NCBI GenBank assembly: GCA_030427405.1
Contig: JAUHXK010000012.1
Coordinates: 1-64,000, forward strand
Source: Alphaproteobacteria bacterium
GTDB taxonomy: Bacteria; Pseudomonadota; Alphaproteobacteria; Rhodobacterales; Rhodobacteraceae
DNA length: 64,000 nt
Direction of reading: 5' to 3'
Shown here: positions 1-64,000 of the stretch, piece after piece
Numbering within the stretch: position 1 is the stretch's first letter
How the letters are laid out: the number at the start of each line of letters is the position of its first letter
Notes under the pieces: generated by a model
Told to the model about the DNA's origin: nothing
Seen by the model: only the letters and a program-made list of their open reading frames with translations
Databases searched by the model: none
Position numbers and translations under genes: made by a program

Positions 1-1
1 G

Positions 2-289
2 ATGGCATTGAAACCGCTTCATGACCGTGTGTTGGTCCGTCGCGTTGAAAGCGAAGAGAAAACCGCAGGCGGCCTGATCATTCCCGATAGCGCAAAAGAA
101 AAGCCCAGCGAAGGCGAAGTCGTCGCAACCGGCGAAGGCGCGCGCAAGGACAGCGGCGAGCTGATCGCAATGGCGGTCAAAGCTGGCGACAAGATCCTGT
201 TCGGCAAATGGTCGGGCACCGAGGTTCAGGTCGACGGCGAAGAGCTGCTGATGATGAAAGAAAGCGACATCATGGGGATCATCGAGTAA
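2..289 (+). CDS. groES: 10 kDa co-chaperonin GroES
   Basis: [29 protein letters not shown]... canonical GroES; followed by groEL. Confidence 0.98.
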
Positions 290-310
290 GCGCGCAGCGC
301 TTCACTCTGA

Positions 311-1990
<1,680 letters not shown>

Positions 1991-2080
1991 GCACGTCGAG
2001 CGCGCTCTGGCGTTTCGACGGCCCCAAGGCGGCGTGGCCAAAATAGGTCAAGCCGCCGAAGAGGGAGCCAAAAACATGAT

Positions 2081-2108
2081 GGGGTCGCCTTTGGGCGGCC
2101 CCGTTTTC
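2081..2108 (+). terminator. Rho-independent terminator of groESL
   Basis: ggggtcgcc-ttt-gggcggcccc followed by gtttt. Confidence 0.75.
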
Positions 2109-2132
2109 GATTGAGATGCCCGCTGCGCGTGC

Positions 2133-2168
2133 ATGCCTCCGGCGGGAGTATTTTTGAAAAGATGAAAT
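2133..2168. repeat. 36-bp interspersed repeat, copy 1
   Basis: atgcctccggcgggagtatttttgaaaagatgaaat; 35/36 identical to the reverse complement of 5048-5083. Confidence 0.9.
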
Positions 2169-2229
2169 GGGGTCTCGTTTTGCAGCAAAGTGAGTGGGAT
2201 TGGCACACGGAAAGAGCTATGCGGTTGAT

Positions 2230-3072
2230 ATGAGATTATTTCTGCTTACCGCCCTTACCATGTGCGCCTTTGCGGCAAATTCAATCCTGAATCGTTTGGC
2301 GGTCGACAGCGGGGCCAGTGATCCGGCAGGGTTTGCGGTGGTTCGGGTTTTGTCGGGGGCTTTGATCCTGGCCGGCTTGGTCCTTGCACGGGGCGGATAC
2401 CTTCCGTTGCGAAACAGGCGCAGGGTTGTGGGGGCAGGGGCGCTGTCGCTGTACATGATCGGGTTTTCCGTGGCTTACCTGACACTGGACGCAGGGTTGG
2501 GCGCGTTGATCCTGTTCGGCGTCGTGCAAATTACCATGTTTGCGGCAAATTCCGTCACCGGAACCGTGCCTTCGGCACGTCACCTGACGGGCGCAGCCAT
2601 CGCGATGGGCGGGCTGGTCTGCGTGCTGTGGCCCGCCGGCGCGCTGCGCGTTGATCCGGTGGGAGCGGTGCTGATGATCGCGGCCGGGATAGGTTGGGCT
2701 TTTTATTCAATCGCAGGGCGGTCTGAACCGGATGCGCTGGCCGGGACGGCGGCAAATTTCGTCGTGGCATTGCCAGTGACGGCCCTTGCCCTTTTGGCGG
2801 CAGGCGGCACGTGGCAGATGACTGGCGCCGGCTACGCGCTTGCGGCCCTGTCCGGCAGCGTGACATCTGGCCTCGGCTATGCGCTGTGGTACCGCGTTCT
2901 GCCTCAACTGGCACCGTCGGCCGCGGCCGTAGTGCAACTGAGCGTGCCGGTCATCGCCATCTTGGCAGGCGTCGCGCTGTTGGGCGAAGCGGTCAGCATG
3001 CGCCTTGCCCTTGGGGCATGCCTTGTCCTGGGCGGCATCGCGATGGCGGTATTGCGCGGGGCGCGGCGCTAG
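2230..3072 (+). CDS. DMT superfamily (EamA) transporter
   Basis: ~10 TM hydrophobic protein with duplicated EamA-like halves. Confidence 0.85.
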
Positions 3073-3110
3073 GGGTTTCCCCTGTTCGGTTTAGGGATTA
3101 TCTGGCGGGA

Positions 3111-3884
3111 ATGAGAGTTCTGATCGCGCTAATTTTGTGTTTCTTGCCTGCCGCCGCCAGTGCGAAATGCGTTGTCCTGCTTCATGGCCTGGCCCGTACC
3201 GAAGCGTCGTTTTCAGTCATGGAGCAGCTGTTTCGCATTCATGACTATACCGTGGTCGTCCCCGGGTATCATTCGACCGACCTGCCCATTCCCGAACTTG
3301 CCAGCGAAGCGCTGCCGGATGCGTTTGAGGCTTGCGGAAAGGAAAAGGTCAACGTGGTGGCTCATTCCATGGGCGGTATCCTGCTGCGCTATTGGCTGCA
3401 GGACAACCATCCGGGAAACCTGGGACGCGTTGTCATGCTTGGCCCCCCGAACCAGGGCAGCCAGCTTGTCGATGAACTGGGCGATTGGGAGGTGTTCGGC
3501 CTGTTGAATGGCCCGGCCGGTCTGGCGCTGGGCACCGGTCCCGAAGGGGTGCCGCGCAAGTTGCCGCCGGTCGCGTTCGAACTGGGGGTCATCGCGGGGA
3601 GAAACTCGCTGAACCCGCTATTCTCTTCGCTGATTGATGGGCCGGATGACGGCAAGGTTTCGGTCGAAACAACAAAGGTGGACGGTATGGCCGATCACCT
3701 CGTTCTGCCCGTGACGCATACATTCATGATGAACAATCCGCGCGTCATGGCCCAGGCCTTGCACTTTATCGAATTTGGCCAGTTCGATCCGCAGATCACC
3801 TGGCTTGACGGAGTGATGGACATCATTGACGAGATTTGTATCGGGCAGGACTGCTCGGAACCGGAGTCGGAGCCCACAAGATGA
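3111..3884 (+). CDS. Exported alpha/beta hydrolase / lipase-like protein
   Basis: Signal peptide [18 protein letters not shown], oxyanion VVLLHGL, nucleophile elbow AHSMGG. Confidence 0.85.
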
Positions 3885-5035
3885 CAGTTCTCGACGTAAC
3901 ACTCACCGGCGCAGATGTTCTTTTGCCCGCGGGCGGGCTGTCGCGGTCGGAATTGACCATCGCGGACGGGCGGGTTCAGCCGGGTCGACAAGGGGGCCGG
4001 GTCATAGACCTGTCTGGCTACCTGGTCCTGCCCGGCATCGTGGACTTGCACGGAGATGGCTTCGAAAGGCATATCGCGCCCCGCCGGGGCGCAATGAAGC
4101 AGATGGCAGAGGGGATCGTTTCGGTCGAGGCCGAACTGGCGGCAAACGGGATCACCACAGCGGTCCTTGCCCAGTTCCACAGTTGGGAAGGCGGCGTGCG
4201 CGGCCCGGAATTTGCAGCACAGGTTTTCCAGGCGATTGCATCGGTGCGCGATCTGGTCGTGACCGACCTTGTTCCGCAACTGCGCTTCGAAACTCACATG
4301 CTGGACGCCTATTCGGGACTGGCGGATCGTATAGCCGCATGGCAGGTGCCCTATGTGGTTTTCAACGATCACCTGCCACATGCGCGACTGGCGCAAGGTC
4401 GAAAGCCACCGAGGTTGACCGGGCAGGCCCTGAAGGCCGGGCGCAGTCCGGAAAGCCATTTGTCGATGTTGCAAGCCATGCATGAGCGGCGCGGCGAAGT
4501 GCCTGCGGCGCTGGACGTGTTGTGCAGGGAATTGACCGCCCGTGGCATTACGCTGGGCAGTCATGACGACACAACGGCCGAAGAGCGCGCGGAATGGCGC
4601 GCAAGGGGCGCGGCGATTGCCGAATTTCCCGAGACACCAGAAGCCGCCGAAGCCGCGCGCGCCGCTGGCGATCACATCATCCTCGGGTCTCCCAACGTGG
4701 TGCGTGGCGGATCGCATAAGGGAAATGCCAGCGCGTTGGATTTGATCGCGATGGGGCTGTGCGATGCACTTGCCTCGGACTATCACTATCCAAGCCCGCG
4801 CCGCGCCGCACTGTTGCTGGCCAAAAGCGGCCTGTTGGACTTTGCCGCGGCCTGGGCGCTGGTCTCATCGGGGCCCGCGCGGGTGCTTAACCTCGATGAT
4901 CGCGGAAGCCTTGATGCGGGCAAACGGGCCGACCTGGTCATCCTGGATGCCGAAACGCACCGGGTCGCCGCCACATTGGCGGCTGGGCGGGTCAGCTATA
5001 TGTCAGGTGACATAGCCGCCCGCTTCATCAGCTAA
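3881..5035 (+). CDS. phnM: PhnM-like alpha-D-ribose 1-methylphosphonate 5-triphosphate diphosphatase (amidohydrolase superfamily)
   Basis: [54 protein letters not shown] overlap with preceding gene. Confidence 0.85.
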
Positions 5036-5047
5036 CTACCGGCGCAG

Positions 5048-5083
5048 ATTTCATCTTTTCGAAAATACTCCCGCCGGAGGCAT
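5048..5083. repeat. 36-bp interspersed repeat, copy 2 (inverted)
   Basis: Reverse complement atgcctccggcgggagtattttcgaaaagatgaaat; one mismatch to copy 1. Confidence 0.9.
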
Positions 5084-5103
5084 TGCGCATCAGCGCGATT
5101 GTC

Positions 5104-6171
5104 TCAGCGGGTGACGCGGTTAAAGTGCCCCATTTTTCGGCCGGGTTTGACCTCGGCCTTGCCATACAGGTGCAGCGCCACGTCGCGTTCGCGGGCCAGG
5201 TCCGGAACGCGTTCCATATCATCCCCGATCAGGTTCTCCATCACGACGTCCGAATGCCGCTGCCCGTCGCCCAAAGGCCAGCCGGCAACCGCACGAATAT
5301 GCTGCTCGAACTGGTCAACGGCACAGCCGTTTTGTGTCCAATGCCCCGAATTATGGACTCGCGGCGCGATCTCGTTCACGATCAGACCGCCGGGTGTCAC
5401 AAACAGTTCGACCCCCATGACGCCGACATAGTCCAGCGCGTTCAATATGTTGGCGGCAAGCAGAATCGCGTCGGTGCGCTGCGATGCCGACAACCGGGCC
5501 GGAACCGTGGTCGTGCGCAGGATGCCTTCGCGGTGAACATTTTCCCCAGGATCAAAACAGGCAACCTGCCCATCCAGACCCCGCGCGGCAATAATGGAAA
5601 CTTCGTGGCTGAAATCGACAAAACCTTCAAGGATGGCAGGTGCGCCTGCCATGTCTGCCAAAGCAGCCTCGGCGTCATCGGGGCTGTGCAATCGCGCCTG
5701 ACCCTTGCCGTCATACCCGAAACGCCGGGTCTTCAGGATGGCAGGTACGCCAATGTCATCAATCGCACGCCGCAGCCCTGCCATATCGGCAACATCGGCA
5801 AACGGGGCAGTATTCAGGCCGAGGTCTTGCAGAAAGGTCTTTTCCGTCAACCTGTCCTGGCTGATCCGCAGGGCCTCGCGCCCGGGATGGATGGGGCAAT
5901 GTGCCTCTAGCAGATCCAGGGCTTGGGTTGGGATGTTTTCGAACTCGTAGGAAATGACATCCACGGAATCTGCGAAACGGCGCAGCGCGTCCGCATCCTT
6001 GTAAGAGGCCGTCGTCACGCGGTCGGCCACCTGTCCGGCAGGTGGGTTTGCGCCGGGTTCGAAAATATGCGTGGCAAGGCCCAGCCTTGCTGCGGCCACG
6101 GACAGCATTCGGCCCAATTGCCCGCCACCGAGAATACCGACAACGCCACCGGGTTGCAGCGGGCTATTCAT
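5104..6171 (-). CDS. purK: 5-(carboxyamino)imidazole ribonucleotide synthase
   Basis: [24 protein letters not shown]..., ATP-grasp; adjacent purE. Confidence 0.96.
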
Positions 6172-6652
6172 CGCGTGGCTCCTGCGGGATCGAATCCGAC
6201 AGGGCAGCGCGCCATGCATCCAGCCGTCCGGCCAGATCGCTGTCCTGCAACGCCAGGATTCCGGCGGCCATAAGCCCCGCATTGGCCCCGCCCGCCGACC
6301 CGATGGCCATGGTCGCAACCGGGAAGCCCTTGGGCATTTGGACGATGGAATACAGCGAATCGACCCCGGACAGGGCACGGGTCTGAACCGGAACGCCAAT
6401 AACGGGCACGCGTGTTTTCGACGCCATCATCCCGGGCAAGTGCGCCGCCCCGCCAGCACCGGCGATGATGACCTGCAACCCGCGGTCGACGGCGGTTTTT
6501 CCATATTCCCAAAGGCGGTCAGGGGTCCGGTGGGCCGAAACAATGCGTGCCTCATACCCGATGCCCAGTTCATCCAGAATATCCGCTGCGGCTTTCATGG
6601 TCGGCCAGTCCGACTGGCTGCCCATGATGATCCCGACCTTGATCTCATCCAT
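6164..6652 (-). CDS. purE: 5-(carboxyamino)imidazole ribonucleotide mutase
   Basis: [26 protein letters not shown]... [11 protein letters not shown]. Confidence 0.97.
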
Positions 6653-6733
6653 CCGCAATGTCTCCGCCACTTCCAAAAGAGCGCGCACTATAGCCAAATC
6701 AGCCTAGGTGGCAATGCGGCAGAAGCATGCGAT

Positions 6734-6958
6734 TCAGGCAATAATATCAGGGGTCAGCCTGTCCTCGATCAGCCTGATCGTATCTTTGAGCCGCAGTTTC
6801 TGCTTTTTCAGCCGCTTGATCGTCAACTGGTCCGATGTCCCCTTGGCCTGCAAGGCTTCGATTGCTTCGTCCAGGTCCCGGTGCTGACGGCGGAAGACTT
6901 CAAGCTCGACACGCAAAACTTCATCGGTTTTCATTGAAATGTCGGTTGGCGCGTTCAT
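6734..6958 (-). CDS. DUF465 (YdcH-like) small coiled-coil protein
   Basis: EVFRRQHRDLDEAIEAL...LKKQKLRLKDTI. Confidence 0.85.
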   Translation of the reverse strand: MNAPTDISMKTDEVLRVELEVFRRQHRDLDEAIEALQAKGTSDQLTIKRLKKQKLRLKDTIRLIEDRLTPDIIA

Positions 6959-7025
6959 TGGCGACTCAGTCTGTCTGGTGGTGCTTGCTACACAAGATAG
7001 TGCGTTAAGGTTAAGCCGCCTAGAC

Positions 7026-7056
7026 CTTGTGGACATCCCGTTTTCTTCCCATATTC
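7026..7056 (+). promoter_or_regulatory. Candidate RpoH (heat-shock sigma) promoter for hsp20
   Basis: CTTG (7026-7029) and CCCATATT (7048-7055) upstream of hsp20. Confidence 0.45.
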
Positions 7057-7122
7057 TATATTGCGCGGTTGCCGCTATGGGGCCGCTCGAAACGTCGCTT
7101 TGACAAAGAAGGACGAGAAAAC

Positions 7123-7536
7123 GTGTCGAAACTTACTCTTGGCTCATACCCGCATCTTTTGGGATTCGAGCAATTGGAACGCCTTCTTGAACGCTCTGCC
7201 AAGGGCGGCAACGAAGGATATCCGCCTTATAACATCGAACAGACTTCGGATTTTTCCTATCGCATCACCCTGGCGGTTGCCGGGTTCGCCGAACAGGACC
7301 TGTCCATAACGATCGAGGATCGTCAGTTGGTCATTCGGGGCCGTCAGAGCGACGATAGCGAAGGGCGCGTGTACCTGCATCGCGGTATTGCCGCGCGACA
7401 GTTCCAGCGCATGTTCGTTCTCGCCGATGGCGTCGAAGTCGGAGAGGCCATCATGGAAAACGGGTTGCTGCATGTCGACCTGACTCGCGCCGTTCCCGAA
7501 ACCGTGGTGCAGACAATCAACATAAGGAAGGGGTAA
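7123..7536 (+). CDS. Hsp20/alpha-crystallin small heat-shock protein (GTG start)
   Basis: YRITLAVAGFAEQDLSITIEDRQLVIRG... HRGIAARQFQRMFVLADGV. Confidence 0.93.
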   Translation: MSKLTLGSYPHLLGFEQLERLLERSAKGGNEGYPPYNIEQTSDFSYRITLAVAGFAEQDLSITIEDRQLVIRGRQSDDSEGRVYLHRGIAARQFQRMFVLADGVEVGEAIMENGLLHVDLTRAVPETVVQTINIRKG

Positions 7537-7539
7537 GTC

Positions 7540-7764
7540 ATGAATACACCATATGAAATCAACGCCGAAGGCGACCGGATCGTCTATGTAAAGGCGATCG
7601 ACGTGGCGGACTTGCCGCGGGATGTGCGCGATCAGGCCGGTGATCTGGATCACCTTTATGCCGTCCACGATTCCGACGGCCAGCAGTTGGCGCTTGTCGC
7701 CGATCGCAAAATGGCTTTTGTACTGGCGCGCCAGCACGACCTGTCGCCGGTGGCCGTTCACTGA
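7540..7764 (+). CDS. DUF1150 family protein
   Basis: MNTPYEINAEGDRIVYVKAIDVADLP..., typical neighbour of hsp20 in Rhodobacteraceae. Confidence 0.8.
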   Translation: MNTPYEINAEGDRIVYVKAIDVADLPRDVRDQAGDLDHLYAVHDSDGQQLALVADRKMAFVLARQHDLSPVAVH

Positions 7765-7873
7765 GTTCACTCCGTCTACCCGAATAGCCGTGACATTCAC
7801 CATAGCACAGGCGAAACCGGCACCACGGCAGCATTCGCCCGCCGGGTGCCGGGGCAGATAAGGAAATGCGCAC

Positions 7874-8761
7874 ATGAGCTGGTATGATTTCGATTGGGTG
7901 GATGCCTTCAGCGACCGCGCGTTTGGCGGCAATGGCTGCGCCGTCGTACACGGGGGCGCTGACCTGCCCGAGGACGTCTGTACCAGCTATGTCAAGGAGA
8001 CATCGCTGGTAGAGTGCACCTTTACCGGACCGTCCAGCGTTGCAGATGTCAAAGTCCGCTATTTTCTGGCAAGCCGCGAAATCCCCTTTGCAGGTCATCC
8101 GACGATTGCGACCGTTGCCGCCCTGCGTTCACGGGGGGTGGTGCAGGGCGACTCGCTGACACTGGAAACCGGGGCGGGACTTGTTGCCATTCGCCTGAAC
8201 GGTGATCAGATCGAGATGACGCAGGTTGCACCTGAGTTTGGGGCCATGGTTCCCGCCCAGCTTGTCGCTGATGCCATCGGTCTGCCGCGTGAGGCAATCG
8301 TTGCCCCGCCGCAAATGGTTTCCACTGGCCTGCCATTCTGCATAACCCTGTTGCGGGACCATGACGCTTTGCGGGCCGCGAAACTGGATCCGGGGCCGTT
8401 GCGCAAAATTGCCGAAACAGCCGGATTTTCCGGAACCGACATGGCAGAGCCGTTCCTGGTGACGCTGAAGGGCGCCACCGGCAAGGGCGACACGTTTTCG
8501 CGCCTGCTGCTGGCACCACCCAGCCCGCCCGAGGACCCGTTTACCGGCTCGGCGACCGGCGCGATGGCCGCGTATCTTTGGAAGAACGGATTGATGCAAA
8601 AGGATATGTTCATCGCCGAACAGGGGCATGACATGGGGCGCCCGGGCCAGGCCAAGGTCACCCGCGTTGGACCGGTCGATGCAATGACCGGGATCAGGGT
8701 TGCCGGGCAGGGGCACATCCTGATGCGCGGGCAAGTCGACCTGCCCGAGCGCCTGCAATGA
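7874..8761 (+). CDS. PhzF family phenazine biosynthesis-like isomerase
   Basis: VDAFSDRAFGGNGCAVV, FAGHPTIATV, DPFTGSATGAMAAYLW. Confidence 0.92.
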   Translation: MSWYDFDWVDAFSDRAFGGNGCAVVHGGADLPEDVCTSYVKETSLVECTFTGPSSVADVKVRYFLASREIPFAGHPTIATVAALRSRGVVQGDSLTLETGAGLVAIRLNGDQIEMTQVAPEFGAMVPAQLVADAIGLPREAIVAPPQMVSTGLPFCITLLRDHDALRAAKLDPGPLRKIAETAGFSGTDMAEPFLVTLKGATGKGDTFSRLLLAPPSPPEDPFTGSATGAMAAYLWKNGLMQKDMFIAEQGHDMGRPGQAKVTRVGPVDAMTGIRVAGQGHILMRGQVDLPERLQ

Positions 8762-9618
8762 CCACCCCGGCAATCGGGATACTGCCTTACGGGACGCGTC
8801 TGGGGCCAAAGCTGTCCGCGGTGCCGCTGGCGGATCTGAACTGGCCGCTAGGGTGTCCCGACCGCCTGACGGGCAAGACGGTTGGCGACCTGACCCCGAA
8901 CGATCACCTGATCATGTATCCCAACTCGACGGTGCATATGCGCCTGCGCCGGGGTACAGGCGCGCGTATCTCTTTGATGATGGGGGAACCTTCGGCAATT
9001 CATGGCAAGCACGATCGACTTCTGCGCCTCAGCTGGCGTCGCTTTTTTCGCGTGCTGACGTTCCATGAGGTGCTGCTTGAGCGCCTTCCAAACGCCGTGT
9101 TTCTTCCCTATGGCGCAACGCTTGTTCCACAATGGCGTGAGCTGGCGGTCGAAAAGACACGGTCCTGCTCGCTGATTGCATCGGCCAAACAGGACCTTGC
9201 GGGTCACCAGCTGAGGCACCGTGTCATCGACCGGGTGCGCCGGGATGGAGCCGAGGTCGACATCATGGGGCGGGGGTATTTACCCTTTGATCAGAAATCT
9301 GACGGGTTGGCGCCGTACCGCTATTCGGTGGTGATCGAAAACGTGCGTGAAAAGAACTATTTCTCGGAGAAACTGATCGACGCGATCCTGTGTTCGACGG
9401 TTCCGATCTATTGGGGGTGCCCCAATATCGGCGATTTCATGGAAACGTCGGGGATGATCCTGTGCGAGTCCGAGGCGGATATCATCGCTGCTGTTCAATC
9501 CGTTTCGGAATCGGATTTTGAATCCCGTTTGTCGCGCCTGCAGGAAATTCAGCCGCTGGCCGCAGATTTCGGTGCCTTCGAACAACGCGCAGCCCAGACC
9601 CTGCTTGATCAGCTTTAG
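8758..9618 (+). CDS. Glycosyltransferase, GT10 fucosyltransferase C-terminus-like
   Basis: YSVVIENVREKNYFSEKLIDAILCSTVPIYWGCPNIGDFM; ATGA overlap with PhzF gene. Confidence 0.7.
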   Translation: MTTPAIGILPYGTRLGPKLSAVPLADLNWPLGCPDRLTGKTVGDLTPNDHLIMYPNSTVHMRLRRGTGARISLMMGEPSAIHGKHDRLLRLSWRRFFRVLTFHEVLLERLPNAVFLPYGATLVPQWRELAVEKTRSCSLIASAKQDLAGHQLRHRVIDRVRRDGAEVDIMGRGYLPFDQKSDGLAPYRYSVVIENVREKNYFSEKLIDAILCSTVPIYWGCPNIGDFMETSGMILCESEADIIAAVQSVSESDFESRLSRLQEIQPLAADFGAFEQRAAQTLLDQL

Positions 9619-9670
9619 GTCAGGGCAAGACGGAATCACGCGCCATATCTTGTCTGCGCCCCAGTGCAAA

Positions 9671-9704
9671 CAAAAAGGCCCCCGGCATCGCCAGGGGCCT
9701 TTTG
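9671..9704. terminator. Bidirectional terminator
   Basis: caaaaaggccccc-ggcatcgcc-aggggccttttg between convergent genes. Confidence 0.85.
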
Positions 9705-9723
9705 TATTGGTGTTTACTGGTGC

Positions 9724-11442
9724 TTAGGACCCAGCGATCAGGCCCATGCTTTCCAGCTTGAGCAGGACTTGGTGCGCACAATTGTCGACATCGACATTTT
9801 CGGTCTCAACACGCAGTTCCGGGTTCTCGGGCACGTCGTAAGGGTCCGAGATACCGGTGAATTCCTTGATCTTGCCTTCACGCGCCAACTTGTACAGGCC
9901 CTTGCGGTCGCGCCGCTCGCATTCCTCGATACTGGTCGCGACATGCACTTCGCAAAATGCACCAAACGCTTCGATATCTTCGCGAACAGCGCGGCGCGTG
10001 GTCGAGTACGGCGCGATGGGCGCACAGATGGCGATACCGCCGTTCTTGGTGATCTCGGACGCTACATAGCCGATGCGGCGGATGTTCAGGTCGCGGTGCT
10101 CTTTCGAAAAGCCCAGTTCCGACGACAGGTTCTTACGTACGATGTCACCATCCAGAAGGGTGACCGGACGACCGCCCATCTCCATCAGCTTGACCATCAA
10201 TGCGTTGGCGATGGTTGATTTTCCCGAACCCGAGAAGCCGGTGAAGAAGACTGTGAAACCCTGCTGGCTGCGCGGCGGCTTGGTTTTGCGCAATTCAGCG
10301 ACAACTTCGGGGAAGCTGAACCATTCAGGAATTTCCAGCCCCTCGGCCAGACGGCGGCGCAGTTCGGTCCCCGAGATGTTGAGGATCGTAACCGAGTCGC
10401 GATCCTGTATCTCGTCATTGGGTTCGTATTGGGCGCGTTCCTGCACATAGACCATGTGCTTGAAGTCGACCATTTCGACGCCAATTTCGTCCTGGTATTT
10501 GCGGAACAGATCCTGTGCGTCATAGGGGCCATAGAAATCTTCGCCGGCCGAGTTCTTGCCGGGGCCCGCGTGGTCGCGACCAACGATGAAATGGGTGCAG
10601 CCATGGTTGGCCCGGATCAGGCCATGCCAGACGGCTTCGCGCGGGCCGGCCATGCGCATCGCCAGATTCAGCAGCGACATCGATGTGGTCGAGGCCGGGT
10701 ATTTGTCCAGCACCGCCTCATAGCAGCGGACGCGGGTAAAGTGGTCCACATCGCCGGGTTTGGTCATGCCGACAACCGGGTGGATCAGCAGGTTGGCCTG
10801 TGCTTCTTTCGCTGCGCGGAACGTCAGCTCTTGGTGGGCGCGGTGCAACGGGTTGCGGGTCTGGAACGCAACGATACGGCGCCAGCCCAGCTTGCGGAAA
10901 TAGGCGCGCAATTCGTTTGGCGTATCGCGCCGTGCCTTGAAATCATAGTGGACGGGCGGCTGAATCCCGGTGACGGGTCCGCCCAGATATACCTTTCCGG
11001 CCACGTTGTGCAGGTAGTTCACAGCCGGGTGCGCATCATCATCGGCGCCAAAGACCTTTTCGGCCTCGCGGGATTTGTTTGGGGTCCAGCGATCGGTCAC
11101 GGTCATGGTCGCCAGGATTACGCCTTCCTGGTCGCGCAGGGCGATGTCCTGGCCCAGTTCGATGGTTTCGGCAAAGTCTTCATTGACGTCCAGCGTGATC
11201 GGCATCGGCCACAGCGTGCCATCGGCCAGGCGCATATCTTCGACCACCGTGTTGTAATCGGCTTCACTCAGGAACCCTTTGAGAGGGTTGAAACCGCCAT
11301 TCATCAGCAGTTCCAGGTCGCAGATCTGGCGTGGAGACAGATCCCAACTTGTCAGGTCGGCCGCTTCGACCTTCAGCTTCTGCGCTGATTCATAAGACAC
11401 GTACAGTTCGGGGATCGGGGCCAGATTGCTTAACATCGTCAT
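9724..11442 (-). CDS. sat/cysC: Bifunctional sulfate adenylyltransferase / adenylylsulfate kinase
   Basis: N-terminal ATP sulfurylase (QTRNPLHRAHQEL, GRDHAGPG) fused to APS kinase (FTGFSGSGKSTIANAL, LLDGDIVRKNLSSELGFSKEHRD). Confidence 0.96.
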   Translation of the reverse strand: MTMLSNLAPIPELYVSYESAQKLKVEAADLTSWDLSPRQICDLELLMNGGFNPLKGFLSEADYNTVVEDMRLADGTLWPMPITLDVNEDFAETIELGQDIALRDQEGVILATMTVTDRWTPNKSREAEKVFGADDDAHPAVNYLHNVAGKVYLGGPVTGIQPPVHYDFKARRDTPNELRAYFRKLGWRRIVAFQTRNPLHRAHQELTFRAAKEAQANLLIHPVVGMTKPGDVDHFTRVRCYEAVLDKYPASTTSMSLLNLAMRMAGPREAVWHGLIRANHGCTHFIVGRDHAGPGKNSAGEDFYGPYDAQDLFRKYQDEIGVEMVDFKHMVYVQERAQYEPNDEIQDRDSVTILNISGTELRRRLAEGLEIPEWFSFPEVVAELRKTKPPRSQQGFTVFFTGFSGSGKSTIANALMVKLMEMGGRPVTLLDGDIVRKNLSSELGFSKEHRDLNIRRIGYVASEITKNGGIAICAPIAPYSTTRRAVREDIEAFGAFCEVHVATSIEECERRDRKGLYKLAREGKIKEFTGISDPYDVPENPELRVETENVDVDNCAHQVLLKLESMGLIAGS

Positions 11443-11637
11443 CGTAATACTCTTGTCGCAGTGGGGTTGAGCCAGTGATTCAGGGGTTTTCCCGGGCATG
11501 TGCCCCGGCATTTGGGTGAAGTCCATATACATTCATGAAACAAAGGAGGATATGCGTGGTTTTTGCCCGGATTGGAAGGATTTTCCGGTATTGGGCGCGT
11601 TTGGCGACCGAATTCCTGCGCAACTACAACAATCGGG

Positions 11638-13338
11638 TCAGGCCGGGATGGTCTGTTCCTGTATGCCCAACAACCCGTCAAGATCCACCGCATGGGGCAG
11701 GGCCAAGGCCGAAACCGCGGCTGCAACCCCGCGCAGGTTGAACGGACGCAGGTCCAATTGCGCACAATCCACGCCCGCCGCCTGCAATACGGCCTGGGAA
11801 ACCAGTAGTTCCGCTTTCAGTGCCTTTGTCTCGGCCTCCAACCTGCTGGCCACATTGACGGCATCTCCGATGATCGTGCGGGCGGCATGACCTGCTGCGC
11901 CGATCTCGCCCAGCACAAGGTCTCCCAGGTGCAACCCCATGCCGATACGGATTTCGGGGCTGTTTTCAGCCTTCAGCTGTTGGTTGAAACGCTGCAGGGC
12001 GCGGCTGACCTCGGCCGCGGCCTTCAACCCGGCCCTGGCGGAACTGGCGGCGTCGGGCATTTCGAAAACGGCCAGCAACCCATCGCCCATGTATTTGTCC
12101 ACGACACCCCCGTCGGCCGTAATCGACGGTACGATCGCATCAAAAAACCTGTTCAGCAGAAAGACGATGTCATAGGGTAATTGCCCGGTCGTGCGCGCGG
12201 TAAAACCACGCATATCCAGAAACAGAACCGCCAACTGGCGTTCCTGACCCTGGCTTGCATGGGCCCGGTTGCGGCCGCCTTCGGGGCGGAACACGCGAAA
12301 CACGGTCAATGGGTCGCTGGGACGGATCTGACAGGCCAATCGGGTGCCGTTGGGCGCGCCCACGGCCGAAAGACTGCGGGCCTCTACCGCGCTTGGCTGC
12401 GGCAGGCGGTCGGCACCATCCTCGACAATTACCCGGCAGGTAGTACAGCGCCCTTTGCCGCCGCATAGGGCTGTATGGGGCACACCATTGGCCTGAGACA
12501 TCTCAAGCAGGGTCATGCCCTTTTCAGATGTCACCTCTGGCCCGTCCACATAGCGCACGCGCACCGAGTGGCGACGGCGCCAGATCTTGGCCCCGACATA
12601 GTACAGGGCCGTCGCCGCCAGCGCCGCCCAAAACGCTACCATTGCGTTGTTGGTGACGCTGAACATGGTTTGGAACGCATCCGAGGACGGCCAGTTGTAA
12701 TGTTCGATATATTGCGCGCGCAGGTCTTCGTCGGCGAAGTCTGACCATATGCGGCGTCCTTCGGTCAGCAAGCCAGTGAGGGCAAAACTGGGCACAAAGA
12801 CGGCGATACCGATCAGATAGGGAACACAACGCCGCCACCAGCGCGTCAAACGAAGCCACATATGCAGCCCGATGCAACCGTGAATCCAGACCAGCAACAG
12901 CAGAAGGCTTTGCATCCAGATCGTCGAATCCGGCCACATCAGGATAATGATGTAACCCATCTCGTCATTGACGTTGAAAATTTCATGGGCAAAGCGCGTT
13001 TGAACGATATGCGAGATCAGTTTCAGCGGGATCAGCAGCCCAAGAGTCACCTGAAGCGCGACGCTGAATGGCATGCGCAGCGTGCGGCGTCGGGCGACCG
13101 AAACCAGCGCCAGCCCCGCATGGGTCAACAGCGCCAGATACAAAAGCGTGCTGCCCAACAGATGTCGTGTGACGGCGTGGCGGCCATCCTGCATGCCGTG
13201 CAGGTAGTCCGTGTGAAACAGGCCGAGGCCGATATTAACAAAGTGAAAGAACGCGAAGGTGAACAGAACAAGACCGCTGGCGATCCTGAGCCGGGTTGAC
13301 CAACTGCCCTGCCACAGAGCGCTTGCCACTGATGTCAC
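11638..13338 (-). CDS. Membrane-anchored [2Fe-2S] ferredoxin-class III adenylate/guanylate cyclase fusion
   Basis: Multi-TM His-containing N-terminus, ferredoxin motif CGGKGRCTTC...C, cyclase AVLFLDMRGFTARTT...VDKYMGDGLLAVFEMP. Confidence 0.9.
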   Translation of the reverse strand: MTSVASALWQGSWSTRLRIASGLVLFTFAFFHFVNIGLGLFHTDYLHGMQDGRHAVTRHLLGSTLLYLALLTHAGLALVSVARRRTLRMPFSVALQVTLGLLIPLKLISHIVQTRFAHEIFNVNDEMGYIIILMWPDSTIWMQSLLLLLVWIHGCIGLHMWLRLTRWWRRCVPYLIGIAVFVPSFALTGLLTEGRRIWSDFADEDLRAQYIEHYNWPSSDAFQTMFSVTNNAMVAFWAALAATALYYVGAKIWRRRHSVRVRYVDGPEVTSEKGMTLLEMSQANGVPHTALCGGKGRCTTCRVIVEDGADRLPQPSAVEARSLSAVGAPNGTRLACQIRPSDPLTVFRVFRPEGGRNRAHASQGQERQLAVLFLDMRGFTARTTGQLPYDIVFLLNRFFDAIVPSITADGGVVDKYMGDGLLAVFEMPDAASSARAGLKAAAEVSRALQRFNQQLKAENSPEIRIGMGLHLGDLVLGEIGAAGHAARTIIGDAVNVASRLEAETKALKAELLVSQAVLQAAGVDCAQLDLRPFNLRGVAAAVSALALPHAVDLDGLLGIQEQTIPA

Positions 13339-13459
13339 CTGTTTTTCGCCGCGTCCCGGACAAGTCTGCTTTGACCGCCGTCGCTGGTCAAGTCGCCCCG
13401 CGCGCAGGTTGGGCGATCAAGGGGCGGGTAGGGCGCGGTGCGCCCAACCCGCGGCAGGA

Positions 13460-14401
13460 TCACTCCTGCTCGGCAAGAAACCGTTCGGCGTCCAACGCGG
13501 CCATGCAGCCCATACCGGCCGAGGTCACGGCCTGACGATAAACGTGATCGGTCAGGTCCCCTGCCGCAAATACGCCGGGAACCGATGTCTCGGTCGACCC
13601 CGGCTTGGTCACGACATACCCGCCCATATGGGTTTCAAGCGTATCCTTGACCAACTCGTTTGCCGGTGCGTGGCCGATCGCGACAAAAACGCCCTTGCAC
13701 GGGATTTCGGTGATCTCGCCTGTCTTGACGTTCTTTGCGCGAACCGCCTCGACGCCCAGCGGCGTATCGGTCCCGATCACCTCGTCCAGCTCGTGGAACC
13801 ACAACGGGGTGATCTTGTCGTTCTTGAACAGGCGGTCTTGCAGGATTTTCTCGGCGCGCAGCTCGTCGCGGCGGTGAATCAAGGTAACCTTGCTGGCGAA
13901 ATTGGTCAGGAACAACGCTTCTTCCACGGCAGTGTTGCCGCCGCCGATGACCACGATTTCCTGGCCGCGGTAGAAAAAACCGTCGCATGTGGCGCAGGCC
14001 GAAACGCCAAAGCCCTTGAATTTGTCTTCGGACGGCAGACCCAGCCATTTTGCGCGCGCACCGGTTGCCAGAATGACCGCATCGGCCGTGTAGACCGTGC
14101 CGCTGTCGCCGGTCGCGGTGAACGGACGCTTGTCGAGATCAAGGTTGCTGATGATATCGCCGATGACTTCACATCCCATGGCGGTGGCATGTTCCTGCAT
14201 CTTGACCATCAGGTCGGGTCCCTGAACCTCGGTGAAGCCGGGGTAGTTTTCGACCTCGGTGGTTGTGGTCAGCTGGCCGCCGGGCTCGATGCCCTGAACC
14301 AGGATCGGCTCCAGCATCGCGCGGCTGGCATATACGCCCGCGGTATAGCCCGCAGGCCCCGAGCCGATGATCAGAACCTTGGTGTGTCGTGTTTCGGCCA
14401 T
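13460..14401 (-). CDS. trxB: Thioredoxin-disulfide reductase
   Basis: IGSGPAGYTAGVYASRA, CATCDGFFYRG, AAGDLTDHVYRQAVTSAGMGCMAALDAERFL. Confidence 0.97.
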   Translation of the reverse strand: MAETRHTKVLIIGSGPAGYTAGVYASRAMLEPILVQGIEPGGQLTTTTEVENYPGFTEVQGPDLMVKMQEHATAMGCEVIGDIISNLDLDKRPFTATGDSGTVYTADAVILATGARAKWLGLPSEDKFKGFGVSACATCDGFFYRGQEIVVIGGGNTAVEEALFLTNFASKVTLIHRRDELRAEKILQDRLFKNDKITPLWFHELDEVIGTDTPLGVEAVRAKNVKTGEITEIPCKGVFVAIGHAPANELVKDTLETHMGGYVVTKPGSTETSVPGVFAAGDLTDHVYRQAVTSAGMGCMAALDAERFLAEQE

Positions 14402-14550
14402 GGAACCCCCAGTCGATCTGCCTTGGCGACGAATTGTGCGCCGGGCACCGATATAGCGACGGGTCCGCCGGGCTTAAAGCCCCAGAAATCACCTGATTGC
14501 CAAAGCCGGTCAGGCCCGGTCAGGCCAAAATATGTATCGCGGATAAAGAT

Positions 14551-14601
14551 TATTGCGCGATTGCGAAATAATATTGCGCATTGGCGGGGTGCTGATATAA
14601 G
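14551..14601 (+). promoter_or_regulatory. Candidate Lrp-family promoter/operator
   Basis: TATTGCGC at 14551 and 14572 (21-bp phase), third ATTGCGA at 14560; TTGCGC-N16-TATAAG promoter-like. Confidence 0.5.
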
Positions 14602-14624
14602 AACCGAAAACTCAGGAGCGTTAA

Positions 14625-15125
14625 ATGGTCACGACACGGCTGGATGAAATCGACAGAAAGATTCTTGCTGAACTGCAGGCTGACGGCCGAATGACCAATG
14701 TCGAACTTGCAAAACGCGTGGGGATCTCGGCCCCGCCCTGTTTGCGCCGGGTTCGCACCCTGGAAGAATCGGGGTTTATCCGCGGCTATCACGCAGAGGT
14801 CAACGCGCGTGAGCTTGGGTTCGAGGTTCAGGTATTCGCGATGGTCGGGCTGGAAAGCCAGGCGGAATCAGAATTAAGTGCGTTTGAAGAACGCTGCCGC
14901 GACTGGCCGCTGGTTCGCGAATGTCACATGCTCAACGGCGAGGTCGATTTCATTCTGAAATGCGTCGCCCCGGACCTGAGCAGTTTTCAGCAGTTTTTGA
15001 CAGGCGACTTGCTGACCACGCCGAACGTGGCCAGCGTCAAGACATCGCTTGTCATCCGCGGCGCAAAAGACGAGCCCGGCGTGCCGTTCGATGTATTGGA
15101 AGAACGGATGAACCGGACGGCGTAA
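14625..15125 (+). CDS. Lrp/AsnC family transcriptional regulator
   Basis: LDEIDRKILAELQADGRMTNVELAKRVGISAPPCLRRVRTLEESGFI. Confidence 0.95.
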   Translation: MVTTRLDEIDRKILAELQADGRMTNVELAKRVGISAPPCLRRVRTLEESGFIRGYHAEVNARELGFEVQVFAMVGLESQAESELSAFEERCRDWPLVRECHMLNGEVDFILKCVAPDLSSFQQFLTGDLLTTPNVASVKTSLVIRGAKDEPGVPFDVLEERMNRTA

Positions 15126-15244
15126 AGCCTGCGCGTCTGTGCGATGCGCTACAGGTTGGTAAAAACGCGGCGATGGTCAGTGAAATGACCCAACTCAACA
15201 AAATCTGCATGATGCCCCCCAAAATGCAGTACTCGATACAAAGT

Positions 15245-16027
15245 TCACGCAGTGATCGCGTCTATCTCTCCGTCACCGGCGCGCGGCATTAGCAGCGGAC
15301 CAAAATCGTGCAGCGATTCGATATGCGCAAACAGGTTCAGATAGATTGATCGTAGCGAATGGCTGATCATTCGAACAGCGTTAACGCCCGGATGATAAGA
15401 TTCAAACTGCAGACCATCAACCCGAATCACGGAATGCCGGGCCAGGCAGATGTGAAACAGCTCGACCGGCGTAGGCGGCAGGGTTTCGATCACGCTCATG
15501 CCGTCCTGGAACTCGGAAACGGGTGTCAGCATGTCCCCCCCACCGCTGAGGTGGCGCATATGGGCCGGGGTGCCCAAAAGACGGGCTGCCGGGCCGACGA
15601 TGACACCGGACATGGGTTTTTGCATCCCAAACGTGTCCGCCATGATGCGGGTCAGTGGGCGGGTGCGCCCACGCGAATCCACGCGCCCCGGAATCAGCGT
15701 GACGGATCCTTTCCACAAGACCGGTTCGGGTGTTCCGTCCTGCGTCAGAACGGCGTCACCGGGCAACAGGTCCTCGATCGCCATGGGACCGTTTGCAGTC
15801 TCGACAAGCGATCCGCGGGTAAAGGCGCAGAATGCGCCTTCGAAAACGGGCAGGGCAGGGGCGATGTGCCGTACCTGCGAAATATCCCCGTTTTTCAGCA
15901 GCGAGCAGACCTCGTACCGGCGCAGCTGCGCCTTTTGTTGTGTCCCCGTCCTGGGCGCGTCGCGCAACAGTGGCGAAGTTTCCACCGCATTTCTGGCTGC
16001 TCGGGCCAGAGAGTTTGGAATGGTCAT
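15245..16027 (-). CDS. Hint-domain (hedgehog/intein-like) protein
   Basis: FCAFTRGSLVETANGPMAIEDLLPGDAVLTQDGTPEPVLWKG. Confidence 0.8.
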   Translation of the reverse strand: MTIPNSLARAARNAVETSPLLRDAPRTGTQQKAQLRRYEVCSLLKNGDISQVRHIAPALPVFEGAFCAFTRGSLVETANGPMAIEDLLPGDAVLTQDGTPEPVLWKGSVTLIPGRVDSRGRTRPLTRIMADTFGMQKPMSGVIVGPAARLLGTPAHMRHLSGGGDMLTPVSEFQDGMSVIETLPPTPVELFHICLARHSVIRVDGLQFESYHPGVNAVRMISHSLRSIYLNLFAHIESLHDFGPLLMPRAGDGEIDAITA

Positions 16028-16361
16028 TTTTGTTCAGTCCCCTTTAAATTCCGAACAGGCGAGGCAACCCCCGTGCCATTTCGCCAGACGGTTTCTTGTT
16101 CTTTGTCTTGAAAACATGGATCACCCATGGGCACCCCGCGATACTGGCGCGGTGCAGCGATTGAATTTCGCATTCCATTGGTCAACACATTGACCCCCCA
16201 GACAAACTCGTACGGCACAGACCAAAATTGCCTGCGCAAACACGCTCCGAAAACAACGCGCTGATTTTATCAGCGACGTAGTACGCACCAGACCGGAGCA
16301 ACGCCCGGTACGTCCTATGCCCGTCGGGACCGGCAGCTTGGTCCCTTTGGGGTGGTTCGGT

Positions 16362-16490
16362 TCAGCGCTGGCCTGCCAGGCGGCGGGCAACTCTGACCGA
16401 GTGACTTGAAACCCGCTTCCAGGGCATTTCCAGTTCCTGGTCCCGGACAGCCGTGACAACGGCTTTCAAAAAGCGCGATTTCGTTTTCAT
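16362..16490 (-). CDS. Small basic protein, 42 aa (not separately listed in ORF track)
   Basis: MKTKSRFLKAVVTAVRDQELEMPWKRVSSHSVRVARRLAGQR; internal start of the 16362..16712 ORF. Confidence 0.6.
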   Translation of the reverse strand: MKTKSRFLKAVVTAVRDQELEMPWKRVSSHSVRVARRLAGQR

Positions 16491-16760
16491 TTTCTGATCC
16501 TGCTCTGCTGGGGTCTGAAGCCCCGTATCCTGATAAGCCTGAATTTGACGCCGATTTGCGGCGGGGATGTGACCTATCCGGGATGAATTGAGGACAAAAA
16601 TGAAGTTTGGCAGCACCTCTTGGTTAACGGTGCCAGAATTCAAACGTCTGAATGTCAGATAACCATCTGAGTACTGGCACAAATTCGATACGATTCTGAT
16701 ACCGGTAAACACAACAATTGTGGCGCAAGCGGGGCGTTCCCGCCTTAATTCCGCCGGGTT

Positions 16761-17519
16761 TTAAAGCCGGATCGCCGAAATCAGACGGCCGTAATCCGCT
16801 TCGTTGGCGTGGGTTGCGCGCCGGTACGAATAGAACCTGGCAGGATCGGAATAGGTGCAGTGCCTGATCCATTCCGCATGTTTCACACCTGCTTGGCGCA
16901 GGCGGTGCAGCCCAAAGGACGGAAGGTCGAATTGCAGGCGGTCGTCCTGACCATTTGCAAAGAAACGTGTGTTATCGGAAGAATCCGCAAGGAACTGGTC
17001 CATGAATTCCGGCCCGACTTCGTATGCCTGCTGCGAGATCGTCGGACCGATGACCGCAACAGTATTGTCCCGCTGTGCGCCAAGGGCCTCCATCGCGTCC
17101 AGCGTCGCTTCGAGAACGCCGTCCAGCGCCCCGCGCCAACCAGCATGTGCGGCGCCGATCACATTCGCGTCAGGATCGGCAAACAGCACCGGCTGGCAAT
17201 CCGCGGTCAGAATCGTCAGCGCCAGGTTCGGGGTCGCGGTTACAACCGCGTCTGCCTTGGGTTTGTCGCCATTGATCGGCCCGTCGACCGTCAGAACGGT
17301 TGGGGAATGGATCTGGTTTACCCCGATCAGCGCTTCGGGCGTTACATCCATGGCCTGGGCAACCCGCCGTCGGTTCAGGGCCACGGCCTCGGACAAGTCG
17401 GTTGAGCCGTGTCCGCAGTTCAGCCCGGAAAAAATGCCTGATGACGCGCCCCCGCGCCGGCAAAAGAACCCGTGCCGAACAGGGGACAGCATGTCTGAAG
17501 TCAGTATTTCCAGTGTCAT
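16761..17519 (-). CDS. pgeF: Purine nucleoside phosphorylase PgeF/YfiH (multicopper polyphenol oxidase-like) family
   Basis: HGFFCRRGGASSGIFSGLNCGHGS, LTADCQPVLFAD, AHAGWRGALDGVLEATL. Confidence 0.93.
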   Translation of the reverse strand: MTLEILTSDMLSPVRHGFFCRRGGASSGIFSGLNCGHGSTDLSEAVALNRRRVAQAMDVTPEALIGVNQIHSPTVLTVDGPINGDKPKADAVVTATPNLALTILTADCQPVLFADPDANVIGAAHAGWRGALDGVLEATLDAMEALGAQRDNTVAVIGPTISQQAYEVGPEFMDQFLADSSDNTRFFANGQDDRLQFDLPSFGLHRLRQAGVKHAEWIRHCTYSDPARFYSYRRATHANEADYGRLISAIRL

Positions 17520-18583
17520 GGTTCCAGTCCCGGTGGCGGCGCTGCATATGCCGGGTACAGCCCCAGCACTTTGAACAGGTTTCCCATTTCCTTGGGATGC
17601 GTCAACCGGCGATGTGCGGCAATCAGCGACTCTTGCTCCTGTTCGCCCAGCGAACCCGCCAGGCTGCGGGCGCGTGCCGTTATCCCAAGCCGTTCCAGAA
17701 ACACGCCCTGAGGCGTCAGGCGCGTATGCGCGCAGCCTTCAGCCCGTGCGGCATGGGCTAGGGGTTCGAAATCCACATGCGCGGTCAGGTCTGCCTGGCC
17801 CGGATTCTGCAATGGATTTGCGCGTTCATGCGCCTGCAGGGCCTGAAAGGTATCGCCCAGCGAATGCCAGTCGCCGTAATCCACAACCAGGGCCGCCCCG
17901 CCATGGGTGGCAATTCGCCCGGCGATTGTGGTGATTATCGGAATGGCCGCGGCGCACAGTTCTACCAGGTCGCCGTCCTTGGTATTCTGCACCCGCGCCC
18001 GCAGCGCGACATGCTCGGAGATAGGCCCCAAACCGAAGGCCAGCGAATCCCCTTCTACGCCGATCAGCCGTTCGCGCCATCCTGCGCCATCCCGCAGAAA
18101 CTGGCGGATTGGCAGGGCATCAAAAAACTCGTTGGCCACAAGAAAGGTCGGCATCTCTGGCAGGTCACTGACAGAGCCGACCCATCGCGGCGCATAGTCC
18201 TGCAGTGTTTGGGTTTGTACGTCGCGCAAGGCGGGCGAAGCTTCGACCAGCACAAGTTGTGCCGCATCGTGAAACCCGGGGACCGCGCGCGAGGCCCGCA
18301 GCAGGTCCGCCATCAGGGTGCCACGTCCCGGCCCAAGTTCGACCAGCGCGAAAGGCTCGGGTTTCCCCTGATCCATCCAGGATTGCGCCAGGCTCAGGCC
18401 GATCAGTTCTCCGAACATCTGGCTGATTTCCGGGGCGGTCGTGAAATCGCCGCGCGCGCCCAACGGATCGCGCGTCGTGTAATAGCCCAAATGCGGATGA
18501 AGCAGGCATTCGCTCATATAGTCCGAGATGCGCATAGGCCCATCCTGCCGGATGCGCGCGATCAACTGGTCAAGCAGGCTCAT
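17516..18583 (-). CDS. SAM-dependent methyltransferase, NDUFAF7/MidA family
   Basis: [52 protein letters not shown]. Confidence 0.93.
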
Positions 18584-19467
18584 GTGACCGGGCGCGCGCG
18601 CAGCGCGAAATACAGCCCCAGCGCGATCATTGGCAAAGACAGGAACTGCCCCATGGTCAGGCCATATCCGCCGACATGCCAAGCCAGGCCCAAGGGGTTG
18701 CCTGGCGATACGAATTGTAGATCGGGCTGGCGGAAGAACTCGACGATGAATCGCGACATGCCGTAGCCTGCCAAAAAGACGCCAAGGGTCAGGCCGGGCA
18801 AACGAAATGCCCCGCGCCGATAGACCAGCCACAAAAGAACGGCACCCAGCAAAAGCCCCTCTAGCGCCGCTTCGTACAATTGCGACGGGTGCCGCGCGCA
18901 TATATCCGCCACGACACCGGGACAATTCTGCGCTGCGGGTCCGGGAAAGATAACGGCCCAGGGCAGATCACTTTGCCGGCCCCACAATTCCGCATTGACG
19001 AAATTCGCCATCCGGCCAAGGAACAATCCCGGCGGCACGGTATGGGCGATCAGGTCCGCAAGGGACAGGGCCGGAATGGAATGGCGCCGCGCATAAAAGG
19101 CGGCGGCAATCACCACGCCCAGCAACCCCCCGTGAAAGGCCATGCCGCCCTGCCAGACCTTCAGTATATCCAGCGGGTGCTGCAGGTAATGAGACGGCTG
19201 ATAGAAAAGCACGAACCCAAGCCGCCCCCCCAGGATGACGCCGAGGATGATCCAGGTCACCAGATCCTCGACCTGCTCGGGGCGCATCGGTGGCGCCTTG
19301 TCCGGCCACAGGGCAGGCCTGCGCAGGCCCATGACGGCAAGCCGCCATGCGATGACAATGCCCGCGATATAGGCCAGCGCATACCACCGAAGCGCAAGTT
19401 CGATCCCGAACAATGAGATCGAGAACAGCTCGGGCGACAAATCGGGGAAGTTCAAAACAGCCTGCAT
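18580..19467 (-). CDS. lgt: Prolipoprotein diacylglyceryl transferase
   Basis: [37 protein letters not shown]. Confidence 0.97.
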
Positions 19468-19564
19468 GTGCGTCTCATTGCCCGGGGTGTGCGGGGCAAG
19501 TCAACCTTGAGCCCGGCGCTTTCATTGCCCATATAGGATAGAACCGCGACACCGGAGTGAAAAC

Positions 19565-19813
19565 ATGCAAACCCGCAACAAGATCCTGGACGACGTTTCC
19601 CAATTGATGACTAACGCCATGGGCGTCGCGCAGGGCGCCCGGGAAGAGGCAGAAACCGCCATGAAGTCGATGATCGACCGGTGGTTGGCCGACCGTGACT
19701 TTGTAACCCGCGAAGAATTCGACGCTGTACGGGCCATGGCGCAGAAGGCACGCGAAGAAAATGCTGCGTTGGAACAGCGTATTGCCGCGCTCGAGGCCAA
19801 GCTGGACGGGTAA
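19565..19813 (+). CDS. BMFP-domain / UbiK-like accessory factor
   Basis: MQTRNKILDDVSQLMTNAMGVAQGAREEAETAMKSMIDRWLADRDFVTREEFD. Confidence 0.85.
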   Translation: MQTRNKILDDVSQLMTNAMGVAQGAREEAETAMKSMIDRWLADRDFVTREEFDAVRAMAQKAREENAALEQRIAALEAKLDG

Positions 19814-20084
19814 CGCATTGGCGTAGGCCCAGACCAAAAATAGTTTCAGGGAAAACGCGATCCGCCGCGCAATCCAATCGGGTTGTGCGGTGCGGTGTAT
19901 TTTGGCGTATCCCGAAGATTAATCAAGCCAAAGCTGTATCTGTTGCCAATATTTTGGTCTTCGTTGCGGGCTGTCCACAACTTATTGCAGTTATCCCCAA
20001 AAATGGGGGTTGCCAGATATTCGACCACATCGCACCATATCTAGTACGAGCTCTCGGGGGAAGCCCGGCTTGTAGAGCAGGCAA

Positions 20085-20119
20085 CTAGCGCTGGGGCGCT
20101 GCCAGCCCCAAATTGCTAG
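20085..20119 (+). other. Nested inverted repeat in the leader of the YbjN-domain gene
   Basis: CTAGC...GCTAG enclosing GGGGC-gctgcca-GCCCC. Confidence 0.5.
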
Positions 20120-20137
20120 AGATTAGTGAGGTGGCAA

Positions 20138-20638
20138 ATGGCCCTTTCCGAACAGTATCTCCAAGAAGACCTACATCCGATCGACATTGTCGAGCACCTG
20201 GCCGAACATCATGATTGGGATTTCGACCGGATCGGTGATGATCAAATTGCAATGGCTGTCGAGGGGCAGTGGCGCACCTATTCGATCACCCTGGCCTGGT
20301 CGAACTATGACGAAACGCTTCGGATGGTCTGCTCGTTTGAAATGGAACCGCCGCAGGACCGCGTATCGGATCTTTATGAACTGCTGAACAAGATGAACGA
20401 TCAGTGCTGGGCCGGTGCCTTTACGTATTGGGCAAACCAAAAGCTGATGGTTTATCGCTATGGTCTGGTTCTGGCTGGCGGCCAGATGGCCAGCCCCGAG
20501 CAGATCGACACGATGATCAGCGCCGCCGTCCTGAGCGCCGAGCGGTATTACCCGGCGATCCAGTTGGTGACCTGGGGCAATCGCAGCCCGGAAGACGCAA
20601 TGCAAGTCGCCATTGCAGAGGCTTACGGCCGCGCGTAA
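20138..20638 (+). CDS. YbjN domain-containing protein
   Basis: LHPIDIVEHLAEHHDWDFDRIGDDQIAMAVEGQWRTYSITLAW. Confidence 0.88.
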   Translation: MALSEQYLQEDLHPIDIVEHLAEHHDWDFDRIGDDQIAMAVEGQWRTYSITLAWSNYDETLRMVCSFEMEPPQDRVSDLYELLNKMNDQCWAGAFTYWANQKLMVYRYGLVLAGGQMASPEQIDTMISAAVLSAERYYPAIQLVTWGNRSPEDAMQVAIAEAYGRA

Positions 20639-20676
20639 AGCTTTGCCCCGAACCGATCAAAGCGGAAGGGGCCACC

Positions 20677-21492
20677 ATGGACATGTCACGCGTTGCCGAG
20701 CAGGGGCTGGTGCTTCTGGGATGCGGCAAGATGGGGTCCGCGATGTTGGCGGGATGGCTGGATCATGGCCTGCCCGCCGCATCTGTCTGGGTGATCGACC
20801 CCTATCCGTCAGACTGGCTTAAGGCGCAGGGCGTCAACATCAACACCCCGCTTCCCCAAGCGCCTGCGGTGGTGCTTGTCGCCGTCAAGCCGCAGATGAT
20901 GGGCGATGCCCTGCCTGCAATTCAGGCGCTGGGCGGTGGCGGCAGCCTGTTCATCTCGGTCGCTGCGGGCACGTCGCTGGCGACGTTTGAGCAGGTTCTG
21001 GGCGCGGACACCCCGGTCGTGCGGGCAATGCCGAATACACCCGCAGCGATCCGGCAGGGCATTACTGCGGTCATCGGCAACTCGAAAGTCGCAGCCGCAG
21101 ATCTGGCCCTTGCCGAAGACCTGCTGTCCGCCATTGGCGAAACGGTTCGTCTTGATGACGAGGCGCAAATGGACGCGGTCACCGGTCTCAGCGGCTCGGG
21201 GCCCGCTTATGTTTTTCACCTGATTGAAACTATGGCCGCCGCAGGGCAGGCGCATGGGTTGCCGCATGACCTGGCAATGAAACTGGCGAAATCTACTGTG
21301 GCCGGGGCCGGCGCACTGGCCATGGCCGCGGATGAGGATCCTTCTCAGCTGCGGGTCAACGTGACATCGCCCAATGGCACGACCCAAGCCGCGCTTGAGG
21401 TTCTGATGCATGAACAACAGGGGTTTCCCGCGCTGCTGCACCGCGCGGTGAAAGCCGCGACAGAACGATCCAGGGAGCTGGCTGATGAGTGA
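20677..21492 (+). CDS. proC: Pyrroline-5-carboxylate reductase
   Basis: LLGCGKMGSAMLAGWLDHGLP, VRAMPNTPAAI, VTGLSGSGPAYVF. Confidence 0.97.
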   Translation: MDMSRVAEQGLVLLGCGKMGSAMLAGWLDHGLPAASVWVIDPYPSDWLKAQGVNINTPLPQAPAVVLVAVKPQMMGDALPAIQALGGGGSLFISVAAGTSLATFEQVLGADTPVVRAMPNTPAAIRQGITAVIGNSKVAAADLALAEDLLSAIGETVRLDDEAQMDAVTGLSGSGPAYVFHLIETMAAAGQAHGLPHDLAMKLAKSTVAGAGALAMAADEDPSQLRVNVTSPNGTTQAALEVLMHEQQGFPALLHRAVKAATERSRELADE

Positions 21493-21823
21493 GATTTCGT
21501 TTGACGATTTTCTGCGGGTCGACATTCGCGTCGGCAAGGTGATCCGCGCCGAACCCTATCCAGAAGCCCGCAAGCCGGCGATCAAGATGTGGATCGATTT
21601 CGGCGACGAGATTGGCGAACGCAAGACCTCGGCGCAGGTTACGGCCCATTACGACCCCGAAGCGCTGATCGGCAAACAGGTGATGGCCGTCGTGAACTTC
21701 CCGCCGCGCCAGATTGGCCGGTTCATGTCCGAGGTGCTGGTTCTGGGCCTGCCTGACGAAAATGGTGAAATCGTCCTGATTGGCCCCGACACCCAGGTGC
21801 CGGTTGGCGGCAGGATGCACTGA
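21485..21823 (+). CDS. tRNA-binding (CsaA-like) protein
   Basis: FLRVDIRVGKVIRAEPYPEARKPAIKMWIDFG..., FPPRQIGRFMSEVLVLG. Confidence 0.9.
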   Translation: MSEISFDDFLRVDIRVGKVIRAEPYPEARKPAIKMWIDFGDEIGERKTSAQVTAHYDPEALIGKQVMAVVNFPPRQIGRFMSEVLVLGLPDENGEIVLIGPDTQVPVGGRMH

Positions 21824-21844
21824 CGCGGTTCAGGGGCGCGGTCG

Positions 21845-22423
21845 TCAGGACCCGACCGCCTCGCGCCAATGTTTGCGGCAAAGCGAAACATAGGTCTCAT
21901 TGCCGCCGATCTGAACCTGCGCGCCTTCGGTGATTGCCTGTCCGTTTTCGTCTTGCCGAATCACCATGGTCGCCTTGCGCCCGCATTTGCAGATCGTGCG
22001 CACTTCGCGCATTTCGTCGGCAAGCGCCAGCAGGGCCGCCGACCCCGGAAACAACTTGCCCTGAAAATCGACCCGCAACCCATAGGCCAGGACGGGGACA
22101 TTCAGGTCGTCTACCGCGCGGGCAAGCTGCCAAACCTGTTCTTCGGACAGAAACTGCGCCTCGTCGATGAAAACGCAGGCGATCGGCCCTTTGTCCAGGC
22201 GCGCGGCGATCATTGCACAGACATCGTCCTGCGGGCGGAATACGTCGGCCTGTTCCGAAATCCCGATCCGCGATGCAATCCGCCCGGTCCCGGCGCGGCC
22301 ATCGACGGCGGCCGTCATCAGGTACGTGTCCATGCCGCGTTCGCGGTAATTGTGCGATGCCTGCAGCAAAACCGTCGATTTACCGGCATTCATCGTCGAA
22401 TAGTTAAAGTACAGCTTGGCCAT
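21845..22423 (-). CDS. tdk: Thymidine kinase
   Basis: MAKLYFNYSTMNAGKSTVLLQASHNYRERG, FIDEAQFLSEEQV. Confidence 0.97.
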   Translation of the reverse strand: MAKLYFNYSTMNAGKSTVLLQASHNYRERGMDTYLMTAAVDGRAGTGRIASRIGISEQADVFRPQDDVCAMIAARLDKGPIACVFIDEAQFLSEEQVWQLARAVDDLNVPVLAYGLRVDFQGKLFPGSAALLALADEMREVRTICKCGRKATMVIRQDENGQAITEGAQVQIGGNETYVSLCRKHWREAVGS

Positions 22424-22562
22424 GACGCGGGTCTAAATCCCGCGGGACATCGGGACAAGCCAACAATGTGCGAAATTATTCGGCGACGCCGCTGTCGCGG
22501 ATACGGAGGCTGAGCAGATGCTCTTGGGGATGGATACCTCCGCTCCAACTACAGCGGCGCCG

Positions 22563-22581
22563 TAGGCCAACATGTGGCCTA
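22563..22581. promoter_or_regulatory. Perfect palindrome upstream of HTH gene
   Basis: TAGGCCA-acatg-TGGCCTA. Confidence 0.5.
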
Positions 22582-22782
22582 GAACATGTAAAGCTGAAAA
22601 TATTGCTCTACCGATACTCGTTACCGGCAAGAACTGCCGCCACTCACTCACAAAATCCCCCGCATATCTGAGGGATAGCCAACATATGACATTTCAATTA
22701 AAACTCGAGTATGGGAAATTTCCTTACCCTTTCCCCGGCAACACCAAACCGGGCAGGGCGTGCAGGTAGCAAAGGGAAAAGA

Positions 22783-23244
22783 ATGGCAGATATCGGGGCC
22801 TATCTGAAGAAACACACCGAGGCATTGGTCAAAGACGTAGGAATCGAATCAGCGTGCGAGATTACCGGGAAATCCAAAGCCACTCTTGGCCGGTACTATT
22901 CCGACAATGACGAACATGCCGACCGGTTCATTCCTGTGGATGCGGTCGCGCGGCTTGAGGCGGTCGCCACTTATCCGCATGTGACGTCGGCTTTGGCCGA
23001 TCTCAAGAATATCACCTTGTCTTATGATGGTCGAAACACGGACAGTCCGCGCACCGGCGGCGTCAATGCGGACGTCATCGCGCTGAGCCAGCGGTTCGCG
23101 ATGCTCATGACGGAATACCAGGCGGCGATCGAAGACGGCATCATCACCGTGAACGAAGCCAAACGTCTTTTGAAAGAGACCAGCATGCTTCAGCAAGTGC
23201 TGATCGAAATGAAGCTGCACCTGGAAGAAGAAAGCGTCAGCTAG
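22783..23244 (+). CDS. Uncharacterised putative HTH DNA-binding protein
   Basis: ESACEITGKSKATLGRYYSDNDEHADRFIPVDAVARLEAV; 153 aa; start chosen at MADIGAYLKK. Confidence 0.6.
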   Translation: MADIGAYLKKHTEALVKDVGIESACEITGKSKATLGRYYSDNDEHADRFIPVDAVARLEAVATYPHVTSALADLKNITLSYDGRNTDSPRTGGVNADVIALSQRFAMLMTEYQAAIEDGIITVNEAKRLLKETSMLQQVLIEMKLHLEEESVS

Positions 23245-23402
23245 CCGCTGTCGCCTGCCGCGTACGCAAGACGCGGTTCATTTGCTTGGCGCGCAGCCGT
23301 GTCACCTGCGCCAAAGGGATGTATTGTCCGTCGCGGGTTTAAGGCCCCTGCGATTTGGCTGCGGCATTCGCAGGTCTCACCAGGATACGGTTTGGATTAA
23401 CG

Positions 23403-24530
23403 TCAGGCCGAGTGTCGTTTCACGATAACCGACCCAACCGAATATCCGGCGCCGAAGGAGCAGATAAGGCCAATTTCGCCGTCCTGAAAATCGTCCGAGT
23501 GCTTGGAAAACGCGATGATCGAGCCCGCCGAGGATGTGTTTGCATAGTCCTGCAGGATATTGGGCTGTTCGCCCGGTTCTGGTTCGCGGCCCAGCACTTT
23601 TTTCCCGATAAAGTCGTTCATGGTCTTGTTTGCCTGGTGCAGCCACAACCGTTTCAGGTCGCCGCTGGTCACGCCTTCCGAGTCCATGTGGTCGCTGATG
23701 TGCTTGCTGACCATCGGCAGCACTTCCTTGAAGACTTTACGGCCGTTTTGCATGAACTGCATGTCGCGCCGGTCCAGCATCCCGTCGGGACGCGACCGGC
23801 GGAGAAATCCATTGTTATTGCGAATGTTGTTCGAAAACTCTGTCGCGCACCGGGTTGAGACAACTTCGAAATGTGGGCCTTGTGCGTTTTCGATCCGTTC
23901 AATCAGTGTCGCCGTCGCGACGTCGCCGAAGATAAAGTGACAATCCCGGTCGCGCCATTCCAGGTGACCCGAGCATATCTCGGGGTTGACGACCAGCGCC
24001 GAGCGGACAGACCCCGAACGTACCATGTCTGCCGCGGCCTGGATGCCGAAGGTGGCGGACGAGCAGGCGACATTCATGTCAAAGCCAAACCCGGCAATCC
24101 CCAGCGCCTGTTGAATTTCGATGGCTACCGCCGGGTAAGCGCGTTCGTGGTTGGATGCAGCACAGATCACAAGATCGACGTCTTCGGCTGTGCGGCCGGC
24201 CTGGGTCAGGGCTTTGGTGCAGGCTTCGACTGCCATTTCGGTCATGATGCCCGGCTCGTCGTCACTGCGCTGGCGCAGGGTCGGGTGCATGATGTCGGGG
24301 TTCAGCACCCCGGTCTTGTCCATCACGTACCGGTTTTCGATCCCGGACGCCTTGAGGATGAATTCCTCCGAGGAATGTTGCATCGGCTCCATCCGACCCG
24401 CGGCGATTGCATCGGCGTTCTTGGCGTTCTGCCGGTCGGCATAAGCGTTGAAGGCTTCGACGAGTTCGGCATTGGTGATGATGTTTTCGGGTGTGAAAAC
24501 TCCGGTACCGGTGATGGCGGGCGTGTACAT
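23403..24530 (-). CDS. Beta-ketoacyl-ACP synthase III family protein
   Basis: MYTPAITGTGVFTPENIITN..., NVACSSATFG, LHQANKTMNDFIGKKVLG, NTSSAGSIIAFSK. Confidence 0.88.
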   Translation of the reverse strand: MYTPAITGTGVFTPENIITNAELVEAFNAYADRQNAKNADAIAAGRMEPMQHSSEEFILKASGIENRYVMDKTGVLNPDIMHPTLRQRSDDEPGIMTEMAVEACTKALTQAGRTAEDVDLVICAASNHERAYPAVAIEIQQALGIAGFGFDMNVACSSATFGIQAAADMVRSGSVRSALVVNPEICSGHLEWRDRDCHFIFGDVATATLIERIENAQGPHFEVVSTRCATEFSNNIRNNNGFLRRSRPDGMLDRRDMQFMQNGRKVFKEVLPMVSKHISDHMDSEGVTSGDLKRLWLHQANKTMNDFIGKKVLGREPEPGEQPNILQDYANTSSAGSIIAFSKHSDDFQDGEIGLICSFGAGYSVGSVIVKRHSA

Positions 24531-24630
24531 GGTGGGTCCTGACGTTTCGAATTCGCTCAAAATGCAGTCACATGCGGTTTTGTTCAAGCCACGTTGACCT
24601 AAGGGAATGGGTTAATTCGCGGTTCAGATA

Positions 24631-24643
24631 TTGAATAGTTCAA
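24631..24643. promoter_or_regulatory. Candidate MarR operator
   Basis: Perfect palindrome TTGAA-tag-TTCAA between divergent FabH-like and MarR genes. Confidence 0.5.
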
Positions 24644-24684
24644 AAATCGAAGTATTTTGCCCGCGTCGCAGGCGGAGATTCGAC

Positions 24685-25152
24685 ATGCATGATGACACCG
24701 AAACGGGCCTTGATCGGCTTAGCCCCGAGATTCAGGCGATGATGGGGGTCTATGCGCTGTATTGGAAGCTTGAGGAAAGCTTTGCGAGTATCGAAACCGG
24801 CCTGAGCCAGCAGGAATGCCACCTTTTGGTCAAGCTTGACCAGCCAAAGCGCATGGGCGTACTGGCCGCCGACATGCTGACGGTTCCGTCGACCATCACC
24901 GCAACGGCCGATGCGCTTGCGACGGCAGGGTATTTGACACGCGAACGGGACCCGCAGGATCGGCGGGCCTTGTTGTTGGTGCTGACCGAACAGGGGCACG
25001 CCGCGCGCGACATGCTGGTCGCCGAAGCGGGCGAGCTGTTTCATCGGGCCTCGGGGCTGGATGCACAAGAGACATCTCAATTCGCCCGGTTGGCCCGAAA
25101 GATCAGAAACAACGTATTGAAATCCGGAATTCCAGAGGGATTGACGAAATGA
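24685..25152 (+). CDS. MarR family transcriptional regulator
   Basis: LSQQECHLLVKLDQPKRMGVLAADMLTVPSTITATADALATAGYLTRERDPQDRRALLLVLTEQG. Confidence 0.93.
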   Translation: MHDDTETGLDRLSPEIQAMMGVYALYWKLEESFASIETGLSQQECHLLVKLDQPKRMGVLAADMLTVPSTITATADALATAGYLTRERDPQDRRALLLVLTEQGHAARDMLVAEAGELFHRASGLDAQETSQFARLARKIRNNVLKSGIPEGLTK

Positions 25153-26186
25153 GATTGCTGACCTCACTGGGCCTGGCCCTGACAGTTCTGGCGGCTCCGG
25201 TTTGGGCACAGGACGGTGCCAAGCCTGTCAAGCTGATGATGGTGAAGGAAAGTACACCTGGGTTTTCGCGGCAGTTCTTTGGCCGCGTCGCGGCGCGCCA
25301 GACGGTGGACCTGGCGTTTCAGGTCGCCGGGCAGATCGTTGATATGCCGGTGACCGAGGGACTGATCATCGAAAAAGGCGGGTTGATTGCCCATCTCGAC
25401 CAGGAACCGTTCGAATTGCAGCTTGACCGTGCGCGGCTGCAGAAGGACCAGGCTGACAGAACCCTGCAACGTCTGTCGCGGCTTCGCGGAACAGCAGCCA
25501 GCCAGGTTGCGGTCGACGATGCCGAAACCGAAGCGCAACTGGCCGCGATTGCCTTGCGCGATGCGGAATACGAGCTTGAGCATGCAACGCTGACGGCCCC
25601 GTTTGACGCGCTGATTTCCAGCCGCTCGGTCGAGGCGTTCACAACGGTTTCCGCCGGAACGCCTATTGTTCGGATACATGACATGTCCGAATTGCGGATC
25701 GAAGTGGACGTGCCAGAGATTTTGTTTCAGCGCACAGCGCGCGACGACGACATCACGATCACGGCGAAGTTTCCCGCCAGTGACCAGGTTTTCCCGCTGG
25801 AAATCCGAGAATTTGATGCTGAAACGTCCAGCGTGGGGCAGACCTTTCGAATGCAGTTCGGGTTGGAACCACCAGAAGGTTTGCAGATCCTTCCCGGGTC
25901 ATCCGTGACGGTGACGGCTCGGGTTCAGGACAATCATCCCGGTATCGTAGTTCCGGCGACGGCGATTGTCGCGGATGCAGATGGCGCTTTGGGGATCTTG
26001 GTATTTGCGCCCGTGGGTGCCGATGAAGGCACGGTTCGGCGCGTGCCTGTCACGATCGAACCGACACAGACCGGAGATGTCCGGGTCCTGACCGGGCTGT
26101 CCGATGGTGACGAAATCGTGGTTGCCGGCGGCGGCGCGTTGTCTGACGGCCAGGCGGTGCGCCGCTTCGTCGGGTTCGCGAACTGA
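25149..26186 (+). CDS. RND efflux periplasmic adaptor (MFP) subunit
   Basis: QFFGRVAARQTVDLAFQVAGQIVDMPVTEG..., HlyD-like; ATGA overlap with MarR gene. Confidence 0.93.
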   Translation: MRLLTSLGLALTVLAAPVWAQDGAKPVKLMMVKESTPGFSRQFFGRVAARQTVDLAFQVAGQIVDMPVTEGLIIEKGGLIAHLDQEPFELQLDRARLQKDQADRTLQRLSRLRGTAASQVAVDDAETEAQLAAIALRDAEYELEHATLTAPFDALISSRSVEAFTTVSAGTPIVRIHDMSELRIEVDVPEILFQRTARDDDITITAKFPASDQVFPLEIREFDAETSSVGQTFRMQFGLEPPEGLQILPGSSVTVTARVQDNHPGIVVPATAIVADADGALGILVFAPVGADEGTVRRVPVTIEPTQTGDVRVLTGLSDGDEIVVAGGGALSDGQAVRRFVGFAN

Positions 26187-26196
26187 GGGGCCGGGC

Positions 26197-29100
26197 ATGA
26201 ACATCGCGCGCGCCTCTATCGACCGGCCCATCTATACATGGCTCATAATTCTGATTGCCCTGTTCGGAGGGATCTGGGGGTTTTCATCGCTTGGGCGTCT
26301 GGAAGACCCCGCCTTTACCATCAAGAACGCGGTCATCTATACCGAATATCCGGGCGCCACCGCCGAGCAGGTTGCGCTGGAGGTTTCAGAGCCGCTTGAA
26401 TCCGCGATCCAGCAGATGGGTGAGGTCGACGTCATCACCTCGGTCAACCAGCCCGGTCAGTCCCTGATCGAAGTCGAGATCAAGTCCACTTATGACGGTA
26501 ACGAACTGCCCGACATCTGGACCCGTCTGCGTGCCAAGGTGCGCGATGCGGCGCGCGGCTTGCCCTCGGGCGTGTCGGCGCCTTATGTGAACGACGGTTT
26601 TGGCGATGTATTTGGCTTGTTCTATGCGGTAACCGCCGACGGGTTTACCGATGCTGAAAAGCACGAGCTTTCGACCTTTCTGCGCCGAGAGCTGCTGGCC
26701 GTAGACGGTGTGGCGGATGTCGATGTCCAGGGATTGCCGGAGGAGGCCATTTTTGTCGAACCCGACCTGGCAATTTCCGTTAACCAGAATGTTTCGTACC
26801 AATTGATCAACGAGGCGATTGCCAATGCCGACTCGGTCAACAATTCCGGTGTGCTGCGATCCGAAAACAACCTGACCACGATCCTGACTGCGGAAGGGTC
26901 AGACAGTGTTTCGGCGATTGCCGGGCTGACGGTCGGCGCGCAGGGGCAGGTGATCAATCTGTTCGACATGTCCGATGTTTACAGGGGGCGCCAGACCGAC
27001 CCGGACATCATGATCCGGTACAACGGGACCGAAGCCTTCACCCTTGGCATTGCCGGGCTGAAGACAGAAAACATCGTCGAAGTCGGCAAACGCGTCGACG
27101 CCAGGCTGGCCGAGCTGGATACGGCGATCCCCTACGGTGTGGACGTCCTGCCGATCTATCAGCAACATGTCGTGGTGGAACAGGCGTCGAACGATTTCCT
27201 GGTCAACCTGGCGATGTCGGTTGCAATCGTGGTGGCCGTTCTGGCGCTTTTCATGGGGTGGCGCGCCGCGGTCGTGGTTGGGTCGACCCTGTTGCTGACG
27301 GTTGTGGGCACTTTGCTGTTCATGTCGTTGTTTTCAATCGAGATGGAGCGCATTTCGCTGGGCGCGCTGATCATTGCCATGGGCATGCTGGTCGATAACG
27401 CGATCGTGGTGGCCGAGGGGATGCAGATTGCGATGTTGCAGGGCACGCCCTCGCGTGAGGCGGCCGAGGACACGGCCTCGAAGACGCAAATCCCGCTGTT
27501 GGGGGCGACGGTCATCGGGATCATGGCCTTTGCGGGGATCGGCCTAAGCCCGGACGCAACAGGCGAGTTCCTGTTTTCGCTGTTCGCGGTCATTGGCATT
27601 TCGCTGCTGCTCAGCTGGGTTTTGGCGATTACGGTCACGCCGCTGCTGGGGCATTATTTCTTCCGGCAGGGCAAGGAAGGCGAGGCGGATGCCTATGGCG
27701 GTATCCTGTTTCGCATCTATGGTACGATGCTGCGCTGGGCGCTACGGTTCCGCTGGTTGGTTGTCGCGGGTCTGGTGATCGTCACGGTGGCCTGTTTTGC
27801 GGGGTTCGGGCTGATGAAACAGCAGTTCTTCCCAAACTCGAACACGCCGTTGTTTTTCGTGCACTACAAGTTGCCGCAAGGCACGCCGATTGCACGCACC
27901 GCGATGGATATGGCCGTGTTCGAAAACTGGCTGGCCGAGCGCGATGATGTCGTGTCGGTGACCACCTTTGTCGGGCAGGGCGCGACCCGTTTCATGTTGA
28001 CCTATTCGGCTGAAAAGCCGAACCCCAGCTATGGGCACATGATCATTCGGACAAATTCTCTGGAAGATATCCCGGCGCTTCAGGCTGATCTGGAGGCCTT
28101 CGGGTCAGAACAATTTCCCGAGGGCGAGTTCCGGACCAAGCGGCTGGTCTTTGGCCCTGGTGGCGGAACCCCGATCGAGGCGCGTTTCTCGGGCAGTGAT
28201 CCGGCCGTTCTTCGGCACCTGGCGGACCAGGCGGTCCAGATCATGTCAGCCGCGTCGCCAAATGTACTAAGCGTCCATCATGACTGGCGTGAACAGGAAC
28301 TTGCCGTGCAGCCGATTTATGCCACGGAACGGGCGCAAACGGCCGGCGTCTCGCGCGAGGATATCGCGGCGACGCTGCAGTTTTCCACGGACGGGGTTAC
28401 AGGCGGTGTCTTGCGCGAACGCGATCGCCTTATCCCGATCATCCTGCGCCGACCCGCGGACGGGGATTATTCGATTGTGGATCAGGTCGTTTATTCGGAC
28501 CAATCACAGAAATTCGTTCCGATCGAACAAATGGTCGATGGGTTCGAATACCGCGCCCAGAACACGCTGGTCCATCGTCGTGATCGGGTGCTGACGATCA
28601 CCGTCGGCGCCGATATTCCCGCCGATATGACAGCAGCGCAGGTCCATTCCGAAGTGCGCGGCGCAATCGAAGCGATGGAGCTTCCGCTGGGTTACCGGTT
28701 GGCATGGGGCGGAGAGTTCGAAGACTCAGGCGACGCACAAGCCAGCCTGGGGCGGCAACTGCCGCTGAGCCTGCTGATCATGGTCCTGATATCGGTGCTT
28801 CTGTTCAATGCAGTCCGACAACCGATCATCATCTGGCTGCTGGTTCCCATGTCGGTAAACGGCGTTGTGATCGGTTTGCTGGGCACCGGCTTGCCCTTTA
28901 CCTTTACCGCGCTGCTGGGGCTGCTCAGCCTTTCGGGGATGCTGATCAAGAACGGCATTGTCTTGGTCGAGGAAATCGACCTGGTCCGCGCTTCGGGCAA
29001 GCCGCTGCGGGATGCCATAATCGAAGCGTCCGTCTCGCGGTTGCGCCCTGTCATGTTGGCAGCAATCACGACGATTCTGGGCATGGCGCCCCTGTTGACG

Positions 29101-29241
29101 GATGCTTTCTTTGTTTCGATGGCCGTGACGATCATGGGCGGGCTGGCTTTTGCAACCGTCCTGACGATGGTCGCGGCGCCGGTGTTCTACCTGATATTCT
29201 TCTCACGAGAAGAACGGCGCAGGTTGGCCGGTTCGGCCTAG
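26197..29241 (+). CDS. RND efflux transporter permease (AcrB-type)
   Basis: ARASIDRPIYTWLIILIALFGGIWGFSSLGRLEDPAFTIKNAVI..., LGALIIAMGMLVDNAIVVAEGM. Confidence 0.96.
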   Translation: MNIARASIDRPIYTWLIILIALFGGIWGFSSLGRLEDPAFTIKNAVIYTEYPGATAEQVALEVSEPLESAIQQMGEVDVITSVNQPGQSLIEVEIKSTYDGNELPDIWTRLRAKVRDAARGLPSGVSAPYVNDGFGDVFGLFYAVTADGFTDAEKHELSTFLRRELLAVDGVADVDVQGLPEEAIFVEPDLAISVNQNVSYQLINEAIANADSVNNSGVLRSENNLTTILTAEGSDSVSAIAGLTVGAQGQVINLFDMSDVYRGRQTDPDIMIRYNGTEAFTLGIAGLKTENIVEVGKRVDARLAELDTAIPYGVDVLPIYQQHVVVEQASNDFLVNLAMSVAIVVAVLALFMGWRAAVVVGSTLLLTVVGTLLFMSLFSIEMERISLGALIIAMGMLVDNAIVVAEGMQIAMLQGTPSREAAEDTASKTQIPLLGATVIGIMAFAGIGLSPDATGEFLFSLFAVIGISLLLSWVLAITVTPLLGHYFFRQGKEGEADAYGGILFRIYGTMLRWALRFRWLVVAGLVIVTVACFAGFGLMKQQFFPNSNTPLFFVHYKLPQGTPIARTAMDMAVFENWLAERDDVVSVTTFVGQGATRFMLTYSAEKPNPSYGHMIIRTNSLEDIPALQADLEAFGSEQFPEGEFRTKRLVFGPGGGTPIEARFSGSDPAVLRHLADQAVQIMSAASPNVLSVHHDWREQELAVQPIYATERAQTAGVSREDIAATLQFSTDGVTGGVLRERDRLIPIILRRPADGDYSIVDQVVYSDQSQKFVPIEQMVDGFEYRAQNTLVHRRDRVLTITVGADIPADMTAAQVHSEVRGAIEAMELPLGYRLAWGGEFEDSGDAQASLGRQLPLSLLIMVLISVLLFNAVRQPIIIWLLVPMSVNGVVIGLLGTGLPFTFTALLGLLSLSGMLIKNGIVLVEEIDLVRASGKPLRDAIIEASVSRLRPVMLAAITTILGMAPLLTDAFFVSMAVTIMGGLAFATVLTMVAAPVFYLIFFSREERRRLAGSA

Positions 29242-29277
29242 GGCACGTCGGCCCGCGTGGCTCCGGCGCAAAGGCAA

Positions 29278-29314
29278 CACGAAAAAACCCCGGCACTGCC
29301 GGGGTTTTTTGTGT
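29278..29314. terminator. Bidirectional terminator
   Basis: cacgaaaaaaccccggcactgccggggttttttgtg. Confidence 0.92.
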
Positions 29315-29333
29315 TTGAACCACCGATTTACGG

Positions 29334-32300
29334 TCAGCCCTGCAGCGATTTCACCTCGACGTCACCTTCAGCCTGGGCCTTGATCGCCAATGCGGCCGCA
29401 TGGCTGCCTGCGGCAGTCGTGAAATAGGGGATCTTGTCATACAGCGCGATCGAACGAATGACCTTGCTGTCCTCGACCGCCTGTGCGCCCTCGGTCGTGT
29501 TCATGACCAGTTGCACCTGGCCATCCTTGAGCATGTCGGCCACGTCGGGACGGCCTTCGTAGACCTTGTTGACCAGATCACAGGGAACGCCCTGAGCCTC
29601 AAGCCAGGATTGCGTTCCGCGGGTTGCAACCAGGACAAACCCCTGCGCGACCAGCACCTGCGCAGCTTCGAGCATTGCAGCGCCCTTGTCGGCGTCCTTG
29701 ATCGACACAAAGGCGCGCCCGGAGGATGGCAGGACCATACCCGCGCCCATTTGCGCCTTGAGGAAAGCCCGGGGGAAATCGCGGTCCCATCCCATCACCT
29801 CGCCGGTCGAACGCATCTCGGGGCCCAGGATGGTATCGACGCCCGGGAAACGGGCGAAGGGCATCACGGCCTCTTTGACCGAGAACCACGGCATATCCGG
29901 GTCCGCAAGCGTCATCTGGTCGGCGATCTTGGTGTCCTGACCTTCTTCATAGGCGGGCCGCAGCGGGAATGCCGACAGCTTTTCGCCGGCCATGATGCGC
30001 GCGGCAATCGAAGCGATGGCGCTGTCGGTGGCTTTGGCCACGAACGGAACGGTGCGCGATGCGCGGGGGTTAACCTCGATCAGGTAGATCTCGTTATCTT
30101 TGATCGCGAACTGAACGTTCATCAGGCCAACGACATTCAATGCCTTGGCCAGCTTGAAAGCCTGATCCTTGATCTGGGCAATGATGTCCTTCGACAGCGA
30201 ATAGGGCGGCAGCGAACAGGCCGAATCGCCCGAATGCACGCCCGCCTCTTCGATGTGCTGCATGATCCCGGCAACATGCACGTCGGTACCATCGCACAGC
30301 GCATCGACGTCCAGCTCGACCGCGCCGGACAGATAGCTGTCCAGCAGTACGGGGCTGTCACCCGAGACAACCACGGCTTCGTTGATATAGCGTTTCAGCT
30401 GGTCCATATCGCGCACGATTTCCATCGCGCGGCCGCCCAGAACATATGAGGGCCGGATCACCAGCGGGAAGCCAATTTCACCTGCGATCTCCAGCGCCTG
30501 CGCGTCGGTCGATGCAATGCCGTTCTTGGGCTGCTTCAGCCCCAGGTCGTTGACCAGCGCCTGGAAACGTTCGCGGTCTTCGGCCAGGTCGATGGCGTCC
30601 GGCGTCGTGCCCAGGATCGGGATACCCTCGGCCTCCAGCGCGTTGGCCAGCTTCAGCGGCGTCTGTCCGCCGAACTGAACGATCACGCCATGCAAGGTGC
30701 CGTTTTCCTGTTCCTTCGTCAGGATTTCCATGACGTGCTCGAAGGTCAGCGGCTCGAAATACAGACGGTCCGACGTGTCATAGTCGGTCGAAACCGTCTC
30801 GGGGTTGCAGTTGACCATGATGGTCTCATAACCCGCGTCGGTCAGCGCGAAACAGGCGTGACAGCAGCAATAGTCAAACTCGATGCCCTGGCCGATACGG
30901 TTCGGGCCACCGCCAAGGATGACGACCTTTTTGCGGTCGCTCGGACGCGCCTCGCATTCGACCTCACCCATCATCGGGGCCTCGTAGGTCGAGTACATAT
31001 AGGGCGTCTGAGCCTCAAACTCGGCGGCACAGGTGTCGATGCGCTTGAACACGGCCGAGACACCCAGATTGCGGCGCGCGCGGCGCACGTTGGCCTCGTC
31101 CCGGCCGGTCAGGTTGCCAAGGCGCGCGTCGGTAAAGCCCAGCATTTTCAGCTTGCGAATGCCGTCTTCGGTCATCGGCAAGCCGTCTTTGCGCACCGCG
31201 CGCTCGGCATCAATGATCTCGCGGATGCGGGCCAGGAACCACGGGTCGAACTTTGTGACAGCGAAAATCTCGTCATCGGTCAGACCGTGGCGCATGGCTT
31301 GCGCAATGGTGCGCAGCCGGTCAGGTGTCTGCTGGCTGATTGCCTTGATCACGGCGGCCTTGTCGTCGGCCTCGTCCCAGTGACCCACGTTCAGGCCGGG
31401 GATTTCGACCTCGTCAAAGCCGGTCAGGCCCGATTCCATCGACGCCAGCGCCTTCTGCAACGATTCGTGGATGGTGCGGCCGATCGACATCGCCTCCCCC
31501 ACTGATTTCATCGCGGTGGTCAGGTAGGGTTCCGAGCCGGGGAATTTCTCGAACGCGAATTTCGGGATCTTGGTGACGACATAGTCGATGGTCGGCTCAA
31601 AGCTTGCAGGCGTGACCTTGGTGATGTCGTTGTCCAGCTCGTCCAACGTGTAGCCGACGGCCAGCTTTGCGGCGATCTTGGCAATCGGGAAACCGGTCGC
31701 TTTGGACGCAAGCGCGGATGAGCGCGATACGCGCGGGTTCATCTCGATCACGACCATGCGGCCATCATCGGGGTTGATCGCCCATTGTACGTTCGAACCG
31801 CCGGTCTCGACCCCGATCTCGCGCAGAACGGCGATCGAGCCGTTGCGCATGATCTGGTATTCCTTGTCGGTCAGCGTCAAGGCAGGGGCCACGGTGATCG
31901 AGTCACCGGTGTGCACGCCCATTGGATCGACGTTTTCGATGGAACAGACGATGATGGCGTTGTCGGCGGTGTCGCGCACCACCTCCATCTCGTATTCTTT
32001 CCAGCCCAGCAGGCTTTCATCGACGAGGATCTGATTGACCGGCGAGGCGTCCATGCCCGACCGGCAGAAGTGAATGTAATCCTCGCGGTTATAGGCAACA
32101 CCGCCGCCGGTGCCGCCGAGCGTAAATGCTGGACGAATAATCGCAGGAAGCCCGATTGTTTCCAATTCGTCCAAAGCGATCTGAACGCCAGCGTCCAGGT
32201 CTGCCTTGCCGTCTTCCTTGCGCGGCGCGGTCACAATGGTCGCTTTGGGGTTTTCCAGACCCAGCCGGTCCATCGCCTCACGGAACAGTTTCCGGTCTTC

Positions 32301-32678
32301 GGCCATTTCGATGGCGTCACGCTTGGCGCCGATCATCTCGACACCGAACTTGTCCAGCACGCCCATCTCTTCCAGCGCCAGCGACGTGTTCAGGCCAGTC
32401 TGCCCGCCCATGGTGGGCAGCAGCGCGTCCGGGCGTTCTTTTTCTATAATACGTGCAACAACTTCGGGTGTTATCGGCTCGATATAGGTGGCATCTGCCA
32501 AGCCCGGATCAGTCATGATCGTAGCCGGGTTCGAGTTCACCAGGATGACCCGGTAACCTTCCTCGCGCAGCGCTTTACAGGCCTGCGCGCCTGAATAGTC
32601 GAACTCGCAGGCTTGCCCGATAACAATGGGCCCAGCCCCGATGATCATGATCGACTGAATGTCGGTTCTCTTCGGCAT
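29334..32678 (-). CDS. carB: Carbamoyl-phosphate synthase large subunit
   Basis: [58 protein letters not shown]. Confidence 0.99.
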
Positions 32679-32849
32679 GGCCTGGCCCCTTCAATATCAA
32701 CGAGTCGCGGACGCCGCCCAAGCGCCCAAATTGTCCTGCGTTATAGGGACCGCGCGAAAAGGTTCAAGAGGGATCGGAAACTAAGCTGCAATTGCCGCTT
32801 TCTGCTCTTTCGTCCGGCGTCGATATCTCTATACCGCGCAGCACGGCAG

Positions 32850-33983
32850 ATGGGGGCGATAGTGCGTATTTGTTTCGATCAGGGTCCGGCGGGACCGGGG
32901 ACGTCTTTTGAGACACCGGTCGAGGTGATCCAGGCGCAGAGCGCGGAACAGGTGCCGCAAGCGTTGGCCGCGCTGGACGAGGCACGCGCGGCGGGCGGCT
33001 GGCTGGCAGGGTATGCCAGTTACGAGCTGGGGTTTCTGCTTGAACCCCGCCTGATGCGGCTGCTGCCTGATGACCGCCGCCTGCCTCTGTTGTGTTTCGG
33101 CATTTACGACCGCCCGGTTCAGCGCAGCTTGGCCAAGGCACCGGGGCGGGTGCTGGGATTTCGCCCCAGATGGGATGCCGGGCGATACGCCACCGCGTTT
33201 CAGTCTGTGCATGATGCGATTGGCGCAGGCGACATATATCAGGCCAACCTGACCTTCCCCATCGATCTGACCGTCGAGGGCGGGTCCGAAGGGGTATACG
33301 CGGCGCTTGCCGCAAACCAGGCCGTAGGCCACGGCGTATTGGTTCAGCAAGATGGTTTTCCAGACCTTGTCAGCCGGTCCCCGGAACTGTTTTTCCGAAC
33401 TGATGCGGACGGCACCATCGAAACACGCCCGATGAAAGGAACACAGCCGCGCAGCGAAGACCTGGCCGAAGACGCACGGCGCAGGGCGTTTTTGACCAAA
33501 GACGCAAAAAACCGTGCCGAAAACCTGATGATTGTGGACCTGTTGCGCAATGATATCAGCCGTGTGGCCCTGCCGGGATCGGTTCAGGTGCCCGAATTGT
33601 TCAAGGTCGAAACCTATTCGACGGTGCATCAGATGGTGTCCTTGGTCCGCGCCAGGCTGCATGTCGGGGTCGGTTTGTCCGACATTCTGACGGCCTTGTT
33701 TCCTTGCGGGTCCATTACTGGGGCGCCAAAGATTCGCGCCATGGAAATCCTCTCGGCGCTGGAACCCTGGCCGCGCGATATTTACTGTGGCACGATCGGG
33801 TGGGCCGCTCCGGATGGGTCCAGCGAATTCAACGTCGCCATTCGCACCCTTATGGTCGATGGCGCGGATGCGACCCTGAATGTGGGCGGCGGTGTGGTCT
33901 GGGACAGCACCGCCGCGTCAGAATACGAGGAGGCGCTATGGAAGGCGCGATTCAGCCGCCCGCAGACCCCGGCTTCCGATTGA
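32850..33983 (+). CDS. pabB: Aminodeoxychorismate synthase component I
   Basis: GDIYQANLTFPIDL, ETRPMKGTQPR, AENLMIVDLLRNDISRV, LFPCGSITGAPKIRAMEIL. Confidence 0.93.
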   Translation: MGAIVRICFDQGPAGPGTSFETPVEVIQAQSAEQVPQALAALDEARAAGGWLAGYASYELGFLLEPRLMRLLPDDRRLPLLCFGIYDRPVQRSLAKAPGRVLGFRPRWDAGRYATAFQSVHDAIGAGDIYQANLTFPIDLTVEGGSEGVYAALAANQAVGHGVLVQQDGFPDLVSRSPELFFRTDADGTIETRPMKGTQPRSEDLAEDARRRAFLTKDAKNRAENLMIVDLLRNDISRVALPGSVQVPELFKVETYSTVHQMVSLVRARLHVGVGLSDILTALFPCGSITGAPKIRAMEILSALEPWPRDIYCGTIGWAAPDGSSEFNVAIRTLMVDGADATLNVGGGVVWDSTAASEYEEALWKARFSRPQTPASD

Positions 33984-34594
33984 TCGAAACCCTTGGGTTC
34001 CGGCCGGGGCAGGGGGTCATCCGGCAGGACCGGCACCTGGCGCGCATGGCGCGCTCGGCCGAGGTTTTGGGCCTTTCATTTGATCGCGCGGGCCTGTCTG
34101 CCGACCTGGGACAGATCGCGGAAAAGGCCGGAAACGCGGCCTTGCGCATCCGGGTGACCCTAGATGTTGCCGGGAATACCGAGGTGACAACTGGCCCCTT
34201 GGCTGACAACCCGCCGTTCTGGCGGCTTGCCGTCTCGGAAACGGTGCTGAACGCCACTGACATATGGTTGCGGCACAAGACCACGCAGCGTCAGGCCTAT
34301 GAAACCGCGCGCAGGTCGATGCCCGCGGGGGTGGATGAACTGCTGTTTCTAAACGACCGAGGTGAGCTGTGCGAAGGGACGATCACCAACCTGTTCCTGG
34401 AAACCAAAGGCGGCCAGCGGCTTACACCTGCGGAATCTTCCGGCTTGCTGCCGGGCATTCTGCGCGAGGAAATGTTAGCCACCGGGCAGGTCTCCGAGGC
34501 GGTCCTGACCTTGGAAGACCTGCATCAGGCGCCAAGGCTTTGGGTCGGAAACTCCCTTAGGGGGATGATCCGGGCAGAGCTGGCAACACCGTGA
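33938..34594 (+). CDS. pabC: Class IV aminotransferase / aminodeoxychorismate lyase-like
   Basis: HLARMARSAEVLGLSF, DELLFLNDRGELCEGTITNLFLE; overlaps pabB. Confidence 0.85.
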   Translation: MEGAIQPPADPGFRLIETLGFRPGQGVIRQDRHLARMARSAEVLGLSFDRAGLSADLGQIAEKAGNAALRIRVTLDVAGNTEVTTGPLADNPPFWRLAVSETVLNATDIWLRHKTTQRQAYETARRSMPAGVDELLFLNDRGELCEGTITNLFLETKGGQRLTPAESSGLLPGILREEMLATGQVSEAVLTLEDLHQAPRLWVGNSLRGMIRAELATP

Positions 34595-35262
34595 GCAGGA
34601 CCGGGAACCTGGCGGAACCCACCGCCCCCAGATTGCGGCTGTGGTGCGAGTTCGGCGCCTTCTTCGTTTTGGCGCCCTTGCTGATCGCAGTGCTTTTTCC
34701 AGCAAGCTGGATGTTCCCCGCGCTTTTTACCTTTACCGGTATCGGAATTGTCCTGCTGCACCGCACGCCCGGGTTTTCCTGGGCCGAGCTTCGGTACGGC
34801 TGGAACAACTGGTCATGGGGTGAGCTTGCAGTTTTTGCCGGGGCGATGGTGGCGTTATGCACGGGCCTTGTGCTGCTGACCCGCCCGGATGCCGCGTTTT
34901 TCCTGTTGTTGAACCGGCCCGAGTTTCTGGCGGTGATCTGGGTTGCATACCCTCTTGTTTCCGCCCTGCCGCAAGAGTTATTGTTCCGCCCGCTTTTCTA
35001 CCGCCGCTACCACGCGATTTTGCCGGACGGGCTGGCACTGCCGCTCATGAACGCGACGCTTTTTGCCTTTGCCCACCTCATGTACTGGAGCTGGATCGTA
35101 GCCGCGATGACATTTGCGGGCGGGCTGTTGTTTTCCTGGGGCTACCGCGCCAGAGGTTCGTTTTTTCTTGCTGTCCTGTTGCATGCGATTGCCGGCAACA
35201 TCATCTTTGCCGCCGGGTTGGGCGTGTATTTCTATTCCGGCAATGTCCAACGCCCTTTCTAG
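34591..35262 (+). CDS. CPBP family intramembrane metalloprotease-like
   Basis: LVSALPQELLFRPLFYRRY ... LMNATLFAFAHLMYWSWIVAAMTFAGGLLFSW. Confidence 0.85.
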   Translation: MSRTGNLAEPTAPRLRLWCEFGAFFVLAPLLIAVLFPASWMFPALFTFTGIGIVLLHRTPGFSWAELRYGWNNWSWGELAVFAGAMVALCTGLVLLTRPDAAFFLLLNRPEFLAVIWVAYPLVSALPQELLFRPLFYRRYHAILPDGLALPLMNATLFAFAHLMYWSWIVAAMTFAGGLLFSWGYRARGSFFLAVLLHAIAGNIIFAAGLGVYFYSGNVQRPF

Positions 35263-35535
35263 CACCCTGAAGGCTGACCTTCGCCGTCGCGCGGGCCATG
35301 AAAAGCGCGACCACATTGCGCCTGTCGTACCAGCCGAACACCACCTTTCGAATAGGCCAGGTCTGCCCGGTTGGGGTTGCCCGTTCAGGATCAGCGGTCC
35401 GAAAACAGACCCCAAAATACGAATTTTCCTGCCTTTTGGCTGCCAAGCAGCATCAGCGACCGTGCAACCCTTGACTTCCCTCGCCTATCGCGGTGTATCG
35501 GCGCGACCAATTCAGCGCCCGAAGGGATATGATCC

Positions 35536-37311
35536 ATGCACGCTTACCGCAGCCACACCTGCGCCGATCTGACTGCCGCTAATGTCGGCGATACCGTCCG
35601 CCTGTCGGGATGGGTGCATCGGGTCCGGGATCACGGCGGCGTTCTGTTCATTGATTTGCGCGACCATTTCGGTGTCACGCAGGTTCTGTGCGACGGCGAC
35701 AGCGCCGCCTTTGCGGCACTTGAAAACGTGCGGTCGGAATGGTGCATTCGCATCGACGGCACGGTCAAGGCCCGTGACCCCGAGCTGGTCAACCCCAAGC
35801 TGCCGACCGGCGAAATCGAAGTTTATGTGCGCGACCTGGAAGTCCTGGGTGCGGCGGATGAATTGCCCCTGATGGTGTTCGGCGACCAGGAATACCCCGA
35901 GGAAACACGCCTGCGTTACCGTTTTCTGGACCTGCGCCGCGAGGTGATGCAGCGAAACATGACCCTGCGCTCGGACGTCGTGGCCTCGATGCGCCGCCGG
36001 ATGTGGGACCAGGGGTTTCGCGAATATCAGACGCCGATCATCACCGCGTCCAGCCCCGAAGGCGCGCGCGACTTTCTGGTGCCGTCGCGTCTGCATCCGG
36101 GCAAGTTTTACGCATTGCCGCAGGCACCGCAGCAATTCAAACAGCTGATCATGGTGTCGGGCTTTGACAAGTATTTCCAGATTGCGCCGTGTTTCCGCGA
36201 TGAAGACCCGCGCGCCGACCGTTCGCCCACCGATTTCTATCAGCTTGATCTCGAGATGTCGTTTGTCGAGCAGCAGGACGTGTTCGACACGATCCAGCCC
36301 GTTCTGACCGGCGTGTTCGAAGAATTCGGCGGCGGTCGCAAGGTCGATCAGGACTGGCCGCAAATATCCTACAAGGACGCGGCGCTGTGGTACGGTACCG
36401 ACAAGCCCGACTTGCGCAACCCGATCAAGATGCAGGTGGTCTCGGACCATTTCCGCGGGTCTGGATTTGCGATCTTCGCCAAGTTGTTGGAGCAGGAGGG
36501 CACAGAGATCCGCGCCATCCCGGCGCCCAAAGGTGGCAGCCGCAAATTCTGTGACCGCATGAACGCTTTCGCCCAGAAAGAAGGCCTGCCCGGCATGGGC
36601 TATATCTTCTGGCGCGATCAGGGCGAAGGGATGGAGGCCGCAGGTCCGCTGGCCAAGAACATCGGCCCCGAGCGGACCGAGGCGATCCGTCAACAGCTGG
36701 GTCTGGGCGTTGGTGATGCCGCGTTCTTCCTGGGTGGCAAGCCGAAAGCCTTTGAAAAGGTCGCGGGCAAGGCACGTGATGTGATCGGGGAAGAGCTTGG
36801 CCTGACCGAAAAAGACCGTTTCGCCTTTGCCTGGATCGTGGATTTCCCGATCTATGAGCAGGACGAGGAAACCGGCGCGATTGATTTTGAGCATAATCCG
36901 TTTTCGATGCCCCAAGGCGGTATGGAAGCGCTGAACGGCAATCCGCTGGACGTGCGCGGCTATCAGTATGATCTGGCGTGCAACGGGTACGAACTGGTCT
37001 CGGGTGCGATCCGGAACCACAAGCCCGAGATCATGCTAAAGGCGTTCGAACTGGCCGGGTACGGCGCGGAGGAGGTCAAATCCCGATTTGGCGCCCTGTT
37101 CAACGCATTCCACTATGGGGCGCCGCCACATGGCGGATGTGCTGCTGGGATCGACCGGATCGTGATGTTGCTGGCCGACGAGGCGAATATTCGCGAGGTC
37201 ATGATGTTCCCGATGAACCAGCGTGCCGAAGACCTGATGATGCAGGCGCCTTCTGAACCGACATCGGACCAGTTGATGGAACTTGGGCTGCGCGTCATCC
37301 CGCAGGACTGA
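35536..37311 (+). CDS. aspS: Aspartyl-tRNA synthetase
   Basis: [51 protein letters not shown]. Confidence 0.98.
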
Positions 37312-37329
37312 AAACCCGGCATTTGGGTT

Positions 37330-37357
37330 CGCCCGCCTTGTGCGGGCGGGGCCCGTT
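37330..37357 (+). terminator. Probable aspS terminator
   Basis: cgcccgcc-ttgt-gcgggcggggcccgtttt. Confidence 0.6.
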
Positions 37358-37384
37358 TTCAGCAGAGGCTCTTGTGACCGAGGG

Positions 37385-37504
37385 TCATTCCGCCAAGCCG
37401 TCAAATCCCAGACGGTTGTCCCGGATTGCCCTGGCGGTCCGCCGGGTTCGGCGGTAGCACCAGGCAAACAAAAGGCCGGCGGTTACGAAATAGGCTGTCG
37501 TCAT
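37385..37504 (-). CDS. Predicted membrane microprotein, 39 aa (absent from ORF track)
   Basis: MTTAYFVTAGLLFAWCYRRTRRTARAIRDNRLGFDGLAE*; start lies 1 nt past the stop of the response regulator; gagaggcg SD. Confidence 0.6.
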   Translation of the reverse strand: MTTAYFVTAGLLFAWCYRRTRRTARAIRDNRLGFDGLAE

Positions 37505-37505
37505 C

Positions 37506-38255
37506 TCAGATCGCCTCTCGCTGTTCCAGACGGTTCTGTACTAGTCCGGCGACCCGCGCCGCCTGCGCGGTTACCGGCGTGCCGTCGAAACGTGTCGCGG
37601 CCAGTTTCCGTGCGGCATCTGCAAGCACCGTATCCTGGGCACAAACCGCCACGCCGCTGAGAAACCGTGCTGCATAGTCCAGCGTTGTCTGGTCGGTCGG
37701 ACCTGACAGAACATCGGCGATATGCGCCATGTCATCCTGATAGGCCAATGGATCCGGGCGAATGACCTCGTCCCGGATGGCGTGCAAACCGCTGGGGCGA
37801 CGATCCTCGGGCAGCAGTTCCAAAATGGATTTCTGGAAAAATGCAAGCGACGTCAAAGGCTTGGAAAGGAATCCGTCCGCACCCGCGCGCATTGCGGCGG
37901 CTTTGGTGTCTTCGTCGCCGGACATGCCCACAATGGCGCTGATCCGTGGGGTTGCCTGGCTGAGTTCGTCAATCAGGTCTGCACCGGATCCATCGGGCAG
38001 CCCCATATCCACGATGATGACGGTCGGGCGATAGATCTGCAGATGACGGCGTGCCGATTTCAGGCAGTCGGCCCGGCGGATGCGCGCGCCGCTGTGCAAG
38101 CACATCAGGCGCATGGCATCGCAGACATACCGGCTGTCTTCGACCACGAGGATGGTTTGCCCCAGCAGCGGCCGCATCGCGTTGGGCGGTGGGGTCGGGG
38201 CGGTGAATGGGTCCGAATCGTCCATTGCGAAACTCCTTTTCAGCAGATGCTTCAC
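37506..38255 (-). CDS. Response regulator receiver protein
   Basis: TILVVEDSRYVCDAMRLMCLHSGARIRRAD...VIIVDMGLPDGSGADLI...GADGFLSKPL. Confidence 0.9.
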   Translation of the reverse strand: MKHLLKRSFAMDDSDPFTAPTPPPNAMRPLLGQTILVVEDSRYVCDAMRLMCLHSGARIRRADCLKSARRHLQIYRPTVIIVDMGLPDGSGADLIDELSQATPRISAIVGMSGDEDTKAAAMRAGADGFLSKPLTSLAFFQKSILELLPEDRRPSGLHAIRDEVIRPDPLAYQDDMAHIADVLSGPTDQTTLDYAARFLSGVAVCAQDTVLADAARKLAATRFDGTPVTAQAARVAGLVQNRLEQREAI

Positions 38256-38360
38256 GCTAGGAACTTCTGGCTAACACGGGGTTAACAGGCGAATTCGCGC
38301 ACTTGCCCTTTGCCAGCGCAACCACCATAACCGCTGCAACGCAGAGCTGAGGAGGTTGCC

Positions 38361-38765
38361 ATGATTGGCCGTTTGAACCATGTCGCCATTGCCGTTCCCG
38401 ATCTCAAGGCGGCCTCGGACCAGTACCGGACCGCGCTGGGCGCCAAGGTCGGCGCGCCGCAGGACGAGCCCGATCATGGCGTGACCGTCGTCTTCATCGA
38501 ACTGCCGAACACCAAGATCGAACTGCTTTACCCGCTGGGGGATGACAGCCCGATCAACGGTTTCCTGGAAAAGAACCCGGCTGGCGGCATTCACCATGTT
38601 TGCTATGAGGTCGAAGACATCATCGCCGCGCGCGATCACCTGAAATCGAACGGTGCCCGCGTTCTTGGATCGGGCGAGCCGAAAATCGGGGCGCATGGCA
38701 AGCCGGTGCTTTTCCTGCATCCCAAGGATTTCAACGGGTGCCTGGTCGAGTTGGAGCAGGTATGA
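38361..38765 (+). CDS. mce: Methylmalonyl-CoA epimerase
   Basis: MIGRLNHVAIAVPDLKAASDQYRTALGA..., NPAGGIHHVCYEVEDI, HPKDFNGCLVELEQV. Confidence 0.95.
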   Translation: MIGRLNHVAIAVPDLKAASDQYRTALGAKVGAPQDEPDHGVTVVFIELPNTKIELLYPLGDDSPINGFLEKNPAGGIHHVCYEVEDIIAARDHLKSNGARVLGSGEPKIGAHGKPVLFLHPKDFNGCLVELEQV

Positions 38766-38787
38766 ACGTCCGGCAGGAGGGTCTGAA

Positions 38788-39063
38788 ATGACAATCACCG
38801 CCGCAGCCGTTCTGTTTGCCGTTATCTGGTTTCTGACCCTGCTTGTGATTCTTCCGATACGAATCCGTACCCAGGGCGATGTCGGCGAAATCGTTCCGGG
38901 CACCCATGCAGGGGCACCGGAAGAACATCACCTCAGAAAGAAATTGTGGATCACGACCGCAGTCTCGGTCGTTCTTTGGGCGATAATCGCGGGGATCATC
39001 CTGTCCGGGGTCATTTCCGTTCGCGATTTCGATTGGCTCAACCAATTGGAGCCACGGCAATAA
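38788..39063 (+). CDS. DUF1467 family membrane protein
   Basis: FAVIWFLTLLVILPIRIRTQGDVGEIVPGTHAGAPEEHHLRKKLWITT. Confidence 0.85.
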   Translation: MTITAAAVLFAVIWFLTLLVILPIRIRTQGDVGEIVPGTHAGAPEEHHLRKKLWITTAVSVVLWAIIAGIILSGVISVRDFDWLNQLEPRQ

Positions 39064-39066
39064 CTG

Positions 39067-39765
39067 TCAGGGCCTGTTCCCTGACAGGCCATGAAAGATA
39101 TGGGTGAAAGTGGCGGCGCCAATAATCGGGATCACCAGGTTTACCAAAGGCACGGACAGAGGAATTGCCATCAGCGTGCCTGCAAGCCAGATCGTTGCTG
39201 CATGCTTTGAACGCAGCTTTTGCGCCCCCTCGCGCCCCAGTCTCCGCATCGCGGCGAGGGTGAAATATTCGCGTCCCAGCAGGAACCCGTTCATGCCCCA
39301 GAATATGAACAACGCAAGCGGGGCAAAGACCACGTACAGCACCAAGGCCAGCACATTGGCCGCGATCAGAACGCCGAGAAAGCTCAGTGTGTCGCGGGCC
39401 GCTTCGGAAAACGGCAGGCCGGGAACCTGTGGCAGGGTCGGGTAATGTTTGTCCTCAACGGCCTGGGCGACCTCGTCCAGAAACATTGATGTGATGGCCG
39501 AGGCCACCGGGATCATCAGGAAAACGGGCAAAACCAGGACCAGGACGATGCCTGAGTAGCCCAGGATGTCATTGAGCCAAGGCACCGCGCCGAAGAACGG
39601 AACCGAGATTTCCTGACCCGAGGCCCTGTTGATCAGCCAGATCGCGCCTGCACAGGCCCCGATCAAAAGCAGGATCGTCAACCCGACACCCCGAAGCAGG
39701 ACCGAGCGGAACCGTGGGTCACCGATTTGCCCAAGCGCCTGGAAAAAGGACTGAATGATAATCAT
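39067..39765 (-). CDS. EI24 / CysZ-like membrane protein
   Basis: Multi-TM, MFLDEVAQAVEDKHYPTLP..., NGFLLGREYFTLAAMRRLG. Confidence 0.85.
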   Translation of the reverse strand: MIIIQSFFQALGQIGDPRFRSVLLRGVGLTILLLIGACAGAIWLINRASGQEISVPFFGAVPWLNDILGYSGIVLVLVLPVFLMIPVASAITSMFLDEVAQAVEDKHYPTLPQVPGLPFSEAARDTLSFLGVLIAANVLALVLYVVFAPLALFIFWGMNGFLLGREYFTLAAMRRLGREGAQKLRSKHAATIWLAGTLMAIPLSVPLVNLVIPIIGAATFTHIFHGLSGNRP

Positions 39766-40340
39766 TCGGATACCCACTGTGTCAGGGCGTCAATATCAGG
39801 GCGGGGGCGTTCAGGTGGTTGTGCCCCTTCGGTTGCAATATGGATCAGCCCAGCGACGCGTTCGGTGTCGCCCAACCCCAACGCTTGTTGGCAGAAGGCC
39901 CGATCATGGGTTTGCCAGCCGCTCAGCCAGTTCGCGCCCCATCCGGCGGCCAGGGCTGCGTTCAACAGCGCCAGGCAAACCGCCCCTGCGGAATAGGTCT
40001 GTTCGATTGCCGGAACCTTGTCCGACGGTTTTTGTATTTCGATCACCGCAACCGCCAAATGGCCCATGTCGAACTGGCTGCAGGCCTTGGCAATTTCCTC
40101 TGGCGACTTGCCAAGAGCAATCCCGCGGTCCCGTGTCAGCGCCGACAAGCGTGGCATCGCCCCTTTTTCCAGAACGATGAACCGCCAGGGTTCAAGCTTG
40201 CCATGATCCGGGCTGCGGGCCGCGGCGGTCAACAATGGCAACAATTCATCTCGGGACGGCGCCGGGGCAACCAGCGTCTTGGCGGGACGAGACCGGCGGG
40301 ACAGCAGAAAATCCAGGGCGGCCGGGTTTTTCAGGGACAT
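39762..40340 (-). CDS. Nitroreductase family protein (YdjA-like)
   Basis: LLSRRSRPAKTLVAPAPSRDELLPLLTAAARSPDHGKLEPWRFIVLE. Confidence 0.93.
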   Translation of the reverse strand: MSLKNPAALDFLLSRRSRPAKTLVAPAPSRDELLPLLTAAARSPDHGKLEPWRFIVLEKGAMPRLSALTRDRGIALGKSPEEIAKACSQFDMGHLAVAVIEIQKPSDKVPAIEQTYSAGAVCLALLNAALAAGWGANWLSGWQTHDRAFCQQALGLGDTERVAGLIHIATEGAQPPERPRPDIDALTQWVSE

Positions 40341-40475
40341 ATGTTAACTTTCTTTACATGGGCCTCTTGTATCTCGGTCAGAAGGCCATGTGTTTCAAGG
40401 GCTAAATCGGAAACTGTTGGCGCTGCCCGGCGTTGCAATATTATGTTCGTCATCGCCGCCAATTCCGGAGGGGTC

Positions 40476-40751
40476 ATGGCCAAACCAAAACTGCGTGATT
40501 TGCCCGACCTGACCGCGCTCGCCCGGCCTGGAACGGAGATCGACGTTCGGGTAACGCCGGGGGCGGCACGGGACCGGATAGAAACCTCGGACGAGGCGAT
40601 TCGCATCTATGTCACCACCGCGCCAGAAGCTGGCAAGGCGAACAAGGCCGTGCGTGCCCTGCTTGCACTGGCCATGGGGGTGTCTGCGTCATCACTTGTT
40701 CTGAAACAGGGGCAAAGCGGACGCCAAAAGCGGTTTGTCTATGACCCCTGA
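40476..40751 (+). CDS. DUF167 (YggU) family protein
   Basis: DVRVTPGAARDRIE...VTTAPEAGKANKAVRALLALAMGVSASSLVLKQGQSGRQK. Confidence 0.9.
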   Translation: MAKPKLRDLPDLTALARPGTEIDVRVTPGAARDRIETSDEAIRIYVTTAPEAGKANKAVRALLALAMGVSASSLVLKQGQSGRQKRFVYDP

Positions 40752-40984
40752 GGTGTCTCACGAATCTGGTAAACACCTTCCGGCAGATCAAGCGCAGCAG
40801 CCAGATCGCGCACCTGTTCCGGCGAAAGGGTTATTTTCTGAACCTGCTCGGTTCTGGGGTCCAGCTGCTCGAGCGTTACGCATTCGGCAAAGCTGTTTAT
40901 GACGATATCCTCTTGCAAAGGCTTGGGGCCCTCGTCCACCAGAGTGATAACCGTCGAGTCGAATTCATGCTCAATCGTAAACAT
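40739..40984 (-). CDS. Conserved hypothetical protein, 81 aa
   Basis: MFTIEHEFDSTVITLVDEGPKPLQEDIVINSFAECVTLEQLD; convergent 13-bp overlap with DUF167 gene. Confidence 0.65.
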   Translation of the reverse strand: MFTIEHEFDSTVITLVDEGPKPLQEDIVINSFAECVTLEQLDPRTEQVQKITLSPEQVRDLAAALDLPEGVYQIRETPQGS

Positions 40985-41104
40985 AAGGGCACAGTGCCGG
41001 GCCGGTCTGTGCATTGCAACCCGCAGGTGAGCTTAGGGGTGTGGTCAGCGTGGACCTGCCGCGCTAAGCTGTTGGTCCGGCAGGGTATGTGGAAAGGTCA
41101 TCGA

Positions 41105-41815
41105 ATGCGTTGCTTCGTCTTGCTGCTGGCACCGCTTCTGACTGCCTGCGCTTTGGGCTCGGATAGCCAGCGGTTCGTACCCGCCGAGGAATGGTCGCCC
41201 GCAAACCCAAGTCTGCAGGATACCGCGCGCACGTTCCAAGAGGTCAGCCGCCGTGTCGTCGCGGCCGCCAGCGCCGAATGCCGCAGGCAAACCAACAGGC
41301 CGAACTGTACCTTTGGTATTCTGGTCGATTTGGACCGGAACGCCCCCACCAATGCATTTCAAACGCTTGATGATTCCGACCAGCCTTTCATCATTTTCAC
41401 GCAGTCCATGATCCTGGCTGCGGATAACGGCGACGAGATGGCCTTTGTCATGGGGCACGAAGCGGCGCATCACGTTCTTGGGCACATCGACCGTCAGGCA
41501 AAAAATGCCCGGGAAAGCGCCAGGATATTTGGTGATCTGGCCCGTGACACCGGAGCCAACGCAGAAGAGATCGAACAGGCCCAGCAACTGGGTGCCGAGG
41601 TCGGTGTCCAAACCTATGTCAGGGATTTTGAATTGGAGGCCGACCGGCTGGGCACGGTCATTACCTATCAAGCAGGGTATAACCCACTGGTCGGGATGGA
41701 GTTTTTCAAGCGTATCCCGGATCCCGGTGATCGGTTTCTTGCCTCGCACCCGCCAAATGCGCGGCGGGTGCAGGTGGTTTTGGAAACCGCAGCCAAACTG
41801 GGTTTGACGCAATGA
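41105..41815 (+). CDS. M48 family metalloprotease, lipoprotein
   Basis: Lipobox LLTAC; VMGHEAAHHVLGHIDRQ zinc site; FELEADRLGTVITYQAGY. Confidence 0.92.
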   Translation: MRCFVLLLAPLLTACALGSDSQRFVPAEEWSPANPSLQDTARTFQEVSRRVVAAASAECRRQTNRPNCTFGILVDLDRNAPTNAFQTLDDSDQPFIIFTQSMILAADNGDEMAFVMGHEAAHHVLGHIDRQAKNARESARIFGDLARDTGANAEEIEQAQQLGAEVGVQTYVRDFELEADRLGTVITYQAGYNPLVGMEFFKRIPDPGDRFLASHPPNARRVQVVLETAAKLGLTQ

Positions 41816-42180
41816 CCAAGATTGCGCGCCTTGGCGTGATCCTGACGGATAGGGGGTCAAAATACGCCGTTTCGGGGGCGCATGTGACCACGCGCGCGCA
41901 GGTGGATGCGGTGCTGAAGGACCTGAAAGCCGATAAGGCCTATGCCCGGGCGACACACAATACCTGGGCCGCGATCCTGCCTTCGGGCGCGCTCAAGGCC
42001 GATGACGGCGAAACGGGCGCGGGCCTTGTCATCCTGCGCATGATGCAGCGGGCTGAGGTCGAAAACCACCTGATCGTCGTGACCCGCTGGTATGGTGGCA
42101 AAAAGCTGGGCGGGGACCGTTTTCGCAGGGTGCAGGATGCGACGCGCGCCTACCTGGATGCGCTGGAAACCCAGGCTTGA
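41812..42180 (+). CDS. IMPACT/YigZ (UPF0029) family protein, short form
   Basis: ATHNTWAAILPSGALKADDGETGAGLVILRMMQRAEVENHLIVVTRWYGGKKLGGDRFR. Confidence 0.85.
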   Translation: MTKIARLGVILTDRGSKYAVSGAHVTTRAQVDAVLKDLKADKAYARATHNTWAAILPSGALKADDGETGAGLVILRMMQRAEVENHLIVVTRWYGGKKLGGDRFRRVQDATRAYLDALETQA

Positions 42181-42250
42181 CCTGAATCAAGGGCAGATCC
42201 TGCTTGTTGGGGTACCCCTTTCCCATGGCGCGAACAGGGAAGGGAACCTT

Positions 42251-42502
42251 ATGCCCACACGCGAGACATTAAAGCTTCACGCCGGTCTGGTTGACGACAT
42301 GGCGATGTCGCTTGGGGTTGATCTGGAAGAAGCGGCCATCGGCGGCCAGCTTACCATCGACGACCTAACTGACGCAGTTTTGCGCTGCACGGGGTGCGCA
42401 AACCCGGCGCATTGCCAGGCCTCGCTGCAAGACTCGAACGATACACGCCAAACACCGGAATACTGCAGAAACCGGACGCTGCTTCATAAACTGATCTCTT
42501 GA
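42251..42502 (+). CDS. DUF6455-like Cys-rich protein, paralog 1
   Basis: VLRCTGCANPAHCQASLQDSNDTRQTPEYCRNRTLL. Confidence 0.75.
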   Translation: MPTRETLKLHAGLVDDMAMSLGVDLEEAAIGGQLTIDDLTDAVLRCTGCANPAHCQASLQDSNDTRQTPEYCRNRTLLHKLIS

Positions 42503-42516
42503 CCGAAGGGCTTGCC

Positions 42517-42786
42517 ATGACACCGCTTGGACATTTGATGACCCATTTTCGATTGGTCCTGCAAATGGGTCAGGCGACCGGAACCGATCTGGTCAAGGCG
42601 CGGCATTCAGGTGATCTGAGCCATCGGGAATGGGCCGGCATGGTTCAATCCTGCAGGGGATGTGCCTGGGCAGAGGCATGCCCGCGCTGGCTGGAGCAGC
42701 ACAAGACCAGTGCAACCGCGCCCAGGAACTGTCCGAATCGCGCGCGATTCGCACGGATCAGGGACAAGCAATCACAGGTGAACTGA
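42517..42786 (+). CDS. DUF6455-like Cys-rich protein, paralog 2
   Basis: MVQSCRGCAWAEACPRWLEQHKTSATAPRNCPNRARF. Confidence 0.75.
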   Translation: MTPLGHLMTHFRLVLQMGQATGTDLVKARHSGDLSHREWAGMVQSCRGCAWAEACPRWLEQHKTSATAPRNCPNRARFARIRDKQSQVN

Positions 42787-43043
42787 TGCCTTCTACGTCT
42801 TTGGGTGATATCGAAAAGCACTTTTGGCTAACGCGGTCTGTCGCCCGATGCATGGGGCTCTCCCTGACCGAAGCGATGGCCGAAGGGCAGCTTTCTGCCA
42901 ATGAATATGCCGAGCTGGTCACCCGGTGCCGCGCGGCCGATTGCAGCGAAAAATGTGCCTTTTGGCTGGCGATGCAACAATCCCAGGCAACTGCGGCGCC
43001 CGAGTTTTGCGCCAACGCGGCGATTCTGAATAATCTGACGTAA
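42786..43043 (+). CDS. DUF6455-like Cys-rich protein, paralog 3
   Basis: LVTRCRAADCSEKCAFWLAMQQSQATAAPEFCANAAIL. Confidence 0.75.
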   Translation: MPSTSLGDIEKHFWLTRSVARCMGLSLTEAMAEGQLSANEYAELVTRCRAADCSEKCAFWLAMQQSQATAAPEFCANAAILNNLT

Positions 43044-43048
43044 CGCCG

Positions 43049-43291
43049 TTACAGCCGCGAATGCGTTCCATCGCATATCGGCGCTGTCGAGCTTTGTTTG
43101 CAGCCACAAAAATAGACCTTTTTGCTGCTATCCGCCAAAAATTTCACCGGCTCGAACCCAGTTTCCTTGTGGGATCCGTCGCAAAACGGCTGTCGTTGTG
43201 ATCGTCCGCAGGCGCACCAGAAATAGGTTTTGCCTTCGGTGACGTCGACCGGATACGGACCTTTTTGGGCTATCTTGGCGTTTTCTGACAT
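43049..43291 (-). CDS. Double CDGSH-type iron-sulfur protein
   Basis: [17 protein letters not shown] and [17 protein letters not shown]. Confidence 0.93.
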
Positions 43292-43510
43292 CTGGCTGCT
43301 CCGTCTTTGGCTGTGTCGCGCCTTAAGCATAGTCTGACGCAGCGTGATGCCAAGGCAAGGGCAACACATCGGGCATTATCGGGTGTTCCAGCGTGGTTTC
43401 GCCTCAAATCACGGCGATGTGATTGAGTCTGTTGCCAGAATGGAATGTACGGCCTATTCTGTCAGAGGCCCCGAAAAACTGGGCAATATCAGAAAAGTAA
43501 TAGAGGATTG

Positions 43511-43705
43511 ATGGACATGAAACTGAAATTCGCTGCTGTTGGCGCATTCGCCCTGGTCCTGACTGCATGCTCGCAGCAGGAAGAACCGACCCCGGTCTAC
43601 GTCCAGCCCGACTATGACAAATACGGCACCCCGAGCTGCTCGGTCGGCTATGAACTGGCCACCACCGAAGCAGGCCAGACCGTATGTAACCCGGTCGCAC
43701 AATAA
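43511..43705 (+). CDS. Small lipoprotein
   Basis: MDMKLKFAAVGAFALVLTACSQQEEPTP..., lipobox LTAC. Confidence 0.8.
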   Translation: MDMKLKFAAVGAFALVLTACSQQEEPTPVYVQPDYDKYGTPSCSVGYELATTEAGQTVCNPVAQ

Positions 43706-43760
43706 GCACTTCGCGGGCGGTCCAATTTCGGGCCGCCTGCACCCTTTCGAAAAGGATCAG

Positions 43761-43782
43761 GCCGCCCGTGGGGCGGTTTTTT
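43761..43782 (+). terminator. Rho-independent terminator
   Basis: ccgcccgtggggcggtttttt. Confidence 0.8.
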
Positions 43783-43798
43783 GATCCAGAAAGATGCC

Positions 43799-45196
43799 TC
43801 AGCGCCCGGCGCTCAGCGTTCCCCAAAGGTCGTATTCCCCGGCCTCGTCCACATCGACGCTTACGATGTCACCGGGTTTCAAATCCTCGAACCCTTCGTC
43901 GATAAACAGGTTGCCGTCGATTTCAGGCGCATCGGACTTGGTCCGGCAGGTTGCTGCATCGTCGTCAACCTCGTCTACGATCACGTCAATGCGGCGCCCG
44001 ACCTTGGCGGCCAGTTTCGCCTCTGAGATCGCCTGAGCCTTTTCCATGAAACGTTCCCAGCGGTCCTGTTTGACTTCGGCCGGAACGTGATCCGGCAGGT
44101 CATTTGATCGCGCGCCATCAACGTTTTCGTATTGAAAACACCCCACGCGATCCAGTTGCGCTTCGTCGAGCCAGTCCAGAAGCACCTGGAACTCGGCCTC
44201 GGTTTCACCGGGATACCCAACGATAAAAGTCGACCGAAGGGTTATGTCGGGGCAGGTTTGGCGCCACGCGGCAATTTCATCCAGCGTTCGGGCGGCGGCG
44301 GCGGGGCGGGCCATACGTTTCAGAACGTCGGGATGCGCATGTTGAAAGGGGATGTCCAGATACGGAAGAACGTTGCAACCCGCGTCCGCCATCAGGGGGA
44401 CCAGCTCGCGCACATGCGGGTAGGGATAGACGTAATGCAGGCGAACCCAGGCATCCATCCGGCCAAGTTCGCGCGCCAGATCGGTAATGTGGCTGCGGAC
44501 ATCGCGATCTTTCCAGGGGTTCACGTCGTATTTTCGGTCCAGCCCGTAGGCCGACGTATCCTGCGAGATGACCAACAGCTCTTTTACCCCGTTGTCGACC
44601 AGCTTTTCGGCTTCGCGCAGGACGGCATGGGCAGGCCGGCTGGCCAGTTTGCCGCGCATGTCGGGGATGATGCAGAACCGGCACTTGTGGTTGCAGCCCT
44701 CGGAAATCTTGAGATAGCTGTAGTGGCGCGGCGTCAATTGCACGCTGCTGGCGGGCAACAGATCGACAAAGGGGTCGGGGTCGGGTGGCACTGCGGTATG
44801 AACCGCATCCAGAACCTGTTCGTATTGATGCGGACCGGTGACGGCCATGATCCTTGGGTGATGTTCGCGGATGTAATCCGGTTCGGCGCCCAGGCATCCG
44901 GTTACAATAACCCGGCCGTTTTCCACAAGCGCCTCGCCGATGGCATCCAGGGATTCGGCCTTGGCGCTGTCCAGGAACCCGCAGGTATTCACGATAACGG
45001 CATCAGCACCTGAATAGTCGGGCGAAATCCCGTACCCTTCGGCGCGCAGCCGTGTCAGGATACGTTCGCTATCGACCAGCGCCTTTGGGCAGCCCAGGGA
45101 AACCATGCCGATCGTCGGCTGGTTCGAACGGGGTGTGTCAGTGATCCGGGCGGCAGGGGCCAGGTCTGGGCGAAGATCAGGTGGGTTCGTGCTCAT
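43799..45196 (-). CDS. rimO: Ribosomal protein uS12 methylthiotransferase
   Basis: [45 protein letters not shown]. Confidence 0.97.
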
Positions 45197-45294
45197 GCGC
45201 GGCATATAGTGGGGAAAGCTTCCCCTTGCAATTACGATGCTCTCTGGGCGAACTGAAGGCAGAGCAGACAAGCCGGAACGGCAGGAGGCAAGGC

Positions 45295-47295
45295 ATGAAG
45301 TGGCTGATCCGTATTCTATTCATACTGGTCGCGGTCATTGGGCTGGTCATCGGCGCCGTGTTGCTGATGCCGGGCGACAAACTTGGCGCAATCCTGGCGG
45401 AACAGGTCCGCGCGCAAACCGGTCGCGAGCTGAACCTTTCGGGGGATGTGCGGCTGTCCTTCTGGCCGGTTCTTGGTTTGGAAACCGGTCCGGTCACCTT
45501 TGGCAACGCGCCGTGGGCGGGACCGGAACCCATGCTGAGCGCGCAAAGCATTGCCGTCGGTGTGGATGCCGCCAGCTTGCTGGACGGTGATATCCGTATC
45601 CGGCGGGTTCTGGCAGAGAACCCTGTTCTCAGGCTTGAGCTGTCTGAAGGGCGCGGCAATTGGGAATTGTCCGGCGGGGCCACCGCATCCACGGATGCGA
45701 CGGGTCGTGCTGCGACCGCTGGCGGGGGCGGTTCCAAGCCCGCAGAAGACAACCGCGCGATCACGCTGGATCGTCTCGAACTGACGAACGCGCGGCTTGT
45801 TTATGTGGAAAACGGTGAAACCCGGATGGATTTTGCCAATGTCGACCTCAAGGCCAGTTGGCCCGATATTTCGGCCCCCATGCAGATGGAGGCGCAGATG
45901 CCGGTTCCCGGCGGGGCAGTCGCCGTGGATTTGACGATCCCGGACCTGCCTGCCTATGCCTCTGGCGCGGCGACGGCGCTGAAACTGCGCCTGCAGGCCC
46001 CCGGCGGAAGCATCGGCTTTGACGGCCGGGTGAATATCGCCGGTGAAATGGATGGCACGACCGAGGTTCGGACCGACAGCACCGACACGATGCTGGCGGC
46101 ATTCGGCCAGGGTGGTGTTTCGGTGCCGCAGGGCCTGGGGCGGGTTGCCGATATTTCCGGGCGGATGACCTATACGCGCGACGGGCGCATCGCCTTGCGC
46201 GACATGACCGCCGCGCTGGACAGCAACCGTTTCCAGGGAGAGGCAGATATCCTGATCGCCAATCCCCCGCAGGTTACGGCGCGGTTGAATGCTGGCGATT
46301 TGGACCTGACCCGGGTTTCCGAAACGGCCAAATCCGCACCGACCCAAAAGGGCGAAGGGGCGGCCAAGGGCAACAAGGCGGCCAATGGCGGCAAAAGCGG
46401 GTGGTCCAAAACGCCTATTGATGCATCCGCGCTGGGCCTTGCCAACGGGTCGCTGCGGCTTCGGGCGAAATCGATTGCAGTACCCGGTATGACCTTTGGT
46501 CAAAGCGATCTGACCCTGACGCTTGATCGGTCGCGCGCGGTCCTCAAGATGCAGCCGGCAACCTTGTTTTCTGGTCAGGTCAACGGCCAGGTTGTCGCCA
46601 ACAACCGCAATGGTCTGTCCGTCGGCGGAAATCTTACAGCCAAGGGGATCGACCTAAAGCAGGCGCTGACCACGTTGGGCGGCATCGAACGGCTGTCGGG
46701 AACCGCCTCGGGGTCGCTGGAGTTTCTGGGCGTCGGGCAAAATGAAAACCAGATCATGCGGTCGTTAAGCGGAAAAGGACGGATCGATGTCGGCAAGGGG
46801 GTGATTTCAGGCTTTGACCTTGATCGCCTCATGGGACGCGGCAGTGGCTCTGGCGGGACAACCGTTTTCAACAGCCTGGCGGCCAGCTTTGTGATCGACA
46901 AGGGCAATTTGACAAACAACGATTTGCTGATGCTGCTGACCAATTTCAGGGCCGACGGAAAGGGGCGCGTCGGGCTGGGCGCGCGCGATATCGACTATGT
47001 ATTCACACCGGCGGTTGTGCGGTCAAATTCGGAAACGGGTGTGTCGGTTCCGGTTCGTATTTACGGCCCCTGGAGTGATCCGTCGATCAAGCCAGACCTG
47101 ACCAAAGTCATCGAGGCGGCCGCGGACGAAAAGGTGAAAGCACTGGAAGACGACGCCAAGAAAAAAGTGTTGGACAAGGTGGGCGAAAAGCTGGGGACCA
47201 CGGTAACCGAGTCCGAACAAGTCGAAGATGCGTTGAAGGAAAAACTGGAAAACGAGGCCAAGAAAGGGCTTTTGAAGTTGTTCGGAGGGGATTGA
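45295..47295 (+). CDS. AsmA family protein
   Basis: [74 protein letters not shown]. Confidence 0.92.
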
Positions 47296-47326
47296 GGCAG
47301 GGCGGCTGCCAGGCAACCGCCCTGCC
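47296..47326. terminator. Stem-loop between convergent AsmA and phosphomannomutase genes
   Basis: Perfect 10-bp arms GGCAGGGCGG-N11-CCGCCCTGCC. Confidence 0.7.
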
Positions 47327-47338
47327 ACTCTTTACACG

Positions 47339-48835
47339 TCAGATCGTCTGATCGTATTCCCCGACGCCAGGTTCGGTTCGAATAACCGCATCGATTTCCG
47401 CGAAGATCGCGCGCATTTCCTCCTCGCTGTGGCTGCTTTCGCAAACCACAACCAGGTTCGGTGTGTTCGAAGACGCGCGCACCAGGCCCCAGCTGCCGTT
47501 GTCCAGTATGACGCGGGCACCGTTTACGGTTACGACCTCTTTGATTGCGCGCCCGGCCAGTGGCTCGTTGGCTTTGGCGCGCGCGACCAGCTTTTCGACC
47601 AGTCGGTCCAAGATATCGTATTTCTCGGTATCGGCAGCATAGGGCGACATCGTCGGGGTTGACCATGTTCTGGGCAAGGCCTTGCGCAGGTCTGACATGG
47701 ACTTGCCCGGGTTGCGGTCCATCAGCTTGCAAATTTCAACCGCGACGCGCATTCCGCAGTCATACCCGCGCCCCACGGGTTCGGCCAGAAAGTAGTGACC
47801 GGATTTTTCAAACCCCGCCAATGCGCCGATTTCCTTGACCCGCCGTTTCATGTGGCTGTGGCCGGTTTTCCAATAGTCGGCCTTGACGTCCAGCGCCCGA
47901 AGTTCCGGGTCACTGGCGAATAGACCGGTGGATTTCACATCTGCCACAAAAGTCGCCCCGGGGTGCAGCTTGGCCAGGTCGCGCGCCATGATGACGCCGA
48001 CCTTGTCGGCGAAAATCTCTTCGCCTTCGTCGTCGACTACGCCGCAGCGATCGCCATCTCCGTCAAAGCCCAGCGCAAGATCCGCACCGCTGGATTTTAC
48101 GGTGTTGGCCATGTCATGCAGCATCTCCATGGCTTCGGGGTTCGGATTGTAATTGGGAAAGGTATAGTCCAGCCGCGTATGGCTATGCACAACCTCGACG
48201 CCGATCCGCTCGAAAATTTCCGGCGCAAAGGCCGAGGCCGTTCCGTTCCCGGTGGCGCAGACGACCTTGAGCGGGCGCGACATCCTGAAATCGCCGACGA
48301 TATCGTCGATATAGGCCTCTTTCACGCCGTCAACGAATTCGTAAGACCCGCCAGCGCGGGCCTGGCCGTCGCCGTTCAGAACGATGTCGCGCAGTTCGGA
48401 CATTTCGTCAGGACCATGGGTCAGGGGCCGGTCAAACCCCATCTTGACCCCGGTCCAGCCGTTGGGATTGTGGCTTGCCGTGACCATTGCAACCGCCGGG
48501 ACATCCAGATGGAACTGCGCGAAATAGGCCATCGGGCTGAGCGCGGGGCCGATATCTTTGACCTGAATGCCCGCCTGCATAAGACCGACGATCAGCGCGT
48601 TTTTGATCGACAGGGAATAATCACGATAGTCGTTGCCAACTGCGATGACCGGGGCAATCCCCCGGCGGTGCATCTGGGTGCCCAATCCCAGCCCCAGCGC
48701 CGTCATGCCCGGAAGATTGATGTCGTCAGGGTATTTCCAGCGCGCGTCGTATTCGCGAAAACCCGTCGGCTTGATCATAGAGTCGCGCAGAAAGTTCCAG
48801 GTGTTCGGGGTCACCTCGGCAAGGGGTTTGGGCAT
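47339..48835 (-). CDS. Phosphomannomutase/phosphoglucomutase
   Basis: MVTASHNPNGWTGVKMGFD, LGFDGDGDRCGVVDDEGEEI. Confidence 0.95.
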   Translation of the reverse strand: MPKPLAEVTPNTWNFLRDSMIKPTGFREYDARWKYPDDINLPGMTALGLGLGTQMHRRGIAPVIAVGNDYRDYSLSIKNALIVGLMQAGIQVKDIGPALSPMAYFAQFHLDVPAVAMVTASHNPNGWTGVKMGFDRPLTHGPDEMSELRDIVLNGDGQARAGGSYEFVDGVKEAYIDDIVGDFRMSRPLKVVCATGNGTASAFAPEIFERIGVEVVHSHTRLDYTFPNYNPNPEAMEMLHDMANTVKSSGADLALGFDGDGDRCGVVDDEGEEIFADKVGVIMARDLAKLHPGATFVADVKSTGLFASDPELRALDVKADYWKTGHSHMKRRVKEIGALAGFEKSGHYFLAEPVGRGYDCGMRVAVEICKLMDRNPGKSMSDLRKALPRTWSTPTMSPYAADTEKYDILDRLVEKLVARAKANEPLAGRAIKEVVTVNGARVILDNGSWGLVRASSNTPNLVVVCESSHSEEEMRAIFAEIDAVIRTEPGVGEYDQTI

Positions 48836-48850
48836 TGCTGATCTCGATGA

Positions 48851-49684
48851 TTAAATCTGAATGGGGTTTTCTTTGGCCAGCGCATCAAAACGCATCAACG
48901 TGTCAACAAGCTGAGGCATCTGGTCCAGGTAAATCATGTTCGGACCGTCAGAGGGCGCATTGTCGGGGTCCTGGTGCGTTTCAATGAAAACGGCACCAAT
49001 ACCCAGAGACACGGCGGCACGCGCCATGACCGGCGCGAATTCTCGTTGGCCGCCGGACGAACCGCCCTTGCCACCGGGTTGCTGGACCGAGTGGGTTGCA
49101 TCCATGACGACCGGATAGCCGGTCTTGGCCATTTGCGGAAAAGACCGCATATCGGCAACCAGCGTGTTGTAGCCAAAAGATGTTCCGCGCTCGGTCAAAA
49201 GGATATTCGTGTTGCCGGTGCTTTCGACCTTGTCCACGATGTTGGTCATTTCCCACGGGGCCAGGAATTGCCCCTTTTTCACGTTCACGGCCTTTCCGGT
49301 CCGTCCCGCTGCCAACAGCATGTCCGTCTGACGGCACAAAAAGGCCGGGATTTGCAGGATGTCCACGGCCTCGGCCGCAATCGCGCATTGCTCCTCGGTA
49401 TGTACATCGGTCAGAACCGGGATGCCCATGGTCTTGCGAATGTCGTCCAGCACCTTCAGCCCCGCATCAATCCCAAGGCCGCGCTTGCCGGACAGAGAGG
49501 TGCGGTTCGCCTTGTCATATGAGGCCTTGAACACGTACTGCGCGCCTGCGGCATCGCAGGCTTCTTTCATGGTGCCTGCGATCATCTGGGCGTGATCGGC
49601 AGTTTCAAGCTGGCACGGGCCTGCAATGATGGTCAGCGGAAGGTCGTTGCCGACGGTCAGGTGGGCGATTTTTATATGTTTCAT
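48851..49684 (-). CDS. kdsA: 3-deoxy-8-phosphooctulonate (KDO-8-P) synthase
   Basis: LTIIAGPCQLETADHAQMIAG, FKASYDKANRTSLSGKRGLGIDAGLKVLDDIR. Confidence 0.97.
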   Translation of the reverse strand: MKHIKIAHLTVGNDLPLTIIAGPCQLETADHAQMIAGTMKEACDAAGAQYVFKASYDKANRTSLSGKRGLGIDAGLKVLDDIRKTMGIPVLTDVHTEEQCAIAAEAVDILQIPAFLCRQTDMLLAAGRTGKAVNVKKGQFLAPWEMTNIVDKVESTGNTNILLTERGTSFGYNTLVADMRSFPQMAKTGYPVVMDATHSVQQPGGKGGSSGGQREFAPVMARAAVSLGIGAVFIETHQDPDNAPSDGPNMIYLDQMPQLVDTLMRFDALAKENPIQI

Positions 49685-49690
49685 GGGTCT

Positions 49691-51289
49691 TTACGAGGAT
49701 ACCTGTTCACGAAGGACCGACGCGGTAAGCGAGATCATCAGGTAGATACCAGCAAACAACAAGAAAGCCAAAATCGTATTTTCGAACTTGCGCGGATAGC
49801 TCGGTTCCTGGCTGGGAACCGGGTTGACCGAGACCGTCAGATACCGGACCTGGCGGTTCGCTTCGGTTCGCGTTGTTTCCATGTGCTGCATGGCGGTTTG
49901 CAACATCATGTCACGCGCGGCCAGGTCGGCCTGCGCCATCTGAATGCGCACGCTCAGACGGGCCAGCGAGTTTTCGCCTGCCGAGACATCCACCATCTTG
50001 GCGTTCAACTCGTCCAGAACGGCCTCAAGCCGGGTGATGTCGCCCTGAACGCCGTCGACCTTGGCCTGGTTTGGGCGCAGGTTGTCCAGCAACGCGGCGA
50101 GTTCCAGTTTTTTGTCCTGCAATTCATATTCGAATTGATCGATCCTTGCCCGCAGGCTGGCAATGACGCTTTGCGGGTCAAGAACGGCGCCTTGCAACTG
50201 CAGTTCGATCAGATCTTCCTGCGCTTGCTTTCGCGCGTCCTGCGCGGTTTCAAAGCTTTGCAGCGCATCGCGCATCTGGTCCGCACGTTTTTTCTCGGAC
50301 AGCGCATTTACCCTGTCCTCGGCATAAGAGATCAGCTTTTCCGAGAAAAGGGTCGATGTTTCCGGGTCCGGGGCCGCGACTTCCATCCGGATGACGCCTT
50401 CGGTCGGGTCATAGCCGATGGTTACCATGCGTTGGTACACTTTATAGGCATCTTCAAGCGTAGAATCTGCGGCCAACCGCTGTATCGGATCAATCCAGTC
50501 TTGCTGAAATACCTCTGCAAAACCGGCGTCACGGTCCAAAAGCAGCAACGCCTCTTTTGATTCAAGGAAAGACTGGACAGAGATCGAGTCCTGAGTGGTT
50601 GCGAATTGCGTGCCTGCCAGAAGCCCGCCGATGCTGCCGGGCCCGCCATCGGCCTGAAGGATGAGAAATTCGGAATCGCTGGCATACATGGGCGTCGCAT
50701 ACCGGTAGAAATACAAGCCCACGATCAGCGTTGGCAGCAGAACAAAAGCGGACAGGCGCGCAAACAGGGTTATCAGCTTGCGGCGGCGGCGGCGGGCGAT
50801 GTCTTTTTGAATCTGCCCGATTTCGTATTCACGCCGCTGGGCCGGGCTCAGTTCCGGGCCGGGCAGGTTTTGCTGACCTTCCTTCACAGTTTGCGGCAGG
50901 TGGACCGTGATCGTGTCTTTTGCAGACTCCGTGTTTGTCTTGTCGGGCGTGGGCGGGCTTGCGGCCTCCAGCAGGTTGGCGCGTTGGAAAGGGTCGATCC
51001 CCTTCTTGCGCAGCAGGCGCACGGCATCATAGTCGGACGTTGCCGCCAGCCCGTGTTTTTGTGCCATGCGCCGCGCAATGCGCAACTGTCGCCCTGTCAG
51101 GCCCTCGCGCTTGATGGCGTCCAGCTCGGTGCCCGGCTGTGGCGCGGCATCGCCCGACGATTGTTCAGGTCCAGAGGTCTGGGTCGCCTCGCGAATACGC
51201 GAGATCGCGTCCGACCGCGCCTCAGGTGTGCCTTCGGCCCGTGGCGCGCGACCGGGATTGTATTTCTTAGCCTTGGGTCTGGTAGTCAT
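49691..51289 (-). CDS. Capsule polysaccharide export inner-membrane protein, KpsE/CtrB-like
   Basis: TM near residue ~180, YASDSEFLILQ, long coiled coil, C-terminal TM PSYPRKFENTILAFLLFAGIYLMISLTASVLREQ. Confidence 0.85.
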   Translation of the reverse strand: MTTRPKAKKYNPGRAPRAEGTPEARSDAISRIREATQTSGPEQSSGDAAPQPGTELDAIKREGLTGRQLRIARRMAQKHGLAATSDYDAVRLLRKKGIDPFQRANLLEAASPPTPDKTNTESAKDTITVHLPQTVKEGQQNLPGPELSPAQRREYEIGQIQKDIARRRRRKLITLFARLSAFVLLPTLIVGLYFYRYATPMYASDSEFLILQADGGPGSIGGLLAGTQFATTQDSISVQSFLESKEALLLLDRDAGFAEVFQQDWIDPIQRLAADSTLEDAYKVYQRMVTIGYDPTEGVIRMEVAAPDPETSTLFSEKLISYAEDRVNALSEKKRADQMRDALQSFETAQDARKQAQEDLIELQLQGAVLDPQSVIASLRARIDQFEYELQDKKLELAALLDNLRPNQAKVDGVQGDITRLEAVLDELNAKMVDVSAGENSLARLSVRIQMAQADLAARDMMLQTAMQHMETTRTEANRQVRYLTVSVNPVPSQEPSYPRKFENTILAFLLFAGIYLMISLTASVLREQVSS

Positions 51290-51926
51290 ATAGCTGCTTT
51301 GCCTCTTCCAAGGATTCAAACATATGTAGCTGCCCATCGACAAGAACGGCAGCCTGCCGCGCGAATTTTTCCAGCACCTTGGGATTGTGGGACACGATCA
51401 CCAGTGTTGTCGTCCGCAGCCGTTCCTGCAGGATCGCGCCCGCCTTCTTGTTGAATTCGACATCCGTCGTCGAGGGCATCCCCTCGTCGATCAGGTACAT
51501 GTCGAAATCCAGCGCCAGCATCAATGAAAAGGTAAACCTTGCGCGCATCCCCGCAGAATAGGTGGCAAGCGGCTGATTGAAATATTCGCCCAACCCGCAC
51601 AGCCAACTGCAATATGCTTCGACGTAATCGGGGTCCATCCCGTAGATATTGGCGACGTATCTTGCGTTTTCCAGCGCCGACAACCGTTTCGACACTCCGC
51701 CGGTAAAACCCATTGGAAAGGAAACTCGGCACGCGCGTCGGATCACCCCTTCGTCAGGTTTTTCCAGGCCCGCCATCATGTTGATAAGGGTGGTTTTCCC
51801 GGTGCCGTTAGGCGCAAGAACACCAAGGGATTTTCCCAGTTCGACCCGGAACGAAACCCGGTCCAGGATCACCTTTCGGCGAGATCCCGTCCAGAAGGAT
51901 TTACTGACATTGTCAAACTCAAGCAT
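51267..51926 (-). CDS. Polysaccharide/polyol phosphate ABC transporter ATP-binding protein, KpsT-like
   Basis: MLEFDNVSKSF, Walker A APNGTGKTTL, YSAGMRARFTFSLMLALDFDMYLIDEGM. Confidence 0.9.
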   Translation of the reverse strand: MLEFDNVSKSFWTGSRRKVILDRVSFRVELGKSLGVLAPNGTGKTTLINMMAGLEKPDEGVIRRACRVSFPMGFTGGVSKRLSALENARYVANIYGMDPDYVEAYCSWLCGLGEYFNQPLATYSAGMRARFTFSLMLALDFDMYLIDEGMPSTTDVEFNKKAGAILQERLRTTTLVIVSHNPKVLEKFARQAAVLVDGQLHMFESLEEAKQLYDYQTQG

Positions 51927-52113
51927 ACAGGGCCTGTTGGTCGTCCCAGTTGGGTGGCGCGCAGCCGATACCGCGAAACAGCGCATCGGATATTCGTCCA
52001 TGTTGGCTACATTATGTCGAAATGTGAAACAAATGATCAATGCGACCCGGGCACCCCTGCGCGATTTTTGATCGGGCGCGGGCCGCATGGGTCGAAAGGA
52101 ACGGTGATCTAGA

Positions 52114-52701
52114 ATGAGCGCACTTGTGCACCAGATCCGCGCATGCCGGATCTGCGAAGAAAGCTTCGCAGAGACCGCGACCGCGCACGAACCCCGCCCG
52201 GTCGTGTGGTTTCGGCGCGGCGCCCGTTTGCTGATCGCAGGGCAGGCCCCCGGCGCAAGGGTCCATGCCTCGGGCGAACCGTTCACGGACCCGTCCGGTG
52301 ACCGGCTTCGTGACTGGCTGGGCCTGAATGCAAATGAATTCTACGACCAGGACCGCGTGTCGATTGTTCCCATGGCGTTTTGCTTTCCCGGCTATGATTC
52401 CCGCAATGCGGACTTGCCGCCGCCAAAAATCTGCCGACAAACCTGGCATGACCAGGTGATGGAGGAGCTGGGCGATGTCCCCCTGACCGTTCTGGTTGGC
52501 GGGCACGCCCACAGCTATCACCTGGGAATAAAAGCCGGCGTTACGGAAACGGTGCGGTCCTGGCGGGACCATGCGCCGCGGGTCTTCGCCTTGCCTCATC
52601 CGTCCTGGCGCAATACGGCATGGCTGAAAAAGAACCCATGGTTCGAGGCAGAGCTGCTGCCGGTTCTGCGCGCCCGGGTGAAAGAGGTGATGAATGACTG
52701 A
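52114..52701 (+). CDS. Uracil-DNA glycosylase family protein
   Basis: RLLIAGQAPGARVHASGEPFTDPSGDRLRDWLG..., HPSWRN. Confidence 0.9.
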   Translation: MSALVHQIRACRICEESFAETATAHEPRPVVWFRRGARLLIAGQAPGARVHASGEPFTDPSGDRLRDWLGLNANEFYDQDRVSIVPMAFCFPGYDSRNADLPPPKICRQTWHDQVMEELGDVPLTVLVGGHAHSYHLGIKAGVTETVRSWRDHAPRVFALPHPSWRNTAWLKKNPWFEAELLPVLRARVKEVMND

Positions 52702-53482
52702 AACCACGGCATTGGATGCGGCCCATTCCGCAATGCAGGCCGCGCCCCAGGATGACGCCGCGCGTTTGCGGTTCTTTGAACGGCTGGCCGATGCTGAGCT
52801 GTTCCTGATGCTGGCCGAGGAGGCGCAGGGCGAAAATATCTCGCCCGAACTTTTTGACGTGGCTGATGGCCGTTTTGTACTGGCATTCGACCTAGAGGAA
52901 CGGCTGGCCCGGTTCGCGGGCCAGCCGGTTCCTTATGTGGCCCTGTCGGGGCGGGTTCTGTCGGCGATGCTGTCGGGCCAGGGCATCGGTTTGGGGCTGA
53001 ACCTGGATGCGGCCCCGTCATCCATGTTGATTCCTTCCGAGGCGTTGGGATGGCTCAGCGAAACATTGCAGCACGGGCCCGAAGAGGTGCAGCAAGCCCT
53101 GTCCGAATTCACGGCCCCCAAAGGTTTGCCCGAAAGCCTGCTGAAGGCGTTGGATGCCAAGCTGGCAACCGCCGTGGGCCTGGCGCAAAACGCCTATCTC
53201 GCCGGAACAAAAACACCAGGGGGCGGGCAGGGGCACTTGTTGGGGTTTGTTGGCGCCGTTGAGGGCGCCGAACCGGCGCTGGCCAAGGCCGTATCCGAGG
53301 CGCTTACGTTTTCGGGGGTCGAGGCCGGTGCCCTGGATGTCGGGTTTTTTGAGGCATCCGACAGCGCGGCAGCGGCGCTTGCGCGGGTGGCGTTGCGATT
53401 TGACATCCCGCAACCGGAAATCCGGGCAGAACCCCTGCCGATACCGGGATCGGACCCTAACAAACCGCCAAAGCTGAAATAG
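52694..53482 (+). CDS. SseB family protein
   Basis: RFFERLADAELFLMLAEEAQGENISPELFDVADGRFVLAFDLEERLARFAG. Confidence 0.87.
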   Translation: MTETTALDAAHSAMQAAPQDDAARLRFFERLADAELFLMLAEEAQGENISPELFDVADGRFVLAFDLEERLARFAGQPVPYVALSGRVLSAMLSGQGIGLGLNLDAAPSSMLIPSEALGWLSETLQHGPEEVQQALSEFTAPKGLPESLLKALDAKLATAVGLAQNAYLAGTKTPGGGQGHLLGFVGAVEGAEPALAKAVSEALTFSGVEAGALDVGFFEASDSAAAALARVALRFDIPQPEIRAEPLPIPGSDPNKPPKLK

Positions 53483-53539
53483 AGGTCGGTTCGGTGCTTG
53501 TGTCGCGCGACGCCCGCAAGCGCCGCGCGACAGGGTGCA

Positions 53540-54418
53540 TCACTCGGCTGCGGGTTCCAGCTTGTCCTGGGTGCGGGTCTCGAAATCGCTTGCGTCGTGA
53601 CGTTCATGAAGTTGCGTATGCGGTTCACCGAAGGCGCGGTTCACCATGCGCCCGCGCTGTACCGCGGGGCGCGCGTCGATGTCCTTGGCCCACCGCAGCA
53701 CATGTTCGTAAGAGCCGACATCCAGGAACTCTGCCGCGTCATACAGGCGGCCCAGAACCAGTTGACCGTACCACGGCCAGATTGCCATATCGGCGATCGA
53801 GTAGTCGTCGCCCGCAATAAAGCGGTTGCCTGCAAGCTGTTTGTCCAGGACATCCAGCTGGCGCTTCGCTTCCATGGCAAAGCGGTTGATCGGGTATTCC
53901 CACTTTTCCGGCGCGTAGGCATAGAAATGGCCAAAGCCGCCACCCAGATAGGGGGCGCTGCCCATTTGCCAGAACAGCCAGTTCATCACTTCCGTGCGCT
54001 CGGGGCCGTTTGCGGGCAAGAACGCGTCGAATTTTTCTGCCAGGTGGAACAGGATCGACCCGCTTTCGAACACGCGCAACGGGGTGTCGCCGGATCGGTC
54101 CCACAGGGCCGGAATCTTGGAGTTCGGGTTGGCCTCGACAAAGCCCGATCCAAATTGATCGCCTTCACCGATATTGATCAGCCATGCATTGTATTCGGCA
54201 CCCTCATGCCCCAGGGCCAACAGCTCTTCGAGCATGACGGTCACCTTGACGCCATTCGGCGTCGCAAGCGAATAAAGCTGCATCGGATGCTTGCCAACAG
54301 GCAGGTCCTTGTCATGCGTGGCGCCGGAAATCGGGCGGTTGATACTGGCAAATCGCCCGCCGCTTTCACTGTCCCATGTCCAGACTTTGGGGGGCGTGTA
54401 GATGGGGTTTTCGCTCAT
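53540..54418 (-). CDS. yghU: Glutathione-dependent disulfide-bond oxidoreductase (YghU-like GST)
   Basis: GRFASINRPISGATHDKDLPVGKHPMQLYSLATPNGVKVTVMLEE. Confidence 0.93.
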   Translation of the reverse strand: MSENPIYTPPKVWTWDSESGGRFASINRPISGATHDKDLPVGKHPMQLYSLATPNGVKVTVMLEELLALGHEGAEYNAWLINIGEGDQFGSGFVEANPNSKIPALWDRSGDTPLRVFESGSILFHLAEKFDAFLPANGPERTEVMNWLFWQMGSAPYLGGGFGHFYAYAPEKWEYPINRFAMEAKRQLDVLDKQLAGNRFIAGDDYSIADMAIWPWYGQLVLGRLYDAAEFLDVGSYEHVLRWAKDIDARPAVQRGRMVNRAFGEPHTQLHERHDASDFETRTQDKLEPAAE

Positions 54419-54660
54419 ATCTTGTCTCCAGGTTTGTCCGGGGCAGGGCCCGCCGTCACCAGAGCTAATGTCGCAACCGCGAAAGTCCAACCCCTTTTGG
54501 ACGGACCGCGCTGTAACATTTCCCTCTCTTGCGTTCACGAAACCTCGTTACTTGTCACAGCGCCGCGAGGGGGACTTCGCCCACCGCCAGAATCGCATAT
54601 TGTCCGATCAGCCCTTCGGGTTGACACCTCGAAAACTGCTGAGACAGAAGGATTGATCAT

Positions 54661-55179
54661 ATGAAACGCTTCGCCCTGACTTTTGCTGCTGCGATTGCCC
54701 TGGCAGTACCGGCCTTTGCCGGACCTCAATATGTTGACGGCACCGGGTTCGCCGTTTCCGGATACGACGTTGTTGCCTATCGCGATCTGGATCAGGTGCC
54801 TATTGGCCAGGCCCAGCCCGAAGGTGTGCGCGGGCGTTCTGATATTACGGCCGAGTATAACGGATCGACCTGGGCGTTCTCATCCGAAGAAAACCGAGCG
54901 AAATTCCTGGAAAACCCCGCGTTTTATGCGCCGCAATATGACGGACACTGCGCTTATGGGGTGTCAAAGGGCGGCAAGGTTCCCGGAAATCCGAACCTTT
55001 GGCGGATTGTTGACGACAAGCTGTACCTGAATATCACGGATGTCGTGGTCGGCTTCTGGGAAGAAGATGTCCCGGGCAATATCAACCTGGCCGAAGGGAA
55101 CTGGCCCGGTATCGAGCCTGCAGATGCATCGACCAACGTCATTCCGAAATTCACGTCGGAAGGTCCGGTCACGAACTGA
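54661..55179 (+). CDS. YHS domain-containing exported protein
   Basis: Signal peptide, GFAVSGYDVVAYRDL, FSSEENRAKFLENPAFYAPQYDGHCAYGVSKG. Confidence 0.87.
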   Translation: MKRFALTFAAAIALAVPAFAGPQYVDGTGFAVSGYDVVAYRDLDQVPIGQAQPEGVRGRSDITAEYNGSTWAFSSEENRAKFLENPAFYAPQYDGHCAYGVSKGGKVPGNPNLWRIVDDKLYLNITDVVVGFWEEDVPGNINLAEGNWPGIEPADASTNVIPKFTSEGPVTN

Positions 55180-55192
55180 TCTGAAACAAAAC

Positions 55193-55223
55193 AAAAAGCC
55201 CGGTCCAAGAGGCCGGGCTTTTT
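55193..55223 (+). terminator. Rho-independent terminator
   Basis: aaaaagcccggtccaagaggccgggcttttt. Confidence 0.9.
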
Positions 55224-55238
55224 CAATATGCGATACGG

Positions 55239-55913
55239 TCAGCTGGCAATCCAGAATTCGTCTCGTATCTGCTGGTCGGCTTCAAACCGGATCTTGACGC
55301 TTTTTGCGCCGGGAAACTTCCGCTCGCGGATCGTGTCGGGAATAACGACGTCGCCCGATCCCGAATTCCTGGACTGAAAGGACAAGATCTCGGTCTCGTT
55401 GTGACGACGGCTTGTCAAAACCGATGTCGGCAGGGCAACACGGTTTGCGCCCTCGCAGACCGGGGTCGCGACGAAAAAGGTCAGGTCCCTGCCGAAACAG
55501 CCGACGGCATCAGGAACATGGTCGGATTCGCATGTCTTGTCGCGGCAGGTTCCGTCGCCGCAATCGGCGTCCGGCGTGTCCGGCAAATGCGACAAGGCAA
55601 GGTCGGGGTTCAACCGGGCCCGGCAGGCTGCGATCTCTTCCGCGGCCAGTTCGATCACCCGTTTTTTCAGGCGCGGTCGCCGAGGCATGGCCGAAAACTC
55701 GGCGCCCTTGCCGGTCAATCCTTCTTTGCGCAGGAAGTCATAGGCGGATTTTGCTTGTGAGAAACCGGAATAATCGCCCCCTGTGTGGTCCGGATGCGCA
55801 TGAAACGCAATCTGACGCCAGGCCTCGCGAATATCTTCCGGTCCCGCCGATTGGTCCAAGCCAAGCGCAAACAGCGCATCAGCCCGAGCCTTTATCTTGT
55901 CAACTGGCTCCAT
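55239..55913 (-). CDS. J-domain protein with Cys-containing C-terminal region
   Basis: DIREAWRQIAFHAHPDHTGGDYSGFSQAKSAYDFL; ADCGDGTCRDKTCESDHVPDAVGCFG. Confidence 0.8.
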   Translation of the reverse strand: MEPVDKIKARADALFALGLDQSAGPEDIREAWRQIAFHAHPDHTGGDYSGFSQAKSAYDFLRKEGLTGKGAEFSAMPRRPRLKKRVIELAAEEIAACRARLNPDLALSHLPDTPDADCGDGTCRDKTCESDHVPDAVGCFGRDLTFFVATPVCEGANRVALPTSVLTSRRHNETEILSFQSRNSGSGDVVIPDTIRERKFPGAKSVKIRFEADQQIRDEFWIAS

Positions 55914-56005
55914 AAAAAGGCACTCGTAAAAAAAACACTACACAAGTACCATCTTTAGAAGTGACATCTTTTTGTCAAATTTTCCAAAGTATTGAGGTGG
56001 TTTGC

Positions 56006-56041
56006 GGGAACAATATTCGGGTGTTTTCCGGCATTGTTCCC
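56006..56041. other. Perfect 9-bp inverted repeat / stem-loop
   Basis: GGGAACAAT-N18-ATTGTTCCC with inner CGG...CCG. Confidence 0.6.
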
Positions 56042-56106
56042 TGAAAGGTGTGGATTAGAGCATTACGTCTGAGGTCAACGGGTCTGGCGGAGGGCTGGAA
56101 CAAAAA

Positions 56107-56135
56107 AACGGGCCGCGCAGGCGACCCGTTCTCAG
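56107..56135 (-). terminator. metF terminator (minus strand)
   Basis: Minus-strand aacgggtcgcctgcgcggcccgtttttttg. Confidence 0.8.
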
Positions 56136-56153
56136 TTATTGATGAACCGCCGA

Positions 56154-57020
56154 TCAGGCGACGTTTTGCAGCTGAGTTTTGGGCGTGATGCCAAGGGCAA
56201 AGCAAACATCCCGGGTCAGTTCCGGGCGGTTGAGCGTGTAGAAATGCAACTTGTCCACGCCACCGTCAATCAGGTCCGAACACAGTTCGGTGCACAGCGC
56301 AGTTGCCAACAAGTCTTCGCGATTGTCACGCGCGGCCTTGTCGAACGCCTGCTCGACCCAGGCCGGGATACGGGCGCCGCAGCGGCGGGCGAAATTGCGG
56401 GTGCCCTTCCAATTTTCGATCGGCAGGATGCCGGGGACGATGGGCTTGTCGATGCCTGCCTTTGCACAGGCATCGCGAAAGCGAAAGAAGGTTTCGGCCT
56501 CGAAAAAGAACTGGGTCAACGCCTCGTCAGCCCCGGCGTCCAGCTTGGCCTTGAGCCAATCAACATCGGCCGTCGCGCTTGGGGCTTCGGGGTGAATATC
56601 GGGATAGGCACCGACCCGAATGGCGAACTTGCCGGTATCGGCCAGCGCCGAGATCAGCTCGACCGAGTTTTCGAAGCCGTCGGGATGAGGCACAAAGCGA
56701 TCATGCCCGCGTGGCGGGTCGCCGCGCAGGGCCACGATGTCCTTGACCCCGGCGGCCGCAAATGTTTCGGCAATCTCAAGGGTTTCCTGCCGGGTCGCTT
56801 CGACACAAGTCAGGTGCGCCGCAACTGACAGGCCGGACGATTTGTGCAGCGTAGCAACCGCATCCCGTGTCAATTCGCGGGTTGTTCCGCCCGCGCCATA
56901 GGTAACCGAGACGAAACGCGGATCCAGCGGCGCCAATGTCTGCACCGTATCCCACAGCCGAAACGAAGCCTCCAGCGTCTGGGGTGGGAAGAACTCAAAG
57001 GAAATTTCTGGCTTGGTCAT
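56154..57020 (-). CDS. metF: Methylenetetrahydrofolate reductase
   Basis: ISFEFFPPQTLEASFRLWDTVQTLAPLDPRFVSVTYGAGGTTRELT. Confidence 0.97.
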   Translation of the reverse strand: MTKPEISFEFFPPQTLEASFRLWDTVQTLAPLDPRFVSVTYGAGGTTRELTRDAVATLHKSSGLSVAAHLTCVEATRQETLEIAETFAAAGVKDIVALRGDPPRGHDRFVPHPDGFENSVELISALADTGKFAIRVGAYPDIHPEAPSATADVDWLKAKLDAGADEALTQFFFEAETFFRFRDACAKAGIDKPIVPGILPIENWKGTRNFARRCGARIPAWVEQAFDKAARDNREDLLATALCTELCSDLIDGGVDKLHFYTLNRPELTRDVCFALGITPKTQLQNVA

Positions 57021-57068
57021 TGGTATCTCACAGGTTGCGGCAGGCACCTTGTGCCACGACACGCATTG

Positions 57069-57113
57069 TGAGACAAACTCATATTGCTCAAGAACAACAT
57101 GAGTCAGACTTCA
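57069..57113. promoter_or_regulatory. Candidate MetR-type binding region between divergent metF and metR
   Basis: TGAG-acaaa-CTCA (57069-57081), CTCA-N9-TGAG (57087-57103), TGAG-N6-TTCA (57100-57113). Confidence 0.5.
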
Positions 57114-58018
57114 TGCATATCGAATTTCGACATCTTCGCACCATCAAGGCCATACACGATTGCGGCGGCTTGGCGCGGGCTGCCGATCAGTTGAACATCA
57201 CGCAATCGGCGCTGAGCCACCAGATCAAGGGGCTTGAAGATCAGGCCGGGGTCGAATTGTTTCTGCGCCGGTCCAAGCCGATGAAGCTGTCGGCGGCCGG
57301 TTTGCGCCTTCTGCGCTTGGCCGAACAGATTTTGCCCCAGGTCGAGGCGATGCAGGATGAGTTTTCATCCTTGCGTGACGGGCGTACTGGCCGGATGCAT
57401 ATCGCGATCGAATGCCATGCCTGTTTCGAATGGCTGTTCCCGGTGCTCGAGTCGTTTCGCAAGTCCTGGCCCGATGTGGATGTCGATATAAGACCTGGGC
57501 TGGCTTTCGATGCCTTGCCAGCCTTGCAAAAGGAAGAGGTTGACCTGGTAGTCTCGTCAGACCCGGAAAGCCTGCCGGGCGTCGAGTTTGTCGAGCTTTT
57601 CGATTATAATCCTGTCTTTGTGGCCGCGTCCTCGCACCCGCTGGCTGAAAAACCGTTCATCGAGGCCGAGGATTTTCGCGGCCAAACGCTCATTACCTAT
57701 CCGGTCGAACGCACGCGGCTGGACGTTTTCAGCCAATTGTTGATCCCGGCACGGGTTGAACCCGCGACGATCCGGCAGGTCGAACTGACGGCGGTGATCC
57801 TGTTGCTGGTTGCGTCGAACCGGGGGATATCCGTGCTGCCCGACTGGGTCGTGCGCGAGGTCAAGTACAGTTCCGACTATGTCACGCGCCCGCTGACGCG
57901 CGACGGGATCACGCGCAGGCTTTACGCGGCGGTCAGAACGGAAGACCTGGAAAAACCCTTTGTCCAGGAATTGGTGAAACTGGCCCGGACCGAGGCGCGA
58001 AAGCTTCAGGAGCAATAG
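57113..58018 (+). CDS. metR: LysR family regulator, MetR-like
   Basis: MHIEFRHLRTIKAIHDCGGLARAADQLNITQSALSHQIKGLEDQAGVELFLRRSKPMKLSAAG; divergent from metF. Confidence 0.88.
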   Translation: MHIEFRHLRTIKAIHDCGGLARAADQLNITQSALSHQIKGLEDQAGVELFLRRSKPMKLSAAGLRLLRLAEQILPQVEAMQDEFSSLRDGRTGRMHIAIECHACFEWLFPVLESFRKSWPDVDVDIRPGLAFDALPALQKEEVDLVVSSDPESLPGVEFVELFDYNPVFVAASSHPLAEKPFIEAEDFRGQTLITYPVERTRLDVFSQLLIPARVEPATIRQVELTAVILLLVASNRGISVLPDWVVREVKYSSDYVTRPLTRDGITRRLYAAVRTEDLEKPFVQELVKLARTEARKLQEQ

Positions 58019-58114
58019 GCGCAAAACAAGGGTCCGGTATGCACATCATTCCTCTTGGCAAGGACGCAATGCCCCAGTATACGCGCGGTTTGACCGGACA
58101 GGAGCCTTTGGACA

Positions 58115-58900
58115 ATGGTTGGCAGTGCAAACCTCAACATCATGATCAAGGCCGCGCGCAAGGCGGGGCGTTCACTGGTCAAGGATTTTCGCGAAGTCGA
58201 AAACCTGCAGGTGTCGATGAAAGGTGCCGGTGACTTTGTGTCCAAGGCCGATATCGCCGCCGAGGCGATCCTGAAAGAGGAACTGCTGGGCGCGCGTCCG
58301 ACCTATGGCTGGCTGGCCGAAGAGGGCGGCGCGATTGATGGCGAAGACCCGACCCGCCGCTGGATCGTCGATCCGCTGGACGGCACCACCAATTTTCTGC
58401 ACGGCCTGCCGCACTGGGCGGTCTCGATCGCGCTGGAACACAAGGGCAAGATCGTTGCCGGTGTGATCTATGACGCCGCCAAGGACGAGATGTTCTTTGC
58501 CGAAAAGGGCGAGGGCGCGTGGATGAACGATACGCGTATCCGCGTCTCGGGCCGTCACCGTATGATCGAGTCGATCTTCTCGACCGGACTGCCCTTTGGC
58601 GGCCGCGCGGACCTGCCTGCTACCCTTCAGGACTTGGCCCGCCTGATGCCTGCCTGTGCCGGTGTGCGCCGTTGGGGCGCTGCGGCGCTGGACATGGCTT
58701 ATGTGGCCGCGGGCCGCTACGAAGGCTTTTGGGAACGTCGGCTCAACGCCTGGGATCTGGCTGCGGGTATCATCATCGTGAAAGAGGCGGGCGGCTTTGT
58801 TCAGCCGCTGAACCCCGAAGGCAGCGTTCTGGACGATGGCGAAGTGATCTGCGCCAACGAGCCAATTTTCGACACTTTCGCAAAAGTTATCCGGGGCTGA
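58115..58900 (+). CDS. suhB: Inositol monophosphatase family protein
   Basis: WIVDPLDGTTNFLHGLPHWAVSIAL, AALDMAYVAAGRYEGFWE. Confidence 0.95.
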   Translation: MVGSANLNIMIKAARKAGRSLVKDFREVENLQVSMKGAGDFVSKADIAAEAILKEELLGARPTYGWLAEEGGAIDGEDPTRRWIVDPLDGTTNFLHGLPHWAVSIALEHKGKIVAGVIYDAAKDEMFFAEKGEGAWMNDTRIRVSGRHRMIESIFSTGLPFGGRADLPATLQDLARLMPACAGVRRWGAAALDMAYVAAGRYEGFWERRLNAWDLAAGIIIVKEAGGFVQPLNPEGSVLDDGEVICANEPIFDTFAKVIRG

Positions 58901-58931
58901 TACGTCCACCCCGGTCAGCGTTTTCGCAATA

Positions 58932-58959
58932 GGCGCGCCCCAGGCAGGGCGCGCTTTTA
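58932..58959. terminator. Terminator between suhB and bhcD
   Basis: ggcgcgccccaggcagggcgcgctttta. Confidence 0.8.
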
Positions 58960-58963
58960 GTGT

Positions 58964-59929
58964 TCAGAAGTCGACCTCGATCGCGATCCCTTGCTGGACG
59001 GCCAGATCGACCACTGCGCTTGCAACAGCCAGATCCTGAAGCCCGACGCCGGTGCCATCGAACAGGGTCACCTCATCATCTGAGCTGCGCCCGCGATGGG
59101 TGCCGTTGATGACCTCGCCAATCTGCCGGATATCGCTTTGCCTTTTCAGACCCGCAGCAATGGCGTGCTGGCTTTCGCCCAATGTGACCGCCTGCGCGAC
59201 CTCGTCTGTAAAGACGCTGGCCCGCGCGACCAGGTCGGCTGCGACCTCTTGCTTGCCCACAGTATCGGTGCCCATGCACGCGATATGGGTTCCGTCCGCG
59301 ACGTGCCCTGACATCAGGATGGGCGCAAAGGAAGAGGTGATCGTGATAATCACGTCCGCCTCGACCAGGCCGGGCAGATCAACCGCTTCGAAAGGCAAGC
59401 CACCCTCGGTTGCGACCTTTTCGATGTTGGGCAACATCTCGGGGTGCAGGTTCCAGCCGATGACCTTGTCGAACTTGCGCTGTTCCAGGGCGGCGCGAAG
59501 TTGGAACGTCGCCTGATGCCCGGCACCGACCATGCCGATCACCTTGGCATCTTTGCGTGCAAGGTGGTTGATCGACACTGACGAGGCTGCCGCCGTGCGC
59601 AGCGCCGTCAAAAGGTTGCCCCCCACAAGGGCCTTGACCCGACCTGTATCGGGATCAAACAGAAACACCGTTGACTGGTGATTGATCAGCCCGTGGGTTT
59701 CGAGATTATTCGGCCAATACCCCCCGGCCTTGAGGCCCAGCGTCATACCCGCGCGATCAAACCCGCCCTTGAACCCATAAAGCGCATCGGCATGGCCGAT
59801 GGCCTCGCGCACCACTGGAAAGTTACAGGCATCACCTGCCGCCATTGCGGCGAACACCTGTTCAACTGCCTCATAGCTTTCCTTACGCACCATGAGGGCG
59901 CCGATTTCCTTTTCAGGAACAATGATCAT
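58964..59929 (-). CDS. bhcD: Iminosuccinate reductase (ornithine cyclodeaminase family)
   Basis: MGLKAGGYWPNNL-type OCD signature, GMVGAGHQATFQLRAAL; fourth gene of bhc-type operon. Confidence 0.88.
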   Translation of the reverse strand: MIIVPEKEIGALMVRKESYEAVEQVFAAMAAGDACNFPVVREAIGHADALYGFKGGFDRAGMTLGLKAGGYWPNNLETHGLINHQSTVFLFDPDTGRVKALVGGNLLTALRTAAASSVSINHLARKDAKVIGMVGAGHQATFQLRAALEQRKFDKVIGWNLHPEMLPNIEKVATEGGLPFEAVDLPGLVEADVIITITSSFAPILMSGHVADGTHIACMGTDTVGKQEVAADLVARASVFTDEVAQAVTLGESQHAIAAGLKRQSDIRQIGEVINGTHRGRSSDDEVTLFDGTGVGLQDLAVASAVVDLAVQQGIAIEVDF

Positions 59930-59960
59930 CGCGTGTGTCTTTCTTTGTGATGGCCGTAAC

Positions 59961-59990
59961 AGGGCGGCGCAAAACGCCCGCCCTTGTTTT
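59961..59990. other. Intercistronic inverted repeat bhcC/bhcD
   Basis: agggcgg-cgcaaaacgc-ccgccctt; T-tract only on + strand side. Confidence 0.55.
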
Positions 59991-60000
59991 CATCTAAGGA

Positions 60001-61164
60001 TCAATAGGCCTTGCCACGTGCCGAGACCGGCCACAGGGTTTCGACCTTTCCGCCCCGTACGCCCACATACCAATCGTGGATATTGCAGGTGGGGTCACAA
60101 TGCCCGGGCACCAGCCGCAGCTTGTCATTGACCTTGAGCACGCCGTCGGGGTCACCGATCACGCCGTGTTCATCCGAACATTTCAGGTATTCCACGTCGT
60201 TCCGTCCAAAGATGAAGGGCAGGCCGCTATCGATCGATTGCGCCTTGAGGCCCGCGTCGCAAATGGCCGTGTCGGCCTTGGCGTGGCTCATGACGCTGGT
60301 CAGAATGAACAGCGCGTTTTCCCATTCGCCCTGGTCGATGCGCTTGCCGTCTTTGTCCAGAATCCGGCCATAATCGGCGTCCATAAAGGCATAGGATCCG
60401 CATTGCAGTTCGTTATAGACGCCCGAGTTGCTCTCGAAGTAATACGAGCCTGTGCCGCCGCCCGAGACCAGCTCGCATGCGATCCCTTCGGCCTTCAACC
60501 CCTCAACGGCGTCTTTGACCATGGCGATGGCCGTATCCAGCTTTTCCTTGCGCGCCGCGTAGCTGTCGAGATGCTGCATCGCGCCCTGATAGGCCTGAAT
60601 TCCGGTGAATTTCAGGTTCCGAGCATCCTCTACCGCCTTGGCAATCTCGATGACGGCAGGGGTCGTCGCTACGCCGCAGCGGCCAGCGCCGCAGTCGATC
60701 TCGACCAAGACCTCCAATTCGGTGCCGTGTTTCAATGCTGCGGCGGACAGATCGGCCACGTTGTCGATATCGTCGACGCAGACAATGGTGCGCGCGCCCA
60801 GCTTGGGCAGGCGGGCAAGCCGGTCGATCTTGACCGGATCGCGGACCTGGTTTGAAACCAGAATATCCTTGATGCCGCCGCGGGCAAAGACTTCGGCCTC
60901 GGACACTTTTTGACAGCAGACGCCGTTCGCGCCGCCCAGCTTTTCCTGCAGCTTGGCCACGTCTACCGATTTGTGCATCTTGCCATGCACCCGGTGACGC
61001 ATCCCGTGCGCCTTGGCATAATCGCCCATCTTCCTGATGTTGCGTTCCAGCGCATCCAGATCAAGGATCAGGCAAGGTGTCTGGATTTCGCTTTCATCCA
61101 TGCCGATGGCGGCAGGGATGTCATAGCCGACTTCGCGTTCGTCGAAATGTGCAGGTTGGTTCAT
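60001..61164 (-). CDS. bhcC: beta-Hydroxyaspartate aldolase (DSD1/D-threonine aldolase-like PLP enzyme)
   Basis: ETPxxxLDLDALERNIRKM-like IQTPCLILDLDALERNIRKMGDYAKAHG, VEIDCGAGRCGV, VSGGGTGSY. Confidence 0.9.
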   Translation of the reverse strand: MNQPAHFDEREVGYDIPAAIGMDESEIQTPCLILDLDALERNIRKMGDYAKAHGMRHRVHGKMHKSVDVAKLQEKLGGANGVCCQKVSEAEVFARGGIKDILVSNQVRDPVKIDRLARLPKLGARTIVCVDDIDNVADLSAAALKHGTELEVLVEIDCGAGRCGVATTPAVIEIAKAVEDARNLKFTGIQAYQGAMQHLDSYAARKEKLDTAIAMVKDAVEGLKAEGIACELVSGGGTGSYYFESNSGVYNELQCGSYAFMDADYGRILDKDGKRIDQGEWENALFILTSVMSHAKADTAICDAGLKAQSIDSGLPFIFGRNDVEYLKCSDEHGVIGDPDGVLKVNDKLRLVPGHCDPTCNIHDWYVGVRGGKVETLWPVSARGKAY

Positions 61165-61175
61165 CTTTGTCCTCC

Positions 61176-62147
61176 TTACCCTTCAAGCCAGGGCAGTTTG
61201 TCCAGATCTACATTGCCGCCCGTGATGATCACGCCAATCCGCTTGCCGCTGAAGACCTTGGGGTTCTTGAGGATCGTGGCCAGCGGCACTGCCGAGGATG
61301 GCTCCATCACCACCCGCAGGTATTTCCAGGTCAGTTTCATCGCGTCGATGATCTCTTGCTCGGACGCGGTGAAGATGTCGGTCACGTTGCGTGAAACAAA
61401 GTGCCAGGTGTTTTCCTTGAGCGGAACCAAAAGCCCGTCGGCGATTGTTTTGGGGGCGTCATCAGCAATGATGTGACCCGCCCTGAACGAGCGATAAGCA
61501 TCATCGGCCTGTTCCGGCTCGGCCGCATAGATCGCCGTCTGCGGCGCAAGGGCCGAAACGGTCAGGCAGGTGCCGGACACCATTCCACCGCCGCCAATGG
61601 GCGCAATCACGGCGTCCACGCCACCTGTTTGCTCCAGCAGCTCAGCCGAGCAGGTCGCCTGACCGGCTATCACGCGGGGGTCGTTGTAGGGATGTACAAA
61701 CGCGCCGCCGGTGCGGGCCTGCACCTTGGCAAAGGTGGCCTCTCGTGATGAGGTGGACGGCTCACATTCGGTGATCGTGCCGCCAAAGCGCCGCACCGCA
61801 TCCTTTTTGGCCTGCGGGGCCGTGCGGGGCATGACCACGTGGCATGGGATGCCGCGCCGCCCGGCGGCATAGGACAAAGACAGCGCGTGGTTGCCGCTGG
61901 AATGGGTGCAGACACCCTTTTTGGCCTTGTCATCGCTCAAGCCGAATACGGCGTTGCACGCCCCGCGCACCTTGAATGCGCCCGCTTCCTGAAAATTCTC
62001 ACATTTGAAGAACAGCTGGGCGCCCGTCTGTTCGTTCAGGACCTCCGAGGTCATGACCGGCGTGCGACGGATATAAGGTTTGATCCGTTCATGCGCCGTG
62101 TACATGTCGTCGATCGTCAGGTCAGCGGTAGGGATATGATCCAACAT
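61176..62147 (-). CDS. bhcB: beta-Hydroxyaspartate dehydratase (Thr/Ser dehydratase family)
   Basis: FFKCENFQEAGAFKVRGACNAV, HSSGNHALSLSYAA, PIGGGGMVSGTCL. Confidence 0.9.
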   Translation of the reverse strand: MLDHIPTADLTIDDMYTAHERIKPYIRRTPVMTSEVLNEQTGAQLFFKCENFQEAGAFKVRGACNAVFGLSDDKAKKGVCTHSSGNHALSLSYAAGRRGIPCHVVMPRTAPQAKKDAVRRFGGTITECEPSTSSREATFAKVQARTGGAFVHPYNDPRVIAGQATCSAELLEQTGGVDAVIAPIGGGGMVSGTCLTVSALAPQTAIYAAEPEQADDAYRSFRAGHIIADDAPKTIADGLLVPLKENTWHFVSRNVTDIFTASEQEIIDAMKLTWKYLRVVMEPSSAVPLATILKNPKVFSGKRIGVIITGGNVDLDKLPWLEG

Positions 62148-62157
62148 CAGACCCTCC

Positions 62158-63348
62158 TCAAGCCGCGGCTTTGGCGTGTCCCGAAGGACCGGTGCGGAAA
62201 TATTCCTGTGCGGCGGCCACACCGCTGCCCAGCTTGATCGGATAGTTCAGGTCTGCCATCGCCATCTCAATGGTGCCGAGGCCAGACAGAACCATGACAT
62301 CCGTCAGACTGCCCAGATGACCAATCCGAAAGGCCTTGCCGTTCAATTCACCCAAACCGATGCCAAAGGACACGCCATATGCGTTGAAGGCATGATCGGT
62401 CAAAGCGTTACTGTCATAACCGTCCGGAACGTAGATGGCGCTGACCGTATCCGAGTAGAGATCGGGCGACTGCGCAACCAGGCCAAGCCCCCAGGCCTTG
62501 ACCGCGCGGCGCACGCCTTCGGCCAGGCGGAAGTGGCGGGCATAGACAGCGTCCAGGCCTTCCTCGAACAGCATGTTCAGGCTTTCGCGCATTCCGTAGA
62601 TCAACTGCAACGGAGGGGTATAGGGAAAGCCGCCGGATGCATTTGCCGCCATCATGTCGCGGAAATCAAAGAATGTTCTGGGCAGTTTGGCCGTTTCCAT
62701 CGCCCTTTGTGCCTTGGGGCTGACGCACAGGATTGCCATGCCGGTGGCCAGCATGAACCCCTTTTGCGACCCCGACACCGCGATATCAACACCCCAATGG
62801 TCGAATTCAAATGGCATCGACGCCAATGAGCTTACGCAATCCACAAACATCATCGCAGGATGGCGGGCCGTATCCATTGCGCGGCGCACTGCCGCGATGT
62901 CCGACCGCACCCCGGTCGCGGTTTCGTTATGGGTGATCAGCACGGCCTTGATTTGATGGCTGGTATCTTTCGATAGCACCTCCTGGAACCGGTCGGCAGG
63001 TGCTCCGGTGCCCCAGGGGCAATCGATGACCTGAACGTCCAGCCCGTGCCGCTTGCACAGGTCGATCCATCGATGGCTGAAGACACCGTACCGTGCGACC
63101 AGAACCGTGTCGCCGGGGCTGAGGGTGTTGGTGACGGCCGCCTCCCACCCGCCGGTGCCGCTGGCGGGGAAAACCATGACCTGGGCCTTGTCGGTGCGGA
63201 AAACCTTTTTTGCGCCGTCCAGTGCCGGGGCAAAAACCTCGACAAATTCCGGGGCGCGGTGATCTTGTGTCTGGACCTGCATGGCCAGCCGCAGCCGGTC
63301 GGGAATGTTCGTCGGTCCGGGGATGAAAACCGGGTTTTGGTTAGACAT
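62158..63348 (-). CDS. bhcA: Aspartate-glyoxylate aminotransferase (class V, serine-glyoxylate aminotransferase-like)
   Basis: FIPGPTNIPDRLRLAMQVQTQDHRAPEF, FPASGTGGWEAAVTNTLSPGD, VSGSQKGFMLATGMA. Confidence 0.92.
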   Translation of the reverse strand: MSNQNPVFIPGPTNIPDRLRLAMQVQTQDHRAPEFVEVFAPALDGAKKVFRTDKAQVMVFPASGTGGWEAAVTNTLSPGDTVLVARYGVFSHRWIDLCKRHGLDVQVIDCPWGTGAPADRFQEVLSKDTSHQIKAVLITHNETATGVRSDIAAVRRAMDTARHPAMMFVDCVSSLASMPFEFDHWGVDIAVSGSQKGFMLATGMAILCVSPKAQRAMETAKLPRTFFDFRDMMAANASGGFPYTPPLQLIYGMRESLNMLFEEGLDAVYARHFRLAEGVRRAVKAWGLGLVAQSPDLYSDTVSAIYVPDGYDSNALTDHAFNAYGVSFGIGLGELNGKAFRIGHLGSLTDVMVLSGLGTIEMAMADLNYPIKLGSGVAAAQEYFRTGPSGHAKAAA

Positions 63349-63392
63349 CTTCAATCCTCCAATCTCAGCAAAACTGTGACGGGGAGGGAAGT

Positions 63393-63501
63393 ATTTTGCA
63401 ATTTTCTTGAAAAATATTTCCATTTTAGAAATTTTTTGCATAAGTATTTGTTAAGGAAGCAATTTGGGTTTCTCATTTGCCGGGTGCGGGAATTCGCGCC
63501 C
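63393..63501. promoter_or_regulatory. bhcA-bhcR divergent control region
   Basis: AT-rich tract with TTTTGCA repeats (63394, 63434), near-palindrome GAAAAATATTTC (63409-63420), imperfect palindrome centred on GAATTC (63490-63495). Confidence 0.5.
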
Positions 63502-63549
63502 GAAAAAAATGCCCAACAGCCCGTCACGATCTGCAAGAAGGCACCCGGG

Positions 63550-64000
63550 ATGGAGACACAAAAAAGACCGCGTGGCCGACCCAAATCCCTGTTCAAGGAA
63601 AGCTCGGCTGGAACGATGCAGTCACTGGATCGCGCCTTGGGTGTCCTAAGCGCAATTGCCCGGCTTGAACATGTGGCGCTGAGCGATCTTGCGCGTGAAA
63701 TCGACGTGCCGACCGCGACGACGCATCGTATCCTGACGACGCTGCAAAAGCACGGCTTTGTAAGCTTTGACGACGAACGCCAGGAATGGATGATCGGGAT
63801 CGAGGCCTACAGGACCGGTGCGGCGTTCCTGCGGCGCAACAGCGTGCTGGAAATCGGACGTCCCATCCTGCGGCGTCTGATGCAGGACAGTGGCGAAACA
63901 GCCAACCTTGCGGTTCCGGACGGGGCTCAGGTCGTGTTTGTTGGTCAGGTCGAAACCCCGAACCCGATCAGAGCCTTTTTCCCGCCTGGCGCCCGAACGC
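63550..64000 (+). CDS. bhcR: IclR family transcriptional regulator, 3'-truncated by window end
   Basis: METQKRPRGRPKSLFKESSAGTMQSLDRALGVLSAIARLEHVALSDLAREIDVPTATTHRILTTLQKHGFVSFDDERQEW...; divergent from bhcABCD. Confidence 0.88.
   Translation, partial: METQKRPRGRPKSLFKESSAGTMQSLDRALGVLSAIARLEHVALSDLAREIDVPTATTHRILTTLQKHGFVSFDDERQEWMIGIEAYRTGAAFLRRNSVLEIGRPILRRLMQDSGETANLAVPDGAQVVFVGQVETPNPIRAFFPPGART

Follow-up and report, generated by a model that had tools for sequence, protein, structure and literature searches.

Gene content and enzyme identities

The window, a stretch of 64,000 nt from a Rhodobacteraceae genome, carries at its distal end four consecutive minus-strand genes and a divergent gene for an IclR-type regulator (Table 1). 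The genes are separated by gaps of 10 nt (bhcA-bhcB), 11 nt (bhcB-bhcC) and 71 nt (bhcC-bhcD). The bhcR frame is cut by the window edge, and its full-length protein was read from the adjoining contig sequence. An initial annotation had described four tightly spaced genes of particular folds with an IclR gene transcribed away from them, and this layout is confirmed by the reading frames, the gaps and the Pfam folds: Aminotran_5 for BhcA, PALP for BhcB, Ala_racemase_N and D-ser_dehydrat for BhcC, and OCD_Mu_crystall for BhcD.

Table 1. Features of the bhc locus (window positions).
Feature	Position	Strand	Remark
bhcD, iminosuccinate reductase, 321 aa	58964..59929	-	lineage II allele in otherwise lineage I cluster
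bhcC, 3-hydroxy-D-aspartate (BHA) aldolase, 387 aa	60001..61164	-	matches NF045642 and 6qkb
bhcB, beta-hydroxyaspartate dehydratase, 323 aa	61176..62147	-	matches NF045641; ATG start chosen
bhcA, L-aspartate--glyoxylate aminotransferase, 396 aa	62158..63348	-	matches NF045640; lineage I clade, support 99-100
bhcA-bhcR intergenic region	63349..63549		divergent promoters expected; sequence and alignment of 22 clusters
candidate BhcR operator TGAAAAATATTTCCA	63408..63422		~60 nt upstream of bhcA; predicted binding
bhcR, IclR-type regulator, 272 aa	63550..64000	+	ends outside the window, at contig position 64368

Orthology to the enzymes of the beta-hydroxyaspartate cycle (BHAC) was examined with NCBIfam equivalog models, solved structures, phylogeny and synteny. 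All four enzymes exceed the cut-offs of their specific models: BhcA with 720.8 bits (NF045640, cut-off 650), BhcB with 579 bits (NF045641, cut-off 550), BhcC with 766.3 bits (NF045642, cut-off 690) and BhcD with 575.4 bits (NF045643, cut-off 500). The second-best model for BhcB, threo-3-hydroxy-L-aspartate ammonia-lyase, reaches 339.8 bits against its own cut-off of 452, and the remaining NCBIfam models that match BhcA-D are far under theirs. BhcA groups with annotated BhcA sequences in trees. Among solved structures, the best match of BhcC is the D-3-hydroxyaspartate aldolase 6qkb (full length, 713.8 bits, 80.1% identity), followed by a D-threonine aldolase (313.7 bits), while that of BhcD is the iminosuccinate reductase 6rqa (443.1 bits, 67.3% identity), with the next structure at 140.3 bits. 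The two structures are taken here to be the Paracoccus denitrificans enzymes BhcC (6qkb) and BhcD (6rqa). For BhcA, BhcB and BhcR, Paracoccus versutus (L127), whose BhcD is 94.7% identical to 6rqa, stands in for P. denitrificans.

Pfam folds alone are equally general and would suit four unrelated amino-acid enzymes (a serine-glyoxylate aminotransferase, a threonine/serine dehydratase, a D-threonine aldolase and an ornithine cyclodeaminase-like protein) that lie side by side by chance. The probability of such an arrangement is negligible, as the BHAC equivalog cut-offs are exceeded where the general families score far below their own, and as the identical four-gene order recurs with a divergent regulator; generic amino-acid catabolism is refuted at the sequence level by the curated model scores. 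The A-B-C-D order is found in 94 of 100 BhcC-holding loci (some of them redundant), a recurrence that shows the clustering not to be chance, and a divergent bhcR is within reach in 74 of those 94. The same cluster occurs across Rhodobacterales, in some Hyphomicrobiales and in the gammaproteobacterium Marinobacterium; many copies are plasmid-borne, and within the genus 36 of 37 genomes encode a BhcC over the cut-off. An apparent duplication of bhc in Leisingera aquaemixtae (L042 and L043) was rejected: the copies are 99.99% identical over 13 kb and lie ~108.7 kb apart on a contig of 127 kb, consistent with a circular plasmid whose sequence was read beyond its own end.

The four genes and the divergent IclR gene are, by orthology and order, supported as a complete BHAC cluster, and the proposal of the initial annotation that bhcABCD and bhcR form such a cluster is upheld by the models, structures, phylogeny and synteny alike. 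Its view that generic annotation would miss the cluster does not stand, for each of the four enzymes is named by an NCBI model, and bhcRABCD is the RefSeq label for clusters of this kind.

The BhcR regulator and a candidate operator

The BhcR model NF045644 gives the full-length regulator 335.5 bits, just below the cut-off of 350, and the next model, IclR, follows at 220.7 bits. As judged from its sequence, the protein is a diverged BhcR of lineage I (one of two bhc lineages, see below). Residues that contact the glyoxylate oxygens (G160, D212, S239 and S241) are retained, and the hydrophobic patch for the pyruvate methyl group is missing, with Pro at position 143, Ala at 146, Thr at 154 and Met at 220; position 161 is Thr. 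The ligand-contact positions of BhcR are tabulated in PMC11323563, and the published BhcR likewise has no pyruvate-methyl patch.

The palindrome TGAAAAATATTTCCA sits in the best-conserved block of the intergenic region in an alignment of 22 clusters that share the same chromosomal site. It has one match in the whole window, where 0.12 would be expected at up to one mismatch. At this same tolerance, the pattern is found in 26 of 31 lineage I clusters versus 2 of 1550 shuffled regions. It is conserved in lineage I clusters that have BhcR and absent from all four clusters of Marinobacterium, where the regulator is just ~30% identical. The E. coli IclR box TGGAAATNATTTCCA resembles this sequence (PMC8222616), and BhcR is predicted to bind at the palindrome.

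Two bhc lineages and a mosaic bhcD

Trees of BhcA and BhcD (78-80 rows) split into the same two lineages, with support of 99 and 100, respectively. Among the members of lineage I are Ruegeria sp. R14_0, Mameliella, Roseovarius mucosus and Marinobacterium; Paracoccus, Leisingera, Shimia, the megaplasmid of R. pomeroyi and the solved 6rqa are among those of lineage II. Since neither the BhcB nor the BhcC tree resolves the two lineages clearly, these two genes speak neither for nor against a mosaic. Lineage conflict in this set is limited to three clusters, those of the window, L037 and KLH11 (L075), in which BhcA and BhcR belong to lineage I and BhcD to lineage II. The same mosaic at the same chromosomal site is also seen in L134; KLH11 differs from the window in that it has bhcBCD a second time, on a different scaffold.

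Related clusters illustrate the split. Ruegeria sp. R14_0 and strains related to it (L030 and L157), all of lineage I, share the chromosomal site and flanks of the window, and their identity to the window is 86% for BhcA, 88.5% for BhcB, 91.5% for BhcC and 81.5% for BhcR, whereas their lineage I BhcD is only 65% identical. The lineage II cluster on the megaplasmid of Ruegeria pomeroyi DSS-3, annotated bhcRABCD, has the same genes and order but differs in its plasmid location and neighbours; its identity to the window is 81.4% for BhcC, 78.9% for BhcB, 61.6% for BhcA and 43.3% for BhcR. Overall, the BhcA and BhcR of the window are ~61-64% and ~43-45% identical, respectively, to their lineage II counterparts, for example in P. 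versutus (63.4% and 42.6%) and P. homiensis.

At the DNA level, the flanks and the bhcR-bhcA region are closest to lineage I Ruegeria. Around suhB, identity to lineage I Ruegeria is 79-94%, compared to ~40% for lineage II clusters, which are sited elsewhere. The order reverses only within bhcD, where identity is 57-71% to lineage I and 65-80% to lineage II. Among the 22 clusters at the same chromosomal site, bhcD is of lineage II in 8 and of lineage I in 14, and the 8 mosaic BhcD proteins form one clade (support 100). The L141 and L161 clusters group as sisters when judged by the genes that flank them (support 100), yet carry bhcD of different lineages.

Uneven rates or a tree artefact could mimic gene replacement, and two observations lean that way: (i) in a smaller, more careful tree, forcing BhcA into the other lineage is rejected narrowly (p-AU 0.0455), a value weakened, like the other AU result, by groups that were named after the tree was seen, and (ii) just three alignment columns are diagnostic for the BhcD lineages. 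An artefact is nevertheless highly improbable, since forcing the three mosaic BhcD into lineage I lowers the lnL by 32 (p-AU 0.0037, subject to the same weakening), their lineage II placement in the smaller tree has support of 100/100, and the BhcD of the window has the lineage II state in 3/3 of the diagnostic columns. Moreover, the drop in DNA identity to lineage I is confined to bhcD, identity being high on either side of it, and either allele occurs at the same site in genus-mates as close as L141 and L161. On these sequence grounds, bhcD is a one-gene, in-place homologous replacement from lineage II that is common to eight related genomes. The simplest reading would be a single import of a bhcD that then spread, or was lost, by homologous recombination among members of the genus.

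The replacement was probably without functional effect. The sequence gives no support to a change of cofactor as the cause of the swap, as both lineages have the same kind of loop following the Rossmann motif (IGWN.HPE versus VAWNPHP). It is unlikely that the lineage II bhcD was acquired for a change that it brings to the cycle (in kinetics, cofactor use or fit with the other enzymes), which would make swapping of the final reductase alone an adaptive means of tuning the pathway in marine Rhodobacterales, or else that lineage I BhcA takes its amino group from another donor. The latter idea, in which a donor such as serine would drive a variant cycle, draws on the modest identity of lineage I to lineage II BhcA (only ~61-64%) and on the best solved relative of the window BhcA, a serine--glyoxylate aminotransferase (45% identity). 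Taken by itself it is very unlikely, given a BhcA score well over the BhcA cut-off and the linkage of bhcA to three aspartate-regenerating BHAC genes in every full cluster seen. The literature yielded no biochemical work on lineage I, and a short search returned no paper on the two bhc lineages.

Predicted pathway and glyoxylate supply

The BHAC of P. denitrificans and its regulation are published (PMC11323563), as is the order of its reactions (PMC8307300, PMC11323563). Like the window genome, P. denitrificans has the four enzymes, a divergent IclR-type regulator and glcDEF in the genome. As placed by 6rqa and by the closely related P. versutus, it belongs to lineage II, unlike the BhcA and BhcR of the window. 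The enzyme activities, flux, induction and activating role of BhcR are carried over to the window by analogy with this organism. BhcA would transaminate glyoxylate with aspartate as the amino donor, yielding glycine and oxaloacetate, and BhcC would condense this glycine and another molecule of glyoxylate to form (2R,3S)-beta-hydroxyaspartate. This intermediate would be dehydrated by BhcB to iminosuccinate, from which BhcD would regenerate aspartate with NAD(P)H. The net balance would be the conversion of two glyoxylate to one oxaloacetate without loss of CO2. BhcR is proposed to act at the bhcA promoter and to switch the operon on when glyoxylate accumulates.

At least one source of glyoxylate is likely to be glycolate, oxidized via GlcDEF. 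In the assembly, rated 99.6% complete, glcD, glcE and glcF lie together on another contig (~349.9-353.8 kb), a finding that answers the call of the initial annotation to look for glycolate oxidase elsewhere in the genome. GlcF scores 466.8 bits (cut-off 333) and GlcE 284.5 bits (cut-off 284); the best model of GlcD is GlcD itself (531.9 bits), but the score is below the E. coli-type cut-off of 897. In P. denitrificans, glcDEF adjoins the repressor gene glcR, whereas no glcR-type repressor gene is present among the frames of at least 200 aa that adjoin glcDEF in the window genome. With glcDEF and the bhc cluster in one genome, every step from glycolate through glyoxylate to oxaloacetate can be encoded, matching the published route of P. 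denitrificans. Malate synthase G is also encoded, and a search of the genome found no isocitrate lyase and no glyoxylate carboligase over the cut-off (best match 323.9 bits versus 711.2). The glycerate route thus appears to be missing, and in view of the undetected carboligase the BHAC looks like the main net route from glyoxylate alone.

The gene content, orthology and order, the anatomy of the regulator and its site, and glcDEF are direct observations, and the cluster is a well-supported member of a known, widespread and published pathway. The locus is read with high confidence (probability roughly 0.96) as a complete BHAC operon with its own glyoxylate-responsive regulator and a bhcD from lineage II that is most likely isofunctional.

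This Ruegeria-like marine bacterium probably assimilates algal glycolate without loss of CO2. Both the BHAC and its importance in the sea have been published before; the analysis adds the minor point that recombination acts on single genes of bhc clusters, the terminal reductase having undergone in-place replacement in some members of the genus, and that the assignment of a bhc cluster to a lineage from a single gene can mislead.

Apparent additional and missing bhc genes

In strain KLH11, most of bhcB, together with bhcC and bhcD, is present a second time, on a scaffold other than that of L075; this copy spans about 3.25 kb, is 99.3% identical to L075 and lacks bhcA and bhcR. Leisingera aquaemixtae CECT 8399 seems to have two bhc clusters (L042 and L043), but the best explanation for this apparent duplication is that the assembly ran past the end of a circular plasmid (about 108.7 kb). 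The window's own genome encodes a BhcA paralogue (36% identity); its frame is interrupted by one TAG stop, which marks either a pseudogene or an assembly error. Among the 37 genomes of the genus examined, a BhcC match is absent from G033 alone, through either natural loss or an assembly gap.

Coordinates of bhc-related features at the compared loci (L numbers)
Feature	Organism	Coordinates
Gene between bhcC and bhcD	Ruegeria sediminis CAU 1488	L040:7232-8677
Second bhc copy	KLH11	L073:5005-8255
BhcA paralogue	Window's own genome	L125 (G000:C15:16481-17638)
bhcR, unannotated	Sinorhizobium meliloti Rm41, plasmid pRM41A	L129:4990-5804

A membrane protein gene between bhcC and bhcD

The gene within the R. 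sediminis cluster encodes a 481-aa membrane protein that on visual inspection resembles an NCS1-type nucleobase/hydantoin transporter. A link of this transporter-like gene with glyoxylate derived from purine or allantoin breakdown is possible.

Regulators of clusters in other genera

On pRM41A, bhcR lies upstream of bhcA and is matched in two pieces only, in different frames; thus, it is probably a broken regulator gene next to an intact bhcABCD, which is adjoined by glcF and two genes of FAD-linked oxidases. Lineage I bhcABCD clusters occur in the gammaproteobacterial Marinobacterium (L055, L088, L093 and L109). The divergent regulator of these four clusters is much more distant (about 30% identical), and none of them has the IclR-type palindrome, the candidate BhcR operator. 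The Marinobacterium bhcABCD was likely acquired by horizontal transfer, with a different regulator.
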